A stretch of DNA of 64,000 bases from DASRDR01 sp963812945 [NCBI: uncultured Candidatus Rokubacteria bacterium] (GTDB lineage Bacteria > Methylomirabilota > Methylomirabilia > Rokubacteriales), in assembly GCA_963812945.1 (NCBI GenBank), contig CAWEXD010000008.1, forward strand, positions 2,170,001 through 2,234,000. The letters are read 5' to 3'. Position numbers and translations under genes: made by a program. Positions 1 through 64,000 of this stretch are shown here, piece by piece. The notes under the pieces were generated by a model. That model was given only the letters and a program-made list of their open reading frames with translations. It had not been told where the DNA came from and ran no database searches. Position 1 is the stretch's first letter. Every line of letters starts with the position of its first letter.

Positions 1-2175
1 GAGGACCCGCTTCCCGGCCAGCACGGACGCGGGATCGGGCGAGGAGACGTCGGCGGCAGGGGCCGGCTCGGCGACGATCGTGAAGTGGAACGTGGAACCC
101 TTGCCGACCTCGCTCTCGGCCCAGATGCGCCCCCCCATGAGCTCGGCGAGACGCTTGGAAATTGCGAGGCCGAGGCCGGTTCCGCCGTAGCGGCGGGTCG
201 TCGACGCGTCCACCTGGCTGAAGGACTGGAACAGGCGATCGAACCGATCCGGCGCGATCCCGATGCCGGTGTCCCGGACGGCGAAGTGGATCTCATGCCG
301 CTGATCCTCGGTCGGCGTAGCGGAGACGGTGACGTCGACCTCGCCGGCGGGCGTGAACTTGACGGCGTTGCTCAGAAGGTTCACCAGGATCTGCCGGACG
401 CGGGCGGCATCGCCGACGAGCTGGGTCGGGACCGTGTCCTCCACGAGGCAGGTGAGCTCGAGGCGCTTCTCCTGGGCCTTCGGGGCGACCAGCTGGAGCG
501 ACTCCTCGACGCAGACCACGGGGCCGAACGGCACCTGCTCCAGGTCGAGCTTCCCCGACTCGATCTTCGAGAAGTCCAGGATGTCGTCGATGATCGACAG
601 CAGGTGGTCGCCGCTGGCGCGGATCGTCTCGGCAAACTCCCGCTGCCGGCTGTCCAGCGAGGTGTCCAGAAGCAGGCTCCCCATCCCGATGATCGCGTTC
701 ATCGGCGTCCTGATCTCGTGGCTCATGTTGGCGAGGAACTCGGACTTGACCCGCGTGGCCGCCTCGGCGGCGATCCGCGCACGCTCCAGCTCGGCCTCCG
801 CCCGCTTCCGCTCGATGAACTGGCCGACCTGGCCGCCGACCCCGTCGAACATCTTCAGGAGATCCTCGTCGGGCTCCCGGATCTCCGGGCTGAAGAACTC
901 CATCACCCCGAGGAATCCAGCGGGGCCCACGATCGGAAAACCGAACGCGCCGTGAAGGCGCTCCTTGGCCGCGTAGGGGGCGCGCGGGAAGTTGGAATCC
1001 TTGGCGACGTCGGGAATCCAGGCGGCCGTGCCGCTCTCCCACACGCGCCCCGGCAAGCCCACGCCGGATGAGAAAATCACGCGACGGTTCACGCCCACGA
1101 ACTCGTCGAGGGTCCGGGGCGGCGCGATCCACATCTCGGCGCAGCGCAGCACGTTCGCCTCGGGGTCGACGCTCCAGCGCGCGCCCATGACCCAGTCCAG
1201 GCTCTCCCCGACGGCCTGGAGGATCCGCGGCATCGCCTCCGCGAGGCTCCCCGACTCCACCAGGATGCGGGTCGTGGCGTACTGCGCGGCCAGCCGCCCC
1301 TCGCCCGCCTTGCGCTTGCGCTCCGCGTGGTTCAGCGTACGGGCCGTGATCCAGATGATGGTGGCGAAGAGGAGCATGGTCAGCATCACGACGATTGCGA
1401 GGCTGACCGCGGTGCCGATGAGTTCGGCCTCGTCGGCGACGACCCTCAGCCAGCCGAGGCCCGCCGGAATGACGATGGCGGCCGGGAGAAGCCGTCGCGC
1501 GAGGACGCCTCCCGCCTCGTCGCTCGTCATGACCTGGATCCAGCCGTGCTCGGGACGCGCGCAGAGGGTTCCGAAGCCGAGCACGAGGAATCCGAGCGCG
1601 GTCGGCAGCGCCATGGGAATGTAGCGGGCCACGCCGTAGAGCTCGCCCACGCCGTACGCGTACCCGAGCACGGACGTCAGGGCGACCGCGAGGGGCACCA
1701 GGACGACGAGCTGGGCCGGCCGGTAGCCGCGCCGCGGCTCCCAGTCGAGGAGGCCGAGCGCCGTCCCGAGGAACAGGAAGCAGAGGCCGGTGTTGGGCGC
1801 GATCCGGTTGCCCCCGAGCCGGTCACGGAAGAGCATCTGATCCAGCCCGAGGTTGGTTCCGATCGCGTACCCGGCCAACGTGACGGCGCCGATGACGGCC
1901 ACGAGGGCGGCCGCCACGCGCGCGGCGCGACTGAACCCGGGAGTCCCGGCGGCCGCGGACGGCAGTGACAGCCACAGGGCGACCGCCGCCAGCATGAAGC
2001 CGAGCGCCGTCAGGGGGTTCATGGCGACGCGTCCCGGCAGGATGCTCGTGAGGACGGCGACGTCGAGCTGCCATCCGACGAGGACCGCCCCGCCTCCCAC
2101 GAACCCGAGCACGCTTGCCGCCCGTGACACGACAAGGAGCCGCGAACCTCGGTGCGGGTCGACGACCGGCTTCAT
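1..2175 (-). CDS. Membrane hybrid sensor histidine kinase (C-terminus beyond left edge)
   Basis: About 725 residues are visible. Residues 1-285 hold roughly eight hydrophobic segments with a repeated pattern ([36 protein letters not shown]), a multi-pass sensor seen in many kinases. A GAF-like region follows (about 290-445), then a HisKA domain with the phospho-acceptor motif [11 protein letters not shown] near residue 484, and an HATPase domain with DTGIGI and GGTGLGLAI. The frame is open at base 1 just after GKRVL, which looks like the first strand of a receiver domain, so this is a hybrid kinase. I chose the ATG at 2175 because an in-frame stop lies at 2194-2196. The gene follows the receiver-fused metallo-hydrolase by 57 bp, so the two may form one signalling unit. 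The input signal is unknown. Confidence 0.9.
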
Positions 2176-2232
2176 GGCGGCTTCATGACGGCTTCATCGC
2201 TCGCCGGAAAGCCGCGGGCCGACGCCCTCCCG

Positions 2233-3582
2233 TCACCGCCCGCCACCGGGGCCGGACCCGCGTCGCAGCAGCCAGGTGCGCACGCGCGTTCGCACGTGCG
2301 ACGGCTGGAACGGCTTGGTCAGGTAGTCGGTCACCCCCGCGTCGAAGCCGACCGCGGTGTTCTCGCCGCCCGCCAAGCCCGTGATGAGCACGACGGGGAC
2401 GTCGCGCAGGTCGGGATCGGCGTCGGCACGGAGCGCGCGCGTGACCGCGATGCCGTCGGCGCCGGGCATCTGCCAGTCGAGCAGGACGAGCGCCGGTCTC
2501 TCCGCGCGAGCGATGCGCAGCGCCGTCTCACCGTCACTGGCCGTCAGCAGCCGAAAGCCCTGCGGCTCGAGGGTCAGGGTCAGGAGCCGGACGATCGTGG
2601 GGTCGTCGTCGGCGATCAGGATCGTGGCCGCCCCCGGGGACGAGATCTCCGCCGAGACGGCGGGCGCGACCAGCCCGTCGGGCCGGGTGACATCGACCCC
2701 GCTGCCGGCGAACTCCATGACCTGCCCCTCGGCCGCCGCGAAGACGTCCAGACGGCTGCCGGCCGCGCGCCGGCGGCACACCTCCACAAGCCGATCGAGC
2801 GCCGCGTCATCGCGTTGCGGGTCGTGATGAAAGAGGGCCAGGCGCTTGGCGTCCGCGGCCAGCGCATAGTCCACCGCCCACTCGGCGGGGGTGTGACCCC
2901 AGTTCATCCGTTGGGGATACTCCTCCACCGTGTACTGCGCGTCGTGGATGACCAGGTCCGCCCCGGCCAGCCACTCCACGTGCCGCTGATCCTCTCGATG
3001 CACGGGCGACCCATCCGGGGAACCGGCGGCCGGGCCGGCCCGATCGCGCGCGTGAGGCTCGTGATCCACGGCGTACACGACGACGGCCCCGTCCACCTCG
3101 AGTCGGTATCCCAGGGCGAGCGCCGGATGGTTCAGGTACCGCGCGGTGACGCGCAGTGTGCCGATCTCGAAGCTGCCCTCGCCCAGATCGTGGAATCGGA
3201 TCGCCGCGCCACACTGCGAGAGCGTGACCGGGAAGTACGTGTACTCCATTTGCCCCGCCAGCGTCGCCTCGAGCTGCTGGCCGAGACCCCCGGGCGCGTA
3301 GATGTCCCACTCGTTGCCGCGGACGAAGAGGGGCGCGAAGAACGGGAAGCCCTGAATGTGGTCCCAGTGCGTGTGCGTGATCAGGAGGTGACCGCGCACC
3401 GGCTGGTCGGCCGCCGCGGCGAGCGCCAGGCCCAGGCCGTGCGCGCCGGTGCCGCAGTCCAGGATGACGAGCGTCCCGTCGGCCGTGCGCACCTCGACAC
3501 ACGGGGTGTTGCCGCCGTATCGCAGCGTGGTCGGGCCCGGCTTCGCCAGGGAGCCGCGGGTGCCCCAGAACCGGACGCGCAT
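2233..3582 (-). CDS. Metallo-beta-lactamase-fold hydrolase fused to a response-regulator receiver domain
   Basis: 449 residues. Residues 1-300 are a metallo-beta-lactamase fold: N-terminal MRVRFWGTRGS, the HxHxDH metal motif THTHWDH (H70, H72, D74, H75), later ligands in YLNHPA and VYAVDHE, and FHHD near the end of the domain. Residues about 322-440 form a CheY-like receiver with the acidic cluster ADDD, phospho-acceptor aspartate in LLDWQMPG and the conserved lysine in LTKPF. A GTG 24 bases upstream (3606) is also possible, but the ATG at 3582 places the conserved family start at residue 1. The order hydrolase-receiver is unusual and suggests phosphorylation control of a small-molecule or nucleotide hydrolase. 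The gene precedes the hybrid kinase on the same strand; that kinase is an obvious candidate partner. The substrate is unknown. Confidence 0.88.
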   Translation of the reverse strand: MRVRFWGTRGSLAKPGPTTLRYGGNTPCVEVRTADGTLVILDCGTGAHGLGLALAAAADQPVRGHLLITHTHWDHIQGFPFFAPLFVRGNEWDIYAPGGLGQQLEATLAGQMEYTYFPVTLSQCGAAIRFHDLGEGSFEIGTLRVTARYLNHPALALGYRLEVDGAVVVYAVDHEPHARDRAGPAAGSPDGSPVHREDQRHVEWLAGADLVIHDAQYTVEEYPQRMNWGHTPAEWAVDYALAADAKRLALFHHDPQRDDAALDRLVEVCRRRAAGSRLDVFAAAEGQVMEFAGSGVDVTRPDGLVAPAVSAEISSPGAATILIADDDPTIVRLLTLTLEPQGFRLLTASDGETALRIARAERPALVLLDWQMPGADGIAVTRALRADADPDLRDVPVVLITGLAGGENTAVGFDAGVTDYLTKPFQPSHVRTRVRTWLLRRGSGPGGGR

Positions 3583-3702
3583 GGCGGTGTCCTGCAGCCT
3601 CGGCACTCGAGTGCTCCGGGAGCGGTTGGTGGCTGAGTGTCACACCCTGTCCGGGACAGTGTCAATGGGCCCGGAGGGCCACGGAGGCCTCATCGGGTGT
3701 CC

Positions 3703-4629
3703 TCACGGACCCATCGTCAGGACCGCGAGGAGGACGGTCAGCGTGACCACGCTCACAAGCGTCGAGAGCACGACCGCCGCCGAGACGAGCGCCGGGCGCG
3801 CGTCGAACTCGAGCGCCCAGAGCGCCGACGACACGGACGTCGGCGTGCTGGCCTGCAAGACGGCCACCGCGAACGCCATGCCCTCCAGCCCGACCAGTCT
3901 GCCCGCCGCCCAGGCGATCGGCGGGACGGCGAGAAGCCGGATCGCGGTGGCCAGCGTCGCTCCCGGCGCCTCCTCGCGCACCGTCAACCGCGCCAGCTGG
4001 AGGCCGACCAGCAGCAGCATGGCGGCGACCGCGCCCCCGGCGAGCAGCTGGCTCGCCTTGGCGACCGGGCCGGGCAGCGACCATCCGGACAGGTTCACGA
4101 TCACGCCGGCGAGAACCGCGTAAATGATCGGCTGCCGTAGCACCCGCGCGAGAGCCTCGCGTGCGCCAACGCGCGCGCGGGCCGCGATGTACGGGCCGAT
4201 CGTACTGCCCCCGATGGCCATGACGGCGAACCACCCGCCGGCAATGGCCAGCCCGTCCGGCCCGAATGCGAAGAGCGCCAGCGGGAGCCCGACGTTGCCC
4301 GAGTTGGCGAAGAGCGTCGCCAGGAGGAGCCCGCTCTCCGCCGGGCCGCGCCAGCCGATCAGCCGCGTGACGACAACGGTGAGCAGCCAGATCGCCGCCA
4401 TCTGCAGCACGACGTGAAGGACGAGGCGCGAAAGCAGGTCGCGCGGGAGCGTGGCGCGCGCCAGCGAGTCGAAGACGACGGCCGGCACCAGAACCAGCAC
4501 CGCCAGGCCGGTGATCGGCGTCAGGTCGAGGGAGCGGGCCCGGCCGACCAGGTAGCCGAGGCCGCCGATCAGCAGGACCGGGAGAACGCTCTGGACGAAA
4601 GCCGAGCCGACCCCGCCGATCACCGTCAT
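3703..4629 (-). CDS. AEC-family (auxin efflux carrier-like) permease
   Basis: 308 residues, almost entirely hydrophobic, with about ten predicted membrane helices in two halves separated by a short polar linker near residues 160-175. The pattern LLIGGLGYLVGRARSLD at the N-terminus and ANSGNVGLPLALFAFG in the first half match the AEC / membrane transport protein family, whose bacterial members move small carboxylates such as malate or malonate. It is the last gene of the run starting at 15168 and lies 46 bp behind the oxidoreductase gene. Substrate cannot be told from sequence; an organic acid from this pathway is the simplest guess. The upstream Shine-Dalgarno sequence is weak. Confidence 0.85.
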   Translation of the reverse strand: MTVIGGVGSAFVQSVLPVLLIGGLGYLVGRARSLDLTPITGLAVLVLVPAVVFDSLARATLPRDLLSRLVLHVVLQMAAIWLLTVVVTRLIGWRGPAESGLLLATLFANSGNVGLPLALFAFGPDGLAIAGGWFAVMAIGGSTIGPYIAARARVGAREALARVLRQPIIYAVLAGVIVNLSGWSLPGPVAKASQLLAGGAVAAMLLLVGLQLARLTVREEAPGATLATAIRLLAVPPIAWAAGRLVGLEGMAFAVAVLQASTPTSVSSALWALEFDARPALVSAAVVLSTLVSVVTLTVLLAVLTMGP

Positions 4630-4675
4630 GGACGGCGGGCGTTCGGTCGGCGAGCGAGCCGATCCCCTCGCGTCG

Positions 4676-5800
4676 TCAGAGCGCCAGCTCGCCGGGGTCG
4701 ACGGGGAGCTTCACGACCTCGCCACGCCGGGCCGAGAGATCCATGGCCATGGTCAGGAGGAGGTTGCGATGGCCGTCGGCGGCGGTCGCGTGCGGCGTCG
4801 GGAGGCCGGCGTGGAGACGCGCCAGCCACGCGTTCGTCTCCTCGCGCATCGGGCCCCAGAGCTGGCCGTCGTACATGTCGCCCGGCGGGTAGCTGGTCAG
4901 GAAGTCCACGTGCCGGGCAGCCCCCGGCTCGAAGCCCTCGGGCCGGTATCCGCCGCCCTGGGGAAGCTCGCTCGCCAGGATGAGGTCCCGGTGCGTGTCC
5001 TCGACGTCGATCGCGCCCTTCGTGCCCACGATGCCGATCTCGAGACCGTACACCGCCCCCGGCCAGGCCACGGGCAAGGCCCAGCTGATGTTCATGCTCC
5101 AGACGGCCCCGTTGCTCATCGTGAACACGCCGCACGTCGCGTCCTTGGTCCCATGCCCCGCGAGCACCTTGTCGGACGAGGCCGCGTACACGGACACCGG
5201 CTCCACGCCATCCATGAGCCAGAGGCTCATGTCGAGGCTGTGGGTGCCGGACACGACCATGGGCGTCAGGTTCCGGCGCTCGGTGGTGCGGCGCACGGTG
5301 GCGAGCGGGACCATGCGATTCATGAACGCCCGCGTGACCGCCGCGGTGAGCTCGCCGATCTGGCCGGTCCGGATCTTCTCCTTGACGGCGAGGAAGCGCC
5401 GCCGGAACCGCTGGGTGTAGCCGACCACCGCGTCGACGCCCGCGTCCTGGATCGCGGTCAGGACGCGGAGCGACTCCCGGGCGTCCGTGGCCAGCGGCTT
5501 CTCGATGAACAGCCGGTGGCCGCGCTCGACCGCCGCGAGCGCGGGCCCCACGTGGTTGTTCTCGTCGGTGGCCACGATGGCCGCGTTGACCTCGGGCCGG
5601 GCGAGGAGCTCCCGGTAGTCGGTGGTGAAGAAGTCCGCCCCGGCGTCGGCGGCGAGGCGCCGCCCGAGCCCCGCGTCGAGATCGCAGAGCCCGAGCCAGC
5701 CGACCCCCGGGTACTGGCGGGCCAGCATCGCCCGGATGCGCCCGATCGTGCCGCAGCCGACGACCGCCAACCCGATCTCTCGTCTCTGGCTCATGCTCAT
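4676..5800 (-). CDS. Gfo/Idh/MocA-family NAD(P)-dependent oxidoreductase
   Basis: 374 residues. The N-terminus has a Rossmann fold with GLAVVGCGTIGRIRA (dinucleotide-binding glycines). The family's EKP motif is in FIEKPLATDARE and a substrate-domain histidine follows in GTHSLDMSLWL. Family members oxidise or reduce sugar-like polyols and related hydroxy compounds, for example inositol. The start codon (ATG at 5800) is 7 bases behind the stop of the small membrane protein gene, whose TGA overlaps the GAGG ribosome-binding site, so translation is probably coupled. A second member of the family is at 21952-22992; the two share GYTQRF and a DTHRD/DSHRD element, so they are paralogues. Substrate unknown. 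Confidence 0.9.
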   Translation of the reverse strand: MSMSQRREIGLAVVGCGTIGRIRAMLARQYPGVGWLGLCDLDAGLGRRLAADAGADFFTTDYRELLARPEVNAAIVATDENNHVGPALAAVERGHRLFIEKPLATDARESLRVLTAIQDAGVDAVVGYTQRFRRRFLAVKEKIRTGQIGELTAAVTRAFMNRMVPLATVRRTTERRNLTPMVVSGTHSLDMSLWLMDGVEPVSVYAASSDKVLAGHGTKDATCGVFTMSNGAVWSMNISWALPVAWPGAVYGLEIGIVGTKGAIDVEDTHRDLILASELPQGGGYRPEGFEPGAARHVDFLTSYPPGDMYDGQLWGPMREETNAWLARLHAGLPTPHATAADGHRNLLLTMAMDLSARRGEVVKLPVDPGELAL

Positions 5801-5807
5801 CTCGTCC

Positions 5808-6125
5808 TCACTGAAGGGTGATCCGCCGGACCCAATAGTAGCGCGCGATCCGGCGCACGTCCTCCGGTCGCACGCGGTTGAGGAGGACGGTGGTCCCGCG
5901 AACGCCGCTCACGACACCGTACCCCTGGAACAGGCGCACGTGGAAGTCCTCGGGGGAGAAGCCGAGCGCCACCGCGACGTTGACGCGCGGCTCCCGGTCG
6001 AGCGCCAGCCGGACCGGCCCGTCCAGGCGACCGGGCGCGCTCAGCGCCAGGAACGTCTGCCAGCCGCCCCACAGCGCCGCGACCACGAGCAGGAACAGGA
6101 CGGTGCGGTGCCGGAGCAGCCTCAT
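5808..6125 (-). CDS. Small membrane-anchored protein of unknown function
   Basis: 105 residues starting at ATG 6125. Residues 7-28 form one hydrophobic segment (signal anchor), followed by an exported-looking domain with basic and aromatic patches ending in YYWVRRITLQ. The reading frame is open further upstream as an artefact of high GC; the ATG at 6125 is the first start that avoids overlap with the methyltransferase-like gene, whose stop is at 6152. I do not recognise the family. The codon usage and tight spacing on both sides (26 bp and 7 bp) support a real gene. It may be an accessory subunit of the neighbouring transporter or methyltransferase, but nothing shows this directly. Confidence 0.65.
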   Translation of the reverse strand: MRLLRHRTVLFLLVVAALWGGWQTFLALSAPGRLDGPVRLALDREPRVNVAVALGFSPEDFHVRLFQGYGVVSGVRGTTVLLNRVRPEDVRRIARYYWVRRITLQ

Positions 6126-6151
6126 TCGCCCGTTCCCCTCGCCCCGTCCTC

Positions 6152-6676
6152 CTAGAGCCATCGCCGTACGGAGGCCTTGTAGTCCCGGTACTCGGCGCCG
6201 AACCTGGCCTCCAGGTACCGTTCCTCCCTCGGAATGACGACGTAGTGGATCATCGCGATGGCGGCCGCGAGCGTGGCGACGAGCCACCAACTGTCGACCC
6301 AGATCGCGATGCCCAACTGGAGCAGCGAGAACGCCAGGTAGATCGGATTCCGGCTGAAGCGATACGGACCGGCCCTGACGATCGCCGTGGTCGGCTTCCG
6401 GGCGGGCACCGGCGTGCCGGCCGCGCGGAACCGCTGCGCCGAGTAGCCAAACAGCAGGAGAGAGGCCACGACCAGGGCGCCACCCAGGAGACCCCCTCGC
6501 ACACCGGCTAGCAGGGGGCGCGGCCACGCCCAGTGGAGGGCCAGTCCCGTGGCGATCGACGCCAGATAGATGAGCGGCGGACGGAACACGCCAAGATTGG
6601 CGACCGCTTGCGCGCCCCTCGCAGGATCGCTGCCTCGGCCGCCGCCCGACGGTCTCACGACGTCACCAGGCCCCAT
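6152..6676 (-). CDS. Isoprenylcysteine carboxyl methyltransferase / phospholipid methyltransferase-like membrane protein
   Basis: 174 residues from the ATG at 6676, which lies inside the end of the upstream permease gene (22 bp overlap). After a short polar leader there are about four membrane helices. The C-terminal half carries the ICMT/PEMT-type signature: GPYRFSRNPIYLAF, then a helix pair, then PREERYLEARFGAEYRDYKASVRRW. In this superfamily that region binds S-adenosylmethionine and methylates lipids or prenyl-carboxylates at the membrane. In bacteria the substrates are mostly unknown. Its place behind two ABC permeases is not a usual context. Confidence 0.82.
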   Translation of the reverse strand: MGPGDVVRPSGGGRGSDPARGAQAVANLGVFRPPLIYLASIATGLALHWAWPRPLLAGVRGGLLGGALVVASLLLFGYSAQRFRAAGTPVPARKPTTAIVRAGPYRFSRNPIYLAFSLLQLGIAIWVDSWWLVATLAAAIAMIHYVVIPREERYLEARFGAEYRDYKASVRRWL

Positions 6677-7425
6677 CGCTCGATGGTCCACCGCTCGAGC
6701 GGCTGGAGCAAGAGGCGGTCGGTCGCGAGCCACAAGAGACCGATCGTAATGATGCCGACGAGGATCGTGTCCGTCCGGTGGAAGTTCCCGGCGTTGAAGA
6801 TCAGGAACCCGAGGCCGGTTGTCGTCGCGATCATCTCGGCGGCGATGAGCGCGCGCCAGCCGAAGCCGATGCTCATCCGGATCCCGGTAACGATGCTCGG
6901 CATGGCGCCCGGGATCATGACCTGGAGGATCACGTGCCGGCGGGAGCCGCCCAGCGTGCGCACGGCCTGCTCGAGGATCCGGGGGACCGTGCGCACCCCG
7001 GCCAGGGTGTTGAAGAAGACCAGGAAGAAGATGGTGTTGAACAGGATGAAGGTGACGCTGGCCCAGCCGAGGCCGAACCAGGTGATGGCGAGCGGGAGCC
7101 AGGCGATGCCGGAGAGCGAGTTGAAGAAGCCGGCGATGGGCTCCAGCACGGTCGCGAGCCTCCGGTTCAGCCCCACCAGGACGCCGGCCGCGACGCCGAG
7201 CGGCACGCTCACCACGATGCCGACGAGCATCCGGCCGAGACTCGCCCCGATGTTCACCCAGAGCGAGGCGTCCCTCGCCATCTCCCAGGCGACCCGGGCC
7301 ACCTCGTCCGGCGCCGGCAGGAAGATCGCCGGCACCACACCGGCCCGGCTCACCGCCGCCCAGGCGCCCAGCAGCATGGCGAAGGGCACGAGTCCCCGCA
7401 CGGCCGATCCGAGCCGAGGCTTCAC
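6655..7425 (-). CDS. ABC transporter permease, NitT/TauT (SsuC) type, second subunit
   Basis: 256 residues. The start is a GTG at 7425 that overlaps the TGA of the preceding permease (GTGA at 7422-7425). About six membrane helices are visible. The cytoplasmic coupling (EAA) loop reads EQAVRTLGGSRRHVILQVMIPGAMPSIVTG, and the end is GWRALIAAEMIATTTGLGFLI, both typical of BPD_transp_1 permeases of the nitrate/sulfonate/taurine group. It is clearly related to, but not the same as, the permease next to it, so the importer probably uses a permease heterodimer with the single ATPase at 8191-8982. Confidence 0.92.
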   Translation of the reverse strand: MKPRLGSAVRGLVPFAMLLGAWAAVSRAGVVPAIFLPAPDEVARVAWEMARDASLWVNIGASLGRMLVGIVVSVPLGVAAGVLVGLNRRLATVLEPIAGFFNSLSGIAWLPLAITWFGLGWASVTFILFNTIFFLVFFNTLAGVRTVPRILEQAVRTLGGSRRHVILQVMIPGAMPSIVTGIRMSIGFGWRALIAAEMIATTTGLGFLIFNAGNFHRTDTILVGIITIGLLWLATDRLLLQPLERWTIERWGLVTS

Positions 7426-8189
7426 CGCTGGACGAGCCCCCAGCGAGCGATGGTCGCCTCCTCGACCGGGCGCAGGACGAAGTAGTCCAGCAGCACCCAG
7501 AGCAGGCCGATCGCGGCCATCCCGAGCATGATCCGCGAGGTCAGGTGGAAGGACTGCGCCGAGAAGATCATGTAGCCGAGCCCGTGGGCGCCCACCAGCA
7601 TCTCGGCCGCGATCAGCGCCCGCCAGCCGTAGGCCAGGCCGAGCCGCATGCCGGTGGCGATGTGCGGCAGCGCCCCGGGAACCATCACGTCTCGGAGGAT
7701 GCGCCAGCGCGAGGCCCCGAGCGTTCGGAGGGCGTCGCCATAGAGGCGCGGCACGCTGCGGACCCCCAGGAGCGCGTTGAAGACGACCGGGAAGATGACC
7801 GTGTAGTTGACGGCGACGAGAATGGTCCGCTCGCCGAACCCGAACCACACCAGCATGAGCGGGAGCCAGGCGATGCCCGACACGGACTGGAAGAAGTTCA
7901 GGATCGGGTACGCGAAGTCGGCCACCCGGCGGCTCATGCCGAGGGCGAGCCCCAGGGGAACGCCGACCAGCAGGGCGACGACGGCGGCCAGCACGATCCG
8001 GCGCAGGCTCTCGGCCACGTAGAAGGGCAGGATTCCCTTCGCCAGGAGCTCCCCCGCCGCCCCGAGCACCGCCGTCGGCGCCGGCAGGAAGTAGGCTGGC
8101 AGGGGCAGCGAGGCGGCCGCCAGGCTCCAGGCGGCGAAGAACCCCGCGAGCAGAAGCCCCCACGCGACGAGAGTCTCCGTCCGGCTCAC
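7422..8189 (-). CDS. ABC transporter permease, NitT/TauT (SsuC) type, first subunit
   Basis: About 255 residues with six membrane helices. EAA loop: GDALRTLGASRWRILRDVMV, followed by PGALPHIATGMRLGLAYGWRALIAAEM, diagnostic of the SsuC/TauC permease family. I favour the GTG at 8189, one base after the ATPase stop codon (8191) and 5-6 bases behind a GAGG; a GTG at 8210 would add 7 residues. The gene sits between the ATPase and the second permease in a fully coupled three-gene unit, so it forms the membrane part of the importer served by the binding protein at 11566-12579. Confidence 0.92.
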   Translation of the reverse strand: MSRTETLVAWGLLLAGFFAAWSLAAASLPLPAYFLPAPTAVLGAAGELLAKGILPFYVAESLRRIVLAAVVALLVGVPLGLALGMSRRVADFAYPILNFFQSVSGIAWLPLMLVWFGFGERTILVAVNYTVIFPVVFNALLGVRSVPRLYGDALRTLGASRWRILRDVMVPGALPHIATGMRLGLAYGWRALIAAEMLVGAHGLGYMIFSAQSFHLTSRIMLGMAAIGLLWVLLDYFVLRPVEEATIARWGLVQR

Positions 8190-8190
8190 G

Positions 8191-8982
8191 TCAGCCTCGC
8201 TCCTCGCCACCGACCTCCGCGCGGACCAGCGCGAGGACGTGCTCCCTGGTCGCCTCGAACGCGGGCTCCGACGCCACGCGCTTCCAGCTGCGCTCCGCTC
8301 GCGGGACGGGCACCGGCACCAGCGCGCGCACCCGCCCGGGACGGCGCGTCAGGACGCAGCAGCGGTCGCCGAGGAACACGGCCTCCTCCACGTTGTGGGT
8401 GACGAAGAGGATGGTCTTGCCGGTGGCCCGGGCGATCGCGTTCAGCTCCTCCTGGAGCGTCATCCGCGTCTGGGCGTCCACGGAGGCGAACGGCTCGTCC
8501 ATCAGCATCACCTCGGGGTTCGCCGCCAGCGTCCGCGCCACCGCCACTCGCTGCTTCATCCCGCCCGACAGCTCGTGCGGGTACTTCCGCTCGAACCCGG
8601 TGAGCCCGACGAGGTCCACGAAGCGCCGGACGATCGCGGCCCGCTCGGCGGCCGGGACCCCGCGGATCTCGGGGCCGTGGGCGATGTTCCGCTCGACCGT
8701 GCGCCAGGGCAGGATGGCCAGCTCCTGGAACACGACGCCGCGGTCCGGGCCGGGACCGTCGACAGGGCGGCCGTCCAGCAGCACCTCGCCCCCGGTCGGC
8801 TGGATCAGGCCGGCCAGGATGGAAAGCAGCGTGCTCTTGCCGCACCCGCTGGGCCCCACGACCGTGAGGACCTCCCCTTCGGCGACATCCAGGTCCACGC
8901 CGGCGAGCGCGGTCACGCGCTCCCGCGTGAACCGGTTGACGTACTCGTGGTGAAGGCCCCGGACGGCGATCTTGGCGGCCAT
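8191..8982 (-). CDS. ABC transporter ATP-binding protein, NitT/TauT (SsuB/TauB) type
   Basis: 263 residues with all nucleotide-binding motifs: Walker A GPSGCGKST (43-51), Q-loop in VVFQELAILPW, signature LSGGMKQRVAVAR, Walker B VMLMDEPFASVD and the switch histidine in FVTHNVEEAVF. The HNVEEAVFLGDR element is typical of nitrate/sulfonate/taurine importers. It energises the two permeases that follow. The gap from the LVIVD-protein gene is 38 bp and the first permease begins at the stop codon, so expression is operon-linked. Confidence 0.95.
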   Translation of the reverse strand: MAAKIAVRGLHHEYVNRFTRERVTALAGVDLDVAEGEVLTVVGPSGCGKSTLLSILAGLIQPTGGEVLLDGRPVDGPGPDRGVVFQELAILPWRTVERNIAHGPEIRGVPAAERAAIVRRFVDLVGLTGFERKYPHELSGGMKQRVAVARTLAANPEVMLMDEPFASVDAQTRMTLQEELNAIARATGKTILFVTHNVEEAVFLGDRCCVLTRRPGRVRALVPVPVPRAERSWKRVASEPAFEATREHVLALVRAEVGGEERG

Positions 8983-9020
8983 CCCCGTCGATCCTCGCCG
9001 TTAGTCCACGCGCTCGCGGC

Positions 9021-10271
9021 TCATCCGCCGTACTCCATGATGTGGAGGCCGGCGTTGTAGTCCGTCACGTACACGATCCCGTCCGCGTCGACGAAGACGT
9101 CGGCCGCCTGGATCACACGCGCCCGGCCGGGCCGGTGATCGACGAGGCGGGCCGGGGTCGCGGGCACCAGGGCGCCGACCTCGACCGGGCGGTACCGATC
9201 GCGGATGTCGAAGACGCGCACCCCCGCGTTCTGGTAGGTCGCGAAGACGAGGTCGGAGCTGACGAAGCTCCCCGGCCGGTTCTCGTGGAGATTGTGGGGC
9301 CCGAAGTGCCCGCCCGTCCCGACATAGTCGGCCTCGTCGGGGGTCGGGCAGGTCGCGATGCTCACCGGGTTCGTGGGCTCGCGAATGTCGAAGAGCCAGA
9401 CGAGCTTGAGCCCGTCCTCCTGGTGGTCGAGCACCGCCTCGTCCAGGACGACCAGGAGGTCGCGGTCCGGCAGCGGCAGGCAATTGTGCGTGCCGCCCCC
9501 GAACGGCGGCGACCAGTTGCGATGGACGACCAGACGGGGCGCGCTCCGGTCGGCCACGTCGATCACGACGAGGCCGGCATCGCGCCAGGCGCCATACGCC
9601 GTGTCTCCGTCGACAATCGCGTGGTGCAAGCCGTTCCGCCGGCTGGCGGGCCAGGCCGGCTCCTCGCCGGCCGCCAGGTGCATCCCGGGAAGCCAGAACC
9701 GGCCCGCCGGCCGGGGCTCTCTCGGATCGGCCATGTCGATCGTCAGGAGGACGTAGTCGCTGAACCCGTCGAGCAGGACGGACGCGTAGGCCCATCGTCC
9801 GCCGACGTACCAGAGCCGGTGAATGCCCCCGCCCTCCACCGGCATGAACCCGATGCGACGCGGCGTCCCCGGCTGGGCGATGTCGAACACGGCGAGCCCG
9901 GCCGTCCAGTCGCGCGCCCGCCCTCTCGCGCCCTCGGCGGTGCCCACGGTCTTGCCGATCGAGCCCGAGTAGTAGGCGCGCTCGTCGGCGAAGGCGAGGT
10001 CGGCGAACATGTCCTTCGCGTTGATCACCAGCAGGAGGTCGTCGTGCGTCTGAAGGTGGATGTTCCAGGTCCCCGGCGGCGCGGCCTCGTAGTGGACGGG
10101 CCGGGGCCGTTTGGGGTCCCGGACGTCGACGACCGAAAAGCCCTTGGAGAACATGTGCCCGACGTAGGCATGACCGCGGTGCACCATGACCTGCACGCCG
10201 TCGGGACGGCCGCCCTGGTCGGAGTGGCCGATGAGACGCATGTTGCGCGCGTGGTCGGGCGTGGGGAGCAT
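9021..10271 (-). CDS. LVIVD-repeat (beta-propeller-like) protein
   Basis: 416 residues without an evident signal peptide. It contains repeated blades with the pattern V-x-V-x-D-I/V-R/A-D-P: FSVVDVRDPKRP, LAVFDIAQPGTP, LLTIDMADPREP, LVVIDVADRSAP, WLFDIREPTNP and VRVFDIRDRYRP. This is the LVIVD repeat family, which folds as a propeller and whose biochemical roles are largely undefined. The start ATG (10271) is 3 bases behind the monooxygenase stop codon, so the two are almost certainly co-translated. Several HxH and DH elements (HFGPHNLHEN, LDHQED) could bind metal. Function in the operon is unknown; a scaffold or enzyme partner of the monooxygenase is conceivable. Confidence 0.85.
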   Translation of the reverse strand: MLPTPDHARNMRLIGHSDQGGRPDGVQVMVHRGHAYVGHMFSKGFSVVDVRDPKRPRPVHYEAAPPGTWNIHLQTHDDLLLVINAKDMFADLAFADERAYYSGSIGKTVGTAEGARGRARDWTAGLAVFDIAQPGTPRRIGFMPVEGGGIHRLWYVGGRWAYASVLLDGFSDYVLLTIDMADPREPRPAGRFWLPGMHLAAGEEPAWPASRRNGLHHAIVDGDTAYGAWRDAGLVVIDVADRSAPRLVVHRNWSPPFGGGTHNCLPLPDRDLLVVLDEAVLDHQEDGLKLVWLFDIREPTNPVSIATCPTPDEADYVGTGGHFGPHNLHENRPGSFVSSDLVFATYQNAGVRVFDIRDRYRPVEVGALVPATPARLVDHRPGRARVIQAADVFVDADGIVYVTDYNAGLHIMEYGG

Positions 10272-10274
10272 GGC

Positions 10275-11510
10275 TCAGGCGGCGAGGAAGTGGGGCACGG
10301 CGATGTGCCGCAGCATGGCGTGCCCGTCCTGCAGGAGCCGCCACATCGCCCGCTCCTCGTCCGTCCGGAGGTTCACCCCGAGATGAGCGCCGAGCTTCCG
10401 CCCGTGCAGCATCACGCGCTCGCCGATCGGCTGCCGCACGGCGTTGAACCGGGCGAGGCCGCCGTCGACGTCGGCGTCGGGCGCCGCGAGCGCGTCGGCG
10501 AGGGCTCGCGCGTCCTCCGCCGCCTTCGAGACCCCGAAGCCCATGTGCGGTCGGCCGACGGAGGCGGCGTCGCCGATCAGCACCACCCGGCCGAAGACCA
10601 TCCTGGGGGACGCGTGATCGTAGATCGGCGTGAAGAACGGCCGCTCGATCCGCCGCAGCACGTCGAGGAACGGGGGCGGCATCACCGCCTCCGCATCCCG
10701 CCGCATGGCTGCGATGACCTCGTCGCGGATGAGCGGCGGGGGAATCGAGAACTCGTGGTGCCGGCCCTCCGCGTCGGAGCACATCTCCCGCAGGCCGGCG
10801 TCGTCGACAACGCGATACCAGATGAAGTTGTAGCGCCGGCTGCCCGGCCGCATCTCGTTGTTGAGTCCCGCGATCGGATAGCCGATGACCTGCTGGCGCG
10901 GCGGCAGGAAGAACGTGAAGTACGGGAAGATCGATCGCAGCGTGTCCGGGGACAGAGCGCCCTCGTCGGGCGCGCCGCGCCAGACGAGATAGCCGGCGTA
11001 GATCGGCTGCACCTCGGGCGCCACCTGCGCGCGCACGCTCGAGCGAAACCCGTCGGCGCCGATCAGGAGGTCAGCGCGCTCCTCGTGTCCGTCGGCAAAC
11101 CGCACCGTGACGTGGTCACGGTCCGGCTCGGCACTCGCGAAGGCCCGCCCGAGATGGTAGTGCGCGTCGGGGAGGAGCCCGCGCAGCATGCGCTGGAGCC
11201 GGTCCCAGGACGTGAGGATCTGGCGCAGGGGCCGTTCCCCGATCGTGCGTCCCCGGGCGTCGATCAGGATGCGCTTCTCGACCTCGACGCCGAGCTCGCG
11301 CGTCCCGGCGCCGCTCAGCTCGAGGGCCTCGAGCAGCTCCGGATGCGCGGTGATCCCCGCCCCCCGTCCCACCAGCTCCACGGAGGAGCGCTCGTAGACG
11401 TCGGCGTCCCACCCGACTCGGCGGAGGAGCGCGGCCGTGAACAGCCCGGACATCGACCCGCCGATCACGACGGCGCGCCGTCGGGCCCGTCGAAGGCCGT
11501 GTGGGCTCAT
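10275..11510 (-). CDS. FAD-dependent aromatic-ring monooxygenase (PHBH-like, class A)
   Basis: 411 residues. N-terminal FAD-binding dinucleotide motif AVVIGGSMSGLFTAALLRR, middle GD-like motif LLIGADGFRSSVR, and C-terminal FAD ribose motif VLIGDAASVGRPHMGFG. These three define the single-component flavoprotein hydroxylases. The RPHMGFG variant and overall layout resemble dihydroxypyridine/salicylate-type hydroxylases. The likely substrate is an aromatic or heteroaromatic acid imported by the neighbouring NitT/TauT-type transporter, but this is inference. It lies 56 bp behind the binding-protein gene and 3 bp before the LVIVD gene. Confidence 0.9.
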   Translation of the reverse strand: MSPHGLRRARRRAVVIGGSMSGLFTAALLRRVGWDADVYERSSVELVGRGAGITAHPELLEALELSGAGTRELGVEVEKRILIDARGRTIGERPLRQILTSWDRLQRMLRGLLPDAHYHLGRAFASAEPDRDHVTVRFADGHEERADLLIGADGFRSSVRAQVAPEVQPIYAGYLVWRGAPDEGALSPDTLRSIFPYFTFFLPPRQQVIGYPIAGLNNEMRPGSRRYNFIWYRVVDDAGLREMCSDAEGRHHEFSIPPPLIRDEVIAAMRRDAEAVMPPPFLDVLRRIERPFFTPIYDHASPRMVFGRVVLIGDAASVGRPHMGFGVSKAAEDARALADALAAPDADVDGGLARFNAVRQPIGERVMLHGRKLGAHLGVNLRTDEERAMWRLLQDGHAMLRHIAVPHFLAA

Positions 11511-11565
11511 CGAGACTCGGGCAGCGCCGTCACCCCGTTCACCGCGGGCGCGCCGGGCGGCCGGG

Positions 11566-12579
11566 TCAGGAGGCGGGCTTGAGATCCGTGAAGAACTGCG
11601 GGTGGCTCTTCATCACCTTGTCGATGAAGCGCAGCTCGAGCCCCTTCGACTGCGGCACCGGCGCCCGGAGCTTCTTCTGCTCGAGGAGGATCTGGACGTT
11701 CTCGTCCCAGGCCGCCAGGGTGTGCGGCGTGATCCGCGCGTCGAAGACCATCTGACCCAGCGCCTTCTTGGCGACCGCGGCGTCCAGCCCGGGGATCCAG
11801 CGCGTCGAGATCTCGGCCGCCTCGTCGGGATTCTTCCGCGTGTACCAGGTCGCCTCGGCGACGCCGATCACGTAGCGCTCGACGAGGTCCGGGCTCTTCT
11901 CGATCACGTCGTCGCGGACGGCCATGTTGATGAAGTAGCCGATGTGGCCGCCGCCGCGGCTCAGGAGCACCGCATCCGGAACCTTGGCCTCGATCTGCGA
12001 GCCGAACGGCTCCCAGCACGCGACCGCGTCGACGCTGCCGCCCTGGAGCGCCGACAGGATGTTGCCCGGGGGCACGTTGAGCACTTGCACCTTCTCGTAC
12101 GGCACCCCCTTCTTCTTCAGCACCACGCCGAGGTACTCGTCCGCCGTCCCGCCGACCGGGGTGCCGAGCTTCCGGCCCGCGAGGTCCTCGATCTTCGTGA
12201 TCCCGGTGCCCTTGCGCGTCCAGATCGTGACCGACTGGTCCCAGTACCGCCCGCTCCGGTCACCCATGAGCCCGACCACGCCCCGGGCGGCCATCCCCCG
12301 CTCGACGGCGAGCGGGTAGTTGGAGTACGCCGAGCCGATGATCTGGACCTCGCCCGCCTGGAGCGCCTTCGCCATCTCCTGCCCGGTGCCGAGCACCTTG
12401 AGCTTCAGGTCGACCCCGTGCTTGAGGAAGATCCCCTTCTCGACGCCGACGAAGCTCGGCACGTGGTTCATGTTGTTGCCCACGGCGGCGGTCAGCACGG
12501 CCGGCTCCTGGGCGGTCGGCGCGCCGGCGAGCATGAACACCGCCACGATTGCGAGGACCAGGCTCGAGAGCTTCTTCAT
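11566..12579 (-). CDS. ABC transporter substrate-binding protein, NitT/TauT (SsuA) family
   Basis: 337 residues from ATG 12579, preceded by a good ribosome-binding site (GGAGAGGGGG). Residues 1-23 are a signal peptide ending around AGAPTAQE. The mature part has NMNHVPSFVGVEKGIFLKHG, the hallmark start of NMT1/SsuA-like binding proteins, and GKLGTPVGGTADEYL-like strand motifs in the second lobe. It delivers ligand to the permease pair at 6655-8189. Family ligands include nitrate, taurine, sulfonates, pyrimidine precursors and phthalate-type aromatics; the flavin monooxygenase next to it makes an aromatic acid plausible. Confidence 0.93.
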   Translation of the reverse strand: MKKLSSLVLAIVAVFMLAGAPTAQEPAVLTAAVGNNMNHVPSFVGVEKGIFLKHGVDLKLKVLGTGQEMAKALQAGEVQIIGSAYSNYPLAVERGMAARGVVGLMGDRSGRYWDQSVTIWTRKGTGITKIEDLAGRKLGTPVGGTADEYLGVVLKKKGVPYEKVQVLNVPPGNILSALQGGSVDAVACWEPFGSQIEAKVPDAVLLSRGGGHIGYFINMAVRDDVIEKSPDLVERYVIGVAEATWYTRKNPDEAAEISTRWIPGLDAAVAKKALGQMVFDARITPHTLAAWDENVQILLEQKKLRAPVPQSKGLELRFIDKVMKSHPQFFTDLKPAS

Positions 12580-12658
12580 CGTCGTGCCCCCTCTCCGAGC
12601 GTTCGGGACCGAGGAGCGTTCCGGGTGACCCCGGTGAGTCAGAATACCGCCGGCCGCG

Positions 12659-13915
12659 TCACCCCATCCAGCGGACGACGCCCGTGATCCCATCGACGGC
12701 CACCTGCGCGCCGTCCGGAATGCGCCGGGTTGCCTCGAGCGCGCCGAGCACGGCCGGCAGACCCCGCTCCCGGGCCAGCGCGGCCAGGTGCGAGGTGCTG
12801 CCGCCCCGCTCCGCGACGACGGCGCTCACCCGCGGCAAGACGGCGGAGAGCGCCGGGCCGGCCACGGTGGTGACCAGGACGTCGCCGTACCCCACGCGGA
12901 CCAGATCGCCCTCACTCACGACGACGCACGCCCGGCCCACGCCCCAGCCGAGCCCCGACGGCTGGCCGGTCAGGCCCGGATGCCGCTGCCAGAGCGCGGC
13001 GTCGGGAAGCACCTGCACGTCGACCCGGAGCGGGCGCGCCTGCAGGAGCTGGAGGCCCTCGTCGCCGAGCGCCCACTCGACCTCCACCGGGGTGCCGAGG
13101 ATCGATTCCACCCTGCGCACCATCCGCCCCAGCTCCTCGGCCTGGGCCGGCTCGAGGCACGGCGTCGAGACCAGGGCGGCGGGAACCCCGCGGGCTCGAG
13201 GGCCCGTCCCGTCCGCGCAGGCGAGGAGCTGGTCCTTGACGCCCGGCTCGACGCGGCCGAGGGTGCCCTCGGGCGACAGGTGGAACCGGTCGGGCACGAT
13301 TTCCCCGTGCGCCACGCTCGCTCCGAGACCCCAGGCGCCGGTCACGAGCATGCCGCCATCGGGCGTGCGGCTCAACGCGCCGCCCGCCGCGCGCGCGGGA
13401 ACCAGCCGCTGGATGAGGACGGCCATCGCGGTCCCGGCCGGGTCGAGGCCGCGCTCCCGAAGGTAGCGCAAAGCCCGCGTGGACCAGAGCGACGCCCAGC
13501 ACGCCCGCACCGCGGTGACGAGGTCGGGCGCGTCGCCGATGCCGAGGAACGTCTCGAACTGGCCCGCGGCGCCGCCGCGGGGCGTGTCCTCCAGGAGCGC
13601 GGACGAGCGCACCGCCACGGGCGCCTTGGGCGGCGCCAGTGCGAGCGGCGCCCGCGTGAGCCCCAGGCGCACCTCGACCGCCAGCCGCCGCGCCCCCGAC
13701 TCGTCGGCGGTAGCCACGCGCGCGGCGGCGTCCGCGACTCCGGCCGCAGCGAGCGCGGCCCGGTACGCCTCGGCCGGCAGCACGGCGCCCTCGGGAACCG
13801 GCAGCCCGGCGGCGAGAAGACGCGCGAGGGTCGCCGCCTTCGGCCCCGCCCGAGCGGGCGTGGCCGCCGTCCGGTCGGTCAGCGGCAGGAGCGCACTGTC
13901 ATCCGAGCGCAGCAT
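12659..13915 (-). CDS. PEP synthase-like protein: ATP-grasp PEP/pyruvate-binding domain plus phosphohistidine swivel domain
   Basis: 418 residues. The first about 310 residues resemble the nucleotide-binding half of PEP synthase / pyruvate phosphate dikinase (VAVRSSALLEDTPRGGAAGQFETFLG; VEVEWALGDEGLQLLQARPLR). The last 90 residues form the swivelling domain with the catalytic-histidine motif RGGSTSHLAALARE (His near 376) and GLPAVLG. The C-terminal PEP-binding barrel of PEP synthase is absent and there is no insert like the rifamycin-binding domain of Rph, so the phosphate acceptor is not obvious. It lies 18 bp behind the M24 gene and 79 bp before the binding protein. An antibiotic-type or metabolite phosphotransferase, or one half of a split enzyme, are alternatives. 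Confidence 0.85.
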   Translation of the reverse strand: MLRSDDSALLPLTDRTAATPARAGPKAATLARLLAAGLPVPEGAVLPAEAYRAALAAAGVADAAARVATADESGARRLAVEVRLGLTRAPLALAPPKAPVAVRSSALLEDTPRGGAAGQFETFLGIGDAPDLVTAVRACWASLWSTRALRYLRERGLDPAGTAMAVLIQRLVPARAAGGALSRTPDGGMLVTGAWGLGASVAHGEIVPDRFHLSPEGTLGRVEPGVKDQLLACADGTGPRARGVPAALVSTPCLEPAQAEELGRMVRRVESILGTPVEVEWALGDEGLQLLQARPLRVDVQVLPDAALWQRHPGLTGQPSGLGWGVGRACVVVSEGDLVRVGYGDVLVTTVAGPALSAVLPRVSAVVAERGGSTSHLAALARERGLPAVLGALEATRRIPDGAQVAVDGITGVVRWMG

Positions 13916-13932
13916 GGGAGCTCCAGCCGGCG

Positions 13933-15168
13933 TCAGTCCACGTACGTGATCTGCTCGACCGGGAAGTTCGAGATGATCTCGATCCCCTTGTCGTTGACGA
14001 TCAGCATTTCCTCGATCCGGACGCCGAACTGGAACTTCTTGCCGTGCTGGGTCTCCAGGGCAAAGACCATGCCGGGCTGGATCTTCAGCGGGTGGTCGAG
14101 CGACCAGATCCGCGAGATGACCGGCTGGTCATACTGGGCGAGCCCGAGGCCGTGGCCCCAGAGGTTGGCCGCCGCCTGGTCCTCCTCCTTGTAGCCCCAC
14201 GCCTCCTTGGCGGACGGCCACTTGAGCGCGATGTCCCGGGTGGTGACGCCCGGCTTGGTAGCGCGGATCGAGTCGTAGAGCCACTTGAGCGCCAACGCGT
14301 AGTGATCCTTCATCTCCTGGGTCGGGGGCTTCCCGACGCAGTAGGTGCGGTAGTAGCACGACTTGTAGCCGTTCCAGGTGAGCGCGGCCAGGTCCATGAA
14401 GACGATCTCGCCCGGCCGGATGATACGGTCGGAGAAGTTCCGCCAGTTGGGCCAGGTGTTGGGGCCGGAGGAGACGATGACGTCCTCGACGTCCTCCATG
14501 CCGGGTACCGAGTAGAGGTACTCCATGATGTGCGCGGTGACCTGGTTCTCGGTCAGGCCCGGCTTGAGATAGCGCATCGTCTCCCAGTGGGCGGCGTCCC
14601 CGATGGCGCCGACGATGCGGAGGCACTCCTGCTCGTCCTCGTTCTTGATGGCCCGGGCCTCCATCATCGGCGTCATGCCGTCGGCCCACTTGACCTTGGC
14701 GTCCTTGAAGGCCTGGAGCATGTTGATGTCGATGAAGTCGACCCCGAGCGTCTTGCCGGCGACGTCGAACCGCTTCATCTCCTTGACGATGGCGGCGGTG
14801 AACTTCTTGACCTGCGCCTTCGAGGCCGGGCCGGCCGCCCCCTTGATCCAGGCGTACGACCATCGGATGTTCTCCTCGGGGATCCACGGAGCGTGGCGCT
14901 GGATCTGGAAGCCGATGTCCCCCTGCTCGAACAGCACCGGCTGCCCTTCCCCGCAGAGGAGCGCGTAGCGGAGACCGGGTTTCAGGCGGTTCCAGCCTGG
15001 GGTCAGCGTGCTGGTGACGTAGCGGACGTTCTCGTCGTACATGAGCAGCATCGCGCCGAGCCCGTGGGCCTTCATCTTCTCCCGCGCCCGCTCGAGCCGG
15101 TACTTCCTCAGCCGGTCCCAGTTGACGCGCTGCTGCCAGTCGACGCCGACCGTACCGAAACTCGCCAT
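13933..15168 (-). CDS. M24-family (Xaa-Pro peptidase / creatinase-fold) protein with altered metal site
   Basis: 411 residues, start ATG 15168 behind AGGAGG. N-terminal creatinase-like domain (RLERAREKMKAHGLGAMLL) and C-terminal pita-bread domain. Of the five canonical metal ligands, Asp259 (VFMDLAAL), His339 (GHGLGL), Glu372 (FALETQHG) and Glu386 (RIEEMLI) are present, but the second aspartate of the usual GYxSDxTRT motif reads GYKSCYYRT, with Cys271 in its place. Family members include prolidases, creatinase and the DMSP lyase DddP, so the reaction need not be peptide cleavage. It is the promoter-proximal gene of the 12-gene run, 18 bp before the PEP-synthase-like gene. Confidence 0.9.
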   Translation of the reverse strand: MASFGTVGVDWQQRVNWDRLRKYRLERAREKMKAHGLGAMLLMYDENVRYVTSTLTPGWNRLKPGLRYALLCGEGQPVLFEQGDIGFQIQRHAPWIPEENIRWSYAWIKGAAGPASKAQVKKFTAAIVKEMKRFDVAGKTLGVDFIDINMLQAFKDAKVKWADGMTPMMEARAIKNEDEQECLRIVGAIGDAAHWETMRYLKPGLTENQVTAHIMEYLYSVPGMEDVEDVIVSSGPNTWPNWRNFSDRIIRPGEIVFMDLAALTWNGYKSCYYRTYCVGKPPTQEMKDHYALALKWLYDSIRATKPGVTTRDIALKWPSAKEAWGYKEEDQAAANLWGHGLGLAQYDQPVISRIWSLDHPLKIQPGMVFALETQHGKKFQFGVRIEEMLIVNDKGIEIISNFPVEQITYVD

Positions 15169-15288
15169 TCCGATCCTCCTGTTAGGTCTCGAGGGAATCC
15201 GCCGTCAAACGACGGTCACTGTAGCGAGGAATCGCCAAAACGCCAAGACGCCATCACGGCTCGGGGACTTGTCGGCTCGCAGCAGCGG

Positions 15289-18200
15289 CTACCGCGCCGC
15301 ATCCGCCTTCTCCAGCCAGAACGCCATGCCCATCTCCCGGTACATCTCGGTGGCAGTCGAGAGATGCTCGTCGGCCAGCTCGCGCGAGGCCGTACGCCCG
15401 AAGAGCGTGCCAAGCCCGCGATGGCAGTGGGCGACGAGGGGGCGCATGTCGAGTCGCTCGGCCAGCGCCAAGGCCTCACGATAGTAGCCCTCGGCCTCGT
15501 CAGTCGCTGGCGCGCTTGGATGCGTGGCGATCTCGCCCAGAAGCCGTAGCGCCCACGCTTCATGACCCCGCTCGCCTCGCTCGCGAGTGAGATCGAGCGC
15601 GCGCGTCGCGGCGGCGCGCGCCTCGTCGACGCGGCCGGCCGCGAAGAGCGCTTCGCCGAGGCGCAACTCGGCCAGCCCCTCCCACCATTCCAGGCCGTTC
15701 CGGATGGCGGCTCGTGCCGCCGGCACGAGGCTGAGGGTGTCTTTCGCGCGCCCTTCGAGGACCGAGAGTGCGCTCAGCTCCAGCGTCACCGCGGGGATCA
15801 TGAAGCCGATCGTCAGCTCCTCCGCCAGTGAGCGCGCCCGACTCAGGGTCGCCTTGCCTTGAGCAAGGTCGCCACGGAGCGTGTGAACGCGTCCGGCGCT
15901 CCAGCACGCGACGGCCAGGCTGTACGGATGTCCGACCTCCTCTGCCAACGCGATCGCGGCCCGGCCGTGGCGGACCGCTTCTTCGAAGAGACCCCGCTGA
16001 GCCTGGACAGCCGCGAGGTTCGACAGCGCGTTCACCGCCGGCAGGAGGGCGCGCCCGAAACGCTCGCGGACCCGTCCGGACGGGATCAGCTGCAGGATCC
16101 GCTCCTGGAACGGCTGGGCCCGCCGGTAGTCCCCCGCGGAATAGGCGTTGAGACCGAGGTTCGTGTTGGCACCGATCTGCGCGACCAGGTCCCCGATCGC
16201 CTCGCCCACCGCCCGAGCCCGCTCGGAGATGGCCTCCGACTCCGCCCGGCGACCGGCGAAACACAGGAAATTGCCTATCAACGCCCACACTCGACTGAGC
16301 CGGCGCTGGTCGCCGAGCCGCTCCGCGGCGCCTTCGGCGTCCCGCATCACATCGCTGGCCCGAGCGAACTGCCCGAGTGGGGCGAGCGCGTTCCAGAGCT
16401 CGATCCGGAGGTCCACCGCCGCTTCCAGGGTCTCGGGGGACTCTGGCAGGTGTCCCAGCGCCTCGAGCGCCCGCTCCATGTGAGTGGCGGCCTCCAGGTT
16501 CGCGGATCGGGCCAGGGCCTTGGCTCCGGCCTGCCGCAGGTACCCGACCGCCTTCTCCCACTCCTCGGCCCGGAACGCGTGGTGGGCCAGGCGCTCGACG
16601 TGCTCGCCGAGCCGGTCCGGATAGCGCCGCTCGATCGCCTCCACGATCTGGCCGTGGAGGCGTCGGCGGCGCTCCTGGAGGAGGCCGCCGTACGTGACGT
16701 CGTGCGTCAGGGCATGCTTGAACGTGTACTCGACGTCCGGGAAAATGCGCGTCTCGTAGAGGAACTCGGCGGTCTGGAGCCGCCCGATCGCGGCGGAGAG
16801 CTCGGCCTCGCCCTGCTCGGCAATCGCCTGGAGCAGCCCGCGCGGGACGTCCTTCCCGATCACCGACGCCGTCTGGAGGACGGCCCGGTCCGCGGGCGCC
16901 AGCCGGTCGATGCGGGCCGCCAGCACGGCCTGCACCGTCGCCGGCACCTGGACGGCCGGCAGAGGGCGCGCCAGCCGGTAGGCACCGCGCTCACCGACCA
17001 GGGACCTCGTCTCGACGAGTGACCACACGCTCTCCTCGAGAAAGAACGGGTTCCCCTCGGTCCGCTCGATCAAGAAGCGCTTGAGCGGCTCGAGACCGGC
17101 GTCGGAACCCACCAGCGCGCCGAGGAGCTCCGTGGCGTGGTCGTGCGGCAAGGGATCGAGCCGGAGCTGCGTGTAGTACGTGCGGCTGCCCCACTGGTGC
17201 TGATACTCGGGCCGGTAGTTCACGAGGAGCAGGACCCGGGCCGCCGGCAGGCTCTCGACCAGCGCGTCCAGCAGCGCCTGGGTCTCGGAGTCGATCCAGT
17301 GGAGGTCCTCGAAGATCACGAGCAGCGACTGCACCTGGCTCTCGCGCAGCAGGAGTCGCCGCAACGAGTCCAGGGTCTGCCGCCGACGCTGAGATGGATC
17401 GAGCGCCGCCCACGCAGGATCGTCGGCGGACCCGAGGAGCGACAGGAGCGCCGGCAGGTCACCCTCCAGGGTGCGGTCCAGGGTGAGCAGCTTCCCGGTC
17501 AGTTTCTCCCGAACCGCCCGCGGACCGTCCCGATCCTCGACCCCGACATAGCCCTTGAGCAGGTCGATCACCGGCAGATAGGCCGTCGCCTTGCCGTGCG
17601 AGACCGAGCCCGCCTGGAGCACGAGCCACCCGTGGACCCGGTACGAGTGGGTGACTTCCCAGACCAGGCGCGACTTGCCTACACCCGGCTCCCCCACGAT
17701 CGCGACGAGCTGCCCCTGGCCGTTGCCGGCGCGGCTCAGCGCCTGGCGTAGCTGGTCCAGCTCGCCCGTGCGGCCCACGAAGCGGGTCAGGCCTCGCGCC
17801 GCCGCCGCGTGGAGCCGCGATCGCCGCGGTCCGGCGCCGGTCAGCTCGTAGATCTCGACCGGCGCCTCGAGACCCTTCACGGGCACCGGGCCCAGCGGCG
17901 TCACCACGATGAATCCTTCCGCCAAGTGGAGCACGGCGGCCGTCAGGAGCGTGGTGTCGGGCTTGGCCAGCTGCTCCATGCGAGCGGCCAGGTGGGTCGT
18001 CTGCCCGACCGCGGTGTAGTCCATCCGCAGATCGCTCCCGATCGCCCGGACCACCACCTCGCCGGAATTGACGCCGACTCGAACCTGGAGTAGGACCCCG
18101 TGTCTCCGCCGGACCTCCTCGGCGTGTCGGCGAATGGCGGCCTGCATGTCGAGCGCCGCGTAGCACGCGCGGACGGCGTGGTCCTCGTGGGCAACCGGCG

Positions 18201-18636
18201 CGCCGAAGAGCGCCATGATCCCGTCGCCCATGACCTGGTTCACCGTGCCCTCGTAGCGGTGGACCGCGGCCATCATGTGCTCGAGCACCGGGTCCAGGAG
18301 CTGCCTCGCCTCCTCGGGATCCCGGTCGGCCAGGAGCTCCATCGAGCCCTTGAGGTCGGCGAACAGCACCGTGACCTGCTTGCGCTCGCCCTCGACGGCG
18401 CTCTTGGAGGTCAGGATCTTCTCGGCAAGGTGCTTGGGGACGTAGGACTCGGGCGACGAGAACCGAGCCTGTGTGGTGGCGGCCACGCCGACTGGTTGCC
18501 CGCACTCCAGACAGAACTTTGCGCCAGCCGGGAGGTCAGTGGCGCATTGGGCGCATTTCAGGACGACCCGGGCTCCGCACTCCAGACAGAACTTTGCCTG
18601 GGCTGGGTTCTCGTGCTGGCACCGCGGACACGGCAT
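15289..18636 (-). CDS. Double zinc-ribbon / class III nucleotide cyclase / AAA ATPase / TPR regulator
   Basis: 1115 residues. Two tandem zinc ribbons (CPRC...FCLECG and CAQC...FCLECG, residues 3-46), a class III cyclase homology domain (about 85-265) with both metal aspartates (LFADLKGS and MGDGIMALFG), an NTPase domain with Walker A GEPGVGKSR near residue 312, and a long C-terminal TPR-like helical region. In the cyclase domain the transition-state asparagine of the usual VNxAAR motif is histidine (QTTHLAAR). The two ribbon repeats are encoded by an exact 21-base direct repeat about 72 bp apart (18506 and 18578), a recent-looking duplication. I prefer ATG 18636 over the adjacent GTG 18639 on ribosome-binding-site spacing. 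Such proteins are widespread in soil bacteria and rarely characterised. Confidence 0.92.
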   Translation of the reverse strand: MPCPRCQHENPAQAKFCLECGARVVLKCAQCATDLPAGAKFCLECGQPVGVAATTQARFSSPESYVPKHLAEKILTSKSAVEGERKQVTVLFADLKGSMELLADRDPEEARQLLDPVLEHMMAAVHRYEGTVNQVMGDGIMALFGAPVAHEDHAVRACYAALDMQAAIRRHAEEVRRRHGVLLQVRVGVNSGEVVVRAIGSDLRMDYTAVGQTTHLAARMEQLAKPDTTLLTAAVLHLAEGFIVVTPLGPVPVKGLEAPVEIYELTGAGPRRSRLHAAAARGLTRFVGRTGELDQLRQALSRAGNGQGQLVAIVGEPGVGKSRLVWEVTHSYRVHGWLVLQAGSVSHGKATAYLPVIDLLKGYVGVEDRDGPRAVREKLTGKLLTLDRTLEGDLPALLSLLGSADDPAWAALDPSQRRRQTLDSLRRLLLRESQVQSLLVIFEDLHWIDSETQALLDALVESLPAARVLLLVNYRPEYQHQWGSRTYYTQLRLDPLPHDHATELLGALVGSDAGLEPLKRFLIERTEGNPFFLEESVWSLVETRSLVGERGAYRLARPLPAVQVPATVQAVLAARIDRLAPADRAVLQTASVIGKDVPRGLLQAIAEQGEAELSAAIGRLQTAEFLYETRIFPDVEYTFKHALTHDVTYGGLLQERRRRLHGQIVEAIERRYPDRLGEHVERLAHHAFRAEEWEKAVGYLRQAGAKALARSANLEAATHMERALEALGHLPESPETLEAAVDLRIELWNALAPLGQFARASDVMRDAEGAAERLGDQRRLSRVWALIGNFLCFAGRRAESEAISERARAVGEAIGDLVAQIGANTNLGLNAYSAGDYRRAQPFQERILQLIPSGRVRERFGRALLPAVNALSNLAAVQAQRGLFEEAVRHGRAAIALAEEVGHPYSLAVACWSAGRVHTLRGDLAQGKATLSRARSLAEELTIGFMIPAVTLELSALSVLEGRAKDTLSLVPAARAAIRNGLEWWEGLAELRLGEALFAAGRVDEARAAATRALDLTRERGERGHEAWALRLLGEIATHPSAPATDEAEGYYREALALAERLDMRPLVAHCHRGLGTLFGRTASRELADEHLSTATEMYREMGMAFWLEKADAAR

Positions 18637-18789
18637 CACGGGGCCTCTGCTGTGCCAAGGCTAGCATGCGGAGAGGACGTCAAGCACCGCGCCTCCTTCT
18701 GCTCTGCCGGCGACGTTCACCACTCGCCATTTGACGCTGAACTGCTCGCACTCGGCGGGCATCCGGCAACCCAGCACGCGTGAGGGCCT

Positions 18790-20298
18790 TCACCCGGGCG
18801 CCGGTCCGGCCACGCCGATGCGCCGGCCGAGGAGATGCCGGAGTCCGGCAGAGAGGAGCAGCCCGAGCGCGAGCACCAGCAGGACGGCCGAGATCGGGCG
18901 CTGGAAGAAGACGGTTAGGTCGCCGCGCGAGTGGATCAATGACCGTCGGAGCGCCGCCTCGAGCTGGGGACCCAGGATCATGGCCAGCACGAGGGGGGCC
19001 GGCTCGAAGTCGAGCCGGCGCATCAGATAGCCGAGCACGCCGAAGGCCACGGTGAGGCCCAGGTCGAAGACGCTGTTGTTCACGCTGTAGGCGCCCACGA
19101 GCACGAACACGAGGATGAACGGCGCGAGAATCGGGTACGGGACCCGGAGCAGCCGGATCCAGAGCCAGATCAGCGGGAGGTTCAGGGCCAGCAGCACGAC
19201 GTTCCCGATGTACATGGAGGCGAGGAGGCCCCAGAAGACGTCCGGGTGCTCGGTGACCAGGAGCGGCCCCGGGCGGACGCCGTGGATCAGGAGGGCGGCG
19301 AAGATCATCGCGATCGAGGCGTTCCCCGGGACGCCCAGCGTGAGGAGCGGGATGAAGGAGCCAGTGGCGGCGGCGTTGTTGGCCGACTCGGGCCCCGCCA
19401 CGCCCTCGATCGCGCCCTGGCCGAAGCGCTCCGGCTCGCGGCTCCATCGCTTCTCGACGGAGTACGACAGGAACGAGGAGATGACCGCGCCGCCCCCCGG
19501 CAGGACACCGACCAGGAAGCCCAGGAGGGAGCCCCGCAGGGTCGCCGGGACGGCTCGGCGCCACTCGTCACGGTCGGGGAGGAGACGCCCGATCCGGGTC
19601 TCCTCCACCTCGGCCCGGACGGACCGCTCGACGTTCCAGAGCACCTCTCCGATGCCGAAAAGGCCCATGGCCGCCAGGATGAACGGCAGCCCGTCGCCCA
19701 GCTGGAAGATCCCGTACGTGAAGCGGGGGCTCCCCATGATCGGGTCGAGCCCCACGGTCCCGAGGAGCAGCCCGAGGGCAGCCATCATGAGGCCCTTCGT
19801 CATGGACCCGCCGGAGAGATACCCGACCATCACCAGGCCCAGCGCCAGGAGCGCGAAGTACTCCGGGGGGCCGAAGCGGAGGGCGAAGCTCGCGAGCGGC
19901 GGCGCCAGGAGCATCACGGCAACCAGGCCGAGCGTGCCGGCAACGAAAGAGCCGAACGCCGCGACCCCCAGCGCCGCCCCCGCCCGGCCGCGGCGCGCCA
20001 TCTGATATCCGTCGAGGCACGTGACGACGGACGCGGCCTCGCCGGGGATGTTCAGCAGGATGGACGTCGTGGAGCCCCCGTACATCGCCCCGTAGAAGAT
20101 GCCGGCCAGCATGATGACCGCCGACGTCGCGGGGATGCCGTAGGTCACCGGCAGGAGGAGCGCGATGGTGGCGGGCGGCCCGAGGCCCGGCAGGACGCCG
20201 ATCGCCGTGCCGATCAGCGCGCCCAGCAGGCAGTAGAGGAGATTGGCCGGGGTCAGCGCGACCGCGAAGCCCGCGGCGAGGTTGCCGAGCACCTCCAT
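18790..20298 (-). CDS. tctA: Tripartite tricarboxylate transporter large permease
   Basis: 502 residues, about twelve membrane helices. The N-terminus has GVLPGLGPPATIALLLPVTYG and GAMYGGSTTSILLNIPGE, the two signature blocks of TctA, and the second half repeats the first in GVLPGGGAVISSFLSYSVEKR. The protein forms the main channel of a secondary, binding-protein-dependent carboxylate importer. It is the last gene of tctC-tctB-tctA, 23 bp behind tctB. The 150 bp downstream to the cyclase gene contain nothing I can identify. Confidence 0.96.
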   Translation of the reverse strand: MEVLGNLAAGFAVALTPANLLYCLLGALIGTAIGVLPGLGPPATIALLLPVTYGIPATSAVIMLAGIFYGAMYGGSTTSILLNIPGEAASVVTCLDGYQMARRGRAGAALGVAAFGSFVAGTLGLVAVMLLAPPLASFALRFGPPEYFALLALGLVMVGYLSGGSMTKGLMMAALGLLLGTVGLDPIMGSPRFTYGIFQLGDGLPFILAAMGLFGIGEVLWNVERSVRAEVEETRIGRLLPDRDEWRRAVPATLRGSLLGFLVGVLPGGGAVISSFLSYSVEKRWSREPERFGQGAIEGVAGPESANNAAATGSFIPLLTLGVPGNASIAMIFAALLIHGVRPGPLLVTEHPDVFWGLLASMYIGNVVLLALNLPLIWLWIRLLRVPYPILAPFILVFVLVGAYSVNNSVFDLGLTVAFGVLGYLMRRLDFEPAPLVLAMILGPQLEAALRRSLIHSRGDLTVFFQRPISAVLLVLALGLLLSAGLRHLLGRRIGVAGPAPG

Positions 20299-20321
20299 GA
20301 GCGCGGCTCAGCCGGCGTGGC

Positions 20322-20771
20322 TCAGCGGAGCAGCGGCCCCGGCGGCAGGGGGACCCGGAGCCACACGGCGAAGACGACGAACGAGCCGAGCGCCGCTGCC
20401 GCCGCCACCCCGAGCGCCACCGGCCACCGGCGCGGCTCCACGAGCCGCAGCACGAACAGCACGAGCAGGAACGTGGAGAGCGGGTAGCCCAGGAGCTCGA
20501 GCAGCGCCACGTATGCCACCAGCGCGACGACGAGCCCGGCGACGGCCACGACCCGGCGCTCGGGCCCGCCCGCGTCTGGCGCCGGCCGGGCCATCCAGGC
20601 CTGCCCGAGCCGCAGGAGAGCCAGGACGCCGAGCGTCACGGCCGCCCACCAGGGCAGGAAGCCGGGCCCGGGGTTGCTCACCGTGTCCAGCGGGAGCTTG
20701 CCCGCCTCGTAGGCCGCGAGGGCAGCGAGCAGGAGGACGCCGACGGCCGCGACGACGTCCGCCCGGGCCAT
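20322..20771 (-). CDS. tctB: Tripartite tricarboxylate transporter small membrane subunit
   Basis: 149 residues, four membrane helices, with the poorly conserved but typical TctB layout: an N-terminal helix, the motif NPGPGFLPWWAAVTLGVLALL, and a hydrophobic C-terminal pair. It pairs with TctA at the membrane; its exact role is unclear in the family. It lies 18 bp behind tctC and 23 bp before tctA, so identification rests mainly on context plus the PGPGFLP motif. Confidence 0.92.
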   Translation of the reverse strand: MARADVVAAVGVLLLAALAAYEAGKLPLDTVSNPGPGFLPWWAAVTLGVLALLRLGQAWMARPAPDAGGPERRVVAVAGLVVALVAYVALLELLGYPLSTFLLVLFVLRLVEPRRWPVALGVAAAAALGSFVVFAVWLRVPLPPGPLLR

Positions 20772-20789
20772 CAGGGGATCGCCCGGACG

Positions 20790-21752
20790 CTACTTCGCGG
20801 CCCCTGCCACGACCTTCGCGAAGCCCTCGCTCTCCTGGCGCCAGGTCGCCTCGAACTCCTTGGCGCCCTGGAAGTGGATGTCGTCGCCGAGCTGCTTGAT
20901 CAGCGCCTTGAAGGACGGATCCTCGGTGACCTGCTTGAACACGGCCTCGAGCTTCTCGACGACCGGCTGGGGCGTCCCCTTCGGCGCCAGCACCGACCGC
21001 CACATCGTGAAGGTCACGTCGACCCCCTCCTCCGCGATGGTGGGAACGCTCGCGAGCTGGGGCATCCGCTTCGTGTCGCTGACAGCCAGCGCGCGGACCT
21101 TGCCGGCGGCGATGTGCGGCAGGAGCTGGGCCGAGAACTGGAAGCTCGAGTCCGCGTGTCCCCCGAGAACGGCCAGGAGCGCCGGCCCGCCGCCGTCATA
21201 GGGGACGTTGCTGTACTCGATGCCGGCGGCCCGGGCCACCATCCGCATCGGGAAGTCCCCGGCGCCCCACGGGCCGGTGTTCGCGAAGCTGAGCTTCCCC
21301 GGGTTCTGCTTGGCGTAGGCGATGACCTCGCGAAGGGTCTTCCAGGGCGCGTCGGCGCGGACGGCGAAGATGGTCGGGCTGTAGTTGATGCGGGCGACGG
21401 GCGTGAACTGGTCGGGGCCGGTCGGCGCCTTCTGGACCAGGGCGAAGATCGTGTTGGGGCCGGTGCCGCCGAGGAGCAGCGTGTGCCCGTCCGGCTTCGC
21501 CTTGGCCACGTACTGGGAGCCCACCGCGCCTCCCCCGCCCGGCTTGAGCACGACCACGAGCGGCTGGCCGAGGTAGGGCTGGGCGACGCTGACGATGGCC
21601 CGCGCCGTCAGGTCGTGGGAGCCCCCGGGCCCGAAGGGGAGCACCAGCTCGACGGGCTTGGTCGGGAACTCTTGAGCCTGCCCGTCAATCGAGGTGAAGA
21701 CCGAGCCGACCAGAGCTGGCAGGATCAGCGCCCATCGCAGCGATCTCACCAT
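20790..21752 (-). CDS. tctC: Tripartite tricarboxylate transporter substrate-binding protein (Bug family)
   Basis: 320 residues. Signal peptide up to about SIDGQAQ (residues 1-26). The mature protein starts FPTKPVELVLPFGPGGSHDLTARAI, the diagnostic Bug/TctC opening, followed by VVLKPGGGGAVGSQYVAKAKPDGHTLLLG. The protein captures a carboxylate in the periplasm and hands it to TctAB. Ribosome-binding site GGAGGG precedes ATG 21752. It is first in the operon and is read divergently from the oxidoreductase at 21952, with a 199 bp shared control region containing a dyad. In this group Bug proteins bind diverse organic acids, so the ligand is open. Confidence 0.95.
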   Translation of the reverse strand: MVRSLRWALILPALVGSVFTSIDGQAQEFPTKPVELVLPFGPGGSHDLTARAIVSVAQPYLGQPLVVVLKPGGGGAVGSQYVAKAKPDGHTLLLGGTGPNTIFALVQKAPTGPDQFTPVARINYSPTIFAVRADAPWKTLREVIAYAKQNPGKLSFANTGPWGAGDFPMRMVARAAGIEYSNVPYDGGGPALLAVLGGHADSSFQFSAQLLPHIAAGKVRALAVSDTKRMPQLASVPTIAEEGVDVTFTMWRSVLAPKGTPQPVVEKLEAVFKQVTEDPSFKALIKQLGDDIHFQGAKEFEATWRQESEGFAKVVAGAAK

Positions 21753-21864
21753 GATGTCCCTCCACGGCAGGGGTTCGCGCCCAGCGCGGAACGATCCGGA
21801 TGCCCGGTAACGTACTATTCGCCCTGGGAAAACTCAACGGGCGAGGTTTGATCGTCGCCCCTCT

Positions 21865-21881
21865 TCCGGTGTACAACCGGA
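21865..21881. promoter_or_regulatory. Inverted repeat in the tctC / oxidoreductase divergent promoter region
   Basis: TCCGGT-GTACA-ACCGGA: two perfect 6-bp arms around a 5-bp centre, in the 199-bp space between tctC (minus) and the Gfo/Idh/MocA gene (plus). The size and position suit an operator for a dimeric regulator controlling both directions. No regulator gene is adjacent, and a 6-bp dyad can arise by chance in GC-rich DNA. Confidence 0.35.
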
Positions 21882-21951
21882 GCGCGTCCCGGACGGCGCG
21901 ATTCCGGCCGCCGGCCGCATCAACGGGCGGACCCGAGGAGGAGATCCGACA

Positions 21952-22992
21952 GTGACCACGCGACGTGTCGGTGTGGGAGTGATCGGAACCGGCTGGATCG
22001 GCGAGATCCGGGCCCGGGTCTGCGGGGAGCACCCCCTGGTGGAGAGCCTGCACCTCGCCGAGATCGACCCCGCGAGGCTCGCCCGGGTGGCCAAGGCAAC
22101 CGGGGCCCGGACCGCGACGACGGACTACCACGATCTCCTCGCCCGGCCGGACGTCGACCTGGTGTTCGTCTCGACCACCCCGGAGACGACCCACTACCCG
22201 ATCACGCGCGCGTGCCTGCTCGCGCGCAAGCACACCTTCCTCGAGAAGCCCATGGGGCTCGAGCTGAAGGAAGCCGACGAGATGATGGCGCTCGCCCGGG
22301 AGGCCGGCGTCAAGCTGACGATCGGCTACACGCAGCGCTTCAATCCGAAGTACGCCTACGTGAAGCAGTGCGTGGCCGACGGCACGCTCGGCCGGCCCGT
22401 CACCGCCCTGGTGAGCCGCAACATCTCCCGGAGCCTCGGGAACAAGATCGGCGGCCGGATCCGCCTGTCGCCCGCCGTCATGGAGGCGACCCACGACCTG
22501 GACTTCATCCTCTGGTGCCTGGAAGGGATCCGGCCGATCCGCGTCTACGCCCAGTCGGTGTACCGCATCATGGAGCAGGCCCACGGCGTGCCGGACTGCA
22601 TGTGGATCGTGGTCACGATGGAGGACGGCACCGCCTTCACCATCGGGGCCGGCTGGGCGCTCCCGCCCGGATACCCGCACTTCTCCTCGGCCACGATCGA
22701 GTTCGTCGCCACCGAGGGCGCGCTCCTGATCGACGACAGCCACCGCGACATCGTGCTGAACACGATGCAGAAGGGCATGGTCCTGCCCCTCTCGACGATG
22801 CCCGGCGAGCAGGTTGCCCACGTCTACCAGGGGCCGATGCAGGCCGAGACCGTCCACTTCCTCGAGGCGGTGGCGCTCGACCGGCCCGTCCTGGTGACGC
22901 CCGAGCAGGCGCGGCAGGTCATGGAGGTCACGCTGGCGGCCGACCTCTCGGCAGAGCGCAACCAGCCGATCTCGCTCCCCCTGCCCGCCTGA
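21952..22992 (+). CDS. Gfo/Idh/MocA-family oxidoreductase (second copy in window)
   Basis: 346 residues. Rossmann motif VGVIGTGWIGEIRAR at the N-terminus, EKP motif in FLEKPMGLELKEADEMM, and GYTQRFNPKYAYVK with the substrate-side histidine in EATHDLDFILWCLEG. Ribosome-binding site GAGGAG is 8 bases before the GTG start at 21952. The enzyme is expected to oxidise a hydroxyl group of a polyol, sugar or cyclitol with NAD(P). It is read away from tctC, so the TTT importer may supply its substrate or an upstream precursor; this is contextual inference. It is a paralogue of the enzyme at 4676-5800. Confidence 0.92.
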   Translation: MTTRRVGVGVIGTGWIGEIRARVCGEHPLVESLHLAEIDPARLARVAKATGARTATTDYHDLLARPDVDLVFVSTTPETTHYPITRACLLARKHTFLEKPMGLELKEADEMMALAREAGVKLTIGYTQRFNPKYAYVKQCVADGTLGRPVTALVSRNISRSLGNKIGGRIRLSPAVMEATHDLDFILWCLEGIRPIRVYAQSVYRIMEQAHGVPDCMWIVVTMEDGTAFTIGAGWALPPGYPHFSSATIEFVATEGALLIDDSHRDIVLNTMQKGMVLPLSTMPGEQVAHVYQGPMQAETVHFLEAVALDRPVLVTPEQARQVMEVTLAADLSAERNQPISLPLPA

Positions 22993-23139
22993 CCGTCCGT
23001 CTCGTGAGCCTGGTCGACGTGCCGTGAGCGGACCCCGTACGGCGCCCCGCACGCCGCCGTTGTCCGGGACGGGGCACCCGCGCTAAGCTGGAGATCGCGA
23101 CGGCAGGCCTATCCGGGGCCACCGGGGGGAGATCACGCC

Positions 23140-24012
23140 ATGGCGGACGACCGGCACGATCGGACCACGCAGGACGTCGGCAACATCGTGGCGCTGGAGC
23201 ACGTGAACGTCAAGATTCCCGACCAGCAGGTCGCCACGCTCTTCTACGTCGTGGGGCTCGGGCTCACCCGGGATCCGTACCTGATGGTCGGTCTCGACAA
23301 CATGTGGGTCAACATCGGCCAGCAGCAGTTCCACCTCCCCACCGGCACCCCCCAGGTGGTGCGGGGGGACGTGGGGCTGGTCATCCCCGACTTCGACGAG
23401 CTGCCCCGCCGCCTCGCCATGGTGGAGCGGCATCTCGGGGCCACCAAGTTCGGCTACACGGTCGAGGACAAGCACGTCCGCGTGGTCTCGCCCTGGGGCA
23501 ACGTGATCCGCTGCCATCCGCCCGGCCCGGCCTTCGGGGAGATGACGCTCGGCATGCCGTACGTGGAGTTTCCGGTCGAGCGAGGCGCCGCCGAGGGCAT
23601 CGCCCGGTTCTACCGGGAGGGTCTCAGCGCGCCGGCGGTGGTGGCCCGGAACGGCGGGGGCGCGGCCGCGCGGGTCACGGTGGGATCCCACCAGGAGCTC
23701 GTCTTCCGCGAGACCGCGGAGACGATCCCGCCCTACGACGGCCACCACATGCAGATCTACATCGCGGATTTCTCGGGACCGCATCGCTGGCTCTCCGAGC
23801 GCGGGCTCGTCACCGAGGAGAGCAACTGGTACCAGTTCCGGTTCCAGGACATCGTGGAGCCCGAGAGCGGCCGCGTGCTCTTCACCATCGAGCACGAGGT
23901 GCGGAGCCTGCGGAGCCCCCTCTACCTTCGCCCGCTGGTCAACCGCAACCCCGCCCAGCGGCAGCCCACCTACCAGCGCGGCCGGGATGCGTTCGTCCCG
24001 GGGATGAGCTAG
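23140..24012 (+). CDS. VOC (glyoxalase/dioxygenase-fold) family protein
   Basis: 290 residues, probably two VOC modules (about 15-130 and 135-250). ALEHVNVKIPDQQVATLFYVVGLGLTRD is the usual first strand and helix of the fold, and HVRVVSPWGNVIRCHPPG and GMPYVEFPVERG mark the module boundary. Possible metal ligands are His in LEHVNV, the His and Glu residues in GHHMQIYI and FTIEHE. Members include extradiol dioxygenases, epimerases and lyases, so the reaction is undetermined. It follows the oxidoreductase on the plus strand after 147 bp with no recognisable gene. Confidence 0.85.
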   Translation: MADDRHDRTTQDVGNIVALEHVNVKIPDQQVATLFYVVGLGLTRDPYLMVGLDNMWVNIGQQQFHLPTGTPQVVRGDVGLVIPDFDELPRRLAMVERHLGATKFGYTVEDKHVRVVSPWGNVIRCHPPGPAFGEMTLGMPYVEFPVERGAAEGIARFYREGLSAPAVVARNGGGAAARVTVGSHQELVFRETAETIPPYDGHHMQIYIADFSGPHRWLSERGLVTEESNWYQFRFQDIVEPESGRVLFTIEHEVRSLRSPLYLRPLVNRNPAQRQPTYQRGRDAFVPGMS

Positions 24013-24019
24013 TCGGGAC
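23995..24019. terminator. Weak hairpin at the end of the VOC gene
   Basis: GTCCCG and CGGGAC pair around a 13-base loop that spans the VOC stop codon, between convergent genes. There is no T-tract, so a termination role is only possible. Confidence 0.25.
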
Positions 24020-24075
24020 CCGACTCAGTCCAGCCCCCGGCGCCGCGTCCCGCAGGCCGGCGGCGGCCCGGTCGA

Positions 24076-24981
24076 TCAGAAGCCGTACAACCGCGCCGGA
24101 TTCGTGACCAGGATCTTCCGGCGGATCGCCGGATCGGGCGCCCACACCGGAAGCTGGTTGAACACCCGGCCGTCGTCGATGTCCAGGAGCGGCGCCACGT
24201 CGGTCGGCTTTCCGCCGGGCCGGGTGCGCGCGTCCGGGTGGGGCCAGTCCGTGCCCCAGACAACTCGATCGGGGTTCGCGGCGATCAGCGCGCGGGCGAG
24301 CGGCACGACGTCGGCGTAGTCGGGCGCGAGGGACGAGGCGCGATAGGCGCCGGAGATCTTGACGTAGGCCTGGCCGGAACGGACCAGCTCCACCAGCTCG
24401 GCGAAGCCCGGCTGCTCGAGACCGTGCTCCGCCCGAGCCCCTCCGAAGTGGTCGAACACGACCGGCACGGACGAGGCGGCGACCAAGTCCTGGATGGCGG
24501 CGATCATCCCCGGGCTCGTGTAGAGCTGGACGTGCCAGCGGCGGCGCGTCACCCGCTCGACAGCCGCCCGGAAGCGCTGACGGCCAACGGTCGGATCGGT
24601 GACGTCGACGGTGGCGAGGTTGAGGCGGATACCCCGGACACCGGCCTGGTCCATGGCGTCGAGCTGGCTGTCCGGCGTCGCTTCGTCGATGACGGCGACG
24701 CCGCGCGCGTCGGCGCCACGGGCCCGCATGCCATAGAGGGTGGCCGAGTTGTCGGTGCCGTAGACGCTCGGCGTGACGATGACCACGCGCTCCACACGGA
24801 GCGCCCGGTGGAGCGCCGTCATCTCCTCGGGCAGCGCCTTCTCCGGCGTGTAGACGCGTCCGGGGAAGAACGGAAACGTCGCCGGATCGCCATGGATGTG
24901 CGTGTGGCAGTCGCAGGCGCCGGCGGGCACGTCGAAAGCGACCGGCGTGGACGGCTGGGGCGCTCGGGCACGGTTCGTCAT
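24076..24981 (-). CDS. Amidohydrolase of the 2-pyrone-4,6-dicarboxylate lactonase type
   Basis: 301 residues from ATG 24981 (a GTG directly before it at 24984 is equivalent). Metal-binding motif CDCHTHIHGDP near residue 24, VVFDHFGG in the middle and VVWGTDWPHPD near the end, the set seen in LigI-like lactonases and related TIM-barrel hydrolases. LigI opens the pyrone dicarboxylate lactone in lignin-derived aromatic degradation; relatives hydrolyse other lactones. It is the last of four minus-strand genes; the gap to the preceding gene is 11 bp, consistent with an operon that processes a cyclic or aromatic acid. Confidence 0.88.
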   Translation of the reverse strand: MTNRARAPQPSTPVAFDVPAGACDCHTHIHGDPATFPFFPGRVYTPEKALPEEMTALHRALRVERVVIVTPSVYGTDNSATLYGMRARGADARGVAVIDEATPDSQLDAMDQAGVRGIRLNLATVDVTDPTVGRQRFRAAVERVTRRRWHVQLYTSPGMIAAIQDLVAASSVPVVFDHFGGARAEHGLEQPGFAELVELVRSGQAYVKISGAYRASSLAPDYADVVPLARALIAANPDRVVWGTDWPHPDARTRPGGKPTDVAPLLDIDDGRVFNQLPVWAPDPAIRRKILVTNPARLYGF

Positions 24982-24992
24982 CACCGACCGGC

Positions 24993-26027
24993 TCAGGCGA
25001 GGCGCGGGGCTACGCGCTCCGCGAAGAGGCGCATCGAGCCGAGAACGCGGGCGTGGGGGATCTGCCCGCCGACGTTCATCCAGGCCGACAAGCTGGAGAA
25101 CCCCAGCTCCTCGCGCAGCATCCGGAGGCGCTCCACGACCGCGTCCGGCGTCCCGTAGACCACCTGCTCGCCCAGGATCTCGTCGTACGAGACCGCCGCC
25201 AGGCGCTCGGCCTGGGTCCGCCCGTGCTGAGTGGACGAGCGGCTGAGGGCCTCGGCGATCGCGCGGAACCAGTGCATCGTGCTGGCCTGGGGCTCCTCCC
25301 GGGCCTGTCGCGCGGTCTCGGCGACGTACACGGGCACGAGGAGCGCCACCTCACCCCGCCCCGGGTGCCCCGCCTCGCGCCACGCCGTGTGATAGCCCCC
25401 GACGAAGCGCTTGAGGTCGGAGATCGAGTTCGTCCGCACCGCGACGAAGAGGCGGTGGCCGAGACGGCCCATGATCGGATACGTCTCCTCGGTGGTGGCG
25501 GCAACGCGGAGCGGCGGATGCGGCTTCTGGTACGGCTTCGGGATGACGCACACGTCGCGAAACTGGTAGTAGCGTCCGTCGTGCGAGAACCGGTCCTGCG
25601 TCCACGCCTTCCGCAGGATCTCGAGCGTCTCGAAGAAGCGGTCGCGGCTCTCCTCGTAGGGAATGTTGAAGCCCTGGTAGTGACCCGGCAAGCCGCTCCG
25701 CCCCACCCCGAAGTCCAGGCGTCCGCGCGAGAGGTGGTCGACGGTGGCGACGTCCTCGGCCAGGCGCAAGGGATGGCTGAGCGGCAGCACCTGGACGGCG
25801 ATGCCGATCTTGATCCGGCGCGTGGCGGCGGCGAGGGCCCCGGCCACGACGAGCGGCGAGGCCAGCACCGAGCGCTCCTTCTGGAAGTGGAGCTCGCCGA
25901 GCCACACCGCGTCGAAGCCCAGCTCCTCCGCCGCCCGCATCTGGGCCATCGACTCGTCGAAGGCCGTCGCCTCGGCCATCCCGGCCGGGCACTGGAACTC
26001 CGTGAAGAGCCCGACCTCCATCGCCAC
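24993..26027 (-). CDS. Luciferase-like (LLM) flavin-dependent oxidoreductase
   Basis: 344 residues of bacterial-luciferase TIM-barrel type: MEVGLFTEFQ at the start, AEELGFDAVWLGELHF, LSRGRLDFGVGRSG and VVYGTPDAVVERLRML near the end. Such enzymes are two-component monooxygenases using reduced flavin, or F420-dependent oxidoreductases; no flavin reductase is next to it. Gaps to both neighbours are short (11 and 24 bp), so it probably acts on an intermediate between the hydroxyacid dehydrogenase and the lactonase-like enzyme. Confidence 0.9.
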   Translation of the reverse strand: MAMEVGLFTEFQCPAGMAEATAFDESMAQMRAAEELGFDAVWLGELHFQKERSVLASPLVVAGALAAATRRIKIGIAVQVLPLSHPLRLAEDVATVDHLSRGRLDFGVGRSGLPGHYQGFNIPYEESRDRFFETLEILRKAWTQDRFSHDGRYYQFRDVCVIPKPYQKPHPPLRVAATTEETYPIMGRLGHRLFVAVRTNSISDLKRFVGGYHTAWREAGHPGRGEVALLVPVYVAETARQAREEPQASTMHWFRAIAEALSRSSTQHGRTQAERLAAVSYDEILGEQVVYGTPDAVVERLRMLREELGFSSLSAWMNVGGQIPHARVLGSMRLFAERVAPRLA

Positions 26028-26051
26028 CCTCGCGCTCAGCCGGGGATCACG

Positions 26052-27044
26052 CTAGAGACCGGCCCGCGTCCGGCCCCGGACCGTCAGGTTGACCACGTGG
26101 ACCGGCCACTCCCCGGTGAGCACGCGGCGCACCTCGCTCGGCGCGCCGGCCTGGAGGCCCACCATAGCCTCCTCGCTGTACCACGCGGCGTGCGGCGTGA
26201 TGATCACGTTCTCCCGGCCGCGCAGGGGGTGCGGGTCGGGCAAGGGCTCAGGGTCCGTCGTGTCGAGGGCGCACCCCGCGATCCGTCCCGAGTCGAGGGC
26301 CCGGACGAGCGCCTGGGTGTCCACGATCGGCCCACGGGCGCAATTGACGAGGAACGCCGTCGGCTTCATGCGGGCGAAGGCCTCGTCGCCGATCATCCCG
26401 CGCGTCGCCGGCCCGAGGAGCGGATGCACCGACACGAAGTCCGACTCGCCCAGCATCTCCGGGAGCGACGCCCTCTTCTCCCCGGGAGCGGAGAAGCCGC
26501 CCTGCTGGACGAAGGGATCGTAGAAGAGGACGCGCATCCCGAACGCGGCGGCCCGGGCCGCCACCGCCCGGGCGATGTTCCCGAAGCCGACCAGGCCGAG
26601 CGTCCGCCCGACCAGCCGGAACATCGGCTTGCCGGGCGGCACCTCCCAGCGCCCTGCCCGCACCAGCCGGTCGTAGAGCGGCACCTTGCGGGCGCACGCG
26701 AGGAGGAGGGCCATCGTGTGCTCGGCCACCTCCTCGATACAGTAGGTCGGGTTGTTGGTGACGATGATGCCCGCCCGGGTCGCCGCGTCGACGTCGATCG
26801 TGTCCACGCCGATGCCGTACCGGGCGATGATCTTGCACCGGGGCATCCGGCTCATGACCTCGGCGGTGATGGGACCGGCGTAGGTGTTGAGCAGGGCGTC
26901 GCAGTCCACCGCCTCAGGCAAGAACTCCTCGGGGCTCTTGGTCCGGAGCGCCACGAAGCTGGCGATGTCCTCGAGGGTCTTCTTCTCGACGGCCAGGGAC
27001 TCCCAGACGTAGTCGGTGAGCACCACCTTCGGCTTCCCGGACAT
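26052..27044 (-). CDS. D-isomer-specific 2-hydroxyacid dehydrogenase (CtBP / PGDH-like)
   Basis: 330 residues from ATG 27044, behind GAGGG; an ATG at 27068 lacks a ribosome-binding site. NAD-binding motif GLVGFGNIARAVAARA, catalytic arginine in NCARGPIVD, glutamate in TTDPEPLPD and histidine in TPHAAWYSEEA. Reduces 2-oxoacids or oxidises D-2-hydroxyacids with NAD(H). Second gene of the HbpS-type / dehydrogenase / LLM / lactonase series. Another member of the family is at 33896-34924 but belongs to a different subfamily. Confidence 0.92.
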   Translation of the reverse strand: MSGKPKVVLTDYVWESLAVEKKTLEDIASFVALRTKSPEEFLPEAVDCDALLNTYAGPITAEVMSRMPRCKIIARYGIGVDTIDVDAATRAGIIVTNNPTYCIEEVAEHTMALLLACARKVPLYDRLVRAGRWEVPPGKPMFRLVGRTLGLVGFGNIARAVAARAAAFGMRVLFYDPFVQQGGFSAPGEKRASLPEMLGESDFVSVHPLLGPATRGMIGDEAFARMKPTAFLVNCARGPIVDTQALVRALDSGRIAGCALDTTDPEPLPDPHPLRGRENVIITPHAAWYSEEAMVGLQAGAPSEVRRVLTGEWPVHVVNLTVRGRTRAGL

Positions 27045-27140
27045 CGTCCGAACCCTCGCTGCCGCCATCGCTGCCGGTTGAGGCCTGACCGCTGCGCGCG
27101 CACGGGCGCCCGCCCATTACGTCGCCCGATCCCGGCCGCG

Positions 27141-27584
27141 TCAAGACCCCGGGTCCGCGGCGAGCTGAGCCGCCGCGATGCCGGCGAGCGCGCAGGCTTC
27201 GTCCTTGTCCGAGGTGTCGCCCGAGATCCCCACCGCTCCGAGCACCACGCCCTGGCCATCCTTGATCAGGACGCCGCCCGCGGCCGGCACCACGCGCCCA
27301 CCCGACATGGCGTTGAGCGCGGCGAAAAACGCCTGCTGCTGCGGCTGCTCGGACACCCGGCGCGCGAACGCGCGGGAGCCCATCCCCATCCCGAGCGCGC
27401 CCCATGCCTTCCCCATCGCGATCTGGGGGCGCACGATCCCCGCTCCGTCCTCCCGCGCGAACGCCTTCAGGTGGCCCCCGGCGTCGAGGACCGCCACCGC
27501 CAGCGGCGAGCAGCCGGTCTCGCGTGCCTTCCGGAGCGCCACGTCCACGATGGTCGACGCCTGCCCGAGCGTGATGCCCGCCAT
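27141..27584 (-). CDS. GlcG/HbpS-family protein
   Basis: 147 residues. LAVAVLDAGGHLKAFAREDGA and GGVLIKDGQGVVLGAVGISGDTSDKDEACALAGI are the conserved strands of the GlcG/HbpS fold (heme-degrading or heme-binding family, also found with glycolate and diol-utilisation genes). No catalytic function is assigned for most members. It lies first in the minus-strand cluster, 96 bp upstream of the hydroxyacid dehydrogenase, and diverges from the lipoprotein gene at 27742. Confidence 0.9.
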   Translation of the reverse strand: MAGITLGQASTIVDVALRKARETGCSPLAVAVLDAGGHLKAFAREDGAGIVRPQIAMGKAWGALGMGMGSRAFARRVSEQPQQQAFFAALNAMSGGRVVPAAGGVLIKDGQGVVLGAVGISGDTSDKDEACALAGIAAAQLAADPGS

Positions 27585-27741
27585 GCCGTCCTCCCGTCCG
27601 TGAGATGAGCGGCCCTACCCTGTCAGGAGCGTGGGGGCGCCGTCAAGGCACGGACGGGGACCGGGACACGCGACGACTCCCGGGCAGGTGCGTTCCGGAA
27701 CGCTCTCTGGACATTCCCTGCACTTCTCCTAGGATTGAGCC

Positions 27742-28188
27742 GTGCCGGCCTACCTCGTGCGCGGCGTCCGACGTGCCACGGTCTTGCTCGGCGTCCTGGG
27801 TCTGTCGGTCGGGTGCGGGAGCTCCTCCGGGTCGTCCGGGCCCAACCCGGCTGCTCCGACGATCTCCGACCTGACCACGTCGTCGAACACACAGACCCGC
27901 ATACTGCTGTTCCAGATGACGGCGAGTGATCCCCAAAGGGACATCGTCGGAGGCACCTGTAACATCAGCGCCCCCGGCTTCATCGACACGAGCGGCGTCA
28001 TCGTGGCGGCGCCGGGCGTTCCTGCGAACCTCACGTCCGGAGTGGTGACATGCCCGATCGCCGTGTCGGCCGGGCCCGCCGGCGCGGTGTTTCGCGGCGC
28101 CATCAGCATCACCGATACCCAGGGGAACACGTCCAACCAGCTGACGTTCGACACGACTCTGCCCGAGCGCCGAGCGGCATCGCACTGA
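27742..28188 (+). CDS. Putative lipoprotein of unknown function
   Basis: 148 residues from a GTG start. A basic N-terminus is followed by a hydrophobic stretch and a lipobox LSVGC, so Cys25 is the likely lipidated residue. A Ser/Gly-rich linker (GSSSGSSG) leads to a beta-rich domain with two further cysteines (GGTCNIS and VVTCPIA) that could form a disulfide in the periplasm. The family is not recognised; the domain looks immunoglobulin-like. It is the only plus-strand gene between two minus-strand operons and seems monocistronic. Confidence 0.72.
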   Translation: MPAYLVRGVRRATVLLGVLGLSVGCGSSSGSSGPNPAAPTISDLTTSSNTQTRILLFQMTASDPQRDIVGGTCNISAPGFIDTSGVIVAAPGVPANLTSGVVTCPIAVSAGPAGAVFRGAISITDTQGNTSNQLTFDTTLPERRAASH

Positions 28189-28241
28189 ACGGAATCGCGC
28201 CGGCGGACACCGGGGACCCGACGGGTGAGATCGGGTGACGG

Positions 28242-29288
28242 TCAGCGCTGGATCAGGGCTGCCCGCCCGACCAGCGCGTTCTGGCGAAGCAGCCGGTGGG
28301 CCTCCTCAGCCTCCTCCAGCGGGAATTCGCGCGTCACGATCGCCCGGATGCGCCGCTGGCGGAGGAGCTCGAGGGTCTGGGCGATCTCCGCCAGGGAGAC
28401 GTACCGGGACCCGTGGATCTCGAGCCCGCGATACAGCATGAGCTGCGGATCGACCCGGAAGCTCGGCTCGGCCCCGAACACCTCGGGCGGCCTCGATCCG
28501 ACGATCACGAGACGGCCGGCCCGCGCGAGGGCCCGCACGCCGGCCTCCAGCGTCTCGCGGGAGGCGACGCAGTCGATGACGGCGTCCACGCCGTGCCCGT
28601 CCGTCAGCGCCAGCGCCCGCGCCGCGAGGTCTTCCCTGCGAGCGTCGATCAGCGCGTCCGCGCCGACCGCGCGGGCCATCTCGAGCTTCGGGTCGGTCAG
28701 GTCCGCAGCCAGGACGCGGCCCCCGCAGAGGCGCGCCATCTGGACCGCGTGGATCCCCACCCCGCCGCCGGCCCCGACGACGAGCACGTGGTCGCCCGGC
28801 CCGATCCGCGCCTCCTCACGGCAGGCGTGGAGCGGTGTCGCGATCGCGTCCGCCCCGATGGCCGCCTCCAGATCCGAGACCTCGGATGGGATGGGGCAGA
28901 GGTTGACGGCGGGGATCGCCATGTACTCGGCGTAGCCGCCGTCCGAGGCCATGCCGACGTAGCCGCGGAAGGCGGGGCAGAGCGTCTCGCGGCCGCTCCG
29001 GCAGTAGCGGCAGACCTTGCACGTCAGATAGAAGTGGCAGGTCACGCGGTCGCCGATCCGGACGCTCGCGACCTCGGCGCCCACCTCGACGACCTCTCCG
29101 GCCACCTCGTGCCCGGGGATCCGCGGGAACGCGGTGACCCGTCCGGGCACCGCCGACATGATCACGACCGTGAGACCGACTCCCGTCGCGCGGACCCGCA
29201 GGAGGGCGTCGTTGGGGCCGACAGTCGGGACGGGAACCTCCTCGAGCCGGAGCGGCCCGCCCGGCTCCCGGAGCACCATGGCCTTCAC
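28242..29288 (-). CDS. Zinc-type medium-chain alcohol dehydrogenase with altered catalytic site
   Basis: 348 residues. Structural-zinc cysteines 90, 93, 96 and 104 are in place (C-x2-C-x2-C-x7-C), as are the GHE motif (IPGHEVAGEVVEVG, His60/Glu61) and the Rossmann motif VLVVGAGGGVGIHAVQMAR. However, the usual catalytic-zinc cysteine of the GVCxTD element is missing: the sequence reads TGVGLTVVIM, Gly at about residue 38. It follows livG by 24 bp, so it may act on a compound taken up by the Liv-type transporter. Could be a quinone-oxidoreductase-like or specialised dehydrogenase. Confidence 0.88.
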   Translation of the reverse strand: MKAMVLREPGGPLRLEEVPVPTVGPNDALLRVRATGVGLTVVIMSAVPGRVTAFPRIPGHEVAGEVVEVGAEVASVRIGDRVTCHFYLTCKVCRYCRSGRETLCPAFRGYVGMASDGGYAEYMAIPAVNLCPIPSEVSDLEAAIGADAIATPLHACREEARIGPGDHVLVVGAGGGVGIHAVQMARLCGGRVLAADLTDPKLEMARAVGADALIDARREDLAARALALTDGHGVDAVIDCVASRETLEAGVRALARAGRLVIVGSRPPEVFGAEPSFRVDPQLMLYRGLEIHGSRYVSLAEIAQTLELLRQRRIRAIVTREFPLEEAEEAHRLLRQNALVGRAALIQR

Positions 29289-29312
29289 CGTGACGGTCCC
29301 CGACGACCCCGG

Positions 29313-30065
29313 CTAGCTGGCGCCGAGGTAGATCTCCTGGACGAGGGGGTCGGCCTTGACCGACTCCCCGATGCCCTCGGCCACGACCTTTCCGTAGTGG
29401 AGCACGGTGATCCGGTCGGTCAGCTCGAAGGCGACGTCCATGTCGTGCTCGATGATCAGCACCGTCATGGACGGGTCGAGCGTCTTGAGGAGGGCCGTCA
29501 TCGCGTGCGACTCGCCGGGCGAGAGCCCTGCGGTGGGCTCGTCGAGCAGGAGCAGCCTCGGCGTGCCGGCCAGCGCCAGGGCGATCTCGAGCTGCCGCTG
29601 CTCCCCGTAGGAGAGGTTCCGGACCGTCTCCCCTTGCTTCCGGGACAGGCCGACGGCGGCAAGGACCTGGCGGGCCCGCTCGAAGAGCGCCGGGTAGCGG
29701 TCGAGCGCGCGATGGAGATGGAGCTTGGCGGGAGACAGCGCCTGGGCCGCCAGGAGGCAGTTCTCGAGGACGGTCAGCCGGGGGAACAGGTTCGTGATCT
29801 GGTACGTGCGCCCGAGCCCGAGCGCGGCCCGGCGGTGCGGCGGGAAGCGGGTGACGTCCCGGCCGAAGAGCGTGATCCGCCCCTCGCTGGGCGCCAGCTC
29901 GCCGCTGATCAGGCCAAAGAGCGTGGTCTTCCCGGCCCCGTTCGGGCCGATGATGGCGCGACGCTCCCCCGGCCGGACCTCCAGGCTGACGCCGTCCACG
30001 GCCCGCAGGCCTCCGAAGGCCCGCGAGACCCCGGACAGCGTCAGCGCGGATCCCGCGCTCTCCAT
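29313..30065 (-). CDS. livG: Branched-chain amino acid-type ABC transporter ATP-binding protein
   Basis: 250 residues. Walker A GPNGAGKTT (40-48), signature LSYGEQRQLEIALAL, Walker B LLLLDEPTAGLSPGE and switch histidine in IIEHDMDVAFEL. The layout and the C-terminal ILYLGAS-like end (EIYLGAS) fit LivG. It normally works as a heterodimer with LivF, but no livF is in this cluster. Lies 52 bp downstream of the binding-protein gene, behind a strong hairpin. Confidence 0.93.
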   Translation of the reverse strand: MESAGSALTLSGVSRAFGGLRAVDGVSLEVRPGERRAIIGPNGAGKTTLFGLISGELAPSEGRITLFGRDVTRFPPHRRAALGLGRTYQITNLFPRLTVLENCLLAAQALSPAKLHLHRALDRYPALFERARQVLAAVGLSRKQGETVRNLSYGEQRQLEIALALAGTPRLLLLDEPTAGLSPGESHAMTALLKTLDPSMTVLIIEHDMDVAFELTDRITVLHYGKVVAEGIGESVKADPLVQEIYLGAS

Positions 30066-30086
30066 TCCCGGCCCCTCGGACGGAAC

Positions 30087-30110
30087 GGGGGGGTCTTCCG
30101 AGACCCCCCC
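30087..30110 (-). promoter_or_regulatory. Very stable intercistronic hairpin behind the binding-protein gene
   Basis: Ten perfect base pairs (seven G-C plus TCT/AGA) close a four-base loop at 30097-30100. It begins 8 bases after the stop codon of the binding-protein gene and precedes livG by about 20 bases. On the minus strand there is no U-tract after it, so full termination is unlikely; an mRNA-stabilising or attenuating role, raising binding-protein levels over the downstream subunits, is more plausible. Confidence 0.6.
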
Positions 30111-30117
30111 GAGAGAC

Positions 30118-31350
30118 CTAGCAATGCCGGCACGGCGGATGGTTCCGGTCGTACACCGGCTCCTTCAGGAACGCGTCCGGCGGGTACTTCCAGAACTGCG
30201 ACACCGACGGGAACGTGTGGATGACCGTGTTCCACAGCTCGCCGTCCCGCTTCTCGACCTTTCGCACGTAGATGTGCTGGACGGGGTTGCCGTGGGCGTC
30301 GAGCTTGATGGGTCCCCGCGGGGCGTCGGGAATCTCGACCTTACGGAGAGCCCCCAGGAACCGCTCGCGGTCCTCGACGTTCCCGTCGATCGCCTTGACG
30401 GCCTCGTGGATCCACCTGGCCGCCGTGTAGCAGGTCTCGCCGTAGTAGCCCGGGACCTTCCCGAACTTGGCGCGGAAGTCCTTGACGAACTTCCGGTTGA
30501 CCGGCGTGTCGAGCGCCGCGCTGTAGATGAGCGGGCTCACGCCTCCGAGCGCCTCGTCACCGAGCGAGGGCAGCACGAACTCGTCGAAGGTCGTGCCGCC
30601 CCCGATGAGGGGGATCCGGGCCTTCAGCCCGGCATCCTCGTACTGCTTGGGGAAGCGGAGCGACGACGCCGCGACCATGACCGCGAAGACGGCGTCGGCG
30701 TCCCGGCGGATCTGGGCCAGGTACGGGGCGAAGTCGGTGGTGCCGAGCGGCGCCCAGAGCTTCTGCACCACCTGCCCGCCCGACTCCTCGAAGGTCCGCT
30801 GGAAGCCCGAGACCTGCTCCCAGCCGAACGCGTAGTCGATGGCGATGGTCACCACCCGCTTGTAGCCGAGGGTCTTGGCCACCCACTCCCCGAACGGCTG
30901 GTTGGGCTGGCTCGAGGTCCACCCGGTCCGGACCACCCAGTGGGCCGGCTTCCGCTGGGTGAGGTCGTCGGCGGAGACGACCGGATAGAGCATCGGGATC
31001 TTGTACTCGTCGACCTTCGGGGCCAGGGCGTAGCCGACGTGCGCGAAGAGCAGCCCGGCCAGGACGTGGACCCGGTCGCTCTCCACGAGCTTCCGGAGCT
31101 TGGTGAGCGCGACGGCCGGCTGGCCCTGGGTGTCCTCGACGATCACCTCGATCTTCCGGCCAGCCATCTGGTTGCCGATCTCTTCCAGGTACATCGCGAA
31201 CCCGTTCGACATGTCCTTGCCGACGGCCGCGGCGCCGCCCGTCACGGGCGCCATGAAGCCCACCTTGATCGGCGGCTTCTGGGCCCAGGCGGGACCGGTC
31301 ACGATGGCGAGAACGAGCGTCAGGGTCAGTACGAGTCGCGTCCGGCTCAT
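30118..31350 (-). CDS. Branched-chain amino acid-type ABC transporter substrate-binding protein
   Basis: 410 residues from ATG 31350, which overlaps the livM stop (ATGA). Signal peptide MSRTRLVLTLTLVLAIVTG... with cleavage near AWAQ. The mature protein starts PPIKVGFMAPVTGGAAAVGKDMSNG, typical of the LivJ/AmiC-type type I periplasmic-binding fold. Despite the family name, close types bind urea, amides, aromatic acids and others. Order is livH, livM, binding protein, livG. Confidence 0.93.
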   Translation of the reverse strand: MSRTRLVLTLTLVLAIVTGPAWAQKPPIKVGFMAPVTGGAAAVGKDMSNGFAMYLEEIGNQMAGRKIEVIVEDTQGQPAVALTKLRKLVESDRVHVLAGLLFAHVGYALAPKVDEYKIPMLYPVVSADDLTQRKPAHWVVRTGWTSSQPNQPFGEWVAKTLGYKRVVTIAIDYAFGWEQVSGFQRTFEESGGQVVQKLWAPLGTTDFAPYLAQIRRDADAVFAVMVAASSLRFPKQYEDAGLKARIPLIGGGTTFDEFVLPSLGDEALGGVSPLIYSAALDTPVNRKFVKDFRAKFGKVPGYYGETCYTAARWIHEAVKAIDGNVEDRERFLGALRKVEIPDAPRGPIKLDAHGNPVQHIYVRKVEKRDGELWNTVIHTFPSVSQFWKYPPDAFLKEPVYDRNHPPCRHC

Positions 31351-32384
31351 GTGGGGACCTCCTCGGCTCGCGCGGGAGCGGGGCGCACCCGGCGCATGAG
31401 TTGCTTGACCGCCCCCGCGATGCCCTCGGGGGCGTACACGATGGTGCCGATGTAGACGGCACCCAGGATCAAGAGCCAACGATGCGTGTACACGCTGACG
31501 AGGTTCTTCAGGAAGACGATCACGGTGGCGCCGACCGCGGGCCCGATCAAGGTCCCGCGCCCGCCCAGGGCCACCATGAGCAGCACCTCGACCGACGTCG
31601 CCAGCTCCACGTCAGCCGGGCTGACGAACCCGTTGTAGTAGGCCCAGAAGACTCCGGCGAATCCCCCGAGGCCTCCGGCGATGACGAATCCGATGTACTT
31701 GTGGAGCCACACGTTGTAGCCGAGGGTGCGCATGCGGGACTCGCTCTCCCGGATGCCCACCAGGCTCTGCCCGAACGGTGACCGCACGATCACGCGCAGC
31801 ACCAGGAAGGCGACGACGAAGCCCGCGAGCGTGAAGTAGTAGAAGGGCAGCGGGCGTGAGAGGGACCACGGCAGCCCCCACGCCTGGAGGAAGGCGGGCC
31901 GCGGTACCCCCGAGATGCCGTTGTCCCCCTGGGTGAGTGTCACCCACCGGTGGGCGAGACCCCAGATCACCATGCCGAGGGCCAGCGTGATCATGAGGAA
32001 GTACACGCCGGTCGCGCGGAGGGCGACGAGGCCGAAGATCCCGGCGACGACGATCGCGAGACCCACGCCGACGCCGAGCGTGACCCAGAAGTCCGCTCCG
32101 TGGCGCGTCGCCAGGACCCCCACGCTGTAGGCGCCGATGCCGAGGTAGGCTGCGTGGCCCAGCGAGGACAGGCCCGTGTAGCCGAGCAGGAGGTCCAGGC
32201 TCATCGCCAGCATCGCGTAGATGAGCGCCTGGGTCAGCAGCGTGAGCAGGTAGGAGGACAGGAAGGGCGGGGCGAGCAGGAGGAGCGCGAGCGCCGCCCC
32301 GGCGGCCCCGATCCTGACGAGCGGCGAGCCGACCGGACGATTCGCACCGGACGGCGCCGAGCCCAAGACGGCCTCTCGACTCAC
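31347..32384 (-). CDS. livM: Branched-chain amino acid-type ABC transporter permease LivM
   Basis: 345 residues from a GTG at 32384 that overlaps the livH stop codon (GTGA). About eight to nine membrane helices; LLLGYTGLSSLGHAAYLGIGAYSVG and GLVALRATGVYFLMITLALG are the conserved LivM blocks, and the LGGRGTLIGPAVGA element near the C-terminus fits the coupling region. Forms the membrane pore with LivH. Ends at an ATGA junction with the binding-protein gene. Confidence 0.93.
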   Translation of the reverse strand: MSREAVLGSAPSGANRPVGSPLVRIGAAGAALALLLLAPPFLSSYLLTLLTQALIYAMLAMSLDLLLGYTGLSSLGHAAYLGIGAYSVGVLATRHGADFWVTLGVGVGLAIVVAGIFGLVALRATGVYFLMITLALGMVIWGLAHRWVTLTQGDNGISGVPRPAFLQAWGLPWSLSRPLPFYYFTLAGFVVAFLVLRVIVRSPFGQSLVGIRESESRMRTLGYNVWLHKYIGFVIAGGLGGFAGVFWAYYNGFVSPADVELATSVEVLLMVALGGRGTLIGPAVGATVIVFLKNLVSVYTHRWLLILGAVYIGTIVYAPEGIAGAVKQLMRRVRPAPARAEEVPT

Positions 32385-33235
32385 GCCCGGCCGAAGAGCC
32401 CCGTCGGCCGGACCGCGAGAATCGCGGCCATCGGGGCGAAGAGGGTGAAGTAGGAGAGCTCCGGGAAGAGCGCCTTCCCGAAGTTGTCGAGGAGCCCGAC
32501 CATGAGGCTTCCGAGGAGCGCCCCCTTGAGGCTCCCCATCCCGCCGACGATCACGACCACGAAGGCATAGGGAAGGATCTCGAAGTCGGCACCGGGGTAG
32601 ACGCCGACGAACCCGCCGGCGACGACCCCGGCCACCGCCGCCAGGCTCGCGCCGAGCGCGAAGACCCCCAGCGAGATCCGCGGCACGTCGATGCCCACGC
32701 CGCGCGCCATCTCGGCGTCGTCCACCGTCGCCCGCATCTTCGCCCCGACCCGCGTCCGCTCGAGCACGAGCCACAGCACCACGGCGACGACCGTCGCCAC
32801 GAACACCATGAAGACGCGATACACCGGGAAGTAGAGCGTCCCGAACCGGAAGGCCCCCGACAACATCTTCGGGACCGGGATCGTGTACGGGTCGCCACCC
32901 CAGATGATGAGGCCCAGGTCCTGGAAGATCAGCGCGAAGCCCATGGTCGTCAGGACCTGGCCGAGCTCCTGCCCCGACAGCCGCCGGAGGAAGGCGTTCC
33001 ACTCCCCCAGCCCGATCAGGGCGACCGCCAGCGCCGCGGCGAGGATGGCGAGCACGTAGGGGCCGCCCCGCCAGATCACCGTGAGTCCCACGTAGCCGCC
33101 GAGCAGGTAGTAGGACCCGTGCGTCATGTTCACGATGCGCATCATGCCGAAGATGAGGGACAGGCCGCCGGCGAGGAGGAAAAGGAGCGCCCCGTACGAC
33201 ACCCCGTTGAACGCCTGGGTGACCCAGAACTCCAT
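32381..33235 (-). CDS. livH: Branched-chain amino acid-type ABC transporter permease LivH
   Basis: 284 residues, about eight membrane helices. NGVSYGALLFLLAGGLSLIFGMMRIVNMTHGSYY is the LivH signature start, and GIDVPRISLGVFALGASLAAVAGVVAG and GGMGSLKGALLGSL are the conserved later blocks. First transport gene of the cluster; 46 bp separate it from the MazF-type gene. Works with LivM. Confidence 0.94.
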   Translation of the reverse strand: MEFWVTQAFNGVSYGALLFLLAGGLSLIFGMMRIVNMTHGSYYLLGGYVGLTVIWRGGPYVLAILAAALAVALIGLGEWNAFLRRLSGQELGQVLTTMGFALIFQDLGLIIWGGDPYTIPVPKMLSGAFRFGTLYFPVYRVFMVFVATVVAVVLWLVLERTRVGAKMRATVDDAEMARGVGIDVPRISLGVFALGASLAAVAGVVAGGFVGVYPGADFEILPYAFVVVIVGGMGSLKGALLGSLMVGLLDNFGKALFPELSYFTLFAPMAAILAVRPTGLFGRA

Positions 33236-33281
33236 CCCTCAGGATGCTCCGCTCACATGCGAACCCGGAGTTGCCCAGGAC

Positions 33282-33629
33282 TCACGACAGACCCAGGCTG
33301 ATTCGGATCGCGTCGTCCACCTGGGCCGTTCGCTCCGGTGGCAGGGCACCGAGACGCTTTCGAAGCCGCGCCTTGTCCACGGTCAGGATCTGGGCCAGAT
33401 TGACCATCGACGGCTGTCCGACTCCGCCATCCCCCTTCTTCAAGGCGACCGTCACCGGATAGATCCTGATCGTGGACGTGATGGCGGCGACGATCGTCGT
33501 CGCAGCGTACCGATTCCCGACATCGTTCTGGAGGACCAGGGCGGGCCGGAGCCCCCTTTGCTCGCTCCCTCGACCCGGCGAGAAGTCGACGATCCAGACC
33601 TCCCCCCGACGAGGAGACTCCGGGGTCAT
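33282..33629 (-). CDS. MazF/PemK-type toxin (endoribonuclease)
   Basis: 115 residues from ATG 33629, which overlaps the antitoxin stop codon (ATGA). RRGEVWIVDFSPGRGSEQRGLRPALVLQND is the PemK/MazF opening, with the conserved RG-EVW, Pro-Gly-x-E-x-x-x-x-RPALV pattern, and TIVAAITST in the core. Such toxins cleave mRNA at short specific sites and are neutralised by the upstream antitoxin. The order antitoxin-toxin is the usual one. Confidence 0.9.
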   Translation of the reverse strand: MTPESPRRGEVWIVDFSPGRGSEQRGLRPALVLQNDVGNRYAATTIVAAITSTIRIYPVTVALKKGDGGVGQPSMVNLAQILTVDKARLRKRLGALPPERTAQVDDAIRISLGLS

Positions 33630-33859
33630 CTCACGACTTCCCACCCGGCCCCGAGGCGCCGCTCGGCGGTCTCACGATCCTCCTTGGCCATCGCGACGTA
33701 GCCCTCCTTCAACGCCTCCGCGATCTGACTCTGCCGCCACAGCCGGAGCGCCTCCTCGACGAGCTGACTCCGCGGCCGGCCGGTGTTGCGGCTGGCCTTG
33801 GCCAGCTCCCGGATCAGGCTCTCCTCCACGCTAACTGTCACCTTTACCTTTGTCGCCAC
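33626..33859 (-). CDS. Ribbon-helix-helix antitoxin of the MazF-type toxin
   Basis: 77 residues. VKVTVSVEESLIRELAKASRNTGRPRSQLVEEALRLWRQ is a ribbon-helix-helix DNA-binding domain, followed by a charged tail (AMAKEDRETAERRLGAGWEVVR) that would wrap the toxin. Coupled to the toxin gene by a 4-base overlap. The 36 bp upstream would hold the operator and promoter; I see no clear palindrome there. Confidence 0.88.
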   Translation of the reverse strand: MATKVKVTVSVEESLIRELAKASRNTGRPRSQLVEEALRLWRQSQIAEALKEGYVAMAKEDRETAERRLGAGWEVVR

Positions 33860-33895
33860 GGTGTCCTCCCTGTCGGCATACCATTCATCCTACCA

Positions 33896-34924
33896 CTACG
33901 CCTTACCGGAAGGAGGAGGCGCATCCGACGTCGCATCCCGGCCTTCGCCCGCGTAGACCTCGGGGTTACACACGTTGGGCGGCCGGCGTCCTTCGATCGC
34001 CGCGACCACGTTGTCCGCCACGATGCCGGCGATCCGGTCCCGGGTGCCACGGGCGCCGCTCCCGAGGTGGGGCGTGAGCACCGTGTTCGGCAGCGGCAGG
34101 AGGCCCGGCTCGACCAGGGGCTCCTGCTCGAACACGTCGAGCGCGGCGCCCGCGATGGTTCCCATGCGGAGGGCGTCGACCAGCGCCTTCTCGTCCACCA
34201 CCGGGCCGCGCGCGGTATTCACGAGGAAGGCGGTCGGCCGCATGAGCGCGAGCTCGCGCGCGCCGATCAGGTGCACGGTGTCGGCGCCGAGGGGCACGTG
34301 GACCGACACGAAGTCGGACCGCCGCAGGAGGTCCTCGAGGCTCGCGTACTCGACCCCCAGGGCGCGCTCCGCCTCCGTGTCGAGCCGCCGGCGCTTCGTG
34401 TAGAGGATCCGCATGCCGAAGCCGCGCGCCCGGCGCGCCACCGCCTCGCCGATCCGCCCGAGACCGACCATGCCGATGGTCTGACCGTGCACGTCCGCGC
34501 CCACCAGGTGCTCGGACTGGCCCCCCGGGAACACGCCGGCGCGGAGCGTCTGGTCGCCCTCGACGACGCGCCGGGCCACGGCGAGGAGGAGCGCCCAGTG
34601 GAGGTCCGCCGTCGCCTCCGTCACGAGCGGCGGGATCGCAGTGACCGGGATCCGCCGGGCGGTCGCGGCGGCGACGTCCACGCCCGCCGGCACGATCGCC
34701 ATGGACGCGATCAGCTTGAGCCGCGGCGCCGCCCCGATGACCTCGCCGTCCACCCGGTCGTGGAGCAGACACACGAGGTACTCGGCCCGGCGCACCGCGT
34801 CCAGGAGCTCGGCCTTGGTGACGACGTGGAGCGGGTCCGGGTTCAGCTCGACCTCGCCCGCGGCGCGCAGCCGGGCCAGCGCGCGCTCGGGTATCGGCTG
34901 CGTGACGAAGATGGCGGGGCGCAT
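33896..34924 (-). CDS. D-glycerate/glyoxylate-type 2-hydroxyacid dehydrogenase
   Basis: 342 residues. NAD-binding motif GMVGLGRIGEAVARRARGFG, catalytic arginine in NTARGPVVDE, glutamate in FEQEPLVEPG and histidine in TPHLGSGARG. This resembles hydroxypyruvate/glyoxylate reductases. The C-terminal 25 residues are a polar, probably disordered extension. Last gene of the nine-gene operon, 54 bp behind the amidohydrolase; expected to reduce a 2-oxoacid end product or oxidise a hydroxyacid. Confidence 0.92.
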   Translation of the reverse strand: MRPAIFVTQPIPERALARLRAAGEVELNPDPLHVVTKAELLDAVRRAEYLVCLLHDRVDGEVIGAAPRLKLIASMAIVPAGVDVAAATARRIPVTAIPPLVTEATADLHWALLLAVARRVVEGDQTLRAGVFPGGQSEHLVGADVHGQTIGMVGLGRIGEAVARRARGFGMRILYTKRRRLDTEAERALGVEYASLEDLLRRSDFVSVHVPLGADTVHLIGARELALMRPTAFLVNTARGPVVDEKALVDALRMGTIAGAALDVFEQEPLVEPGLLPLPNTVLTPHLGSGARGTRDRIAGIVADNVVAAIEGRRPPNVCNPEVYAGEGRDATSDAPPPSGKA

Positions 34925-34978
34925 TCCTAGCGCCGGCGCGCCGTCCCGGACCGGCCGGTCGGCATCCTCCGCCGGCCC

Positions 34979-35974
34979 CTACCCGAGCCCGAGGAGCCGC
35001 ACGGCGTTGCCGCCCAGGATCTTCTCCCGGTCGCCGTCGCTCAACGGATCGACCGCGTTCAGCGCGGCCACCGGGTCCTCGTACCCCATGTCGAAGCAGT
35101 AGTCGCTCCCGAGCATCACCCGGTCCGCCCCGGCGACGCCGATCAGGTAGCGGAGCGCGTCGGGAGAATGGGCGATGGTGTCGAAGAAGAAGCGGTCGAC
35201 GTAGGCCGACGGCGGGCGCGGCAAGTGGCGGCACTCGGGCCGGACGCGATAGCCGCGGTCGAGCCGGCCCAGGAGATACGGCAAGGCGCCGCCCGCGTGC
35301 GGGAGGCAGACGCGGAGCGACGGAAAGCGGTCGAGCACACCGCCGAAGATCAGCCGGGCGCCAGCCGCCGCCGTGTCGAACGGGTTGCCCAGGAGATTGT
35401 GGAGGTAGTAGGCGCCGACGCGCGGCCCCCCCAGCACGTTCAGCGGATGGAGGAACACCGGCACGCCGAGCTCGGCGATCCGCTGGAAGACCGGGACGAG
35501 CGACGGGTCGTCGAGGTCGGCGCCGCGGACATTGGTCCCCAGATAGACCCCTCGGAGCCCGAGCTCGGTGATGGCCCGCCCGACCTCGGCTACCGCGGCG
35601 TCCGGCGCCTGCATGGGCAGGGTCGCCAGTCCGACCAGGCGGTCCGGATGGGCTCGCGCCGCTACCGCCATCGCGTCGTTGACGAGGCGGGCGAGTCGAA
35701 GTCCGAGCGCCGCATCGGCCCAGTAGACCATCGGCGGCATGAGCGAGAGCGCGTGGACCGTCGCGCCCTGGCGGTCCATGTCCCGGAGCCGCCGGCCGAG
35801 ATCGTGGTAGCCGGGCGTGATCGGCCCGATGGGCACCTTGCCGATCATGATCAGGGGGCCGTCCGGGCCGGCCTGGAGCCCGACGCCGTGGGCGGCGCCT
35901 TCCGTCTCGATCAGGCGCAGGAACCCATCCGGCACGAAGTGGGCGTGGATGTCGACGACCATGGACTGTCGCAT
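34979..35974 (-). CDS. ACMSD-like metal-dependent amidohydrolase/decarboxylase
   Basis: 331 residues. N-terminal metal motif VVDIHAHFVPDGF, YLGTNVRG, then VFLHPLNVLGG, LPHAGGALPYLLGRLDRG and a terminal aspartate in VMLGSDYCFDMG. This is the 2-amino-3-carboxymuconate-6-semialdehyde decarboxylase branch of the amidohydrolase superfamily, whose members decarboxylate or hydrolyse aromatic and heteroaromatic acids. Operon neighbours (PuuE-like, RidA) suggest a nitrogen-containing ring compound. Confidence 0.9.
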   Translation of the reverse strand: MRQSMVVDIHAHFVPDGFLRLIETEGAAHGVGLQAGPDGPLIMIGKVPIGPITPGYHDLGRRLRDMDRQGATVHALSLMPPMVYWADAALGLRLARLVNDAMAVAARAHPDRLVGLATLPMQAPDAAVAEVGRAITELGLRGVYLGTNVRGADLDDPSLVPVFQRIAELGVPVFLHPLNVLGGPRVGAYYLHNLLGNPFDTAAAGARLIFGGVLDRFPSLRVCLPHAGGALPYLLGRLDRGYRVRPECRHLPRPPSAYVDRFFFDTIAHSPDALRYLIGVAGADRVMLGSDYCFDMGYEDPVAALNAVDPLSDGDREKILGGNAVRLLGLG

Positions 35975-35990
35975 GGGTCCTCGCGCGAGC

Positions 35991-36878
35991 CTACGGCCGG
36001 GCCGCAGCCTTCGTGGTTGAGCGATACCAGTCGAGCACGTCCTCGCCCTTCCAGAACAGCACGCCCGGCCGCTTCTTCATGTACGCGTAGATCTTCTCGA
36101 AGTACTTGATCCGGTGCGGCACGCCGCTGATGTACGGGTGGACCGCGATGGCCATCACCCGCGCCGCGCGGCGGCCCTCGTCGTAGAGCCGGTCGAACTG
36201 GTCCCGGGCGCGGTCGAACAGCTCGCGGGATTCCCGGTGCTGGATCAGCATCATCGGGATGTCATTCACCTCCACGGTGTACGGCACCACCACGAGGGGC
36301 CGCGTCCGGGTCCGCAGCTCGTACGGCTGGTCGTCGTTGACCCAGTCGCAGACGTACTCGATCCCCGCCTCGGCCAGGAGATCCGGGGTCTCCCAGGTCT
36401 CGGTGAGGCCGGGCCCGAGCCACCCGCGCGGCGGCCGTCCGGTGAACGTCCGGATGGTGTCGACCGATTTCCGGATCACCTCGCGCTGATCGGGAACGGC
36501 GTGGAACGACCGCTGGACGTAGCTGTGCCCCATGAACTCCCAGCCGGCGCTCCGGGCCGCGTCGGCCACCCGGGGGTACGACAGGCACACCGACGCGTTG
36601 ATTGCGAGGGTCGCCTTGATCCGGTGGCGGTCGAGCGCGGCCTTGAGGCGCCAGAAGCCGACGCGCATCCCGTAGTCGTGCCACGACCAGTTGGGCACGT
36701 CGGGGATGCCCCCGCCACCGGCCGGCGGCGGCAGCACCGTGCGAGGCATGGGGCCCTCGATGTCCCACTCCTCGACGTTGACGATCGTCCACACCGCCAG
36801 ACGCGCGCCCCGCGGCAGCCGGAGCGGCGGGCGGTCCGCGATGGCCGAGTAGTCGAAGCGCTCGCGCGGTAGCTTCAC
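35991..36878 (-). CDS. PuuE/allantoinase-like polysaccharide-deacetylase-fold protein
   Basis: 295 residues. RFDYSAIADRPPLRLPRGARLAVWTIVNVEEW matches the opening of PuuE-type cyclic-amide hydrolases, then WSWHDYGMRVGFWRL and ATLAINASVCLSYPRV, GHSYVQRSFHAVPD. Proteins of this group carry the NodB fold but hydrolyse cyclic ureides such as allantoin, not glycans. No signal peptide. Twelve bp behind the RidA gene and 16 bp before the ACMSD-like gene. Confidence 0.87.
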   Translation of the reverse strand: MKLPRERFDYSAIADRPPLRLPRGARLAVWTIVNVEEWDIEGPMPRTVLPPPAGGGGIPDVPNWSWHDYGMRVGFWRLKAALDRHRIKATLAINASVCLSYPRVADAARSAGWEFMGHSYVQRSFHAVPDQREVIRKSVDTIRTFTGRPPRGWLGPGLTETWETPDLLAEAGIEYVCDWVNDDQPYELRTRTRPLVVVPYTVEVNDIPMMLIQHRESRELFDRARDQFDRLYDEGRRAARVMAIAVHPYISGVPHRIKYFEKIYAYMKKRPGVLFWKGEDVLDWYRSTTKAAARP

Positions 36879-36890
36879 GTCCCCTCCCCT

Positions 36891-37331
36891 TCAGTCGCCG
36901 TCGGTCACGGCGATGGCGGAGATCTCGAGCTTGCAGCGGGGGTGCGTGGCCAGGCGCGAGACCTCGACGGTGGTCGTGGCCGGCACGTGTCCCCCGAGAT
37001 ACTGGGCCCAGACACGGTTGAGGTCGTCCTGCTCCGTCACGTCGGTCAGGTATCGGGTGGCCGAGACCAGGTCCGACATCGTGCAGCCCGCCGCCGCCAG
37101 CGTCTTCTCGAGGTTCTCCAGCGTGAGCCGCGCCTGCTCGCGCATCGTGGGCGGGAGGTCGAACTCCTCCTCGCGGTGGGGGTGGTGATGGTAGACCGGG
37201 GCCGCCGTCACCCCGGAGAGGAACACGAGGCAGCCCCGGCGGACGACGATGCCCGGGGCGTAGGGCATGGACACGTCGGTCCGCCGGTCGGCATGGTGGA
37301 CGATGGACGTCTTGCGGGACGTGGAGGACAT
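36891..37331 (-). CDS. RidA/RutC-family enamine/imine deaminase
   Basis: 146 residues. GIVVRRGCLVFLSGVTA, then EEFDLPPTMREQARLTLENLEKTLAAAGCTMSDLVSATRYLTDVTEQDDLNRVWAQYLG and PATTTVEVSRLATHPRCKLEISAIAV, the standard RidA order. The conserved arginine of the active-site groove is replaced or shifted (LATHPRCKLEISAIA), so catalytic competence is not assured. RidA proteins hydrolyse reactive enamines or act on aminoacrylates in ring-degradation pathways. It is 3 bp behind the binding-protein gene. Confidence 0.9.
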   Translation of the reverse strand: MSSTSRKTSIVHHADRRTDVSMPYAPGIVVRRGCLVFLSGVTAAPVYHHHPHREEEFDLPPTMREQARLTLENLEKTLAAAGCTMSDLVSATRYLTDVTEQDDLNRVWAQYLGGHVPATTTVEVSRLATHPRCKLEISAIAVTDGD

Positions 37332-37334
37332 GGG

Positions 37335-38351
37335 CTACTGGAAGATCTCGGCGAAGCGATCCTTCAGCTTCTTCGCCTCTTTCTCCACGTAGTCGTAGTC
37401 GATCGGCCAGAGCTTGATCTGGCTCATGGGCGGGCTGCCGGGGGGCGGCTCCACGTCGACTCGGGCCGCGTAGATGCCCTCGCCCGGGAAGAGCTTCTGC
37501 ACCGAGTCGGAGATCATGAACTCGGCGAAGGCCTTCGCGGCGTTGGGATGGGGAGAGCCCTTGATCACCGCGGTCGGGGCCGCGACCGCGAACGCGCCGT
37601 CGGCCGGGATCACGGTCTGGATCTTGTGGCCGGCCTTCCGGTCCACCCACGCGTACTGGTCCGCCCCCTCCGCGGCGACCAGCCGCTCGCCCCGGGTCAG
37701 CACCTCCGACACCTGCTGGTGACCCTGGACGATCATGATGTCGTTGGCGCGCAGCTTCTGGTAGAACTCCCACCCGTACTTCTGGGACAGCGTGCCGACC
37801 ACCATGAGCTGGATCGCCGTGTAGGAAGGGTCAGGCATGACCAGGAGACCCTTGTACTTCGGGTCCGTCAGGTCCAGCCAGTTCTTCGGCGCCTCCAGGC
37901 CCTTGTCCGTCCGCATGATGATGGCGGCCAGGTTCACGCGCTGGGCGATGTGGTGGCCCTTGGGGTCCTTGACCGCGTCGGGGACCTTGTCGAAGTTCTT
38001 GGGGCGGAACGGGACGAGCAGGTCGCGCTTGGTGAGCGCGTTGACCTCCGCCGGGTCGGAGACGGTCAGCACGTCGGCGAGGACGCGCTTGGCGTCGATC
38101 TCCTGAAGGAAGCGCCGGAGGACCGCCGATCCGCCGGACCGGAAGAGCTCGACCTTGATCCCCGTCTCGGCCTGAAAGAGGTTCGCCACCTTCTGGGCGG
38201 CGACGATGGGCGTCGAGGTGTACCAGCTCACCGTGCCTTCCTTCTTCGCGGCCGCGAGGTCGACGGGGTCCGGGGCGAACCCGGCCGTCTGGGCCCCCGC
38301 GGAGCTCGCGAGCAGGAGCAGGGCGGCAGCAAGCGATCGGATCCCGTGCAT
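37335..38351 (-). CDS. ABC transporter substrate-binding protein, iron/polyamine (Fbp/Pot-like) type
   Basis: 338 residues from ATG 38351. Signal peptide of about 20 residues (ALLLLASSAGAQ). Body: AAKKEGTVSWYTSTPIVAAQKVANLFQAETGIKVELFRSGG, WLDLTDPKYKGLLVMPDPS and GSPHPNAAKAFAEFMISDSVQKLF, all typical of extracellular SBPs of the Fe(III)/thiamine/spermidine cluster. In catabolic operons these often bind small organic anions instead of iron. Sits between the alpha/beta hydrolase (11 bp) and RidA (3 bp). Confidence 0.92.
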   Translation of the reverse strand: MHGIRSLAAALLLLASSAGAQTAGFAPDPVDLAAAKKEGTVSWYTSTPIVAAQKVANLFQAETGIKVELFRSGGSAVLRRFLQEIDAKRVLADVLTVSDPAEVNALTKRDLLVPFRPKNFDKVPDAVKDPKGHHIAQRVNLAAIIMRTDKGLEAPKNWLDLTDPKYKGLLVMPDPSYTAIQLMVVGTLSQKYGWEFYQKLRANDIMIVQGHQQVSEVLTRGERLVAAEGADQYAWVDRKAGHKIQTVIPADGAFAVAAPTAVIKGSPHPNAAKAFAEFMISDSVQKLFPGEGIYAARVDVEPPPGSPPMSQIKLWPIDYDYVEKEAKKLKDRFAEIFQ

Positions 38352-38362
38352 GGCGGCCTCCC

Positions 38363-39280
38363 TCACGCCCCGCGATAGATGGGGGCGGGCTGGCTGAAGA
38401 ACGCGTGGAGGATGTGGTGCGCGATCTTGTAGTTCTTCTGGTGGAAGCTGGCATGGGCGATTCCCGGCATGATCGCGAACTGCTTGTCGGGGTTCGGGAG
38501 CCGCCGGAAGAACTCCAGGAGGTCGTCCAGCCCGGCGATCCCGTCGTACTGGCCCCGCATGATGATCGTGGGAACGGGGATATGGGCGGGGTCGACCACG
38601 GGCAGGTTGGCGCACATGTCGACGTAGGTGCCCGTCGGCACGGAGTCGTCGAGGGCGAGAATCGCGTCGGCGAACGCCTCGATGACCTCCTCGTCGGCCG
38701 TGCCCGGGTGGTCACGGGTGAAGATGCTGCGCACGAAGGCCCGGTCGATCGGGCGGCGGTTCTTCGCCTGGAACTCCGGGAGGCGCCTTCGACGGTCGAC
38801 GAGCGTCGGGCTCCCCTCTCCGGTCCAGACGAAAGCGTCCAGGGCAAGGCGCAGGACACGCCCAGGATGACGCTGAGCGAACAGCGCCGCCCGCAGCGCT
38901 CCCGACGAGATGCCGTACGTCAGATACGCGCTGATCCCGCGGGTGCGGGCGATGTAGTCCGTCGCGGCCTCGAGATCGTCGGCGCCGGTGGCGATGTCGG
39001 AGTTGATGTCACGGTGCTTGTCCGACCGGCCGTAGCCCTCCATGTCGACACACCACGTGTCGTAGCCGAGTCGCGCGAAGTAGTCCATCACCGACGAGTC
39101 GGGCCGCCCCGGCACCTGGAGATCGAAGGTCGGCTGGGAGCCCATCGAGGACCCGTGGACGAAGAGGATCGTCCCCAGCGGCTCGGGCACGCCGACGGCA
39201 GCCTTCTCCCAGAGGAAGAGGCGCACCGCCCCCTTCTGGGTCCAGTGTTCGCGTCCGAGAACTGCGGGTTCGGCGGTCAT
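38363..39280 (-). CDS. Alpha/beta-fold hydrolase
   Basis: 305 residues. Oxyanion region LFVHGSSMGSQ, nucleophile elbow GISSGALRAAL (Ser in GxSxG), acid probably in GQYDGIAGLDD and the catalytic histidine in MPGIAHASFHQ. Cytoplasmic (no signal peptide). Likely an ester, thioester or C-C bond hydrolase for the operon's substrate. 22 bp behind the ATPase gene. Confidence 0.88.
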   Translation of the reverse strand: MTAEPAVLGREHWTQKGAVRLFLWEKAAVGVPEPLGTILFVHGSSMGSQPTFDLQVPGRPDSSVMDYFARLGYDTWCVDMEGYGRSDKHRDINSDIATGADDLEAATDYIARTRGISAYLTYGISSGALRAALFAQRHPGRVLRLALDAFVWTGEGSPTLVDRRRRLPEFQAKNRRPIDRAFVRSIFTRDHPGTADEEVIEAFADAILALDDSVPTGTYVDMCANLPVVDPAHIPVPTIIMRGQYDGIAGLDDLLEFFRRLPNPDKQFAIMPGIAHASFHQKNYKIAHHILHAFFSQPAPIYRGA

Positions 39281-39301
39281 CCGGCGGCTCCCTTCTTTGG
39301 T

Positions 39302-40390
<1,089 letters not shown>

Positions 40391-40402
40391 GGGCCAGCGC
40401 GC

Positions 40403-42121
40403 CTAGTGGACCACGCCGGCGCGTTCGACGCGGCCGCCGGCGCGACCCACGCGCGTCGCCAGCCAGATGGCGGCGCCGATGATCACCATGGTGACGATCG
40501 CGAGCGCGGCCACCGGCCCGAGGGCGCCGGTCTCGTACAGGTTGTAGACGGCCACCGCCAGCGTGATCGAGCCGGAGCTGAAGAGGAGCACCGAGGCGCT
40601 CAGCTCCTGGATGGCGGGCACGAACACGAGGAGCCAGCCGGCGAAGAGCCCCGGCCGGGCCAGAGGGAGCGTGATGCTCCCGAACGTCCGGAGCCAGCCG
40701 GCTCCGGTCACCCGCGCGGTCTCCTCGAGAGACACGTCGACCTGGCGGAAGGCGGCGTTGGCGGAGCGCACGGCGAGCGGAACGTAGCGACCCGTGTAGG
40801 CCAAGAGAATGATGAGGAGCGTGCCGTAGATGGGGACGGGCACGCGAAGCCAGAACTGGATCAGCGCCACCGCGACGACAATGCCGGGCAAGCCGAGCGG
40901 CACCAGTGAGGTGTAGTCGAGGATCTTCATGCCGGGCAGACGCGTCCGGAGGTCGCCCCAGGCGATCAGGCTCCCGAGGAGGACGGTCAGCGTTGCGGCC
41001 GCGGCCGCCAGGCCCAGGCTGTTCACGATCGCCCGCCGGGTGACGTCGTACTCGAACAGGATGAAGCGGTAGTGCGCGAGCGTCAGATTCTGCCAGAACT
41101 CGAGTCCCCACGACCGGCACAGCGACACGGCCAGGAGGGTCAGGTACGGGGCGAGGATGGCCACGACGAAGATCCCGGCGCAGAACGCGAGCGCGCCCCA
41201 GCGCGCCCGGCCGAGGGACACGACCTGCGGCCGGTTCCCCTTGCCCCCGAGCGTGACGTACGAGCGCCGGCCGAGGTACCGGCGCTGGAGCCCCAGCGCC
41301 ACGACCGTGATGAGGACGAAGACCAGCGATAGCGCCGAGGCCAGCCCGTACTGCGGCGGGTGATCGAAGAGGGCGTAGATGCGCGTGGGCAGCGTGAAGA
41401 TGCGGCCCGGCAGCCCGATGATCGCCTGGGACCCGAAGAGGGCGATCGCGTTGACGAACGCCACCAGGGCTCCGGCCAGGATTGCGGGCGCCACGAGCGG
41501 CGCGGTGACGGAGAGCGCGGTTCGCCAGCGCCCCGCCCCGAGGATCCGAGCCGACTCCTCCATCGACGCGTCGACGGACTCGAGCGCGCTCGCGGCGAGA
41601 AGGTAGACGAACGGGAAGGTGTGGAGCACCGTGACGAGGACCAGCCCGGCCATCGAGTGGACGTTGAACGTGAGCTGCGGCAGGCCCAGCACGTCACGGA
41701 TCCACACGTTCACGAGGCCCGCCCTCGGGCTGAAGAGGTTCACGAAGGCGATGGCGGTGAGGTACGGCGGCGTCAGGTACGCGATCATCGCCGTGGCGTG
41801 GATGAACGGCTTCGCCGGCACGTCGGTGCGGCTCACCGCCCAGGCCATGGGGAGGCCGATGGCGACGCTCAGGATCGCCGTCCAGGCGCCGAGGATCAGC
41901 GAGTTCTTCAGGGCCTGCACGTAGAGGCGCCGCGACAGGGCCTCCCGGAAGTGGCCGAGGGTCAACCCGCCCTCGCCGCTGACGCTCGACAGCAAGAGCG
42001 ACAGAAGCGGCAGGACGACGAGAACGGTGAGCGCGATCGCCGCCACCGCCATCATCACGTGCTCGGCGCGGAACGGCCACCGGACGACGGCCGGCGCGGG
42101 CGTCGCCACGGCGCGGCTCAT
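40403..42121 (-). CDS. Two-domain ABC permease, FbpB/PotBC-like
   Basis: 572 residues and about twelve membrane helices in two BPD_transp_1 halves. Each half carries an EAA-like coupling loop: DASMEESARILGAGRWRTALSVTAPLVAPAIL and DVSLEETARVTGAGWLRTFGSITLPLARPGL. The fused arrangement is typical of ferric and sulfate/polyamine-type importers and replaces two separate permease genes. First transport gene, 59 bp behind the aldo/keto reductase gene. Confidence 0.94.
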   Translation of the reverse strand: MSRAVATPAPAVVRWPFRAEHVMMAVAAIALTVLVVLPLLSLLLSSVSGEGGLTLGHFREALSRRLYVQALKNSLILGAWTAILSVAIGLPMAWAVSRTDVPAKPFIHATAMIAYLTPPYLTAIAFVNLFSPRAGLVNVWIRDVLGLPQLTFNVHSMAGLVLVTVLHTFPFVYLLAASALESVDASMEESARILGAGRWRTALSVTAPLVAPAILAGALVAFVNAIALFGSQAIIGLPGRIFTLPTRIYALFDHPPQYGLASALSLVFVLITVVALGLQRRYLGRRSYVTLGGKGNRPQVVSLGRARWGALAFCAGIFVVAILAPYLTLLAVSLCRSWGLEFWQNLTLAHYRFILFEYDVTRRAIVNSLGLAAAAATLTVLLGSLIAWGDLRTRLPGMKILDYTSLVPLGLPGIVVAVALIQFWLRVPVPIYGTLLIILLAYTGRYVPLAVRSANAAFRQVDVSLEETARVTGAGWLRTFGSITLPLARPGLFAGWLLVFVPAIQELSASVLLFSSGSITLAVAVYNLYETGALGPVAALAIVTMVIIGAAIWLATRVGRAGGRVERAGVVH

Positions 42122-42180
42122 GAGGGCGGCCTCGAACCGGTCCGTGAGATGCGGCGCCTCACGTCATCCGCCTCCAACCG

Positions 42181-43167
42181 TCAGAGGTACACCCCCTTCA
42201 TCTGGGGCTCCGGGTACCGCGTGCCGGCTCCGGCGCCCGGCGGCATGGCCTCGTCGATCCGCCGGAGGTCGTCCGCGTCCAGCCGCACCCGCCCGGCGCC
42301 GAGGTTCTCCTCGAGCCGATCGAGCCGCTTGGTGCCGGGGATCGGCAGGATGTCCCGGCCCCGGGCCAGGAGCCAGGCGATCGCGAGCTGGGCGGGAGTC
42401 GCACCCTTGGCCCGCGCCATCTCGGCCAGGTGCCGCACCAGCTTCGCGTTGTGCTCGAGGTTCGGGCCCTGGAAGCGGGGGTGCTGGCGCCGGCGATCGT
42501 CCGCCGGGATGTCTTCGGGACGCTCCACCCCGCCCGCGAGCAGGCTCCGGCCGATCGGCGAGTACGCGACGAAGCCGATCCCGAGCTCTCGGCAGACCTC
42601 GAGGACGTCCTCCGCGGGCTGCCGGTACAGGAGCGAGTACTCCATCTGAAGGGCCGCGATCGGGTGGACGGCGTGCGCCCGACGGAGCGTGGCGGGGGCG
42701 GTCTCGCACAGCCCGAGCGCGCGGATCTTCCCCTCCTCGCGGAGCCGGGCCATGGCGCCCACCGTCTCCTCGATCGGGACCTTGGGATCCACGCGGTGCT
42801 GGTAGTAGAGATCGATCGTGTCGATGCCGAGCCGCTTGAGGCTCGCCTCGCACGCCGTCCGGACGTAGCCCGCGCTCCCGTCCACGAGGTTCCCGGCGCC
42901 ATCCGGGCTTCGCACCTGCCCGAACTTGGTGGCGACGACCACGCCCTCCCGGCGACCGGCGAGGGCCCGCCCGAGAAGCTCCTCGTTGTGACCCCACCCG
43001 TACATGTCGGAGGAATCCAGGAAGTTCACGCCCAGGTCCAGGGCGCGGTGGATCACCGCGATGGACGCGGCGTCGTCACTCTTGCCGTAGGTCCCGGACA
43101 TCGACATGCAGCCGAGCCCGATCGCCGACACCGTCAGCGCGCTACGCCCGACCGGCCGCTGCTCCAT
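42181..43167 (-). CDS. Aldo/keto reductase
   Basis: 328 residues from ATG 43167. Catalytic tetrad visible: Asp and Tyr in [14 protein letters not shown], Lys in [10 protein letters not shown] and His in [11 protein letters not shown]-terminal NADPH site [19 protein letters not shown]. Reduces aldehydes or ketones of the substrate, or detoxifies reactive intermediates. First gene of the nine-gene operon; the 277 bp upstream are the operon's probable promoter region. Confidence 0.92.
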
Positions 43168-43444
43168 CGCATCGCCTCCCGTGTTCGTCACTTGACCGCG
43201 ATGTCTCAGCCTACTCGATCCTCGCAAGCCGGATCAAGGCGAGGGCGTTCCGCGGTGGCATGCCGCGCGAACATTGGGGGCTCGGGTGGACCGAGCTGGC
43301 AGGGGCTCGAGCTGGACGGCACGGCCCCGGCGCGAGGGACAGGCGGCGGCGGTCGACGGCCGGCGCGAGCGCGCCTGTCACCCGCCTCGGGGTTCTAGCC
43401 GGCGTCAGCCTGGACCGGGAGCTCTTCCGGACCGAGCCCGGCGC
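43168..43444. other. Gene-free stretch upstream of the aldo/keto reductase
   Basis: 277 bp between two minus-strand genes. No conserved ORF, RNA gene or convincing repeat was seen. It should contain the promoter of the catabolic operon and the end of the upstream kinase transcript. No clear terminator hairpin follows the kinase gene. Confidence 0.5.
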
Positions 43445-46400
43445 TCAGACGCACTGAACCACGCCGGACAGCGCCTGGGCAATCGCCTTGCGGATGTCGT
43501 CGATGCGATACGGCTTCGCGACGACACCGACCACCCCCGATTCCCGGACGCGATCATGGTCGAGCTGATGCCCCCAGCCCGTGACCAGCACCACCGGCAA
43601 CCCGGGGTGCAGGGCGCGGGCCTGCGCGGCCAGGTCCCATCCCGAGATGACCGGCATGCCGAGGTCGGTGAACAGGAGATCCGGCGGATCGGCCGCCAAC
43701 CGATCCAGCGCGGCGCGCGCGTCGGTCATGACCTCCGGAACGTGCCCGCCCACCAGCCGGAGGATGTCGGCCAGCATGTTGGCGAGCTCTTCCTCGTCGT
43801 CGACCACCAGGATGCGCGCGCTGCCGATGTCCACGGGCCCTGGCTCGGGCGGCGGCACCACGCTCCGGCCCTTGAAGACGGGCAGCTGCAGCGTGACGAC
43901 CGTCCCCGCGTTCTCGCGGCTCTCGATCCGGACACGGCCGCCATGGCGGGAGACGATGCCGTACACGACCGACAGCCCGAGCCCGGTGCCTCTGACGCCC
44001 TTGGTGGTGAAGAAGGGATCGAAGGCGCGCTGGCGCACCTCCGCGGACATCCCGACGCCGGTGTCCTGCACGAAGCATTCGACCGCCTCGTCCGGCTGGT
44101 CCGCGTCGCCATTGCGGCGCACGCCAAGCGTGACGGTTCCGCCCGCCGGCATCGCGTCCACCGCGTTGAGGAGGAGGTTCAGGAACACCTCGCGGAGCTC
44201 CGCCGCGTTGCCCCGGATCGGGGACGCGGGCTCCAGCGCGAGCGTCACGCTGATGAGAGCGCCTCGCGCCTGAGCTTCGTCCTTCCAGCGCGGTCGGGCG
44301 ATCTCCACGACCTGCTCGAGCAGCGGCCCCAGGTCAACCGCCTCGACCTCCTCCGGTCCCTTCGCGCGCGCAAAGCCGAGGATCCGGCGCACGGTTTCCG
44401 CTCCGTCCAGAGCCGCGCCCTGGATGACCTTCAGACCCTGGATCATCACGGGATCCGTCGTCCGGCGCTGCATGAGCTCCGCCCGTCCCAGGATCGCGGC
44501 CAGCAGGTTGTTGAAGTCGTGGGCAACGCCGCCGGCCATCTGCCCCAGGGCCCCGAGCTTCGCCGTCTGCACGGCCTGCTCCTGGGCGGCCTCGAGCTGC
44601 GCGTACGCCGACCGCAGGTCGGCGTAGAGCTTCGCGTTGCCGATGGCGATCGCCGCCTGCTGGGCCACGGCAGCGGCGAACCGGACCTCCTGGGGGTTGA
44701 AAGTGTACGTCCGCCGGATGCAGATCCCCAGGATGCCCCAGACCTCCTCACCGAGGACGATGGGGGCCGCGAGGACGCCGTGGATCCCTTCCGTGTGGAA
44801 CGGCGCGAGCGCGCTCCCGCTCCCGTTGAAGCGCGAGTCCCTCGGCAGGTCCTCGGTCCACACGGGGGCACGCATCAGCGCCGCGTCACGGATCGCCGCC
44901 TCTCCGGGCTCCGGAGTGGGCTGGACCGGACCGTCGGCCGGGAGCCCGCGCGTCCGGACGTACCGGAGCGTGCCGCCGCTCAGCCGGAGGATCGAGACCG
45001 CATCGGCGCTCATCGCCGCGAACACGCGCTCGACCACGAGGTCCAGCACGCGATCGAGGTCCAGCGTCGCGGTCACGGACCGCCCGATCTCCGCCAGGGC
45101 CTCGGCGCGGGCGCCGTGCCGCTCCGCCTCGGTCAGGAGGGCCTGGGTCTGGCTGAACAGACGGGCGTTCTGGATGGCCGTCCCTACCTCGAGACCGATG
45201 GTCGCCAGGAGGTGCAGGTCGATCTCGGAGAACTCGAGCTTCCGTGCCCCGATCAGAACGACGGCGCCCAGCGCCTCCCCTTTCGACAGAATCGGGATGA
45301 ACAGAACGCCGCCAACCTCTTGGCCGTCGGGAACCCGGTCCCGGTAGGGCGCGAGGTGCGCTTCGTCATTGAGAACCAGGGGCCGCCCGACTCGGAGAGT
45401 CTGGCCGCTGTCCCCCTCGCCCGAACGAAGCGTCACCGGATTGGCGGCATAGCTCGGTCTGAGACCACGATGGGCCACGAGCACCAGGCTGTCCCCGGTC
45501 TCGCCCACCAGCCGAATCCCCCCCGCCGCGAACTCGTAGAGGACCAAGAGCCTGTCGAGGATGGCCTCCAGGCTCTCCTTCAGGTCCAGCGAGGTGTGCG
45601 CGGCCTGGATGACGGTATTGAGGACCTCGAGCTCCTGCCGTTGCCGTTGTGCCTCCTCGGTCCGGGCGTGAACCTCGGCGTCTCGACGGGCGAGCGACTC
45701 GGCCATCATGTTGAACGATCGGCCGAGATCGCCGACCTCGTCCGTGCCCTCCGCCGGCATCCGCAACCCGAAGTTGCCCTCGGCCAGCTGGGCGGTCGCC
45801 ACCTGAAGGCGCCGGACCCGCCGGCTCGCGCCCCGGGCGACCAAGACGACGGCCAGCACGAGGACGACGGCGCCGCCGGCACCGTAGGCCAGCGTCGACT
45901 GGGTGAGGTCGCGCACGGCGCTTTCCGTTTCCGCAAGCGGCGTGAGCACCCCGACCGACCATCCGTAGGCGCCGACGGGCTCGCGAACGAGGAGTCCTCG
46001 CCCCCCGTCCGTGAGGTCGACGATCCACGGGTCGCTCGGCGGAGTGCGCAGGATGGCGGACAGCTCGTCCCGGCCCTTCCACCGCGCAGCGAGACTCTCG
46101 GCTGCCCCGGGCGGACCGAGGATGGTGCCGTTCTCGTCCACGAGGAAGCTCGTGCCAGGGCGCCCCGTCAACGCTCCCGCCAGGGTCGCCGTGAAGTAGG
46201 ACACCGGCAAGTCCAGGACAACCACCCCGCGAAATTCCTTCCACTCGTTGTAGACGGGAAGGGCGAGCCGCAGGACCTGCAGCCCGTCGGCCGCCTCCAG
46301 CGACACCACCGGCCCGGCATCGGGCTGGCGCCCGCGGGCGCGCTGGAAGAATGGGGCACTCTCGTAGCTCGCGCCGCCGCGCGCGACCCCTCGGCGGCTC

Positions 46401-46783
46401 GCGCCGACCAGGGCTCGGCCGTTCTGGTCCAGGTACCGCGCCTCGGAAACCGTTTCCTCGCGGCGCCGGGCGAACTGCGCGATGTGCTCGGCCAGCTTCT
46501 TGAGCGCGACATCCGCCTCCTGAAGGAGCCGGTACTCGAGCTGGGTGTGGTAGTCCTTGAGGGTCGGTGAGCTGGCCAGGTCGTAGACGTCCAGCTCGCG
46601 TTCCCGGAAGAACGGTCGCAGGCGAAGGCCCACCTGATGGAGACGAACCCGAAGCTCCTCGCGGACCTGGTGCTCGAGCGCCGCCTTGGTGGTCGAGTAC
46701 CAGAGATACGCCAGCCCGCCAAGGGGGATCAGGACGAGCGGGATCACCACGAGGGTGAGCTTCGTGGCGATGCGAAGGCGCAT
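43445..46783 (-). CDS. Cache-type hybrid sensor histidine kinase with two GAF domains and a C-terminal receiver
   Basis: 1112 residues. Membrane helix at 7-29, a periplasmic dCACHE-like domain (about 32-296), a second helix near 300-320 and a HAMP region with NMMAESLARRD. Two GAF-like domains follow, then HisKA (GGVAHDFNNLLAAILGRAEL), HATPase (DTGVGMSAEVRQRAFDPFFTTK, GTGLGLSVVYGI) and a receiver (ILVVDDEEEL, phospho-Asp in LLFTDLGMP). The phospho-acceptor is in the HDFNN variant, usual for NtrY/atypical kinases. It lies 104 bp behind an orphan peptide-type binding protein that could present ligand to the cache domain. Confidence 0.93.
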   Translation of the reverse strand: MRLRIATKLTLVVIPLVLIPLGGLAYLWYSTTKAALEHQVREELRVRLHQVGLRLRPFFRERELDVYDLASSPTLKDYHTQLEYRLLQEADVALKKLAEHIAQFARRREETVSEARYLDQNGRALVGASRRGVARGGASYESAPFFQRARGRQPDAGPVVSLEAADGLQVLRLALPVYNEWKEFRGVVVLDLPVSYFTATLAGALTGRPGTSFLVDENGTILGPPGAAESLAARWKGRDELSAILRTPPSDPWIVDLTDGGRGLLVREPVGAYGWSVGVLTPLAETESAVRDLTQSTLAYGAGGAVVLVLAVVLVARGASRRVRRLQVATAQLAEGNFGLRMPAEGTDEVGDLGRSFNMMAESLARRDAEVHARTEEAQRQRQELEVLNTVIQAAHTSLDLKESLEAILDRLLVLYEFAAGGIRLVGETGDSLVLVAHRGLRPSYAANPVTLRSGEGDSGQTLRVGRPLVLNDEAHLAPYRDRVPDGQEVGGVLFIPILSKGEALGAVVLIGARKLEFSEIDLHLLATIGLEVGTAIQNARLFSQTQALLTEAERHGARAEALAEIGRSVTATLDLDRVLDLVVERVFAAMSADAVSILRLSGGTLRYVRTRGLPADGPVQPTPEPGEAAIRDAALMRAPVWTEDLPRDSRFNGSGSALAPFHTEGIHGVLAAPIVLGEEVWGILGICIRRTYTFNPQEVRFAAAVAQQAAIAIGNAKLYADLRSAYAQLEAAQEQAVQTAKLGALGQMAGGVAHDFNNLLAAILGRAELMQRRTTDPVMIQGLKVIQGAALDGAETVRRILGFARAKGPEEVEAVDLGPLLEQVVEIARPRWKDEAQARGALISVTLALEPASPIRGNAAELREVFLNLLLNAVDAMPAGGTVTLGVRRNGDADQPDEAVECFVQDTGVGMSAEVRQRAFDPFFTTKGVRGTGLGLSVVYGIVSRHGGRVRIESRENAGTVVTLQLPVFKGRSVVPPPEPGPVDIGSARILVVDDEEELANMLADILRLVGGHVPEVMTDARAALDRLAADPPDLLFTDLGMPVISGWDLAAQARALHPGLPVVLVTGWGHQLDHDRVRESGVVGVVAKPYRIDDIRKAIAQALSGVVQCV

Positions 46784-46887
46784 GCGTCAGCTCCCGCCAA
46801 CCATGCCCGGGGCGCCGGCCGCGGCAGGAACGGTGGACGCGCGGGCCATCCTGCGCACCCGCGCCATCGCTGCGGGGAGCCGGGATC

Positions 46888-48405
46888 TCATCGCGTCAGC
46901 CCGACCCCGCCGAGCCGCAGGATGGTGTCCGCGGACGGCACGAAGTCCGTGACGCGGTCTCGCACGCCGTAGAGGTCCACCACCTGGTACAGAGGGATGG
47001 TCAGCCCCTGCTCATGGGCAATCGTCTGCACGTCGCGGAGCAGCGCCGCCCTGGTCTCCGGGCTTTGCTCCGCGTCGGCCCGGTTCAGGAGCTCGAGAGC
47101 CCGCGGGTGCGACGCGCGGGCCATCGGATGCGCGGGGTCCAAGTGGACTCGCAGCTGGAATGCCGCGTCGAAGATGATGCTGGTGGGATCGAGGATCAGA
47201 AAGTCGTGCCGGTCCCGTTCCTTTATCCAGCGGGACATCGTGGGCGCGCGTCCCTCCACGGTGATGTCGAGCTTCACCCCGAGCTTCGCCCACTGCTGGG
47301 CCAGCGCGGTGGCGAGCGTCTGCGTGTCATGCGTCGCGAGGCCCTGCAGCCGAATCCCGTCGGGATAACCGGCCTCGGCGAGCAACGCCTTCGCCTTGGC
47401 CGGATCGAATGGATAGGGCTTGAGGCCCGGGTGAAAGCCGAAGTCCTCCGGCAGCGTGACCGTCGCGATGGCGCGGCCATTCCCGCGGGCGATGTATCGC
47501 ACCAGACCCTCTACGTCCGTGCCATGGAGCAGCGCCCGGCGGACCTCCGCGCGAGCCAGGGGCCCGTTGCGGTTGTCGATGAACACGTCCGTGAACCGGA
47601 TCGAGTTGCGCTTGACCAGGCGGACACCCCGCGCGCGGAGCAAGGAATCCACCTGCTGAGGCAGGAGGTTCGTGACGATGTCGACGCCTCCCGTCAACAG
47701 CTGGCGCAGGCGTTCCTCCGCTTCCGGGATGAACTGGAAGACGACACGCGAGATCCTGGGCGCGCCGCCGTGGTAATCGGCGAACGCGGTGAGCACAGCC
47801 TGCTTCGGGCCGAGCTCGGCGAGACGGAACGGACCTAGCCCGACGGGCTCCCGGAAGAAGTCGGCCTCCGGGCGACCGCGCAGCTGATCGGGCAGGATCA
47901 TGCTGAACTGGGAGAGGCGCGCGGGAAGCAGCGCGTAGGGTCGCTTGGTCGTGATGCGCACGGTCAGCGGGTCGACCGCCGTGATCGTGTCCAGCTCGCT
48001 GAACTCGTGCCGCCGTACCGAGTTGGCGTCCAGGATCCGTCGGAGGGAGTACACGACGTCGGCGGCGGCAAGCTCGCCCCCATCCTGAAAGCGCACGCCC
48101 GGGCGCAGGCGAAACTCCCAAGTGAGCTGGTCCACGGCGCCCCATCCCTCGAGGAGAGGCGTCCGGATTTTGCCGTCCGCGGATCGATCGAACAGGGGCT
48201 CGAAGATCAGCCGGAAGAAGCTCTGGGCCTGGGTGCCGTACACGCGGAACGGGTCGAGCGTCGTGGGAAGGGCCGTCGCATCGGCCACGACCAGCTCGAG
48301 CCCGGTGCCGGGCTGAGACGCCCCCGACGACGAGGCCGGCCAGGCCAGAAGGAGGGTCAGCGAGAGCACCGAGAGGAACGCTCGGTGAAGAACCTTGCGT
48401 GTCAT
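46888..48405 (-). CDS. Peptide/nickel-type (SBP_bac_5) solute-binding protein, not next to permease genes
   Basis: 505 residues. Signal peptide MTRKVLHRAFLSVLSLTLLLAW with cleavage near SSGAS; the mature part has ATALPTTLDPFRVYGTQAQSFFRLIFEPLF and TWEFRLRPGVRFQDGGELAAADVVYSLRRI, the classical family-5 (DppA/OppA) blocks, and AKALLAEAGYPDGIRLQ. The neighbours are a histidine kinase downstream and an MFS gene on the other strand; there is no Dpp/Opp permease or ATPase nearby. It may therefore serve sensing or share a transporter encoded elsewhere. 148-bp divergent promoter region to the MFS gene. Confidence 0.92.
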   Translation of the reverse strand: MTRKVLHRAFLSVLSLTLLLAWPASSSGASQPGTGLELVVADATALPTTLDPFRVYGTQAQSFFRLIFEPLFDRSADGKIRTPLLEGWGAVDQLTWEFRLRPGVRFQDGGELAAADVVYSLRRILDANSVRRHEFSELDTITAVDPLTVRITTKRPYALLPARLSQFSMILPDQLRGRPEADFFREPVGLGPFRLAELGPKQAVLTAFADYHGGAPRISRVVFQFIPEAEERLRQLLTGGVDIVTNLLPQQVDSLLRARGVRLVKRNSIRFTDVFIDNRNGPLARAEVRRALLHGTDVEGLVRYIARGNGRAIATVTLPEDFGFHPGLKPYPFDPAKAKALLAEAGYPDGIRLQGLATHDTQTLATALAQQWAKLGVKLDITVEGRAPTMSRWIKERDRHDFLILDPTSIIFDAAFQLRVHLDPAHPMARASHPRALELLNRADAEQSPETRAALLRDVQTIAHEQGLTIPLYQVVDLYGVRDRVTDFVPSADTILRLGGVGLTR

Positions 48406-48553
48406 ATGGCGAATTTCCCTCCCGGGGCGATCCGCTCAAGGATCGGGTGCGCCCCGGAGACCGGGTGCAACGGCGGTGCCACGCTGTCCTCGCAGATTCG
48501 AACTGCATCCAACATGCGGCGATTTCACCCAATAAGGTAGATGCTGAGCGCAC

Positions 48554-49768
48554 TTGACCCCCACCCAACCCGATGACGGCCGGCCGGCGCGCGTGAAGTC
48601 CTTGCCTGGATGGACGACTCCCCGGCCCTTTGTCTGCGTCGTTGCGGCAACGTTCTTTCATTTCGTGTCGCTCTACTACCTCCTCCCCACCCTTCCCCTG
48701 TACGTCCAGGACCTCGGGGGCTCGACTTCGGAGGTGGGCCTCATCATCGGAGTGCTGGCACTGACCTCGCTGGTCGCGAGGCCGTTCCTGGGCGCCTGGA
48801 TGGATCGCACCGGGCGCCGAGGCTTCCTGCTGGCCGGCGCCGCAGTCTACGTGGTCGCTTCGCTCGGGTACGGGGTGATCCGATCGGTGCCCGGGTTGCT
48901 CGTGTGGCGAGTCTTTCACGGTCTCGGCCTGGCGACGTTCAGCACGGCGGCGGCGTTCCTCGCTGCCGATCTCGCTCCTCCCCGGCGGCGCGGAGCGACC
49001 ATGGGCGCCTTCGGGCTTGCCCAGGCTGCTGCCCTGACGGTGGGACCAGCGATCGGTCAGGCGCTGGTGACGACGCTCGGCTATCCGGGACTGTTCGTGG
49101 CCGCGGCGTGCACGGCCGGCGCAGCCTTGGTCTGCGCTCTCATCCTCCCTGGAGACGCATCGCCGGGCTCAGGGGTGATCAGCGAGGATCCGCTCGGAGC
49201 GAGGGCCTGGACGCTCTGGAGCACCATCGGAGCGCCGGCAGCGATGCAGTTCCCTGCCAGCGTCACCTACGGCACGATCATCTCGTTCATCGCGGTCGTC
49301 GCGCGTGATCGCGGGTTGGAAGCGGTCGGTGGGTTCTTCGCGCTCCTGGCCCTGAGCAGCCTGGGGGCTCGCCTCGCGGCCGGAAAGGCCTACGACGCCT
49401 GGGGAGCCGTCCCCGTGCTGATCCCGACGCTCGCGGTGCTGGGCCTGGGAATGAGCCTCCTCGCCGTCGCGGCCGGGTCCGGGGCCTTCCTCGCGGCCGC
49501 GCTCCTGGCCGGCATGGGCGTCGGCGGCACCCACACGGTCCTGATCAGCTCAGTGGTGGACCGGGCGCCCTGGGAGCGCCGCGCTACCAGCGTGGCCGCG
49601 TTCGCCGCGTGCTGGGAGCTTGGGGTTGGCGGCGGGACACTCCTCATGGGCCGTCTGGCCGACGCCGTGGGGTTCCAGGCCACGTTCTTCGTGATCGCCG
49701 CGCTCCCGTTCGTGGCTCTGTCTGGCCTCCGCTGGCTTGGCGCCGGCGCCACTCAGGCGCCGAAGTAG
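48554..49768 (+). CDS. MFS transporter
   Basis: 404 residues, about twelve membrane helices. Signature of the major facilitator loop 2-3: GAWMDRTGRRGFLLAG. A symmetrical duplicate is in the second half (AGKAYDAWGAVPVLIP). Start uncertain: the TTG at 48554 keeps the whole hydrophilic leader, a GTG at 48593 would be shorter. The 3' end overlaps the convergent ThDP-enzyme gene by 16 bp. Substrate unknown; drug- or metabolite-efflux-like. Confidence 0.88.
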   Translation: MTPTQPDDGRPARVKSLPGWTTPRPFVCVVAATFFHFVSLYYLLPTLPLYVQDLGGSTSEVGLIIGVLALTSLVARPFLGAWMDRTGRRGFLLAGAAVYVVASLGYGVIRSVPGLLVWRVFHGLGLATFSTAAAFLAADLAPPRRRGATMGAFGLAQAAALTVGPAIGQALVTTLGYPGLFVAAACTAGAALVCALILPGDASPGSGVISEDPLGARAWTLWSTIGAPAAMQFPASVTYGTIISFIAVVARDRGLEAVGGFFALLALSSLGARLAAGKAYDAWGAVPVLIPTLAVLGLGMSLLAVAAGSGAFLAAALLAGMGVGGTHTVLISSVVDRAPWERRATSVAAFAACWELGVGGGTLLMGRLADAVGFQATFFVIAALPFVALSGLRWLGAGATQAPK

Positions 49769-51522
49769 TCGCCCAGCGTCTCCAGCCGACCCCCGAAGGG
49801 AGCCACCTCGTCCGGATCGATTTCGACGTCCAGCACGGTCGGTCGGCCGCTGTTCAGGATTCGCTGGATGAGATCCCGGTTGATCTGCCCGGGCTCACGG
49901 ATCCGATACGCCTGTGCGCCGAGACCCTCGGCCACCTTCGCACAGTCGACGCGCGGGTAGCGAGTCGCCACGTCCGGCAGCTTCATCATCCGAAGGGCGT
50001 GATAGGCCATGCCGTAGCCGGCATCGTTCAGTACGACCCAGATCACCTGCTTGCCATAGTGGACCGCGGTGGACACTTCCATCCCGTTCATCAGGAAGCC
50101 GCCGTCACCACAGATGGAGAGCACGACCCGATCGGGCGCCGCGAACTTTCCCCCGATGGCACCCGCGACGCCGAAGCCCATCGACGCCATCCCGGTCGCG
50201 CAGAAGAAGGTCCTCGGGTAGATGCTCTGCCAATAGTGGATCGCCCACGACCGGTTGGCGCCTCCGTCAACGAATACCATCGTGTCCCGGGGCAGCGCGT
50301 CCTGGAGGTCACGCATCAGTCGCTGAGGCTTGATGGGCACCGCATTCGAGTCCATCGCGGCGGCATCCAGCACTCTCGGCCGATTCGCGGGCGGGTGGAG
50401 GTGGCCGTTGCCGCGTCGCCAGTGGAGGTACCGCTGCTGCTGCCGCTTGATCTCGAAGGCAAGCTCGGTGAGGCCCGACTTGGCGTCTCCGATCACGGGC
50501 ACCGTGGCCTGGTAGTTCTTGCCGACTTCGTGCGGGTCGATGTCCACGTGCAGCAAGGCCTCGCTCGGCTGGAGCCGGCGATCCCACCCGAGCGTGCCCC
50601 ATTCGCTGAGACTGGTCCCGACGGCGAGGAGAACGTCCACACCGCTCTCCAGGAGATGCCATTGGGCCAAGGGCGACCCCGAGTACCCGAAGGGGCCCAC
50701 GGAGAGCCGGTGGTCTTCCGGGAACGCGCCCTTCCCCTTCGGGGTGGTCGCGACGGGGATGTCGAGGGCCTCCGCGACGGCCCGGATCTCCTCCGAGGCG
50801 CCCGAGAGGATCACCCCGTGCCCGGCCAGGATGGCCGGTCGGCGCGCCCGCAAGAGATGCAGGGCCGCCTGTTTGATCGCGGCTCGGTCGTAGGTCCGCG
50901 TGTGATGAATGCCTGGCGTCGTCTTCGCCATCCTCGGAACTGGCTGCTCCTGCACGTCCGCAGGAAGGCTCAGATGGACCGGTCCCGGTCGCCCTCCCAG
51001 CGCCATGCGAAGCGCCTTGTGCCACACCGCGGGGAGGCGATCCGCTCTGAACGCGAGCGTGCTGTAGCGGGTCACCTGCTTGAAAACGTCGACGATGTCG
51101 ACGCCCTCGGTGCTGGACTCCTGAAGGGCGCCTCGGCCGAACGACTTCGTGGCGACCTGCCCCGTGAGCACCACGATCGGGATGGAATCGGCGTAGGCAG
51201 CCGCCACTCCGGTGATCAGGTTGGTGGCACCGGGGCCGGAGGTCCCGATACACGCCCCAAGGCCCCCGCTTGCGCGCGCGTAGCCGTCGGCCATGAAGGC
51301 AGCCCCGGCCTCGTGCTTGGTCATCACGATCTGGGCCGCCCGCCCCACGGTCGCCGTGAAGAAGGGAAAGACTGCGCCGCCTATGACGCCGAAGATGTGG
51401 CGCACGCCGACGGCCGCGAGCGCGTCGACCAGATACTCGGAGGCCTTGTACTCTAGCGTGTGGTCTGACGTGCCGTCCCCGCTGGTGACGCTCGGCTCTA
51501 CCCTCACAATCCCGTCGTCCAT
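49753..51522 (-). CDS. Thiamine-diphosphate-dependent enzyme, acetolactate synthase-like
   Basis: 589 residues from ATG 51522 (GGGGAG nearby). PYR domain with catalytic glutamate in KHEAGAAFMADGYARASG; middle domain; PP domain with GDGGFLMNGMEVSTAVHYG and the cofactor motif ending ...VLNDAGYGM (ND in place of the NN often seen). Shares features with acetolactate synthase, sulfoacetaldehyde acetyltransferase and benzoylformate-decarboxylase-like enzymes. No small regulatory subunit is adjacent, so a catabolic ThDP enzyme is likelier than branched-chain biosynthesis. Confidence 0.88.
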   Translation of the reverse strand: MDDGIVRVEPSVTSGDGTSDHTLEYKASEYLVDALAAVGVRHIFGVIGGAVFPFFTATVGRAAQIVMTKHEAGAAFMADGYARASGGLGACIGTSGPGATNLITGVAAAYADSIPIVVLTGQVATKSFGRGALQESSTEGVDIVDVFKQVTRYSTLAFRADRLPAVWHKALRMALGGRPGPVHLSLPADVQEQPVPRMAKTTPGIHHTRTYDRAAIKQAALHLLRARRPAILAGHGVILSGASEEIRAVAEALDIPVATTPKGKGAFPEDHRLSVGPFGYSGSPLAQWHLLESGVDVLLAVGTSLSEWGTLGWDRRLQPSEALLHVDIDPHEVGKNYQATVPVIGDAKSGLTELAFEIKRQQQRYLHWRRGNGHLHPPANRPRVLDAAAMDSNAVPIKPQRLMRDLQDALPRDTMVFVDGGANRSWAIHYWQSIYPRTFFCATGMASMGFGVAGAIGGKFAAPDRVVLSICGDGGFLMNGMEVSTAVHYGKQVIWVVLNDAGYGMAYHALRMMKLPDVATRYPRVDCAKVAEGLGAQAYRIREPGQINRDLIQRILNSGRPTVLDVEIDPDEVAPFGGRLETLGDYFGA

Positions 51523-51836
51523 GGCGCGCTCCCCAGCGCAAAGCCGCAATCGGATCAAGACCACGGGCACCGCGCCACATCCCGACGCGACGTCAGATCC
51601 CCTAGATGAGTCCGGTAACCGCCTGCCCGTCCAGATGCTACATCCGAACTCGCCCGATCTGTCACGATTTCGCGGCGGCGGTCAGCAGCCGAATGCCTCT
51701 TCGCGAGAGGTCGATCGTGTCTGGACCGTCAAACGTATCCGCGCGGATACGCGAGGCCCTCGATCTTGGAGCCGTTAGGATCCGATCTCGGTCGCGGCGC
51801 GCCCTCGCACTCGACGCGCCTCGGGATGGCCAGGCG
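51523..51836. other. Intergenic region upstream of the ThDP enzyme, with an 18-bp palindrome
   Basis: 314 bp without a supportable ORF between the receiver gene (end 51837) and the ThDP-enzyme gene (start 51522). It contains the perfect palindrome listed separately. Transcription signals for the ThDP gene should lie here; I could not assign -35/-10 boxes with confidence. Confidence 0.55.
51734..51751. promoter_or_regulatory. Perfect 18-bp palindrome (operator or hairpin)
   Basis: CGTATCCGCGCGGATACG is identical to its reverse complement. It is 212 bp before the ThDP gene start and 86 bp beyond the receiver gene stop. As DNA it could be an operator for a dimeric regulator. As minus-strand RNA it would fold into a 7-bp stem with a GCGC loop followed by only three U residues, a poor terminator. 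Confidence 0.5.
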
Positions 51837-52520
51837 TCACCCTTCTTGAGGGCGCTCCGTCCGCGCGTCGCGCATCGCCTGGATCTGCGGGGCGAGAACC
51901 TGCTCGTAGCACTGTGGACAGATGCTGTGGCTGAACTGGGCATCCGAGTGGGCGCTCACGTACTCCTCGACCCGCTGCCAGTAGTTCTGGTCGTCTCGAA
52001 TCTTCTTGCAGTACGCGCAGATGGGGAGGAGCCCGTGAAGCTGCTTGACTCGGCCCAGAGCCGACTCGAGCTCCTGAACTCGCTCGGCGAGCCTCCGGCG
52101 CAGGTCCACCACCCGCATCGCCACGATCAGCCGCGCGCGCAGCTCATCGTGGTCGAAGGGCTTTCCGATGTAGTCGTCGGCCCCCGCCTCCAGGCCCGCG
52201 ACGACCTCCGCGCGCCGCGTGTTGGCCGTCAGCAGGATCAGGTAGGGCGGGGTGGGGTTTCCCCGTGCCCGGACTCGGCGGCAGATCTCGAGGCCGTCGA
52301 GCCGAGGCATCATCCAGTCGAGGATGGCGACGGACGGGGCATCGGGCCGCTGGAGCGCCCCCCACGCCTCGTCGCCGTCGGCGGTGACCATGACCTCGTG
52401 GCCCCACCGCCGGAGGGTGGCCTCCAGGAGTCGGCGCGAGGCCGGATCGTCCTCAGCGATGAGGACGGGAAGAGGCGATGCCGGGGTGGCGGCTCCGATC
52501 GTCGGGTCAGGCGTCGTCAT
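51837..52520 (-). CDS. Receiver-domain protein with a C-terminal CxxC/CxxC zinc-binding-like module
   Basis: 227 residues from ATG 52520 (behind GAGGGG). CheY-like receiver at 17-135 with Asp24/25, phospho-Asp68 (AILDWMMP) and Lys120 (GKPF). A coiled helix (138-163) leads to [25 protein letters not shown] and [13 protein letters not shown]: cysteines 168, 171, 201 and 204 in two CxxC pairs with a nearby His. This short tail is seen at the end of various sensors and regulators; its role is unclear, probably metal binding. Divergent from the giant kinase at 52688, its likely partner. Confidence 0.9.
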
Positions 52521-52687
52521 GGCGCCCCTCCTGGGCTCACCCGATGCTACCCCCGGCTCGACCGGGGTGTCACGGTTTCGCTGTAACCGCGCATTGCATG
52601 AGGGCTTCTGCCGACACTCCAACACGCCCGGCGCGAGATTGCCGGAGGCTTCGCCGGCGAAGGGCAGTAGACTTTCACCGAGGTCCC

Positions 52688-55600
52688 GTGTTCCAGCGCC
52701 TGAGCCTCCGAACGATCCTCATCGGCGGCGCGATCCTGGCCGCCGCAGTGCCGGCCGTACTGGTCGGGCTCGCGCTCGTTGGGTCCATCCGGGACTCGGT
52801 GATCCGGGAAGCGACGGCCCGATACGAGCTCATCGCCAAGGGCCTCGCCTCGGAGTACGGCCAGTTCCTCAGCTCCCACCGGCAGGCCGTTCGGACCCTG
52901 GCGGACCACGTCCAAGAGTACCGGACCTTCGGCGAGCGTAGCGTGGCCCCGCTCCTCGCGCGAACCCGGGCGAGCTACCCCGCCCTGCTGGCGATCGCCA
53001 TCGTCGAGCCGTCCGGCCAGATCGTCGTGTCGGACCCCCCGACCACCGAAGACGGCCGCAGCACGGCCGGCATCGACGTCGGCGATCGGGAGTGGTTCCG
53101 GGGGGTCGTCCGCAGCCGCCGGCCCGTCGTGGACTCCGACGTGGTATCCAACCGCGTTCGGCAGGGCCGCGCGATCACGATCAGCGCGCCCATCCTGGAC
53201 GGCTATGGTGAGCTCCGCGGCGTGATCACCGCCGGCCTCGATCTGGCGGCCATTCAGGTCTTCGCCGACCGCGTCCGCGTCGGCCAGACGGGCTACGCCG
53301 AGGCCGCAACGGCGCGGGGCACGATCCTCGCAGGCCCGAGCCGGGAGCACGTCCGGGAGGGCCAGGATCTGTCGGGGTTCCAGATCTGGGGGCTGGTCGC
53401 CCACGCGGACTCGGGGCAGATCCCGCGCTATACGGGCACCCGCGGCGAGCAGCGGCTGGCGGGGTTCGCGACCGTGCCCGACGTCGGATGGAAGATCTGG
53501 GTGACCCAGGCCCACGCCGAGGTGCAGGCCGAGCTGAACGCGACCTACCGCCGGGTGCTGGGCTGGACGTTGCTCACCCTCCTGGCGACCGTGGCGCTGG
53601 CCGTGATGGTGGCCACTCACGTGTCCCGTCCCGTCAAGGCTCTCCGCGACACGGCCAGCGCCATTACCGGGGGCGACACGACGCGCCAGATCCCTCAGGG
53701 CGGCCCGCGCGAGATCGCGGAGCTCGCCGGCGCCTTCGACGAGATGATCCGCCGGCTGACCACGGCCCAGGGCGCGCTCGAGGCGCGGCTCGGCGAGACG
53801 GCGGCTCTGCTGGCCATCGCCCGGGTGATCGGCGGGACCCTGGATCTGCCCGAGGCCATGCGCCGGATCTGCCGGGAGCTTGCCCGTCTGACGGGCGCCG
53901 GGACGGTGTCGGCCCACCTGGTCGACGCCGAGCGCACCGAGCTGAGGCCGATCGCCGCCTACCACGTGCCCAAGGAGCTTCTCGGCGTGGTCGCCGCGAG
54001 CCCCGTTCCGCTCGCCGAGCAAGGGTTTCGGGAGACCGTTTTCGAGGAAGGCCGCGTCGTCTGGAGCGACGACGTCGCCCGGGATTCCCGCTTCACGTTC
54101 CCCCTGTTCCGCGCGTTTCCCCACCAGTCCGGCCTGATCATGCCGCTGGTCCTGGACGGTGACGTCATGGGCACGCTCTACCTCGTGTGGTGGGAAGAGC
54201 GCCGCCGGTTCGAGGACGCCGAGCTGGCCGTCCTCCAGACCGTGGGGAGGCAGACCGGGACACTCCTGCGCAGCGTCCGGCTCCACGAGGCCACGGAGCG
54301 CCAGGCCCGCCAGGCCACGAGGCTCTACGAGATCGCGGGCCAGCTCGCGTCGACGCTCGACGTCGATCGGGTCCTGGATCGGGTGACGCAGACCATCGTC
54401 GATCTCCTGGAGTGCGACGCCTCCGGCATCTACGCGTACGACGAGGGACGGGGCGGGTTGGTGATGCGGCGCGGACTGAACCTCGATCCCGAGCTGACGC
54501 GGGACCTCGTGCTCAGACCGGGGGAGGGTGTCGTGGGTCGCGCGTTCGCCGAGCGTCGCCCCGTGTGGACGCGCGACCGCGAGACCGATCCGGCGCTCGA
54601 GTACGATCCCGCGATGGCGGACCTCGTCCGCACGAAGGCGCCGCGGGCCTACCTCGCGGTGCCCGTCGCCAGCGGAGACGTGCTTCACGGCGTGCTCATC
54701 TGCCACTACCTCATGCCCCACACCTTCACGTCCACCGAGGTGGAGCTCTTCTCCATCCTCGCCGCGCATGCTGCCATCGCCCTCGAGCGCTCCCGGCTCT
54801 TCCAGGTGTCGGAGGAACGGCGCCGCGACCTGGCGGCCCTGGTCACCGTCACCCAGCGCGTTACCCGTGGCCTGGACTTGCCCGCCGTCCTCGGAGGCAT
54901 CGCCGAGGCCGCCGCGGAGCTGTTCCACGGCGAGGCCGGATTCCGGCTCATCGCCGGGGAGTTCCTCGTCCGCGTGGCCGTGACGCCCGGCGCGTCGGAG
55001 GCCATGGCCAGCGAGCGGATCCGGGTGGGTGAGTCGATCAGCGGTCGGGTCGCCGCCACGGGCGAGCCGATCGTGAGCGCGGACAGCGCCGGCGACCCCC
55101 GGCTCCTTCCCCAGCATCGGACGGGGAGGCGGCGCGATCGAACCGGCGCCCAGATGTCCGTGCCGATCAGTGTGGGCTCCCGCATTCTCGGCACTCTCAA
55201 CGTCTTTCGCGAGCGGGGGCATCGATTCGACGAGAATGCGATCGCGCTCGCCATGAACCTGGCCGGGCAGGCGGGCGTCGCCATCGAGAATGCCCGGCTC
55301 TACGCGGACGCCGAGCGGCGGCGGCGAGCCGCCGAGAGCCTCGCCGAGGTCGGCGGGGTGATCTCGCAGTCGCTCGACCCGCAAGAAGTCGCGGAACGGA
55401 TCGCGGCCAGCGTCCGCGGTCTGTTCGATGCCTCGCTGGCGTCGCTGTTTCGCGTCGACGTCGCTTCGGGAGATCTCGTGACACTCGCCGTCTCCGGCGG
55501 CGCGGGGCCCGTCTGGCGAGCCGGAACCATCCTGGCACGCGGGACCAGCGTGGCGGGGCTCGCCGTGAGCGACCGTCGAGCGGTGACGACGGACGACGTC

Positions 55601-57886
55601 CTCACCGACAAGCGGGTCACGCTGACCCCCGAGGTGCGAGAGGCCCTGGAGGCAACCGACCTCCGGGTCGTCCTCGCCGTCCCCATCCTCTACCGGGACC
55701 AGGCGATCGGCGCCCTCTCCTTCACGCGGCCGAAGGGGCAGACCTTTCAGGGGGACGAGGTCCGGCTCGCGCAGGTGTTCGCTGACCAGGCGGCCCTCGC
55801 CCTCGAGAACGCACGGACGGCAGAGGAGCTCCGCGCCGCCACCAAGGCGGCCGAGACGGCCAGCCGCGCGAAGAGCGATTTCCTCGCGAACATGAGCCAC
55901 GAGATCCGGACGCCCATGAACGGCATCATCGGGATGACCGAGCTCCTGCTCGACACCGAGCTCGGACCCGAGCAACACGAGTACCTCCGGATGGTCAAGA
56001 CGTCCGCCGACGCGCTGCTCGAGCTCATCGACGACATCCTGGACTTCTCCAAGGTCGAGGCGGGGAAGCTCACCCTGGACTCGGTGGACTTCTCCCTTCG
56101 CTCCACACTGGCCCACGCGCTGAAGCCTCTGGCTCTCCGCGCCCACCAGAAGGGCCTGGAGCTCGCCGTCGACGTGCCCTGGGACGCTCCCGATGCGCTG
56201 ATCGGAGACCCGGGACGCCTGCGGCAGATCATCCTGAACCTGGTGGGGAACGCCCTGAAGTTCACCGAACAGGGCTCGGTGATCGTGCGCGTCACCACCG
56301 AGACGGAGATGCCCGACGCCGCGCGCCTGCATTTCACGGTCACTGACACGGGGATCGGGATCCCGCCGGAGAAGCAGGCGCTCGTCTTCGAGGCCTTCGA
56401 GCAGGCCGACACCTCGACGACCCGCCGCTACGGAGGCACGGGGCTGGGGCTGGCCATCACCAGGCGCCTGGTGGAAATGATGTCGGGCCGGGTCTGGGTC
56501 GAGAGCGTGGTCGGCCAAGGCAGCACGTTCCACTTCACCGCGCGCTTCGGTCTCGGCCACCCCGCGACCGCCCCGATCGCGCGGCCGCTCGAGCAGCTCC
56601 GGGGCGCACCGGCCCTGGTCGTCGACGACTACGAGATCAATCGGCGCCTCGTCCTCGACATGCTCACGCGCTGGGGGTTCGGGGCGACGGCGGTGAGCCG
56701 CGCGGACGCTGCGCTGGCGGCGATCCGAGACGCTCGCGCCGCCGGCAAGCCGTTCGCGCTGGTGCTGACCGACTCGGAGATGCCGGGTATGGACGGCTTC
56801 ACGCTCTGCGAGCGGATCAAGGCCGATCCCGCCAACGCCGGGACCACGCTGGTCATGCTCTCGTCCGCCGGCCGGCCGGGCGACGCGGCGCGGTGCCGCG
56901 CGATCGGCATCGCGGGTTACCTCGCGAAGCCGATCGCGCAGGGGGAGCTCCTCGACACGATCCTGACCGCCATCGGGGCGCCCCCCAAGCCTGGCGGGCC
57001 GTCCGCCCTCGTGACCCGGCACGTGCTCCGCGAGCGCCGCCACCGTCTCCGGATCCTCCTGGCCGAGGACAATGTCGTGAACCAGCAGCTGGCCGTGCGG
57101 CTGGTGGAGCGGCAAGGGCATGCCTCGGTCGTGGCCAGGACTGGCCACGAGGTCCTGGAGGCCCTGCAGCGCGAGCGCTTCGATCTGGTGCTGATGGACG
57201 TGCAGATGCCCGGCATGGACGGGCTCGAGGCCACGACGGCGATCCGCGATCTCGAGGCCCGGGCGGCATCGGGTCGCTGGACCCCGGCGATCGGCTCGTC
57301 CTTCGCCGGCGGGGGACGCATCCCCGTCGTCGCCGTGACGGCGCACGCGATGAAGGGCGACGAGGCACGCTGTCTCGACGCCGGCATGGACGGCTACCTC
57401 ACGAAGCCGATCCGGCCAGCCGAGCTGGCGTCGGCGATCGAGCGCTGGCTTCCGTGGGATACCTTGCCCGTCCCGCCAGCTCCGCCGCCCCCGCCCTCAC
57501 CGAGCCTCGACGAGACTCCAACCTCCCCGAAGTTCTCCCCACCCCCGGTCGACCTCGAGGCCGCCCGGCGTCTGGCGGCCGGTGACGAGGAGCTCCGGGC
57601 AGAGGTCGCCGCGATCTTCGTCGAGAGCTGCCGGCAACACCGGGCAGATCTACGAAGCGCGCTCCAGGCGGCGGACTCGGTGCGGATCGGGCAGATCGCG
57701 CACGCGCTGAATGGCGCCTCGGGAACGGTCGCGGCGGTGAGAGCGCAGACGCTGGCGGCAGAGCTGGAAGCGCTCAGCCGCGAAGGCTACCAGGACCGCC
57801 TGATCACGCTGGTCGCCGAGCTGGAGCGAGAGCTCGGGCGCGCCGCCGAGTTCCTGGCGAGCCAGAGCTCCGTGGAATCCGCCTGA
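52688..57886 (+). CDS. Giant hybrid histidine kinase (cache-HAMP-4xGAF-HK-2xREC-HPt)
   Basis: 1732 residues from a GTG at 52688 preceded by GAGG; the frame is open further upstream but without a signal. Order: helix 8-31; periplasmic dCACHE about 32-290; helix about 290-312; HAMP; four GAF-like modules (about 372-528, 545-705, 720-868, 880-1048); HisKA with [14 protein letters not shown]; HATPase with [20 protein letters not shown]; receiver 1 ([11 protein letters not shown], about 1308-1428); receiver 2 ([11 protein letters not shown], about 1455-1592); proline-rich linker; HPt with the phospho-histidine in AHALNGASG. BarA/EvgS-type phosphorelay in one chain. Likely final targets are the two stand-alone receivers on either side. 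Confidence 0.95.
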
Positions 57887-57910
57887 GTCCTCACCGGGAT
57901 GGGAGGAGCG

Positions 57911-58288
57911 CTAGAACGGCCCGCCGATCGCCTCCCGCACCGCCTCCAGCAGGCTCGTGGTCTCCACCGGCTTCTTGAGAATCCGGAGCGCCCCTGCCTC
58001 GGATGCCCGCCGCTCCAGCACCGTGTCGCCACTGCCGGTCAGGACGAGGATGGGAATCGCGCTCGTCTTGGACGACATGGCGAGCCGCTCCAACACGCTC
58101 ACGCCTCCGCCGGCCGGCATCAGCAGATCCGTGAGGATGAGCGCCGGCTGGTCCCGGTGTGCGTGGATCACCGCTTGCCCCGCATCGCGGGCGATGATCG
58201 TCGTGTAGCCGGCCTTCTGGAGGACACGGCTGCAGAGGACCGCCGTTGCGGAATCGTCGTCCACAACCAGGACGCGCTTGCCCGACAT
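57911..58288 (-). CDS. Stand-alone response-regulator receiver
   Basis: 125 residues, receiver only: acidic cluster VVDDDSA, phospho-Asp in LILTDLLMPAGGG, Thr in ILVLTGSG and Lys in LKKPVE. No output domain. The gene converges on the giant kinase (24 bp between stops), so it may be a phosphate sink or a diffusible messenger of that HPt module. 188 bp to the divergent selenoprotein gene. Confidence 0.93.
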   Translation of the reverse strand: MSGKRVLVVDDDSATAVLCSRVLQKAGYTTIIARDAGQAVIHAHRDQPALILTDLLMPAGGGVSVLERLAMSSKTSAIPILVLTGSGDTVLERRASEAGALRILKKPVETTSLLEAVREAIGGPF

Positions 58289-58476
58289 CCTCGCTGAGCC
58301 CCATCACGCCGTGGAATCGTCTCGACCGCATGATCGAATCGTCCGTGCCCCAGTGTCAAGGGACCGGACGCCGCCCCCGGAAGCGAAACACGCTCCGAGG
58401 GCATCAAAACGGTGATGGTGCCTGGAGTCCGCCTCTCCGACACTGCCCTCATCCTGCTGCCAAGGAGGCCGAGTCG

Positions 58477-58722
58477 ATGACGGAGCGGTCGGTCACGGTC
58501 TACAGCTCGCCCAGCTGACGCCCCTGCAAGCTGACGAAAGAGTTTCTTTCGTCCAAGGGGGTCGAGTACCGGGAAGTGAACGTCGCCGAGGATCTCGACG
58601 GGCGGGAGGAGCTGCTTCGGCTCACCGGACAAATGGCGGTACCGGTGACGGTCATCGACGGCGAAGCCGTCCTTGGCTTCAACCGGCCACGGCTCGTCCA
58701 GCTACTCGGTCTCGACGCCTAG
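58477..58722 (+). CDS. Selenocysteine-containing glutaredoxin (in-frame TGA at the first redox residue)
   Basis: An 81-residue product if the TGA at 58516-58518 is read as selenocysteine. The start ATG (58477) has a perfect AAGGAGG 8 bases upstream. N-terminus MTERSVTVYSSPS, then TGA, then RPCKLTKEFLSSKG, where Cys-homologous glutaredoxins have SxPxCxxC; so the TGA is exactly the first (nucleophilic) cysteine, giving UxxC (U14, C17). The frame stays open for 67 more codons with full glutaredoxin features: VEYREVNVAED, cis-proline in MAVPVTVIDG, and GFNRPRLVQLLGL, ending at TAG 58720-58722. A SECIS-like hairpin follows the TGA. The role would be dithiol/selenol reduction in the cytoplasm. Pseudogene or sequencing error are the alternatives, but the hairpin and the intact downstream frame argue against both. 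Confidence 0.9.
58517..58563 (+). promoter_or_regulatory. bSECIS-like stem-loop behind the selenocysteine TGA
   Basis: Upper stem: GACGAAAG (58533-58540) pairs perfectly with CTTTCGTC (58546-58553) around a five-base loop AGTTT. Lower stem: GAC and CCCCT (58517-58525, one bulged G) pair with AGGGGGTC (58556-58563), with an asymmetric internal loop of 7 and 2 bases that includes an unpaired U directly below the upper stem. The loop G (58542) is 24 bases after the TGA. These distances fit the bacterial SECIS rule (apical-loop G about 16-37 nt downstream). SelB is expected to bind it. Confidence 0.85.
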
Positions 58723-58742
58723 ACGGCACCGGCCCCGCGCGA

Positions 58743-58780
58743 CCGCCGGCCAGTCAACCAGGACCGGCGTGGGCCGGCGG
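58743..58780 (+). terminator. Terminator-like hairpin after the selenoprotein gene
   Basis: CCGCCGGCC (58743-58751) pairs with GGCCGGCGG (58772-58780) across a 20-base loop, starting 20 bp after the stop codon and followed by GTTATTCG. T-tract is weak, so this could equally serve both convergent genes. Confidence 0.5.
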
Positions 58781-58868
58781 GTTATTCGTCGCCCGATGCG
58801 TCCGGCGCGCCCGGCGGGCCCAGCGCGCATCGTTCGGCAGCGGCCGGCAGGGGTCGGGGTATCCGCCC

Positions 58869-59069
58869 CTAGTCGTCCCGCCGCTGGGCGCGCCGCTCGG
58901 CCTTCCGTCGTTTCCTGCGGGCTTCCGCCCGCTTGCGCTTCCGCTTCACCGATGGCTTCTCGTAGAAGGCGCGGCGCTTCATTTCCTTGAACAGGCCGTC
59001 CGTCGCCATGGCCTTCTTGAGCGCCTTCAGTGCCGGCTCGATCTGATTGTCCAGGACCTCGATTCTCAA
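58869..59069 (-). CDS. rpsU: 30S ribosomal protein S21
   Basis: 66 residues. The start is a TTG at 59069 (IEVLDNQ follows), with an AGGAAAGGGGGG ribosome-binding sequence in front; longer readings extend into GC-rich upstream sequence without homology. QIEPALKALKKAMATDGLFKEMKRRAFYEKPSVKRKRKRAEARRKRRK is classical bS21, including the basic C-terminal tail. S21 binds near the 3' end of 16S rRNA. It converges with the selenoprotein gene. A minus-strand -10-like TAGAAT at 59195-59200 could be its promoter. Confidence 0.95.
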   Translation of the reverse strand: MRIEVLDNQIEPALKALKKAMATDGLFKEMKRRAFYEKPSVKRKRKRAEARRKRRKAERRAQRRDD

Positions 59070-59390
59070 TGGCCCCCCCCTTTCCTGGCGGTCTCTATCC
59101 GAGAACTCGTCGACGACAGGTCCGATCGCCGCCAGCGCCCGGATCGCCATCTTCCGCGGGATCGCGAACCACGCGACCGCCCGCGGAGGATATCATTCTA
59201 CGGCCGCTGCGGCACGACTCCTTGACGCCCCCGGCTGGAGGGCTCGGCCCGCAACATCCCGGTGGGGGTGGGGGTCCCAGGGCCCGGCCGCCCGGGGTAC
59301 CCGAAGCGCCCGCCAGCCGGCGGGACATCCCGCCGGCCGGCGCCTATCCGCGCGGGACCAAAAGGGCTCGCCGCGCTTCCGCCGGGTCGT
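59070..59390. other. Gene-free stretch upstream of rpsU
   Basis: 321 bp between rpsU (start 59069) and the TPR gene (end 59391). No supportable ORF. It holds a GC-rich inverted repeat (listed separately), homopolymer-like G runs near 59262-59278 and a candidate rpsU -10 box. Confidence 0.55.
59316..59337. repeat. Perfect 10-bp inverted repeat
   Basis: GCCGGCGGGA, CA, TCCCGCCGGC. As RNA it forms a strong stem on either strand. It lies 54 bp beyond the TPR gene stop (minus direction) without a following U-tract; perhaps a Rho-independent-like pause or a stability element. Confidence 0.4.
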
Positions 59391-60752
59391 TCACTGAGGA
59401 AACTTGTCCCGCAGCTTCTTGAGGTGCTGCCGGGCTACGTCCACCCACTCCTTCTCCGTGGCGATGGTGGACGCCAGCCCGATGTACCGCTCCCACTGCG
59501 TGATCGCTTCGCGCGGATCCAGCTTCTCATAGGCCATCGCGAGATTGTAATGGGCTGCCGTGTGCTTCGCGTCGGCCTCGATCACCTTCTTGTACTCGGC
59601 CACCGCGTCCTTGTAGAGGCCCTTTTCCTCGTACATCTCGCCCAGCCCCATGCGGGCCTCGAGGAAGTACTGGTCGAGCTCGATCGCCTTCTTGTACGCG
59701 GTGACCGCCTCGTAGTAGAGCCCCTTCTCGGTGTAGTAGATCTTGCCCAGGGCGAACTGGACACGGGCGTTCAGCGGGTCAAGCGACAGGGCCTTCTGGT
59801 AGTGGGCGATCGCCGCCTCGTGCTCGCCCTTCGAAGCCTTGGCGTCGCCGAGGCCCACGTGCGCGTCCGCATAGTGCGGTCTGAGGCTGATCGCCCGCTG
59901 ATAGGCCTCGATCGCCTGGTCGAATAGCCGGCGAGGGCTGGACAGGAACAGGTCCCCGAGCGACTTGAACGGCTCGGGAACCGTGGGGTCCACCTGGGTT
60001 GCCGCCCGGAACTGCGCCGCGGCCTTCCATCGGTTGCCCAGGCCCAGGTGCACGATGCCCAGGTGAAAGTGGGCCAGGGCAAACGTCGGATCGACCTCGA
60101 CCGCCCGCGCCAGGAGCTCCGCGGCCCCCTCGTTCCCTTCCTGGGTCCCGCGCAGGGCCGAGCGTCGCCCCTTCGCGAAGGCCTCGAACGCGGTGAAGTT
60201 GGGCGTCGGCTTGGCCGCGGCCACCAGTCGCTCGACCTCGTCCGCCTTGAGCCCGAGATTGAGCGCCTTCGCGTACGCCTGGATGAGCGTGGCCTGGGTC
60301 TCGATGAGCTTGTCGGACGGCCCCCGGACGGTCTCGAGCGTCTGGCTCTGCCCCGTCTTCACGTCGAGCAGCCGGGGCGTGATCGTGATCCCGTCGTCCG
60401 GCGTCCGCTGGTAGTCGCCGTGAAAGACGATCTCGGCCCGGACGACGCGGGCGAGGGCAAGCGGCGTCCGCTCGGCGGCGCCCTCGGCACCGGCCGCCCG
60501 CCCGACCTGCGCCGCCCGCGCGCGATCGATCGGCAGGAGCGCCGCCGTGCCCTGGGCGGCCACGAAGAGCGTCTCCGCGATGGCCTCCCCGAGCCACGGG
60601 TCCGGTTCCGTGCCCTGGTACGGCAACACCAGCACCGGCCGGGGCTTGGCCCAGGCGTCCCCCCCAAGGGCCGCCAAGAGGGCGTATCCGGCGGCCAACG
60701 CCACGATCGGCCCTCGCACTCGCTGGACCCGGCGTGCGGTGTATCCCGCCAT
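59391..60752 (-). CDS. Exported TPR-repeat protein
   Basis: 453 residues from ATG 60752, behind AAGGAGG. N-terminal hydrophobic segment (residues about 12-33, ending near GDAWAKPRPV) indicates export. Residues 36-190 form a domain that begins VLVLPYQGTEPDPWLGEAIAETL, like FlgO/TolB-N-type modules found before TPRs in signalling proteins. From about 200 on there are seven or more TPR motifs (AHFHLGIVHLGLGNRWKAAAQFRAA, ADAHVGLGDAKASKGEHEAAIAHYQKAL). The stop of the VWA gene lies within its ribosome-binding site, so both are co-translated. Confidence 0.88.
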   Translation of the reverse strand: MAGYTARRVQRVRGPIVALAAGYALLAALGGDAWAKPRPVLVLPYQGTEPDPWLGEAIAETLFVAAQGTAALLPIDRARAAQVGRAAGAEGAAERTPLALARVVRAEIVFHGDYQRTPDDGITITPRLLDVKTGQSQTLETVRGPSDKLIETQATLIQAYAKALNLGLKADEVERLVAAAKPTPNFTAFEAFAKGRRSALRGTQEGNEGAAELLARAVEVDPTFALAHFHLGIVHLGLGNRWKAAAQFRAATQVDPTVPEPFKSLGDLFLSSPRRLFDQAIEAYQRAISLRPHYADAHVGLGDAKASKGEHEAAIAHYQKALSLDPLNARVQFALGKIYYTEKGLYYEAVTAYKKAIELDQYFLEARMGLGEMYEEKGLYKDAVAEYKKVIEADAKHTAAHYNLAMAYEKLDPREAITQWERYIGLASTIATEKEWVDVARQHLKKLRDKFPQ

Positions 60753-60757
60753 CGAGG

Positions 60758-63700
60758 CTACCTCCTTGTCCGCCACCACGCGAGCCGCGCGAACGCCGGG
60801 CCGACCCGGCGCATCGCGATCTCCGGCACGAGCGCCAGCGTGACGAGCCCGGCCAGCCACGGCCAAAGATCGGTCGGGATCCGGGAGCGGCGACGGTTCA
60901 GCGTGAAGGCCTCCTTGGGGTCAGTCAGGGGTCCGCCACCCGTGAGCTCGCTGACCTCCCGCAGGAATCCCTCGTTTGCGCCCAGCTCACGGTACTCCTG
61001 CGCGTAGGGCACGACGGTGCCGACGATCTGCGAGCCGAGCATCTGCTGCTCTCGCCGCGTCGTCAAGCCGGCGAGATAGACGCCCTCGTCCTTGGCCGCG
61101 AACGTCCCCCGATACCGGCCGGGCGCGACCTGCTCCAGCTCCACCACCGACTGTCGCTTGTCCGGGTTCACGACCCCGAGCTGACCGTCGAGGAAGTTGA
61201 TGAACTCTCCCTTCGGATCGATCCCATCGACCGTGACGACCGCCTGGCCGTCCCGCCGGTCGACCGCGACGGTCGTGTCGCTCCGAGTGCTCGCCCGAAG
61301 CGTCCAGCGGACCACCTGGGCCCAGAACTTGTTGTAGTCCCGCCACCGCAGCCACAGGATACCCCACTTCGCCTTGGCATCCGCCGTGAACGCCACCGAC
61401 CGGCCCAGGCCGTACCGCCAGGCGGCCAGCAGAGGGTCTTCCTGATGGGTCATGAGCAGCTGATCGGCCGTGCTCTTGATCGAGGTGGCGACGTACCCGC
61501 CGAGGGGCGGCGCCTTCGGCCACTCGATGTCCTGGATCGCCTCGTGCTGCTGCCCCGTCACGATCGGTCGGAACGGCTGCTCGATCAGCGACGCCTTCGA
61601 GGCGAGCTGCGTTTCCAGCGTGAAGATCCGCGGAACCGTGCTGGTCTCCTCGGTGAAGTAGAAGCGCCCGCGCCCCCACTTGGACACGTCGGACATCAGC
61701 TGGACGTCGGCGTCCGAGCCGATGGCGACACCGGAGACCGTGATCTTGTCCTTGACCATCCGGCGGATCAGCGAGGCGAAGTCGCCGCGCGTCATCTGCC
61801 CGTCGGAAAGGAAGATGACGTGCTTCAGCAGCGCGTCCCGGTCGAAGAGGGCCTTGTACCCCTCTCGGACTGCTGGGTACCCGTCGGTGCCGCCCCCGGC
61901 CTTGATCGCCGATATCTCGCGATGGATTCCCTGCTTGTTCTTGGCCGGCTGGATGGGCACATGCCAGACGAACTCGGTGTCGAACGACAGGACGCCCACC
62001 TCGTTCCGCTCGTCGAGGAGGTCGACGACCAGATGGGCCGCCTCCTTGGCGACCTCCAGCTTGTTGATCTTGTCGTTGTCCTTCATGCCCATGGCCATGG
62101 AGCCGGACCGGTCGATCACGAGCGTGACCGCGAGGCTCGGAATCTCGACCTTCTGCTTGACCTCCATGGTGACCGGCAGGGCTTCCTCGACGGGCGTCCG
62201 GTAGAAGCCTCCGAGGCCGAAGCTCTCCTCGCCGCCGATCATCACCAGCCCGCCGCCCTGGTCGCGGACGTAGTCGCGAACCAGCGTCATCTGCTGCCGG
62301 CTCATCTTGAGCGACGACACGTTGGAGAGAATGACGCCGTCGTACCGCTCGAGCGCCGCCATCGTCGAGGGCAGGCCCTCGGGGCCGACGAGACGGACGT
62401 CGATGTACTGGGCGCGGAGGGCGTTGGCCAGGTTCTGGGCCTGCCCCTCCTCCTTGTCGACCAGGAGCACCTGCGGCTTTCCGCGGACGACGGTGATCCC
62501 GATCGCGCGGTTGTTCTCCTCGATGACGTCACCCACGACCTCGACCAGCGCCTGGTACACGTGCACCCCGGCGTTCTCGAGCGACTGGCGGTACGTCAGG
62601 ACGTTCTTCCCCGCGTTGAGACGGATCACCTGGGAGCCGAGGAACTCACCGTTCCGGTAGAGCGACAGGCGTCCGCCCGCTTCCTTGACCGAGTTGACGA
62701 CGACCTTGGCGTAGAAGGCCTCCCCGAACTTGACCTCGTTGGGAAGGATGAGCTGCTCGACGACGATCTCCTGCGGGAACGTGAGCCCGACCGGCGAGTA
62801 GTAGATCGGGATGCCGGCGTCCTTGGCCGCCTGGGCCGCCACCACGGCCTTCCCGGCGTTCTCGCGGCCGTCCGACAGCACCACGATCCGGTTGGCCTCG
62901 CCTCGCGGCAGGGAGGCCTGGGCGAGCTGGACCGCGCGCGCGATGTTCGTGGCCCGCCCGCCCGCCGGCGCCTGCGGACGGCTGAAGGTCGGGCTCGGCC
63001 GGAGAGGCTCCGCCAGCTGCGGGTCCCCCCCGAACGTGACGAGCCCCGCCCGGTCCCCCGCCTTCATGCCCTCGAGGGCCGCCGACGTCCACCGATAGGC
63101 ACTCTCACGGGCAGCGAGGCTGACGCTGTCGGACATGTCGAGCACGAAGAAGACGTTCTGGCGGTCCAGCCACCGGGTGAACTGGGGCTGCGTGAGCGCC
63201 CAGCAGAGGAGCGCGAGCGCGACCCCGCGGCTCGCCAGCGCCCACCGGTCCGAGGCACGCGACGGCCACGACAGGCGACCCGCGGTCTGGCGGCGCCAGT
63301 AGAGAAAGCCCTCGAACGCGAGTGTCAGCGCCGCCAGCGCCAGCAGGAACGGCCACAGCTCGCGCTGGTAGGTGAAGCTGTCCCCGACCGTGCCGGCCGT
63401 CGGTGGCGGCGCGACCGGGAGCGGCTGGGGCCGAATGTTGGACTCGGCCCCGTCCAGGAGGTTCACCGCGAAGCGCACCTCGCGAGTGCCGGACGTCGTG
63501 AGCGTGTAGAGACCCACCCGGTCCGTCTGGCCGAACGACAGGGCGCCGCGGGTGATCTCCGCCCGATGGGTGGCCCCGCTCGGGTCCCGAACCGTCCCCT
63601 CCTGGACACCGTGCTCGACGGCGAGCAGGAACGGCGACCCGGCGGCGACCATGAGATCGGAGCCCTCGAGGCCGACCGGCTGGAGCCAGCGCAAGCTGTT

Positions 63701-64000
63701 CGCCAGGATCAGGGGAAACGCGACACGCAGGGGGAGGTCGGTCTTGAACAGATCGAATCCCACGAAGACGGCCTTCCGCTGCGGCTCCTCGAGGAGGAAG
63801 ATGAGGGGCCCGCCGACGGACTCGAACAGCGTTTTCCCGGCGGCCAGGGGCCGCACGCGGAGCGCCGACTCGACCGCGACCTTCGAAAGGTCGACGAAGC
63901 GCATCACGGGGTGGGTCCGCGCCCAGTCCAGCACGATGACCTGCTCCATCGTGCCGAGCGACTCGATCGGGACGTCGCCGGGCGTGGAGTTGACGAGCAC
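60758..64000 (-). CDS. Large membrane protein with two von Willebrand factor A domains (5' end beyond right edge)
   Basis: 1080 residues are visible; the frame is open at base 64000, so the N-terminus is missing. Order: extracytoplasmic-like region; membrane helices near 218-236 and 256-272; VWA 1 with MIDAS VLDMSDSVS (about 284); a CARDB-like beta region; a class-I glutamine-amidotransferase-like fold (VMIGGEESFGLGGFYRTPVEEALP); VWA 2 with VIDRSGSMAMG (about 629) and VIFLSDGQM; a beta-rich domain; and a final helix (about 1045-1065) with a basic tail. This matches the BatA/BatB-like and YfbK-like multidomain proteins of unknown function found with TPR partners and MoxR ATPases. Confidence 0.9.
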   Translation of the reverse strand: MLVNSTPGDVPIESLGTMEQVIVLDWARTHPVMRFVDLSKVAVESALRVRPLAAGKTLFESVGGPLIFLLEEPQRKAVFVGFDLFKTDLPLRVAFPLILANSLRWLQPVGLEGSDLMVAAGSPFLLAVEHGVQEGTVRDPSGATHRAEITRGALSFGQTDRVGLYTLTTSGTREVRFAVNLLDGAESNIRPQPLPVAPPPTAGTVGDSFTYQRELWPFLLALAALTLAFEGFLYWRRQTAGRLSWPSRASDRWALASRGVALALLCWALTQPQFTRWLDRQNVFFVLDMSDSVSLAARESAYRWTSAALEGMKAGDRAGLVTFGGDPQLAEPLRPSPTFSRPQAPAGGRATNIARAVQLAQASLPRGEANRIVVLSDGRENAGKAVVAAQAAKDAGIPIYYSPVGLTFPQEIVVEQLILPNEVKFGEAFYAKVVVNSVKEAGGRLSLYRNGEFLGSQVIRLNAGKNVLTYRQSLENAGVHVYQALVEVVGDVIEENNRAIGITVVRGKPQVLLVDKEEGQAQNLANALRAQYIDVRLVGPEGLPSTMAALERYDGVILSNVSSLKMSRQQMTLVRDYVRDQGGGLVMIGGEESFGLGGFYRTPVEEALPVTMEVKQKVEIPSLAVTLVIDRSGSMAMGMKDNDKINKLEVAKEAAHLVVDLLDERNEVGVLSFDTEFVWHVPIQPAKNKQGIHREISAIKAGGGTDGYPAVREGYKALFDRDALLKHVIFLSDGQMTRGDFASLIRRMVKDKITVSGVAIGSDADVQLMSDVSKWGRGRFYFTEETSTVPRIFTLETQLASKASLIEQPFRPIVTGQQHEAIQDIEWPKAPPLGGYVATSIKSTADQLLMTHQEDPLLAAWRYGLGRSVAFTADAKAKWGILWLRWRDYNKFWAQVVRWTLRASTRSDTTVAVDRRDGQAVVTVDGIDPKGEFINFLDGQLGVVNPDKRQSVVELEQVAPGRYRGTFAAKDEGVYLAGLTTRREQQMLGSQIVGTVVPYAQEYRELGANEGFLREVSELTGGGPLTDPKEAFTLNRRRSRIPTDLWPWLAGLVTLALVPEIAMRRVGPAFARLAWWRTRR

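What the first reader, a model, noticed from the sequence alone, without database searches (positions are those of the whole stretch)
58477..58722. Hidden selenoprotein: a glutaredoxin with UxxC in place of CxxC
Seen: an ATG with a perfect Shine-Dalgarno, thirteen glutaredoxin codons, a TGA exactly where the nucleophilic cysteine belongs, then 67 more in-frame codons with all the remaining glutaredoxin features (second Cys, cis-Pro loop, C-terminal GF-N-R-x-x-L). Conventional gene callers stop at the TGA and would miss the gene. Known: selenocysteine replaces catalytic Cys in thiol oxidoreductases and glutaredoxin-like selenoproteins have been reported in bacterial selenoproteome surveys. Inference: this organism decodes UGA as selenocysteine and uses a high-reactivity monocysteine-selenol glutaredoxin.
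Basis: partly seen in the sequence, partly recalled or inferred. Interest (0 to 1): 0.95.

Follow-up and report, generated by a model that had tools for sequence, protein, structure and literature searches.

The report
Selenocysteine glutaredoxin gene with SECIS hairpin
A small redox-protein gene contains an in-frame stop codon that almost certainly inserts selenocysteine at the active site, a known kind of protein that ordinary gene finders overlook.

Summary
At 58477-58722 (+) there is an 81-codon glutaredoxin frame interrupted only by TGA at the catalytic cysteine (58516-58518). (1) Of the 30 best relatives fetched from one large phylum, 15 have TGA at the same codon and 15 have Cys. (2) Right after the TGA lies a bacterial SECIS hairpin: 9 perfect pairs, GUU loop, 23 nt downstream. 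Its 15-nt core is identical in 7 of those 15 TGA relatives and one letter off in 7 more; it uses three codons rare in this 70% GC DNA. (3) A covariance model built from those relatives alone has this site as its top hit in the window (E 4e-7). (4) The 15 TGA relatives' genomes all carry SelB. TGA ends 21 of 34 genes I called, so recoding is local. Not tested: the window's own genome is not held, so its selA/B/C/D could not be sought, and its lineage is undetermined. UxxC glutaredoxin selenoproteins are an established, experimentally verified family: this is a new member of a known kind. One oddity: the motif is U-R-P-C where 24 of 26 aligned relatives have C/U-P-x-C.

The parts
58462..58468 (+). 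Shine-Dalgarno sequence AAGGAGG, 8 nt before the ATG
   Evidence: sequence, spacing computed
58477..58722 (+). glutaredoxin gene, 81 codons with Sec at codon 14, TAG stop included
   Evidence: translation, Pfam PF00462 64.8 bits, AlphaFold2 model (Cys given for Sec) pLDDT 93.8 and PDB glutaredoxin matches
58516..58518 (+). UGA codon read as selenocysteine (U14), position of the catalytic Cys in the motif U-R-P-C
   Evidence: aligned to TGA in 15 and to TGC/TGT in 35 of 50 relatives
58525..58527 (+). TGC, resolving Cys17 of the UxxC motif
   Evidence: invariant in the 27-row alignment
58533..58553 (+). bacterial SECIS upper stem-loop: 9 Watson-Crick pairs (58533-58541 with 58545-58553), apical loop GUU (58542-58544), 23 nt between the UGA and the loop
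   Evidence: folds, alignment with relatives, covariance model from relatives hits 58516-58563, E 4e-7
58536..58550 (+). 15-nt SECIS core GAAAGAGTTTCTTTC; identical in 7 of 15 TGA relatives, one letter off in 7 (read from the alignment); occurs once in the window
   Evidence: codons AAA, TTT, CTT rare in window genes

Best explanation
A bacterial selenoprotein gene of the UxxC glutaredoxin family. The ribosome starts at the ATG behind a strong Shine-Dalgarno sequence. At UGA codon 14 the hairpin just downstream (SECIS) recruits SelB with Sec-tRNA-Sec, and selenocysteine is inserted instead of termination. The 81-residue protein is a thioredoxin-fold oxidoreductase in which the Sec14 selenol is the nucleophile and Cys17 resolves the mixed selenenyl-sulfide. 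Shown here by computation: frame, homology across the TGA, TGA/Cys exchange at this exact codon in relatives, a SECIS shared with TGA relatives, and SelB in the genomes of the TGA relatives examined. Inferred: that this organism has SelA/B/C/D, that the codon is decoded as Sec in the cell, and the chemistry and partners of the protein.
For: Homology continuous across the TGA: Pfam E 8e-18. Best PDB sequence match 7c10, E 8.6e-16, titled 'Dithiol cGrx1'; PMC7642778 (passages) describes cGrx1 of Clostridium oremlandii as a native selenoprotein whose catalytic Sec was replaced by Cys for the work (that 7c10 is this protein I take from the shared name; '7c10' did not occur in that text). At codon 14, 15 of 50 fetched relatives have TGA and 35 TGC/TGT. 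Of the 150 rows printed (list cut there), by hand count 67 have one in-frame TGA, 1 a TAG, 2 a TAA, 80 none; the place of the TGA was checked for 15 of the 67. SECIS: 9 uninterrupted Watson-Crick pairs, G first in the loop, 23 nt from the UGA, -10.6 kcal/mol, inside the published limits (PMC13188914 section 5). An uninterrupted Watson-Crick stem this long arose in 0 of 20,000 synonymous recodings and behind 32 of 15,003 codons of called genes. The 55-nt stretch from the UGA folds better than all but 2 of 200 shuffles. Codons AAA, TTT, CTT in the stem have within-family frequencies 0.028, 0.057, 0.041 in window genes. Covariance model R1, built from the 15 TGA relatives without the window, hits 58516-58563 first of 5 rows, E 4e-7, UGA in register; next 0.1. 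SelB above cut-off in 15 of 15 TGA genomes against 6 of 15 genomes fetched for a Cys form (Fisher p 0.0007). TGA ends 21 of 34 genes that I called, so UGA is not reassigned throughout.
Against: The window's genome is not held, so Sec machinery was not tested; the window has no tRNA and no Rfam match. Hairpin energy alone is not unusual: 129 of 600 synonymous recodings and 393 of 600 gene positions do as well in the bSECIS scan; folds of 48 and 81 nt are matched by 12 and 17 of 200 shuffles. With G-U pairs allowed, 72 of 20,000 recodings and 389 of 15,003 gene positions reach nine pairs. R1 also scores Cys relatives: L049 49, L048 39.5, L033 24.7, L056 20.3, L037 19.4, L012 18.4 bits against 27 for the window, so part of its score is coding similarity or remnant SECIS. 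tRNA-Sec was found in 13 of 15 TGA genomes, not in G200 (the top match) or G326, against 7 of 15 Cys genomes (Fisher p 0.05). Two genomes in the Cys set (G415, G256) also have a second match with one TGA, so that set is not clean. L042 and L044, 2 of 15 TGA relatives, miss the -7.5 limit in my scan, and L032 lacks the shared core. No relative from the window's own lineage was obtained.
Confidence: 0.94

Rival explanations
1. A Cys-type glutaredoxin whose codon TGC or TGT was misread as TGA in assembly (sequencing error).
For: A single base separates TGA from TGC/TGT; 35 of 50 relatives have Cys codons there, and some Cys relatives keep a SECIS-like hairpin (L048, L049); reads are not available.
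Against: An error would not bring a SECIS hairpin at the right distance, made of codons rare in this DNA, with a core shared with TGA-containing relatives.
Confidence: 0.03
2. A pseudogene with a nonsense mutation, or a former selenoprotein in a lineage that has lost Sec decoding (decaying relic).
For: Sec machinery of this genome untested; only one copy seen.
Against: The other 80 codons are open, with the five invariant alignment positions kept; start and Shine-Dalgarno sequence are intact; the nine-pair stem has no mismatch.
Confidence: 0.025
3. TGA read as another amino acid (Cys or Trp) by a variant code, or by suppression.
For: The UGA falls on a Cys position.
Against: 21 of 34 called genes end in TGA; a SECIS hairpin points to Sec decoding; the TGA relatives' genomes examined carry SelB (15 of 15).
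Confidence: 0.005

Closest known systems
Sec-containing glutaredoxin (UxxC, PF00462), for example cGrx1 of Clostridium oremlandii (PDB 7c10 by its title)
   Same: Best PDB sequence match (E 8.6e-16); 47% identity and TM 0.87 to the model; native catalytic Sec in a U(or C)PXC motif (PMC7642778 passages); UxxC family listed as experimentally verified (PMC13188914 passages).
   Different: Motif U-R-P-C instead of U-P-x-C; DNA of 70.5% GC; host lineage not determined.
YruB-family glutaredoxin-like protein (TIGR02196)
   Same: Best NCBIfam score, 79 bits over residues 6-77.
   Different: Below the curated cut-off of 88.55 bits, with C given for U.
UXX-star selenoproteins (NF041212, NF041211, NF041114, NF047338)
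   Same: Glutaredoxin-like small selenoproteins; 25.2 to 52.7 bits.
   Different: All four below their cut-offs; here the second Cys is present (UxxC).
BC3987 thioredoxin-like protein (PDB 3zij, 3zit) and NrdH redoxins
   Same: 3zit is the top Foldseek match; NrdH 4fiw aligns at 38% identity.
   Different: 3zit has Cys at the position of the Sec (alignment); whether this protein takes electrons from glutathione or a thioredoxin reductase was not tested.

Membership tests
Sec-containing glutaredoxin (UxxC) | glutaredoxin domain PF00462 | tested here: met
   64.8 bits against cut-off 22.9; model pLDDT 93.8 matches glutaredoxins in the PDB
Sec-containing glutaredoxin (UxxC) | in-frame UGA aligned to the catalytic Cys, with Cys and UGA homologues | tested here: met
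   15 TGA and 35 Cys of 50 relatives at query position 14
Sec-containing glutaredoxin (UxxC) | second Cys of the UxxC motif | tested here: met
   C17, invariant in 27 rows
Sec-containing glutaredoxin (UxxC) | bSECIS: loop 3-9 nt, stem 4-16 bp, G in the first two loop positions, 16-37 nt from the UGA, MFE at or below -7.5 | tested here: met
   loop 3 nt, stem 9 bp, G first, 23 nt, -10.6 kcal/mol; limits from PMC13188914 section 5; the limits alone are lax here, 445 of 600 synonymous recodings also reach -7.5
Sec-containing glutaredoxin (UxxC) | selA, selB, selC, selD in the same genome | not testable with these tools
   no genome held for the window; the window has no tRNA
Sec-containing glutaredoxin (UxxC) | Sec detected in the protein | not testable with these tools
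   needs 75Se labelling or mass spectrometry
YruB-family glutaredoxin TIGR02196 | curated score cut-off | tested here: not met
   79 against 88.55 bits
UXX-star family NF041212 | curated score cut-off | tested here: not met
   52.7 against 66 bits
glutaredoxin 3 (TIGR02181) | curated score cut-off | tested here: not met
   40.5 against 90 bits; glutathione use itself not tested

The most novel reading that the evidence does not exclude
A selenol glutaredoxin with a thioredoxin-like dipeptide order (U-R-P-C), in a high-GC lineage (Rokubacteria-like by recall), carrying a SECIS whose 15-nt core is letter-identical to that of glutaredoxins in a distant phylum. If the two phyla do differ, the gene and its SECIS may have crossed phyla together, or SelB recognition may hold the sequence of this SECIS, and not only its shape, constant.
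Probability: 0.3. Interest if true: 0.4.

Novelty: new member of a known kind. Interest (0 to 1): 0.27.

Why it matters
It adds a well-supported UxxC glutaredoxin selenoprotein that gene callers stopping at TGA would miss, and implies that its host decodes selenocysteine. The review PMC13188914 (passage) reports a Methylomirabilota MAG with 63 predicted selenoproteins; if the window is from that phylum, which I suggest from recall only, this fits a selenium-rich lineage. The SECIS core shared with TGA relatives is a usable search handle for further members.

Tried and rejected
Hairpin energy as sole evidence: rejected, 129 of 600 synonymous recodings and 393 of 600 gene positions do as well in this GC-rich DNA; stem perfection, register, codon choice and sharing with relatives carry the case instead.

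Other UGA read-through genes in the window: a codon-score scan ranked 10275 (-) first, but the translation reads by eye as two adjacent genes (TGA GCC ATG), not a selenoprotein. I took ranks 36891 and 39302 (-) as neighbouring genes and 46568 (+) as a shadow frame from their contexts and did not test them. The scan ranked the glutaredoxin itself low, so it is insensitive to short N-termini, and it does not show that the window has no second selenoprotein gene.

Relatives: the single genome-contig scan gave three distant loci: L002 and L003 have Cys in the motif; L001 was not resolved (read out of frame). The viral-contig scan gave none. Plasmids gave 39 records, all under 60% identity, not examined further. 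Of 57 genomes of the class of G002, 52 had matches; the 20 loci fetched all have Cys.

Tree of 51 rows: unresolved near the window; the Sec/Cys label needs 8 changes, at least 4 forced by well-supported branches, so repeated exchange; direction not shown.

Taxonomy of the window: not determined. 70.5% GC and 4 ABC-transporter parts among 10 scanned proteins suggest Rokubacteria by recall only. Paper searches: Rokubacteria with selenocysteine (2 papers listed, neither opened), Methylomirabilota with selenoprotein (2 listed, PMC13188914 opened), Rokubacteriales with selenocysteine (0). None of what I saw reports this gene; the library lacks most subscription papers. The paper on the Sec glutaredoxin itself (Kim et al. 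2011) is not held, seen only as a reference.

Full report
What is there. Searches confirm the frame: AAGGAGG at 58462-58468, ATG at 58477, 13 codons, TGA at 58516-58518, 67 codons, TAG at 58720-58722. The translation is MTERSVTVYSSPSURPCKLTKEFLSSKGVEYREVNVAEDLDGREELLRLTGQMAVPVTVIDGEAVLGFNRPRLVQLLGLDA. It stands alone between a divergent response regulator (57911-58288, -) and a ribosomal protein S21 gene on the other strand (58869-59150, -).

Is it a glutaredoxin across the TGA? Yes. Pfam PF00462 matches residues 6-65 at 64.8 bits. NCBIfam puts YruB-type glutaredoxin first (79 bits, below its cut-off of 88.55) and the Uxx-star family second (52.7 bits, below its cut-off of 66). The best PDB sequence match is 7c10, titled 'Dithiol cGrx1'. 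In PMC7642778 (passages), cGrx1 of Clostridium oremlandii is described as a native selenoprotein with a U(or C)PXC motif. An AlphaFold2 model on 27 aligned sequences, with Cys given for Sec, has mean pLDDT 93.8; its best Foldseek match is 3zit, and 7c10_A (rank 6) aligns at TM 0.87 and 47% identity.

What stands at codon 14 elsewhere? In the phylum of G003 (genome of a record titled Dethiobacter sp., so Bacillota by recall), 178 of 398 genomes gave a match, and the top match has one TGA. Of the 150 printed rows (the list is cut there) I count by hand 67 with one TGA, 1 with TAG, 2 with TAA and 80 with no stop. For the 30 rows with fetched loci I read the codon: 15 are TGA exactly at query position 14, 15 are Cys codons. 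The 20 loci from the class of G002 are all Cys. In total 15 TGA and 35 Cys of 50.

The SECIS. Directly after the UGA the RNA folds into a stem of nine uninterrupted Watson-Crick pairs with loop GUU, 23 nt from the UGA. The published model asks for a 3-9 nt loop, 4-16 bp, a G in the first two loop positions, 16-37 nt spacing and at most -7.5 kcal/mol (PMC13188914 section 5); these are met (-10.6). Energy alone is weak evidence in this GC-rich DNA: 129 of 600 synonymous recodings and 393 of 600 gene positions reach it. A nine-pair uninterrupted Watson-Crick stem under the loop rule is rarer: 0 of 20,000 recodings and 32 of 15,003 gene positions; with G-U pairs allowed, 72 and 389. The stem is built from AAA, TTT and CTT, whose frequencies among their synonyms in window genes are 0.028, 0.057 and 0.041.

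The same hairpin in relatives. The window's core GAAAGAGTTTCTTTC (once in 64 kb) aligns without a gap to the TGA relatives: read from the alignment, 7 of 15 have it letter for letter (L035, L039, L040, L041, L042, L043, L050), 7 differ by one letter (L034, L044, L046, L047, L053, L060, L061), and L032 differs more, with a slightly shifted hairpin of other letters. On 16 rows, five of the nine pairs show a change on both sides, more than in any of 500 shuffles. But the structure was taken from the window, relatedness inflates such counts, two of those five pairs rest on the shifted L032 alone and two on the window alone, and pairs 18-38 and 20-36 are unpaired in 13 and 11 of 16 rows. A covariance model from the 15 TGA relatives only, window left out, finds window 58516-58563 as its best of 5 rows (27 bits, E 4e-7), the next at E 0.1. 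Against this: on 35 Cys loci the model gives 12 rows, among them L049 (49 bits), L048 (39.5), L033 (24.7), L056 (20.3), L037 (19.4) and L012 (18.4), so coding similarity contributes; L048 and L049 look like remnant SECIS behind a Cys codon. In my bSECIS scan 13 of 15 TGA and 4 of 35 Cys relatives pass -7.5, but the groups also differ in kinship and GC.

Decoding machinery. No genome is held for the window, and the window has no tRNA or Rfam match. In the genomes of the 30 best matches, SelB is above cut-off in 15 of 15 TGA and 6 of 15 Cys genomes (of the 14 control genomes 2 are above cut-off). tRNA-Sec is above cut-off in 13 of 15 and 7 of 15 (3 of 14 controls); the two misses, G200 and G326, do have SelB, and only 98 of their 519 and 192 candidates were scored. 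Fisher p 0.0007 and 0.05. Two of the Cys set, G415 and G256, have a second glutaredoxin match with one TGA. In the window TGA ends 21 of 34 genes that I called, so UGA is recoded locally.

Verdict. A UxxC glutaredoxin selenoprotein, decoded through a SECIS. Function by family: a thiol/selenol-disulfide oxidoreductase with Sec14 as nucleophile and Cys17 as resolving residue (inference from the family). The family is established: Grx UxxC is in the list of experimentally verified selenoproteins (PMC13188914, passages; also listed in PMC9312934, passages), and Sec/Cys exchange and remnant SECIS are described (PMC1794560, passages; its table passage gives a count of 3 for glutaredoxin). What differs here is U-R-P-C where 24 of 26 aligned relatives have Pro directly after the Cys/Sec and none has it one later, and a host that is probably not a clostridium (recall).

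Changes made on checking: 'another phylum' was weakened because the window's phylum is not known; the core identity is now given as 7 and 7 of 15; the two mixed genomes in the Cys set and the lax bSECIS limits are now told. Odds: the relic rival was lowered from 0.03 to 0.025 so that the explanations sum to one; the others are unchanged.

Noticed in passing
window 58516-58527: Active-site order U-R-P-C: Pro sits before the resolving Cys, as in thioredoxins (recalled), while 24 of 26 aligned relatives have Pro right after the Cys/Sec.
   Followed up: partly
L048:1645-1692 (-), L049:1651-1698 (-): Cys-type glutaredoxins that keep most of the SECIS-like core (39.5 and 49 bits with model R1): possibly recent Sec-to-Cys exchange with remnant hairpins.
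   Followed up: partly
genomes G200 and G326: TGA-type glutaredoxin and SelB present, but no tRNA-Sec reached the limit; only 98 candidates were scored in each, so it may be missed or in a gap.
   Followed up: no
G414:C14:50557-50793, G447:C29:29245-29478, G453:C31:5529-5753: Glutaredoxin matches with one in-frame TAG or TAA instead of TGA; position of the stop not checked.
   Followed up: no
window 9021-11609 (-): An apparent 861-codon frame through TGA at 10275 reads by eye as an FAD-monooxygenase-like gene followed at once by a second gene (TGA GCC ATG), not a selenoprotein.
   Followed up: partly
window 52478-57886 (+): Frame of up to 1802 codons that reads like a hybrid sensor kinase with GAF-like stretches and receiver domains (by eye), next to single response regulators at 51837-52625 and 57911-58288 (Pfam).
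   Followed up: no
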